Origin: Bacteroidales bacterium
GTDB taxonomy: Bacteria; Bacteroidota; Bacteroidia; Bacteroidales; GCA-2748055
Assembly (NCBI GenBank): GCA_029934875.1
Contig: JAOZLK010000055.1
Span: 1-13,145 of the forward strand
Direction: 5' to 3'
Length of the DNA: 13,145 nt
The notes beneath the pieces were generated by a model that was given only the letters and a program-made list of their open reading frames with translations, was not told the DNA's origin and made no database searches. Numbering within the stretch: position 1 is the first letter of the stretch; every line of letters starts with the position of its first letter. Shown piece by piece: positions 1 to 13,145 of this stretch. A program made the translations under genes and the position numbers.

Positions 1-2
1 TT

Positions 3-95
3 AAGTATGTTTCAATAGCATATGATCTCAGCGGGAGTGATTACCATAAAGAGAGAATGGCAGAATTTATTGAAAGAATTGAATCCGCTAATTAG
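3..95 (+). CDS. C-terminal fragment of an unidentified protein (cut by window edge)
   Basis: Frame 3 is open from the window start to a TAG at 93-95 and gives 30 residues that look like real protein: a beta-strand-like start (KYVSIAYDLSG) followed by an amphipathic helix (HKERMAEFIERIES). The other two plus frames have early stops. I do not recognise the family from so short a tail. The gene begins upstream of the window. It converges on the decayed DUF5060 gene, whose remaining reading frame overlaps it by 8 bases. The protein-like composition is the only support, so a chance open stretch cannot be excluded. Confidence 0.5.
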   Translation, partial: KYVSIAYDLSGSDYHKERMAEFIERIESAN

Positions 96-442
96 TGCGA
101 AAAGCGGATAATCCCTTCCTTGCAAGCATGATACGGAAGGTATTTGAAGAGTTTGATGCACCGATAATGCCCTTGCCTTTCCCGTCCTGCCACGTTGGAT
201 CACCTTCATTCCAATCGGCCACGTGGGACTCTGTAGGATACACCATTCCGGGAAAAGAGAACCTCAATTTTATAATCAAGAAAGGGGTTTTCATCGGCCC
301 ATTCTGAAGTTACAGGTCCGGGGATCTCGAGTGTCACTTTGTGCCATTGTTGCAGTTCGCCCAAAATACTAATCTCCTTTTGCGGAACAAGCTGGCAAGA
401 GATGAGAAAAGCAATGAACAGAAGATAGATGGAGTGTTTCAT
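88..442 (-). pseudogene. Decayed DUF5060 glycoside-hydrolase-like lipoprotein gene
   Basis: The reading frame starts at ATG 440-442 with a lipoprotein signal (MKHSIYLLFIAFLISC, Cys16 as lipid anchor). It then shows the start of a DUF5060 domain: GELQQWHKVTLEIPGP, then NPFLDYKIEVLF and VSYRVP. A stop follows after 78 codons (206-208). From about position 222 another minus frame carries DWNEGDPTWQDGKGKGIIGA and then LARKGLSAF, ending at 88-90. From memory, intact family members have a block like this (DW.EGDPTW..GKGKG.IGA.NYLA.KG.N.F) roughly a hundred residues further on. The two pieces are therefore best read as one gene that suffered an internal deletion with a frame change near 220-230, and also lost its long C-terminal catalytic part. 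The family contains large glycan-active lipoproteins of polysaccharide-utilisation loci. The alternative, two unrelated short ORFs, is less likely because both pieces match in the expected order. Confidence 0.72.
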
Positions 443-501
443 TTTGCATTGAAAATTTTGTTTCCATAAATATAAGCCGCATTTTTAATTAACTTTAATA
501 T

Positions 502-2727
502 ATGGACTTTGATGCCATCATTATAGGCGGAGGATTGGGTGGATTGTCGGCTGGAGCCATGCTCGCACGGCATGGGAAAAAAGTCATGCTCATCGAGCAA
601 CACTACGTCCCCGGCGGCTGCGCCACCACATTCAAACGAAAAGACTTCCTTATGGAAGTAGGTCTCCATGCCATGGATGGTCACCTTATCAATGAAGAAA
701 AAAAGCATTCCATATTAAGATACCTGGGGGTGAGAAAACACCTGGATTTTCAAGCTGTTCCTGAATTCTTCCACATCCAGAATGCAAATATAAACTTCAC
801 CTTTCCAAATGGATTCGAACAGGCAATTGAAGCATTAATTCAGGCCTTCCCCGAAGAAGAGAATGGGATCAGAAAACTATTCCGGCTGATGCTGGGGGTA
901 CAGGAGGAGCTCTCCCGCTTTCCAAAAAAAACATGGGAAAAAATATTGAAGTATCCCTTGTTCCCGTTATTCTATCCCAAGATCGTAAATACATTCAGTC
1001 GAACCCTGGGAAAGTACCTTGACAGCCATTTTGTAAGTGATGAGTTAAAATTGATTCTTCAGGGAAATCTGCTCTACTATCATGACGACCCTTATAGTAT
1101 GTCCCTCATCTTTTTTGCAAAAGCCCAGGCCAGTTTTATCCAATATGGAGGTTTCTTTCTCAAGGGCGGATCACAAAAGTTATCCGATTCGCTGGCCAGT
1201 AAAATCACTGACAATCAGGGATGCCTTTTGCTGGGGAAAAGAGTGGATAAGATTCTTGTGGAAAACAAGAAGGCTGTGGGCGTAATCTTCAGCGATGCCT
1301 TTAACAAACAGCTAAAACCGGAAACCCTTCGTGCTGATCACATTATCCACAGTGGAGCAGTCCCCCTGGTGGCAGATCTGATGGATGGAGCTGCTGGGGA
1401 GAAAATTAGAAAGAGTATTGCAGGCATGCATCCAGCCTGCTCCCTGCTTTGTATATACATCGGGTTCTCCAAAGAGCCTAAATCTTTGGGGCACAATCGC
1501 TACTCCACATTTCTATACGGAGATGATGTGAAGAGCCTGAAAGATATTCATGCCAACTTTTACGGGCCCTGGGAACAGCGAAGTTTTGCTTTCGTAGACT
1601 ATGGTCAGGTTGACTCGGGACTTGCACCAGAGGGAAAGAGCTTCGGGGTAATCTCTATGGCCGACCGATTGAGTGACTGGGAGGGCTTGGAGGAAGCCGA
1701 ATACAAAAAGAAGAAAGAAAAGCTTGCAGGGATACTCTTGGATCGTCTCGAAAAAGCTATCCCCGGGATCACCAGCATCATTGAAACTTACGAGGTCGGA
1801 ACATCACGTACCATTAAAAATTACACGCTTAATCCAAATGCTGCACCCTATGGATTTGCGCAAACCCCGGCCCAGGTCGGATTTAAAAGACCATCATACA
1901 AGTCGCCCGTAAAAAATCTATGGCTATCAGGTACATGGACTTTCCCGGGGGGAGGATTCACCGGGGCCATTGTTAGTGGTTTCCTCTGCGGCTTGCAGAT
2001 AAAGAAACAGATGGTAAAAGGCGGCCCTGCCAAAAATGAGGAACAGTATTCCGATCCAAGGGTGGTGAAGCTCTTACAAAAAGAAGTCATTTGCGACCAA
2101 ACACTGGAGCTGATCTTCCAAAAGCCCCCAGGATTCAATTTTCAAGCTGGCCAATATGCATATGTAAGCCTTTCCAATCCAGCCTATTCATCCGCTGATA
2201 TCCCTGTCCGGCCCCTCTCTCTTGCTTCGCATCCCTCGGAAGATCATTTGAAATTTGTGATGAGGAAAAGCTCCAGTAGTTTTAAAAGAAGTTGCGAAGT
2301 ACTTCAGCCTGGAGATTGCGCCACCATATATGGACCAAGAGGGGAGTTTAGCCTTAAGCCAAAAAGCTCCGGACTGGTTTTCCTGGTTTCAGGTATCGGT
2401 ATCTCGCCGGTTTTGCCCATGCTTAGGGAGCTTGCGCAGCAATCGTATAAGAACCCCGTTCATCTCTTCTATTCAAATAAAACAGAAGCCACTGCAGCCT
2501 ACCATCGGCAGCTCTCCAATCCGGGAATTAAAAACTATAGCTATGTACCGGTTTTTACCACCGCAGATGCGCGGATCAATGAAAAGATTCTACAAAAGAG
2601 ACTGAGCGATTTGCTGGTGCCCGATTTCTATATCGTGGGTAGCTCCACTTTCCTTAACTCTATGGTCGAGATGCTTCAAAAAAGCGGTGTCGGAGCTGAT
2701 CATATCCACACAGACGATTTCGGATAA
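502..2727 (+). CDS. CrtISO/retinol saturase-like flavoprotein fused to a ferredoxin-reductase-type domain
   Basis: A 741-residue protein of two joined modules. Residues 1-505 form an NAD(P)/FAD-dependent amine-oxidase-fold enzyme of the phytoene desaturase/carotenoid isomerase/all-trans-retinol 13,14-reductase group. It has a dinucleotide-binding loop at 9-14 (GGGLGG), an acidic ribose ligand at E32, the PGGCATTF motif at 37-44, and a C-terminal FAD motif with LWLSGTWTFPGGGFTGA (473-489). Residues about 518-741 form a ferredoxin-NADP reductase-like unit: flavin-binding RPLSLAS at 570-576, GPRGEFSL at 611-618, NAD(P)-binding GIGISP at 631-636 and a terminal IHTDDFG. No CX2C or [2Fe-2S] motif is visible. 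The inferred design is that the C-terminal module takes hydride from NAD(P)H and feeds the N-terminal flavin, which isomerises or saturates a polyene or related lipid. The substrate is unknown; no other carotenoid gene is present in the window. The ATG at 502 lies in an AT-rich leader without a clear Shine-Dalgarno sequence. It is followed after 25 bases by the HbpS-like gene, probably in the same transcript. Confidence 0.87.
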   Translation: MDFDAIIIGGGLGGLSAGAMLARHGKKVMLIEQHYVPGGCATTFKRKDFLMEVGLHAMDGHLINEEKKHSILRYLGVRKHLDFQAVPEFFHIQNANINFTFPNGFEQAIEALIQAFPEEENGIRKLFRLMLGVQEELSRFPKKTWEKILKYPLFPLFYPKIVNTFSRTLGKYLDSHFVSDELKLILQGNLLYYHDDPYSMSLIFFAKAQASFIQYGGFFLKGGSQKLSDSLASKITDNQGCLLLGKRVDKILVENKKAVGVIFSDAFNKQLKPETLRADHIIHSGAVPLVADLMDGAAGEKIRKSIAGMHPACSLLCIYIGFSKEPKSLGHNRYSTFLYGDDVKSLKDIHANFYGPWEQRSFAFVDYGQVDSGLAPEGKSFGVISMADRLSDWEGLEEAEYKKKKEKLAGILLDRLEKAIPGITSIIETYEVGTSRTIKNYTLNPNAAPYGFAQTPAQVGFKRPSYKSPVKNLWLSGTWTFPGGGFTGAIVSGFLCGLQIKKQMVKGGPAKNEEQYSDPRVVKLLQKEVICDQTLELIFQKPPGFNFQAGQYAYVSLSNPAYSSADIPVRPLSLASHPSEDHLKFVMRKSSSSFKRSCEVLQPGDCATIYGPRGEFSLKPKSSGLVFLVSGIGISPVLPMLRELAQQSYKNPVHLFYSNKTEATAAYHRQLSNPGIKNYSYVPVFTTADARINEKILQKRLSDLLVPDFYIVGSSTFLNSMVEMLQKSGVGADHIHTDDFG

Positions 2728-2752
2728 AGATGAAACTCAATAGAATGAAATC

Positions 2753-3235
2753 ATGAAAAAAGCTCCATTATTATTGTCCATTCTGCTTACATCCACACTG
2801 TTCTTCAATGCCAGGGCGCAATCAGATTCTGGTGTAAAAGGAGAGAAAATATTTTTAAAAAATGCCAATGAGTGTTTGCTTGTTATGGATCTGGCAGCCC
2901 GGGATATGTCGGTCAATGGGGTGGCTCTCGTTGCATTTATCCCTGGTGACACCACAACAGCCTGGACATCAAAAATGATGGTGGTCAGCGCCTTAAGGAA
3001 TAGTTCAGCCAACTATCTTGCCATCGCTTATTCCAAAGCTGCAGAAATGGCTGATACTTACAAGGATAGCGGGAGCGGCACCAGGGAGGTTCTGCATGGG
3101 GAATTTGGATACCAGGGGGGCATCATTAAAAAAGTCGACTCGGGTTATATATTGGCCGTCTTTTCCGGGGCTTCAGGAGAACAGGATGCTGAAATAGCCC
3201 AGGCAGGGGTAGATTGGCTAAATGAACAATTCTAG
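2753..3235 (+). CDS. Exported GlcG/HbpS-like (DUF336) heme-binding family protein
   Basis: A 160-residue protein with a Sec signal peptide (MKKAPLLLSILLTSTLFFNA, predicted cleavage after ARA at 20-22), so it acts in the periplasm or outside the cell. The mature part resembles the GlcG/HbpS (DUF336) fold: an AARDMSVNGVALVAF strand (48-62), a helix with SKAAEMADTYKDSG (94-107), and the family's most typical C-terminal block, a glycine-rich GYQGG (119-123) followed by FSGASGEQDAEIAQAG (137-152). Members of this family include heme-binding or heme-degrading proteins (HbpS of Streptomyces) and proteins of unknown role in glycolate loci, so a heme role is possible but not shown. It starts 25 bases after the flavoprotein gene and is probably co-transcribed with it. 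Its TAG stop shares four bases (CTAG) with the stop of the convergent activase gene, leaving no room for a separate terminator. Confidence 0.75.
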   Translation: MKKAPLLLSILLTSTLFFNARAQSDSGVKGEKIFLKNANECLLVMDLAARDMSVNGVALVAFIPGDTTTAWTSKMMVVSALRNSSANYLAIAYSKAAEMADTYKDSGSGTREVLHGEFGYQGGIIKKVDSGYILAVFSGASGEQDAEIAQAGVDWLNEQF

Positions 3236-6200
3236 ACCGTAGCTGACTGGATGTAGGGAACAATCACATCATTCATCCGGTCGCTGGTACCATCATAGGT
3301 AATGGTCACGATAGGAACCCCGGTAACTTCCTTAATTTTCTGCGTCATTGCTTCGGTAACCAATGCAGGGCAGCAGAAAGAAGGATTGGTCTGAACAAAA
3401 AGTGACACCTCGGGATAGTTCTCTACAATGTAGAAGATCTTTAAAAGGTTATCATAGGACTCACCCGAATGAAGTGGATCGATATTGAAATCAGCAAGGC
3501 TTTTCTCCAGTTCCCTGGGTCGGATCACTGGCGATGGGCCCAAAATACCAGCAAATGCTTTGTAGTACTTCTCATCCATAAATTTTAACAGGTTCATGAT
3601 GATCCGGTTCATCCCAGTCGTAACCAGTTCTCCCCTCTGATTGGCTCGCCTAAAAATATTTTCACTGGTCAACTTGGCGTAATCGTTATAAGGTGTAGCC
3701 AGAACCTCCCCCCCTGCCTCTTCAATGGAGCGAACCAGTTCCTGGTTCATAACATCATTGTCCCGCACGTACAAATCACCAAAGATGGCCACCATCGGTT
3801 TGCGCTCATTCTTTTCATATTCAATCTCTTCGAACATTCTGACCCCTTCTCTGATTGCATTATCAATGGAACGCCCACCAGAAAGGGCATCCACCAGGAT
3901 AGCGTGAACCTCTTCATTGACTTCGTCGGTCTGACCGTGCTGCAACTCATAGGGCCTGATCCGGCATGCCACCTTACGGAAGAGTCCACCAAGCATGTAT
4001 GCAAAATAGCTGTAATAGGTGATACTCAGAGACATCTCCCTGTGTGTCAGTTCTCCTGAATAGACCGCAGCTTTCTCCAGGCCCTTTCCGTAGTTTTCAA
4101 GAATCCGCTTGATGTAATATGGATACTGCCTTAAATTGCAGGTAGCCTTGCTCTCCATCATCCAAAGGATGCAAGAGGACGGGTCCATCTCGTGTCGCTC
4201 AATATAATCAATGTAGTCCTGCGCAACTACGTTTATGGGAAGGCATTGGCCCGTATTATGAACCATGCTTTTGCGGATGCCCAGCTCACTGGATTCCAGC
4301 AAACGGGTATCATATCCTCCCCTTCTCAGGTTGGCCTCGATCAGCGGGCTCACATACGTGTCCCAATTGGGTATTAGTAGTGTCTTTCCTCCTACATCCG
4401 TATCTACTTTGGGAAGCAGGCCCCCCAGGTCGGGATTAGCTTCCGGTACCCTTGAGAGTGCATGATTCCGGAATGATCTTAATGCGGCCTCGATCCTTGT
4501 TTCATAACCTGTATTGGAGTCGTGTTCATCGATCTGGATCACCAGGTAGGGTTTCCCGTAAAGGTTCATCAATTGCTTGAAATACTCCAGGATGAAAGAA
4601 TCAGGAGCACACTTGAATGCAGTAACGAGTACCGGGTAAAGATTTGGAGTTCTGCATGTCACCTCGGCGGCCCTCATGATGTTAGCAGCAAAGTGCCAGG
4701 GTATTTTTTTCAGCAAATTATTAAAAGCTTCATCTCTTTCCTGATCTATTTTCAACATCTCCTGAGAGAAGGCATTGACACCCATACCTGAAAAGATTCC
4801 GGGAATGCCCTTATTGAGTGTCTCTGAAAGCACCACATATGGCCTTCCCAACAGAACCACCGACACATCTCCCTTGTTGTCAAAACCATTCAGGAACATT
4901 TCCTCCATTTCCTCCTTCTGTCTTTCTGTCCCGTCACGCGCCATTTCCAGTGCTGCAGAAACATCGGATAAAGCAAGGTGATCAAAACCCACTCTTTTCA
5001 GTTCCTTCAAAAGAATCTTGCTGTTGCTCAGGCCGTTTTTGCTGAAATTGAGCATGGGACTGATCAACTTCTTTTTCATATCCTCACCCTCGAGAAAGGA
5101 AAGTGAAGCACTGTACTGGGTATAGTAACAGAAGTTCTGGTCATTTAAGCCCGGGCTTTCCCTGGCTTCCAGGTAGATTGGCATAAATACATAATCGCAA
5201 GTCTCGGCCATGTGGGTCACATGCCCGTACATGGCATCGATGGGGGCACAGAACTCCGCCCCTGCTATTTTCTTCCCCAGCTTCAATGAATCCCTAAAAC
5301 CTTCACTGGTCCTGATCCCGATCCCCAGCTCCCTGAAAAAGAGCCTCCAGAAGGCCTGATCCTCCACAAGGTGCAGGGTGGCTGGCAAACCAATGGACAC
5401 CTGGCCCCTGCTGCTTTTGCCCGGAACCGGATCGCATCTTTTCAAAAGCTGTTTTCGCAACCTCATCAGATCGAACTGCTTCCCTCCCAGACTCACAAAT
5501 TTTTTAGTCTCATAATCCCGTCCACACAGAAAGCCATAGGCAAGCTTCTCTCCATTTACACTTGCCACAGAGATTGTACACTTATTAAGGCAGAGTTCAC
5601 AAGCTTCTGTCTCCACCGGAATCTCACGCTTATGAAGATCCAGCCCCCTGAACTGAGTGCTCCCTTTATGCTCCTCCTTTAAAATCAGGGCGGTCCCCAG
5701 TGCACCGGTCAGGTGACATAGTGGAGATACATACAGGGATTTGCCCAGGCGCTGTTCAAAGGCCGCCACAAGGGCCCGGTTTTTGGCTGTGGCTCCCTGG
5801 AAGCAGACATGCTCCCCAATGTGCGCCTCACTGGCCACCTTCTTAAGGTAATTCTCTCGTACCGAGTGAATCACAGTGGCTAGCACCTCCTCAACGCTGT
5901 AACCCTGGCTCAGCAGCTGGTTGATATCACGCTCCATAAAAACAGTACAACGGTCGCTGGCCAGAGGCGCAGGACGGCCCATGGCCATATGCTCATAATC
6001 CTCCAGCTTAACACCCAGCCTGCCGGCCAGCTCCTCAATAAAACTACCGGTACCGGCAGCACAGACCGTATTCATGTGTGAGAAGCTTACCACCCCGTCC
6101 TTCATCTGGGTGAACTTGGCATCCTGTCCGCCAATTTCAATGATCGTATCGGTCTTCGGATTGAGTTCAAAAGCAGCCCTGGCATGGGCGGTTATCTCAT

Positions 6201-7440
6201 CCACATCCTGGTCGGCACCTACAATTCCGCCAATAAATTTACGGCCCGATCCTGTCGTTCCACAGGCCAGAATTTCAGGCTCGATGTCATGTTCAATCAT
6301 CAAGACATGACAGGACTCGAAAAGAGCCTGAACAGCCCTTAGAGGTTGTCCCAGAGTATAAGTGTAGAATCCAGCAACTGGCCTTCCATCTGCATCAATC
6401 AGCACCGACTTAGTACTGGTGGATCCCACATCAATACCAAGGTAAAACTGCCTTTTTCCTTCTGTCAGATCATGGTAGATATCCACCTGTACCTTCCCGT
6501 CGTGACTGGCTCTTACAGGCTTATAATCCCTCTGTGCAGCAGGCCCCTGCATGTCTGATGCAGACTCAGCCAGCTCCAGGGCCTCGAAGAAATATTCCTT
6601 CTCTCCCTGTTCTGCCAGGATCTTGCTCATATCCACAGGAGGCATAGATCTTCCTTCCTGTATTTCTTTTAACAATAAATGAGCAGCTCCCAGGACCGGC
6701 AAATAGGGAGATAAAGGGTGGGCTTCAATATCCTTCCCAATGATCCGCCTGAGGTGCCCTGCCACCGACTGGTTCATGGAAACTCCTCCGGTCATCAGGA
6801 TGGGAGAACCAGGGGCTGACTTATTGAATAATGTATCCGCAATGTTCTCTGCCAATCCCTTGCAAAGGCTGTCGCAAATGGCTTCGATGCTGTAGCCCCT
6901 TTGCTGGGCATGAATCAGGTCTGTTTTGGCAAAAACCGAGCACCTGGCTGCAATATCGGGAATGGCCGACTGGTTTTTTAGAGCTATACCAGAAAGGTGT
7001 GCAGTATCCTTAAGATTCAATCGCAGGGCTTGCTGATCCAGAAAACTACCGGTACCAGCTGCACATGAAGAACTATGACTGGTATGGGAATATGTTCCTT
7101 CTTCACTCAGCTCAAGGAGGAAGAACTTTTCTGCCCCCACATGAAGAATCGAACGGGCTTTCAGGCCCAGGTTAGAGACTGCCCCAATTAATGAAACCTG
7201 TGTGTCAAACACCCGGATCTGGCGATGAAACCCGGTTTTCCCAGACGGAGCAGCTATCCCCAGTATCTCTTCCGGCCTGAATCGACCCAGAATTTCATCC
7301 AGGGTTCTACGGATATCGCCTTGGTGCAAGGCGTAGTCCTGGCCAATCAGTTTGCCTTTCTGATCAATCCAGACCAGGGAAATGGACACTGACCCTATAT
7401 CAATACCAAGGATGATTTTATTTTGACTTTCCCCCTCCAT
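3232..7440 (-). CDS. Giant 2-hydroxyacyl-CoA dehydratase activase fusion: two BadF/BcrA ATPase domains, DUF2229 and HgdB-like C-terminus
   Basis: A 1402-residue cytoplasmic protein. Domain 1 (about 9-262) and domain 2 (about 332-588) are ASKHA ATPases of the BadF/BadG/BcrA/BcrD type, each with a phosphate loop (GIDIGSVS at 12-19, GIDVGSTSTK at 335-344). Each keeps the two cysteines that in homodimeric activases bridge one [4Fe-4S] cluster: C126 (CAAGTGSFLD) and C167 in domain 1, C460 (CAAGTGSFIEE) and C498 in domain 2. The GGQD motif is intact only in domain 2 (437-440); domain 1 has VGAEKF (101-106). A cysteine cluster follows (C614, C617, C621, C639), then a DUF2229-like region (about 680-990) with AEFCAPIDA (728-736). 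The C-terminus, about 1010-1402, resembles the dehydratase component HgdB: GQCLPINV (1064-1071) and NPSFCCPAL (1352-1360). Known activases use ATP to push one electron at very low potential into a dehydratase; this fusion family has, as far as I know, no defined substrate. No separate dehydratase subunits or CoA-pathway genes are nearby. The next upstream ATG (at 7450) is out of frame, supporting the chosen start. Confidence 0.9.
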   Translation of the reverse strand: MEGESQNKIILGIDIGSVSISLVWIDQKGKLIGQDYALHQGDIRRTLDEILGRFRPEEILGIAAPSGKTGFHRQIRVFDTQVSLIGAVSNLGLKARSILHVGAEKFFLLELSEEGTYSHTSHSSSCAAGTGSFLDQQALRLNLKDTAHLSGIALKNQSAIPDIAARCSVFAKTDLIHAQQRGYSIEAICDSLCKGLAENIADTLFNKSAPGSPILMTGGVSMNQSVAGHLRRIIGKDIEAHPLSPYLPVLGAAHLLLKEIQEGRSMPPVDMSKILAEQGEKEYFFEALELAESASDMQGPAAQRDYKPVRASHDGKVQVDIYHDLTEGKRQFYLGIDVGSTSTKSVLIDADGRPVAGFYTYTLGQPLRAVQALFESCHVLMIEHDIEPEILACGTTGSGRKFIGGIVGADQDVDEITAHARAAFELNPKTDTIIEIGGQDAKFTQMKDGVVSFSHMNTVCAAGTGSFIEELAGRLGVKLEDYEHMAMGRPAPLASDRCTVFMERDINQLLSQGYSVEEVLATVIHSVRENYLKKVASEAHIGEHVCFQGATAKNRALVAAFEQRLGKSLYVSPLCHLTGALGTALILKEEHKGSTQFRGLDLHKREIPVETEACELCLNKCTISVASVNGEKLAYGFLCGRDYETKKFVSLGGKQFDLMRLRKQLLKRCDPVPGKSSRGQVSIGLPATLHLVEDQAFWRLFFRELGIGIRTSEGFRDSLKLGKKIAGAEFCAPIDAMYGHVTHMAETCDYVFMPIYLEARESPGLNDQNFCYYTQYSASLSFLEGEDMKKKLISPMLNFSKNGLSNSKILLKELKRVGFDHLALSDVSAALEMARDGTERQKEEMEEMFLNGFDNKGDVSVVLLGRPYVVLSETLNKGIPGIFSGMGVNAFSQEMLKIDQERDEAFNNLLKKIPWHFAANIMRAAEVTCRTPNLYPVLVTAFKCAPDSFILEYFKQLMNLYGKPYLVIQIDEHDSNTGYETRIEAALRSFRNHALSRVPEANPDLGGLLPKVDTDVGGKTLLIPNWDTYVSPLIEANLRRGGYDTRLLESSELGIRKSMVHNTGQCLPINVVAQDYIDYIERHEMDPSSCILWMMESKATCNLRQYPYYIKRILENYGKGLEKAAVYSGELTHREMSLSITYYSYFAYMLGGLFRKVACRIRPYELQHGQTDEVNEEVHAILVDALSGGRSIDNAIREGVRMFEEIEYEKNERKPMVAIFGDLYVRDNDVMNQELVRSIEEAGGEVLATPYNDYAKLTSENIFRRANQRGELVTTGMNRIIMNLLKFMDEKYYKAFAGILGPSPVIRPRELEKSLADFNIDPLHSGESYDNLLKIFYIVENYPEVSLFVQTNPSFCCPALVTEAMTQKIKEVTGVPIVTITYDGTSDRMNDVIVPYIQSATV

Positions 7441-7473
7441 ATCCGAGCATTAGCAGAACTCCAGCTCTAAATT

Positions 7474-7515
7474 AGTCGAATCTTCCTTTAGTAAAACAGA
7501 GTCGAATCCTGTTTT
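7474..7515. promoter_or_regulatory. Direct repeat plus hairpin in the divergent promoter region
   Basis: The 167-base region between the divergent activase and serine-hydrolase genes contains the 9-mer AGTCGAATC twice, at 7474-7482 and 7500-7508. The second copy forms the exact loop of an inverted repeat, AAAACAG (7493-7499) and CTGTTTT (7509-7515). This is seen directly; a regulator-binding role is inference. The arrangement could equally be a chance feature of AT-rich intergenic DNA. Confidence 0.35.
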
Positions 7516-7576
7516 GCTTAGTTTAGAATGATTAAAAGAAGTGTCAGTTTCAGTTTCGTTTTTCAAAATATTTAAT

Positions 7577-7584
7577 CAGCTTTG
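7577..7584 (+). promoter_or_regulatory. Possible -7 element of the serine hydrolase gene
   Basis: CAGCTTTG differs by one base from the Bacteroidota -7 consensus TAnnTTTG and lies 23 bases before the ATG at 7608. No convincing TTTG -33 element is seen at the usual spacing upstream, only a T-rich stretch near 7554-7563. This is a weak call. Confidence 0.25.
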
Positions 7585-7607
7585 TCTCGCATTTTAAGCT
7601 CAAAACC

Positions 7608-9182
7608 ATGAAAAAGAACAACACCTGCCTTCTGATATCAGTCATTCTACTTTTAGTGCTTCCTCTTACAGGATTCGGCCAGCTCTCGGTCAAGGATGTG
7701 GATCGCCTGGTGGAGAATGCCATGGAAAAATTCAATGTGGCCGGGGTAGCTGTTGGAATTGTGAAGGATGGTGAAATGTTCCTTGCCAAAGGGTATGGGC
7801 TGAAATCGGTGGAGGGAAAAGAAAAAGTGGATGAGCATACCTCTTTTGCCATTGCCAGTAATACCAAAGCCTTTACAGCAGCAGCTCTGGCCATCCTTGT
7901 GGAGGAAGGCAGGCTATCCTGGTTGGAAAGGGTTGTGGAGTATCTCCCGGAGTTTAAAATGTACAACGAATATGTAACACAAAATTTCATCATTCAGGAC
8001 CTGCTGACACATCGAAGCGGACTGGGACTGGGTGCCGGGGACCTTCAGTTCTGGCCCTCTGGATCAGACTTCACCATGGCCGACCTGCTTACAAATTTCC
8101 AGTATTTTGAACCCGTATCAGCATTTCGCACCAAATACGATTATGACAACATTTTATATATGGTAGCGGGTGAAGTAATCAAAAGAGTATCGGGACAAAG
8201 CTGGGAAGACTTTGTGCAAGAACGCATCCTGGATCCCCTTGCAATGAACAACTCGTCCACACTTCCAGCCTCCATGTCAGGTCTTGAGAATCTGGCCACG
8301 CCCCATATGGAGGTGAACGGGAAACTGGAGACCATCGCCTGGTTCGAACATAATCCGGACAACATGAATGGGGCCCTGGGAGCCATTCTATCCAATGCCG
8401 ATGACTTGAGCCGCTGGATGCTGCTCCATCTCAATGGAGGAAAATATGGGGACTCCCTGGAGAAAGAGCTTTTCACCGAGAAGAGTCAGCGGGAGATGTG
8501 GAAGATCCATACCACCATCAATGTAAGGCCAAGCTCAAGATACAAGCCCAGTTTCTCGGGTTACGGACTGGGATGGAGACTGGGCGATATGGATGGGAAA
8601 TTTACAGTTTCCCATACGGGTGATCTTTCGGGGATGCTTTCAAAAACAATTATGATCCCCGAACTTGAACTTGGAGTGGTGGTTCTGACTAATTCCTATT
8701 ACGGGGGTGGCGGGCTGTTCCAGGCTGTAACACAAACCATCGTAGATGGCTACCTGGAGATGGAAGCTTATGACTGGACTGGCTACTACCTGGAGAGGCA
8801 CCAGGAAAGTGCCGGCAGTGCCGCAGCTGAGGTCGACCGGGTGTGGGAGACCGTGGAGAATGGCGACCACCACGGAGTAAGCATCGAAAACTACATTGGA
8901 ATTTATACCGATCCCTGGTTTGGTAAAGTGGAGGTCTACCTGAAGGATGGAGAGCCTTGGTTCAGATCTCTGCGCTCACCCCAACTTACCGGCCCCATGT
9001 ACCATTATAAGGCCAACGCCTTTGCCATTAAATGGGAAAACAGGGAACTGGATGCAGATGCCTTCGCAATCTTCAGTCTTGACGAGGAGGGAAAAGCACA
9101 GCAGATTAGCATGAAAGGTGTCTCACCTGACCTGGATTTCAGCTTCGACTTTCACGATCTCTTATTCGAAAGGATAGAGTGA
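7608..9182 (+). CDS. Exported class C beta-lactamase-family serine hydrolase with DUF3471-like tail
   Basis: A 524-residue secreted protein. The signal peptide covers about 1-24 (hydrophobic core LLISVILLLVLPL, cleavage probably before Q25). The catalytic domain (about 28-385) carries the three signature elements of penicillin-binding-protein/class C beta-lactamase enzymes: SNTK at 84-87 (SxxK with nucleophile S84), YDN at 179-181 (YxN), and HTG at 336-338 (the KTG equivalent, within VSHTGDLSGM). The C-terminal region (about 425-522) has the pattern of the DUF3471 domain often attached to such hydrolases (NYIGIYTDPWFGKVEVYLKDG at 428-448, then a beta-rich tail). In this family the fold serves peptidases, esterases and amidases more often than antibiotic resistance, and the HTG variant fits a peptidase or esterase better than a true beta-lactamase. 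It likely acts in the periplasm. It is transcribed alone, divergent from the activase gene and convergent with the Crp/Fnr gene 22 bases downstream. Confidence 0.9.
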   Translation: MKKNNTCLLISVILLLVLPLTGFGQLSVKDVDRLVENAMEKFNVAGVAVGIVKDGEMFLAKGYGLKSVEGKEKVDEHTSFAIASNTKAFTAAALAILVEEGRLSWLERVVEYLPEFKMYNEYVTQNFIIQDLLTHRSGLGLGAGDLQFWPSGSDFTMADLLTNFQYFEPVSAFRTKYDYDNILYMVAGEVIKRVSGQSWEDFVQERILDPLAMNNSSTLPASMSGLENLATPHMEVNGKLETIAWFEHNPDNMNGALGAILSNADDLSRWMLLHLNGGKYGDSLEKELFTEKSQREMWKIHTTINVRPSSRYKPSFSGYGLGWRLGDMDGKFTVSHTGDLSGMLSKTIMIPELELGVVVLTNSYYGGGGLFQAVTQTIVDGYLEMEAYDWTGYYLERHQESAGSAAAEVDRVWETVENGDHHGVSIENYIGIYTDPWFGKVEVYLKDGEPWFRSLRSPQLTGPMYHYKANAFAIKWENRELDADAFAIFSLDEEGKAQQISMKGVSPDLDFSFDFHDLLFERIE

Positions 9183-9198
9183 GCTGATATTTCGGGGG

Positions 9199-9213
9199 AA
9201 TGGCTTAGCCATT
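9199..9213. terminator. Short palindrome at the convergent gene ends
   Basis: AATGGC (9199-9204) pairs with GCCATT (9208-9213) around the loop TTA, and that loop is the complement of the TAA stop of the Crp/Fnr gene (9205-9207). It sits between the convergent ends of the hydrolase and regulator genes, where a bidirectional terminator is expected. The stem is only six base pairs and has no clear T-run on either side, so the terminator role is a weak inference. Confidence 0.28.
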
Positions 9214-9900
9214 TACTGAAACCGATTGAAGGCGATCGCCATCAATAACCTCAATGGTTTTACCCTCCAGTTGGATGATCTGGTCCCTTTCAAATTCTTT
9301 TAAAATTCGGATAGCACTGTCTTTAGACATGCTGGTATAGTCAGCTATATCCTGCCGGGATATTTCAGCCCCAATCTTGTTCGATTCATAGATTTCTCCA
9401 GAAAGATAGATTAGGGCATCGGCAATTCGTCCATGCATCTGCTTTTGACTCAGGCTAACCATTCGCTCGAGGGAGCGACCATAATTTCCGCTGCACAGTC
9501 TGACATATTCCTTTGCAAATTCACCGTTCCTTCCGATGACTTCCGTGAAGTTATTGGCATCGATAAAACAGACCAGGGTCTCCCGAATGGCAACAACACT
9601 ATAGCTGTACTTTCCATTATTATGGACTCCGGGCGCTCCCACCAGTTGCCATGGTTTCACAAAATCAAGAATGAGTTTTCGCTCATTGAACCCCTCCATA
9701 TACTTACGGGCAAATCCATCTATCACAGAAATGATCGATTTGGCAGCGATCCCCTGTTTAAGGATAACCTCTCCTTCATGAAAGCTGACCGAATAGCGGT
9801 CCCTGTTGACTATTTCCAACTCTTCCTTGGAAAGGTGCTTGAAGAGGGGAGCCTTTTGATTACACTTGTCACATCCTTCGCAAAGCTTCTTTTCATTCAT
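9205..9900 (-). CDS. Crp/Fnr-family transcription regulator with N-terminal cysteine cluster
   Basis: A 231-residue regulator. Residues about 18-135 form the cyclic-nucleotide-binding-type beta-roll (LFKHLSKEELEIV, then HEGEVILKQG at 41-50 and VISVIDG-like turns). A long dimerisation helix follows (about 136-165), then a winged helix-turn-helix with the recognition region at about 178-202 (EISRQDIADYTSMSKDSAIR). The N-terminus has C7, C10 and C13 (CEGCDKC). A further cysteine, C111, lies about as far downstream as C122 does in E. coli FNR, and C136 is also present. This suggests a [4Fe-4S] oxygen or redox sensor, although the C-x2-C-x2-C spacing differs from the C-x2-C-x5-C of E. coli FNR. 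The cyclic-AMP-contacting residues of CRP are not obvious. It is transcribed divergently from the cytochrome operon, with an FNR-type dyad between them, so it is the natural candidate regulator of that operon. The alternative is a Crp/Fnr protein without a cluster. Confidence 0.88.
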   Translation of the reverse strand: MNEKKLCEGCDKCNQKAPLFKHLSKEELEIVNRDRYSVSFHEGEVILKQGIAAKSIISVIDGFARKYMEGFNERKLILDFVKPWQLVGAPGVHNNGKYSYSVVAIRETLVCFIDANNFTEVIGRNGEFAKEYVRLCSGNYGRSLERMVSLSQKQMHGRIADALIYLSGEIYESNKIGAEISRQDIADYTSMSKDSAIRILKEFERDQIIQLEGKTIEVIDGDRLQSVSVNG

Positions 9901-9958
9901 ATTATATCATTTGCGTTTGTCAGATTCAGCTTGATATTTATGCAAATAAAACAAAAAC

Positions 9959-9970
9959 TGATCTATATCA
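9959..9970. promoter_or_regulatory. FNR-type operator, TGAT-N4-ATCA
   Basis: TGATCTATATCA has both perfect inner half-sites of the FNR consensus TTGAT-N4-ATCAA, with the outermost base mismatched on each side (C in place of T, C in place of A). It lies in the 205-base region between the divergent Crp/Fnr gene and the cytochrome operon, centred about 64 bases upstream of the regulator's ATG and about 98 bases upstream of the predicted operon transcription start. An imperfect second dyad, TTGATATTTATGCAA, lies at 9931-9945. The site match is seen directly; binding by the neighbouring regulator, including possible autoregulation, is inference. Confidence 0.5.
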
Positions 9971-10048
9971 CTAATTGTACTGATTTATCTCGTTCAAAAA
10001 GATAATAAATCTCCCTGTGAATACCTTCACACAACCGGAATGAACAAT

Positions 10049-10056
10049 TATCTTTG
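10049..10056 (+). promoter_or_regulatory. Bacteroidota -7 element for the cytochrome operon
   Basis: TATCTTTG is a perfect match to the -7 consensus TAnnTTTG of the Bacteroidota primary sigma factor. It would place the transcription start near 10062 and leave an untranslated leader of about 43 bases before the ATG at 10106. No TTTG is present at the -33 position (around 10025), which would fit a promoter needing an activator. A weak five-base-pair inverted repeat, GGCAG/CTGCC, lies in the leader at 10067-10086. Confidence 0.55.
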
Positions 10057-10105
10057 CGCGTAAACCGGCAGTATACTCCTGCTGCCAAAACTAATATTTG
10101 AGCCA

Positions 10106-10483
10106 ATGAGAAGAGTGATAATAATATTGACAGGCTTGGTGATTGCAATCCTTGCGGCATGCGACAAATATACGATTCCCACCCCCCCCTGTGAGGAAGG
10201 AGCAACAGATGTAAGTTATTCGGGGGATATACAACCCATTTTCGATAACAAATGTGTCTCCTGCCACTCCGGGGACAAAGCGCCCGACCTCAGGAAAGGC
10301 TGGTCTTATGATGAACTTATCAATGGAGTAGGTTCCACTGGAGAACCTTATGTGGCCGAACCGGAATTTGCATGCGAAAGCATACTATACCAGACTGTCT
10401 CAGGGGGGCACTATGCAGAGACCTCTGATGACGAAATACTGCAAATCCTGGGATGGATCCAGGAAGGTGCCCAGGATAACTAA
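10106..10483 (+). CDS. Monoheme c-type cytochrome lipoprotein
   Basis: A 125-residue lipoprotein. Its signal peptide ends in a lipobox (LAAC, lipidated C19), so the mature protein is membrane-anchored, in this phylum often at the outer membrane. One heme c attachment site, CVSCH, is at 50-54, in the context DIQPIFDNKCVSCHSG typical of small Planctomycete-type or related cytochrome c domains. The C-terminus has the usual SDDEILQILGWIQEGA helix (107-122). The methionine that usually gives the distal heme ligand ahead of that helix is absent: the only methionine is the initiator. H102 (GGHYAE) stands near the expected place. C29 and C90 could form a disulfide. It is the first gene of a four-gene operon, 17 bases before the DUF5777 barrel gene. 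The likely role is electron transfer at or near the outer membrane with the barrel and the multiheme cytochrome downstream. Confidence 0.82.
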   Translation: MRRVIIILTGLVIAILAACDKYTIPTPPCEEGATDVSYSGDIQPIFDNKCVSCHSGDKAPDLRKGWSYDELINGVGSTGEPYVAEPEFACESILYQTVSGGHYAETSDDEILQILGWIQEGAQDN

Positions 10484-10500
10484 TAACAAAATTTACAATC

Positions 10501-11373
10501 ATGAAAAGATACCTTCAATTAACCACCTTGGCAAGCATCCTTGCCTTTATGTCTTCGGGAAATCTCCTTGCTCAGGAAAGCGAAGCTGTATACCCTATAT
10601 TTGAAACCCTGACCCTGATCGACAACCAGACCACCTTTAATCCATATAAAGGTGCGTTGAATCTGGAAATCCAGCACCGTTTTGCACAGATTAAAGAAAT
10701 ATCTGATATTTATGGAATCTTCGGAAGTGCCAATACCCGGATAGGGCTCTCCTTCGGAATCACTGATAAAATCATGGTAGGGCTGGGAACCACCCGCAGC
10801 TATATGCAGCAGGACCTGAATTGGAAATACTCCATCCTAACACAGAAAACCAGTGGAATGCCCATATCACTCTCCTACTTCGGAAATGCCGTACTGGATG
10901 CAAGGGACTCAAAATATTTCGGGCCGGAAGATGAGTACAAATACATCTACCGCTTCTCCTACCTGAACCAGTTGATCGTAGCTAGCAAGATTGGCGAAAA
11001 AATTGGCATCCAGGTGGCTCCTACCTTTGTCTACTACAATGCAGTTCCGGAAGGATATCGTAACGATAACTATTCAGTCGATGTAGGAGCAAAATTTCAG
11101 GTTTTTGGTTTCCACTCCATCATTTTGGAATATGACCAGCCACTGGTTCAGCCTCAGGATATGGTTGACGATGCCGGGAATGTGGAAATCGAAGGGAAAA
11201 CCATTTATCCCAACCTTGCTTTTGGTGTCGAAATCGGAACCAGCACCCACTCTTTCAGGGTATTTGTATCCAACTACAACAACATTGTAAAAAACAGGAG
11301 TGTTGCTTTCAACGACCGTAGCATTAAGGAAGGCGATTTCCAGTTTGGTTTCAACATCTCCATCAGATTCTAA
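10501..11373 (+). CDS. DUF5777-family outer-membrane beta-barrel protein
   Basis: A 290-residue protein with a Sec signal peptide (cleavage after LLA at 22-24, mature start QESEAV). The rest alternates short amphipathic strands and turns, such as TRIGLSFGITDKIMVGLGTT, GIQVAPTFVYYN and HSIILEYDQPL, and ends in strand residues with a terminal phenylalanine (FQFGFNISIRF). That ending is a normal signal for barrel insertion into the outer membrane. I recognise the early FETLTLIDNQTTF and LNLEIQHRFA segments as typical of DUF5777 proteins. There are no heme motifs. The gene lies between a heme lipoprotein (17 bases upstream) and a heptaheme cytochrome (2 bases downstream), so it is almost certainly co-translated with them. 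An outer-membrane port or sheath for electron or substrate transfer is inferred from this context; the family has no established biochemical role that I know of. Confidence 0.83.
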   Translation: MKRYLQLTTLASILAFMSSGNLLAQESEAVYPIFETLTLIDNQTTFNPYKGALNLEIQHRFAQIKEISDIYGIFGSANTRIGLSFGITDKIMVGLGTTRSYMQQDLNWKYSILTQKTSGMPISLSYFGNAVLDARDSKYFGPEDEYKYIYRFSYLNQLIVASKIGEKIGIQVAPTFVYYNAVPEGYRNDNYSVDVGAKFQVFGFHSIILEYDQPLVQPQDMVDDAGNVEIEGKTIYPNLAFGVEIGTSTHSFRVFVSNYNNIVKNRSVAFNDRSIKEGDFQFGFNISIRF

Positions 11374-11375
11374 AA

Positions 11376-12347
11376 ATGAGCACCTCAACAAAAATTCTGA
11401 GCTTCGTTTTCCTGGCTTTGGGCCTTAGTCTTTTGGCCCAGTCAGAGGATACCCTGAAAATTAAACCCTCTTACCACGAGGTCAACTACTTTGTGGAGGA
11501 TAACGAAGCCTGCCTTAAATGTCATGGCGAAACAAAATATATCCTGGAAGATCCCGAAAATGAAAGGATTTCGATAAAGAGGATGGGTCCATGTAAGGTA
11601 GTCGACCGCGACAAATTCTATACATCGGTTCACAAGTCATTCAGCTGTACCGACTGTCACTCTGGCGATTTTATGGACTTTCCACACAGCATTGAATCCA
11701 GGTTCGAAGAGAAGCTTCTGTGCATGGATTGCCACGGTTATGATGAGACTTATGCTCAGTACCATTTTGAGGGAATCGAGACAGAATTTACCGAAAGCGC
11801 CCACAATAAGGAAGGTTTTTCTTGCTGGAGCTGTCACGATCCCCACTCCTACAAGGCCTTCATGAGAAATGCTGATGACCTTGCAGATGCCATACTCTAC
11901 GATAATAGCATGTGTCTGAAATGCCATGCCGATTTCAGCGAATTCTCCATGTTGACTGACAGAGAAGAGATTGTACTCGTGGAAAGTCATGACTGGTTAC
12001 CTAACCAGGCTGCTCACTTTGCAAAAATAAGGTGCATTGAGTGCCACACGGAAATCAATGATACGATTTTGATTGCACATAAAATCATGCCAAAAGCCTC
12101 GGCTGTGAAAAACTGCACCGAATGTCACTCAAAAGATTCCAGGCTCATGCATACACTCTATAAGTTCGAGAGCCTGGAACAACGAAAAGGTGGATTTGTA
12201 AATAGTATCATGATCAACAATTCCTATGTGATCGGAGCCAATCAAAATATACTGCTCAACCGCCTGAGTTTACTTGTATTTGGAATGACCTTGCTGGTTA
12301 TAGTCTTTCACACCTATTTGCGTATTAAAAATCAGAAAAAAAGCTGA
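11376..12347 (+). CDS. Membrane-anchored heptaheme cytochrome c (CbcA-like composition)
   Basis: A 323-residue protein with an N-terminal signal sequence (about 1-22) and seven CXXCH heme c sites, at 46-50, 91-95, 116-120, 150-154, 180-184, 220-224 and 247-251. Additional histidines (H34, H86, H104, H130, H143, H157, H205, H214, H235, H259) can supply distal ligands, consistent with low-potential bis-His hemes. C73 is a lone non-heme cysteine. A single membrane helix near the C-terminus (about 295-315, LNRLSLLVFGMTLLVIVFHT) with a basic tail anchors the heme domain on the periplasmic side of the inner membrane. The next gene, one base downstream, is a cytochrome b, so the two should form a quinol-oxidising bc-type complex. 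That pairing matches what I recall of CbcBA of Geobacter sulfurreducens (heptaheme CbcA and b-type CbcB). Sequence orthology is not shown; a NrfH/NapC-type role is less likely because those are smaller and tetraheme or pentaheme. Confidence 0.88.
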   Translation: MSTSTKILSFVFLALGLSLLAQSEDTLKIKPSYHEVNYFVEDNEACLKCHGETKYILEDPENERISIKRMGPCKVVDRDKFYTSVHKSFSCTDCHSGDFMDFPHSIESRFEEKLLCMDCHGYDETYAQYHFEGIETEFTESAHNKEGFSCWSCHDPHSYKAFMRNADDLADAILYDNSMCLKCHADFSEFSMLTDREEIVLVESHDWLPNQAAHFAKIRCIECHTEINDTILIAHKIMPKASAVKNCTECHSKDSRLMHTLYKFESLEQRKGGFVNSIMINNSYVIGANQNILLNRLSLLVFGMTLLVIVFHTYLRIKNQKKS

Positions 12348-12348
12348 C

Positions 12349-12969
12349 ATGGTATCTAAAAAATTATACCTCTACCCCATATGGATTCGTCTCTGGCACG
12401 CCATCAACGCCCTGACCTTCCTCTTATTAGTTGCGACCGGAATAAGCCTTCATTATGCTTCGGTCGATAGCAGTCTGATCCCTTTCCAGATTTCCGTGGT
12501 AATTCATAATATTTGTGCCATTATCCTCACCATTAACTATGGCGTTTTTGTCATAGGAAATCTGCTAACCGGAAATGGAATGTTTTACAGCAAGTGGAGA
12601 AAAAACCTATGGCCCAAACTCTGGAAACAGTTTGTGTTTTACGCCGTTGGAATTTTTAAAGGAGAGCCCCACCCCTTCCCCATCACCAAGAAACAAAAGT
12701 TCAATCCCCTGCAAAAAGTATCCTACGTATTTGCCATGTATTTTGGCATGCCCCTGTTGATTATTTCCGGCTTTGGGCTCATGTTCCCTGAGAAAATTTC
12801 CAATGCCATATTTAATATCAGCGGACTATTGTTTTATGATGTCCTGCATATAATCGTTGGTTTTGTACTTTCTATTTTCCTGGTAATCCACCTCTATACA
12901 TGTACCCTGGGCGATAAACCGGGTACCCTGTTTAAGAGTATGATTAATGGCTACCATGAGGAGCATTAA
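12349..12969 (+). CDS. Cytochrome b membrane subunit (b561/hydrogenase cytochrome b type)
   Basis: A 206-residue integral membrane protein of the Ni/Fe-hydrogenase/thiosulfate-reductase cytochrome b type. It has four membrane helices at about 18-38, 48-72, 124-146 and 160-184. Candidate heme b ligands are H17 (RLWHAIN), H53 (VVIHNIC), and the pair H167 and H181 in helix 4 (DVLHIIVG, LVIHLYT), an arrangement suited to two hemes b across the membrane. The opening PIWIRLWHAINALTF is typical of the family. It starts one base after the heptaheme cytochrome stop, indicating strict co-translation. Its inferred task is to oxidise menaquinol and pass electrons to the heptaheme protein, or the reverse. 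No catalytic molybdopterin, hydrogenase or thiosulfate reductase subunit is present, so the electron acceptor must be another protein, perhaps the lipoprotein and barrel at the head of the operon. Confidence 0.88.
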   Translation: MVSKKLYLYPIWIRLWHAINALTFLLLVATGISLHYASVDSSLIPFQISVVIHNICAIILTINYGVFVIGNLLTGNGMFYSKWRKNLWPKLWKQFVFYAVGIFKGEPHPFPITKKQKFNPLQKVSYVFAMYFGMPLLIISGFGLMFPEKISNAIFNISGLLFYDVLHIIVGFVLSIFLVIHLYTCTLGDKPGTLFKSMINGYHEEH

Positions 12970-12970
12970 A

Positions 12971-13009
12971 AGCTGATCAGGCCTCTATCAATTAAGCCCT
13001 GAATTAGCT
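12971..13009 (+). terminator. Weak hairpin after the cytochrome operon
   Basis: AGCTGATCAGG (12971-12981) partly pairs with CCTGAATTAGCT (12998-13009): an outer AGCT/AGCT stem and an inner TCAGG/CCTGA stem separated by an internal loop. It begins two bases after the cytochrome b stop. There is no clean T-run after it, so it is at best a weak terminator or an mRNA-end structure. Otherwise 12970-13096 shows no gene. Confidence 0.22.
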
Positions 13010-13096
13010 TATATTCAGACTAGTTATAAATAGTTCATGCCTCTGGTAGAGTGTGAATAATTGCATATATTATTCCCACAACTGAACACCTGAATA

Positions 13097-13145
13097 ATGA
13101 ACCTGAATCTGAATCCTCTTCAAGGGCTAATGCGAGCCCGAGTTT
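13097..13145 (+). CDS. Possible start of a further gene, cut by window end
   Basis: An ATG at 13097 opens a frame that stays open to the window end (MNLNLNPLQGLMRARV). It is preceded by four CTGAA repeats or near-repeats between 13082 and 13112 and contains an inverted repeat GGGCT/AGCCC (13124-13128 and 13135-13139). The opposite strand is also open from the window end to a stop at 13035-13037, so strand and reality are undecided. Sixteen codons are too few for a family call. Confidence 0.18.
   Translation, partial: MNLNLNPLQGLMRARV

Follow-up and report, generated by a model that had tools for sequence, protein, structure and literature searches.

The window analysed here, a stretch of 13,145 bases that is an entire contig, carries four tightly packed genes on its forward strand, separated by gaps of 17, 2 and 1 bases, and the open reading frame listing bore out both the layout and the gene contents of the original prediction. 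The first gene (10106..10483) encodes a 125-aa lipoprotein with the lipobox LAAC, one CXXCH heme motif (at position 50) and H102 as the predicted distal heme ligand; the second (10501..11373) encodes a 290-aa outer-membrane-type barrel of the DUF5777 family; the third (11376..12347) a 323-aa heptaheme c-type cytochrome with seven CXXCH motifs, a signal-peptide-like start and one C-terminal membrane helix; and the fourth (12349..12969) a 206-aa cytochrome b561-type subunit with four hydrophobic stretches (Pfam Ni_hydr_CYTB, E = 3.7e-24). Divergent from the operon, on the reverse strand (9205..9900), lies the gene for a 231-aa CRP/FNR-family regulator (Pfam cNMP_binding and HTH_Crp_2), and an FNR-like box, TGAT-N4-ATCA, occupies positions 9959..9970, starting 147 bases before the first gene. 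The window ends 49 bases inside a fifth gene on the forward strand (13097..13145), and its final 50 bases are identical to bases 2-51 of L032, part of another contig of the same genome (C23), in which the fifth gene continues (L032:3-2801). The operon extends beyond the contig end into C23.

The gene set is real and recurs in relatives beyond chance. Of 198 genomes drawn evenly from the same order, 40 contain a heptaheme match above 100 bits. These matches fall at 41 places, and at 34 of them the barrel gene lies upstream in the same orientation; three of the 41 matches are interrupted by a TAA, and another, split in two pieces, by a TAG. The complete four-gene order was found at 66 of 80 loci, a set chosen as the 80 of 398 most similar to the query and biased accordingly; the synteny is not restricted to this genome. 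At nine of these best 80 loci the lipoprotein was not found beside the barrel: four lie at contig ends, three lack the barrel, and two have a barrel without the lipoprotein. Other neighbours among the best 80 of 398 change, with acyl-CoA dehydrogenase at 28 loci (at a distance of up to 5 kb in 24) and NrfD at 25, and this variation makes a single acceptor common to all loci unlikely. A 291-aa protein encoded downstream in L079 gave no Pfam match.

The family assignment of the barrel is unambiguous (PF19089, E = 8.8e-63, 212.3 bits against a cut-off of 23.1, covering model positions 1-247 of 247), and we found DUF5777 named in no paper of the open-licence literature searched. That such barrels usually stand apart from cytochromes, which would count against the original prediction, holds in part: 75 of the 114 DUF5777 places in the order sample adjoin neither a heptaheme nor a 19-heme gene. 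Wider stretches were read around 18 further DUF5777 genes, from different genomes or as additional copies (14 from a phylum sample, four from the order sample); 16 of them have a heme-motif cytochrome c near the barrel and 15 a YceI protein. No large multiheme protein was in view there within up to seven open reading frames per side. This DUF5777-cytochrome c-YceI set of other Bacteroidota shares the barrel family and the adjoining lipoprotein family with the operon, and differs in the presence of YceI, in the absence of large multihemes from view and in having Met-Pro instead of His near the heme. In three of the four order-sample loci (L196, L198 and L199) YceI is missing, so that there 'YceI-type' is a label taken from the tree; L191 and L193 have CX4CH as their heme motif. 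By title, no paper on point joining YceI with an outer-membrane barrel was found.

The inner-membrane half of the original prediction, a cytochrome b / heptaheme c pair, is well supported at the level of sequence. Four histidines of the b subunit (H17, H53, H167 and H181), which we take to be the b-heme ligands as in FdnI-type proteins, are invariant in a 17-row alignment, and the heptaheme protein has a C-terminal hydrophobic helix at 292-310 with H312 and R316 invariant; the conserved histidines match the expectation for two b hemes and seven bis-His c hemes. The nearest NCBIfam model of the b subunit, PRK15006 (thiosulfate reductase cytochrome B, PhsC), scores 183.9 bits, below its cut-off of 204, and no molybdopterin subunit was seen in the window, which argues against a thiosulfate reductase subunit. 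By sequence, the heptaheme protein gave only partial matches to solved structures, the best being 28pb. Seven hemes and a membrane anchor define the c subunit CbcA of Geobacter, and the predicted diheme b subunit and anchored heptaheme c protein found here fit this CbcBA architecture. Two reports place CbcBA in the inner membrane, as a b- and c-type cytochrome that serves low-potential acceptors (PMC12307469, PMC6148476). The likeness, one of architecture, lies in adjacent genes for a cytochrome b and a membrane-anchored multiheme c protein, whereas the pair described here goes together with a barrel of outer-membrane type and a lipoprotein with one heme; the open-licence literature yielded no paper on CbcBA with a heptaheme.

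The product of the fifth gene is 932 aa long and combines 19 CXXCH motifs with a membrane domain of cytochrome b type; its Pfam matches are C7, MtrC/F-like and Ni_hydr_CYTB, the last at 596-747. Five hydropathy peaks follow its c domain (616, 673, 790, 826 and 909), with a presumed sixth near 710-730. It occurs in the same order in relatives and was present, whole or as a piece, at 12 of the best 80 of 398 loci; L064 and L065 retain only short fragments, indicating that the fusion can be lost. Geobacter CbcL, with six helices, two b hemes and nine c hemes (PMC9129911), likewise fuses a multiheme c region to a cytochrome b-type domain, and in architecture the protein here resembles an enlarged CbcL; unlike CbcL, it has 19 CXXCH motifs, and its gene directly follows those of a distinct cytochrome b / heptaheme pair. 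Downstream of it, C23 carries genes for a 10-heme lipoprotein, a 4-heme protein and a double-rhodanese lipoprotein, and relatives of the 10-heme and rhodanese genes occur together at four of the best 80 of 398 loci, always within 5 kb of the heptaheme gene. These genes would suit an arrangement in which the inner-membrane pair passes its electrons to other cytochromes of the periplasm or cell surface, such as the 10-heme and 4-heme proteins of C23, the barrel and lipoprotein being mere co-regulated helpers that act, for example, in envelope stress or as a porin and its redox sensor; the occurrence of the barrel and a lipoprotein-family cytochrome elsewhere without multihemes in view points the same way. 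We nevertheless consider this rather unlikely, as the barrel gene stays just ahead of the heptaheme gene at most places while other neighbours change, and the gap between the two is 5-25 bases (stop codon counted) in 48 of 74 measured pairs, although it is at least 83 in 20.

Inner and outer-membrane parts also share a cluster in Geobacter: according to two reports, extHIJKLMNOPQS comprises a rhodanese, a porin, 5-, 10- and 12-heme c-type cytochromes, a Rieske protein and a cytochrome b, and loss of ExtI impairs reduction of selenite and tellurite, not of Fe(III) citrate (PMC5877670, PMC6148476). The likeness extends to a porin-like barrel and a nearby rhodanese lipoprotein, whereas the genes read here include no Rieske protein, DUF5777 is a smaller barrel of a different family, and the lipoprotein holds one heme. 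With MtrCAB and other porin-cytochrome conduits the operon shares a barrel and a cytochrome lipoprotein encoded together; it differs in its small 12-strand barrel, its single lipoprotein heme and the absence of a multiheme surface lipoprotein among the four genes. As for the multiheme partners of an MtrCAB-type system, the lipoprotein has one CXXCH and the heptaheme protein is membrane-anchored, with a 10-heme lipoprotein encoded in C23. A known surface-export signal was not found in the lipoprotein sequence, which would place the protein on the inner face of the outer membrane, a placing that is weak here because such signals were worked out in cultured Bacteroidota. The one-heme lipoprotein without an export signal and the anchored heptaheme protein speak against such multiheme partners, whereas the 10-heme lipoprotein of C23 may point the other way. 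Of the proposal that one operon serves both membranes, the inner pair, with its conserved ligands and its synteny with the barrel and lipoprotein, holds up, whereas the outer half, with a small barrel, one heme and no export signal, is only partly backed.

The proposed role of the barrel as an electron conduit is not supported. A confident AlphaFold2 model (pLDDT 90.7, pTM 0.83) has 12 strands, and the solved structures closest to it in fold are narrow channels, KdgM and NanC among them (VIA-align); no credible solved relative was found by sequence. Conduit barrels filled by multiheme cytochromes are far wider than a 12-strand barrel, and judged from the model the DUF5777 barrel looks like a small channel, apparently too narrow for an electron wire of a known type. 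To bridge the outer membrane, a lone heme should need a further cofactor within the barrel. Such a minimal conduit, in which electrons would pass from the lipoprotein heme through a cofactor held by two barrel histidines to the outside, draws on the invariance of H59 and H250 across 121 aligned barrels of both operon and YceI types (some genomes are present twice among the 91 of operon type), and on the lipoprotein-family cytochrome near the barrel in both genomic settings. The MtrB/PioB barrel model (TIGR03509) had no match at E 0.001 in the genome itself and, across 61 genomes, weak matches in four and none over the cut-off (a search specific to MtrB/PioB, one conduit-barrel family beside OmaB, ExtB, ExtF, ExtI and OetI), so that another exit would be needed if extracellular acceptors are breathed. 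Given the strand positions in the model and the usual barrel topology, however, H59 would sit where strand 1 ends on the outer side, and H250 in a periplasmic turn; at opposite ends of the barrel they should not share one heme, and a bis-His heme bridging them is unlikely. Together with the narrowness of the barrel, this makes the minimal conduit improbable in our estimation.

Anaerobic control is suggested by the regulator. FNR proteins are recognized by a four-Cys iron-sulfur pattern and a TGAT-N4-ATCA-like target; C7, C10, C13 and C111 of the regulator fit the sensor pattern and the upstream box fits the target, so by sequence it would be of FNR type. Across 17 aligned regulators C10 is invariant and C13 and C111 are conserved in at least 90%, while C7 is absent in some distant ones. 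A regulator homologue lies within 5 kb of the heptaheme gene at 44 of the best 80 of 398 loci. Of 18 gaps between regulator and operon, 8 contain the exact box, where single-letter shuffling predicts 0.17, these gaps being the ones with a divergent regulator seen and, as they come from related genomes, not independent; in this window alone the box is not rare (76 of 200 shuffles contain one). A 6-heme gene is the first to follow the box in L055, L057 and L058.

Taken together, the operon probably moves electrons from the inner membrane towards an outer-membrane channel and its cytochrome in the absence of oxygen. More specifically, we propose, with roughly even confidence, an oxygen-controlled anaerobic route from menaquinol to the outer membrane that ends in a redox-coupled channel and not in a proven wire. 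The cytochrome b / heptaheme c pair would draw electrons from menaquinol in the inner membrane, and the 19-heme c / cytochrome b fusion would be a second, larger module doing the same. Electrons would cross the periplasm via these hemes to the one-heme lipoprotein, whose partner, the DUF5777 barrel, may be a narrow selective channel that supplies the heme with a small redox-active substrate, be it an oxyanion, a metal complex or an electron shuttle; alternatively, the channel may let a product out. Flow could also run inward: an external donor such as Fe(II), sulfide or a partner cell would give up electrons at the outer membrane, and menaquinone would be reduced by the heptaheme / b pair. A reverse-running CbcBA has been proposed for Seep-SRB2 partners of methane oxidizers (PMC10553843), and one near relative (L063) apparently comes from Guaymas sediment; other relatives apparently come from lakes, fens and reactors, and the acyl-CoA dehydrogenase genes nearby suggest a quinol source needing disposal, which leaves inward flow quite improbable. 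If the outward route is correct, it would give DUF5777 a role. Few papers on surface electron transfer in Bacteroidota were found in the open-licence literature, and an operon this compact, with components for both membranes, offers a marker and a testable target.

The lipoproteins differ in their predicted heme ligation, a contrast that is a new observation from aligned sequences. Among 71 operon-type rows the predicted distal ligand is His in 57, Met in 11, Gln in two and Ser in one, whereas all 20 YceI-type rows have Met-Pro near the heme, the Met not being in exactly the same alignment column as the His; these 20 rows come from 19 of 30 top-scoring DUF5777 loci and were kept if shorter than 170 aa, with a heme motif and near the barrel. 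A tentative and somewhat doubtful extension is that DUF5777 and the one-heme lipoprotein form a phylum-wide, undescribed redox-coupled outer-membrane channel, with His/Met ligation in YceI-type loci (a higher potential, electrons passing on to aerobic chains), which was captured once in Bacteroidales by an FNR-controlled multiheme operon, the ligand becoming His in most lines (a lower potential) and the channel an anaerobic menaquinol outlet. With the 19-heme fusion, on paper of sufficient length to extend far over the periplasm, such a system would connect the inner to the outer membrane completely, without an MtrAB-type conduit. A cytochrome family that seemingly changes its heme ligand with its respiratory partner would be a natural experiment. 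In the midpoint-rooted barrel tree, in which long branches are flagged and barrels from genomes with the fusion but without the heptaheme gene are absent, one YceI-type row (L171) groups next to the operon type.

The four tightly spaced genes at 10106..12969 are present in the ORF listing with the predicted gaps of 17, 2 and 1 bases, and domain, motif and hydropathy reading bore out the contents originally assigned to them: a 125-residue lipoprotein with a single CXXCH, a DUF5777 barrel (212 bits, full-length match), a cytochrome c with seven CXXCH, a signal-like N-terminus and a single C-terminal helix, and a Ni_hydr_CYTB-type cytochrome b. The operon extends beyond these genes. The window is one entire contig of a draft assembly (749 contigs, 88% complete), and its final 50 bases are identical to bases 2-51 of C23, a contig of the same genome, on which the frame opening at window base 13097 reaches 932 residues and carries 19 CXXCH motifs, domains resembling C7 and MtrC, and one of cytochrome b type. 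This fusion gene directly follows the cytochrome b gene on unbroken contigs of four relatives (L034, L037, L039 and L043); in a fifth, L058, a 142-residue frame intervenes. Further along C23, the opposite strand encodes an OB-like (by eye) protein without Pfam match, a 4-heme c554-like protein, and a double-rhodanese lipoprotein, reminiscent of Geobacter ExtH, that adjoins a 10-heme lipoprotein (L032:4373-6767), with a second CRP-type gene beyond the 10-heme lipoprotein group. Relatives of the rhodanese and 10-heme lipoproteins co-occur in 4 of the best 80 of 398 loci (ranked by similarity to the query), always within 5 kb of the heptaheme gene.

The synteny of barrel and cytochromes on which the original prediction depended recurs across relatives and is not confined to this genome. 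Sampling 198 genomes evenly from the order gave heptaheme matches above 100 bits in 40 genomes at 41 places. At 34 of these, a DUF5777 gene of the same orientation lies no more than 2.5 kb away, invariably upstream; at the remaining seven, DUF5777 lies farther along the contig (2), only on other contigs (4) or nowhere (1). Among 61 near genomes, 29 matched the heptaheme at E 0.001, G013 solely via the large fusion. The best 80 of 398 loci include the barrel in 77, cytochrome b in 77, a CX2CH lipoprotein before the barrel in 69 and all four in 66, with two additional CX4CH lipoproteins. The possibility that barrels usually stand alone was partly borne out: of the 114 DUF5777 places in the order draw, 75 are beside neither heptaheme nor fusion, 34 adjoin the heptaheme and another 5 have only the 19-heme fusion beside them. 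DUF5777 lies within 4.5 kb of the fusion at 9 of 16 fusion places (our own copy, divided between two contigs, scored as a miss), and G262, G330, G374 and G390 combine barrel and fusion without a heptaheme match above 100 bits. The fusion, downstream in 12 of the best 80 of 398 loci (intact in 8, truncated by contig ends in 2, left only as short pieces in 2), appears to be undergoing decay in certain relatives. The short pieces are L065:11671-11979 (103 aa, not at a contig end) and L064:10143-10466 (108 aa). In a record labelled Chlorobiota (L097:9905-10948), the heptaheme accompanies a larger cytochrome b frame with a 19-heme fusion upstream; a barrel profile search of this locus found no barrel.

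The heptaheme is scarce beyond the order, exceeding 100 bits in our own and only three other genomes of a 198-genome sample of the phylum, in which 82 have DUF5777. When the surroundings of 18 other DUF5777 genes (14 from the phylum sample, 4 from the order sample) were read for up to 7 ORFs per side, 16 had a nearby cytochrome c belonging to the same cluster as the lipoprotein (CX2CH or CX4CH), 15 had YceI and 8 a tRNA_anti-like OB protein; none of the proteins in view carried more than three CXXCH. In a midpoint-rooted tree of 107 barrels, which has long branches and omits barrels from genomes having the fusion but not the heptaheme, all 73 operon-type rows lie to the same side of a 100/100 branch 0.85 long, adjoined by the YceI-type L171. 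Given this different company and the single split, the barrel-cytochrome pair looks like an older unit captured once by the multiheme operon, within the limits of the sampling.

In a 50-row heptaheme alignment, the seven CXXCH and His 86, 143, 157, 205, 214 and 235 are invariant and H104 is conserved in more than 90%, enough, judging by sequence, for seven putative bis-His hemes. Two more invariant residues, H312 and R316, lie in or at the C-terminal helix and may form part of the contact with the b subunit, whose H17, H53, H167 and H181 are kept in 17/17 rows. In the lipoprotein alignment, 57 of 71 operon-type rows have His in the H102 column and 11 have Met; all 20 YceI-type rows have a Met-Pro stretch in this region. 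If these residues are distal ligands, the YceI-type heme would be His/Met and most operon-type hemes His/His, a ligation that usually lowers the potential.

The operon would form a route from menaquinol to the outer membrane, used without oxygen, of which the step from lipoprotein to exterior is the weak one. The original prediction left open a minimal conduit or a substrate entering through the barrel. We favour the latter at about even chances, with the barrel as a channel letting a small acceptor reach the lipoprotein heme, because loss of the porin of Geobacter extHIJKLMNOPQS, a known cluster with both membrane ends and a porin among cytochromes, affects selenite and tellurite reduction and spares Fe(III) citrate reduction (PMC5877670). 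A barrel among cytochromes thus need not conduct electrons, and a conduit through the outer membrane appears improbable.

The divergent CRP/FNR protein (9205..9900, minus strand) has, by alignment, the four Cys of oxygen-sensing FNR. TGAT-N4-ATCA occurs exactly in 8 of 18 regulator-operon gaps versus 0.17 expected, the gaps coming from related genomes in which the divergent regulator was seen and thus not being independent. Five of the eight boxes begin 147-150 bases ahead of the next gene, and three further gaps have TGAT-N4-GTCA at 150-151 bases; a single box of the TGAT-N4-ATCA type inside the window alone is not rare by chance.

Among the best 80 of 398 loci, relatives of acyl-CoA dehydrogenase occur in 28 and of NrfD in 25, with the FeS partner of the latter in 29. 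As these neighbours and the fusion vary while the barrel persists, the inner-membrane pair seems to serve varied metabolisms. At L103:3108-8336, ETF alpha, an FeS protein and acyl-CoA dehydrogenase lie upstream of the lipoprotein gene; together with the 28 loci, this suggests that fatty-acid oxidation may feed the route. At L079:11558-14726, a DsrO/TtrB-like FeS protein, an NrfD protein and a 291-aa protein with no Pfam match come straight after cytochrome b.

Two PF01292 proteins were found in our genome, both from this operon. Further PF14522 matches include what we take to be an ActA-like protein adjoining an ActB-like one, a pair suggesting alternative complex III, and L215:1421-2470, also of this genome, holds a presumably NapC/NrfH-like multiheme protein beside a GMC-type oxidoreductase. 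Elsewhere in the window, the 160-aa protein at 2753-3235 matches nothing in Pfam or NCBIfam at E 0.001, 3232-7440 encodes a 1402-aa BadF/BcrA-type CoA-enzyme activase with DUF2229, and 502-2727 a 741-aa fusion of a CrtI/amine-oxidase-like flavoprotein (residues 12-494) and a ferredoxin-reductase-like FAD/NAD module (about 523-740).
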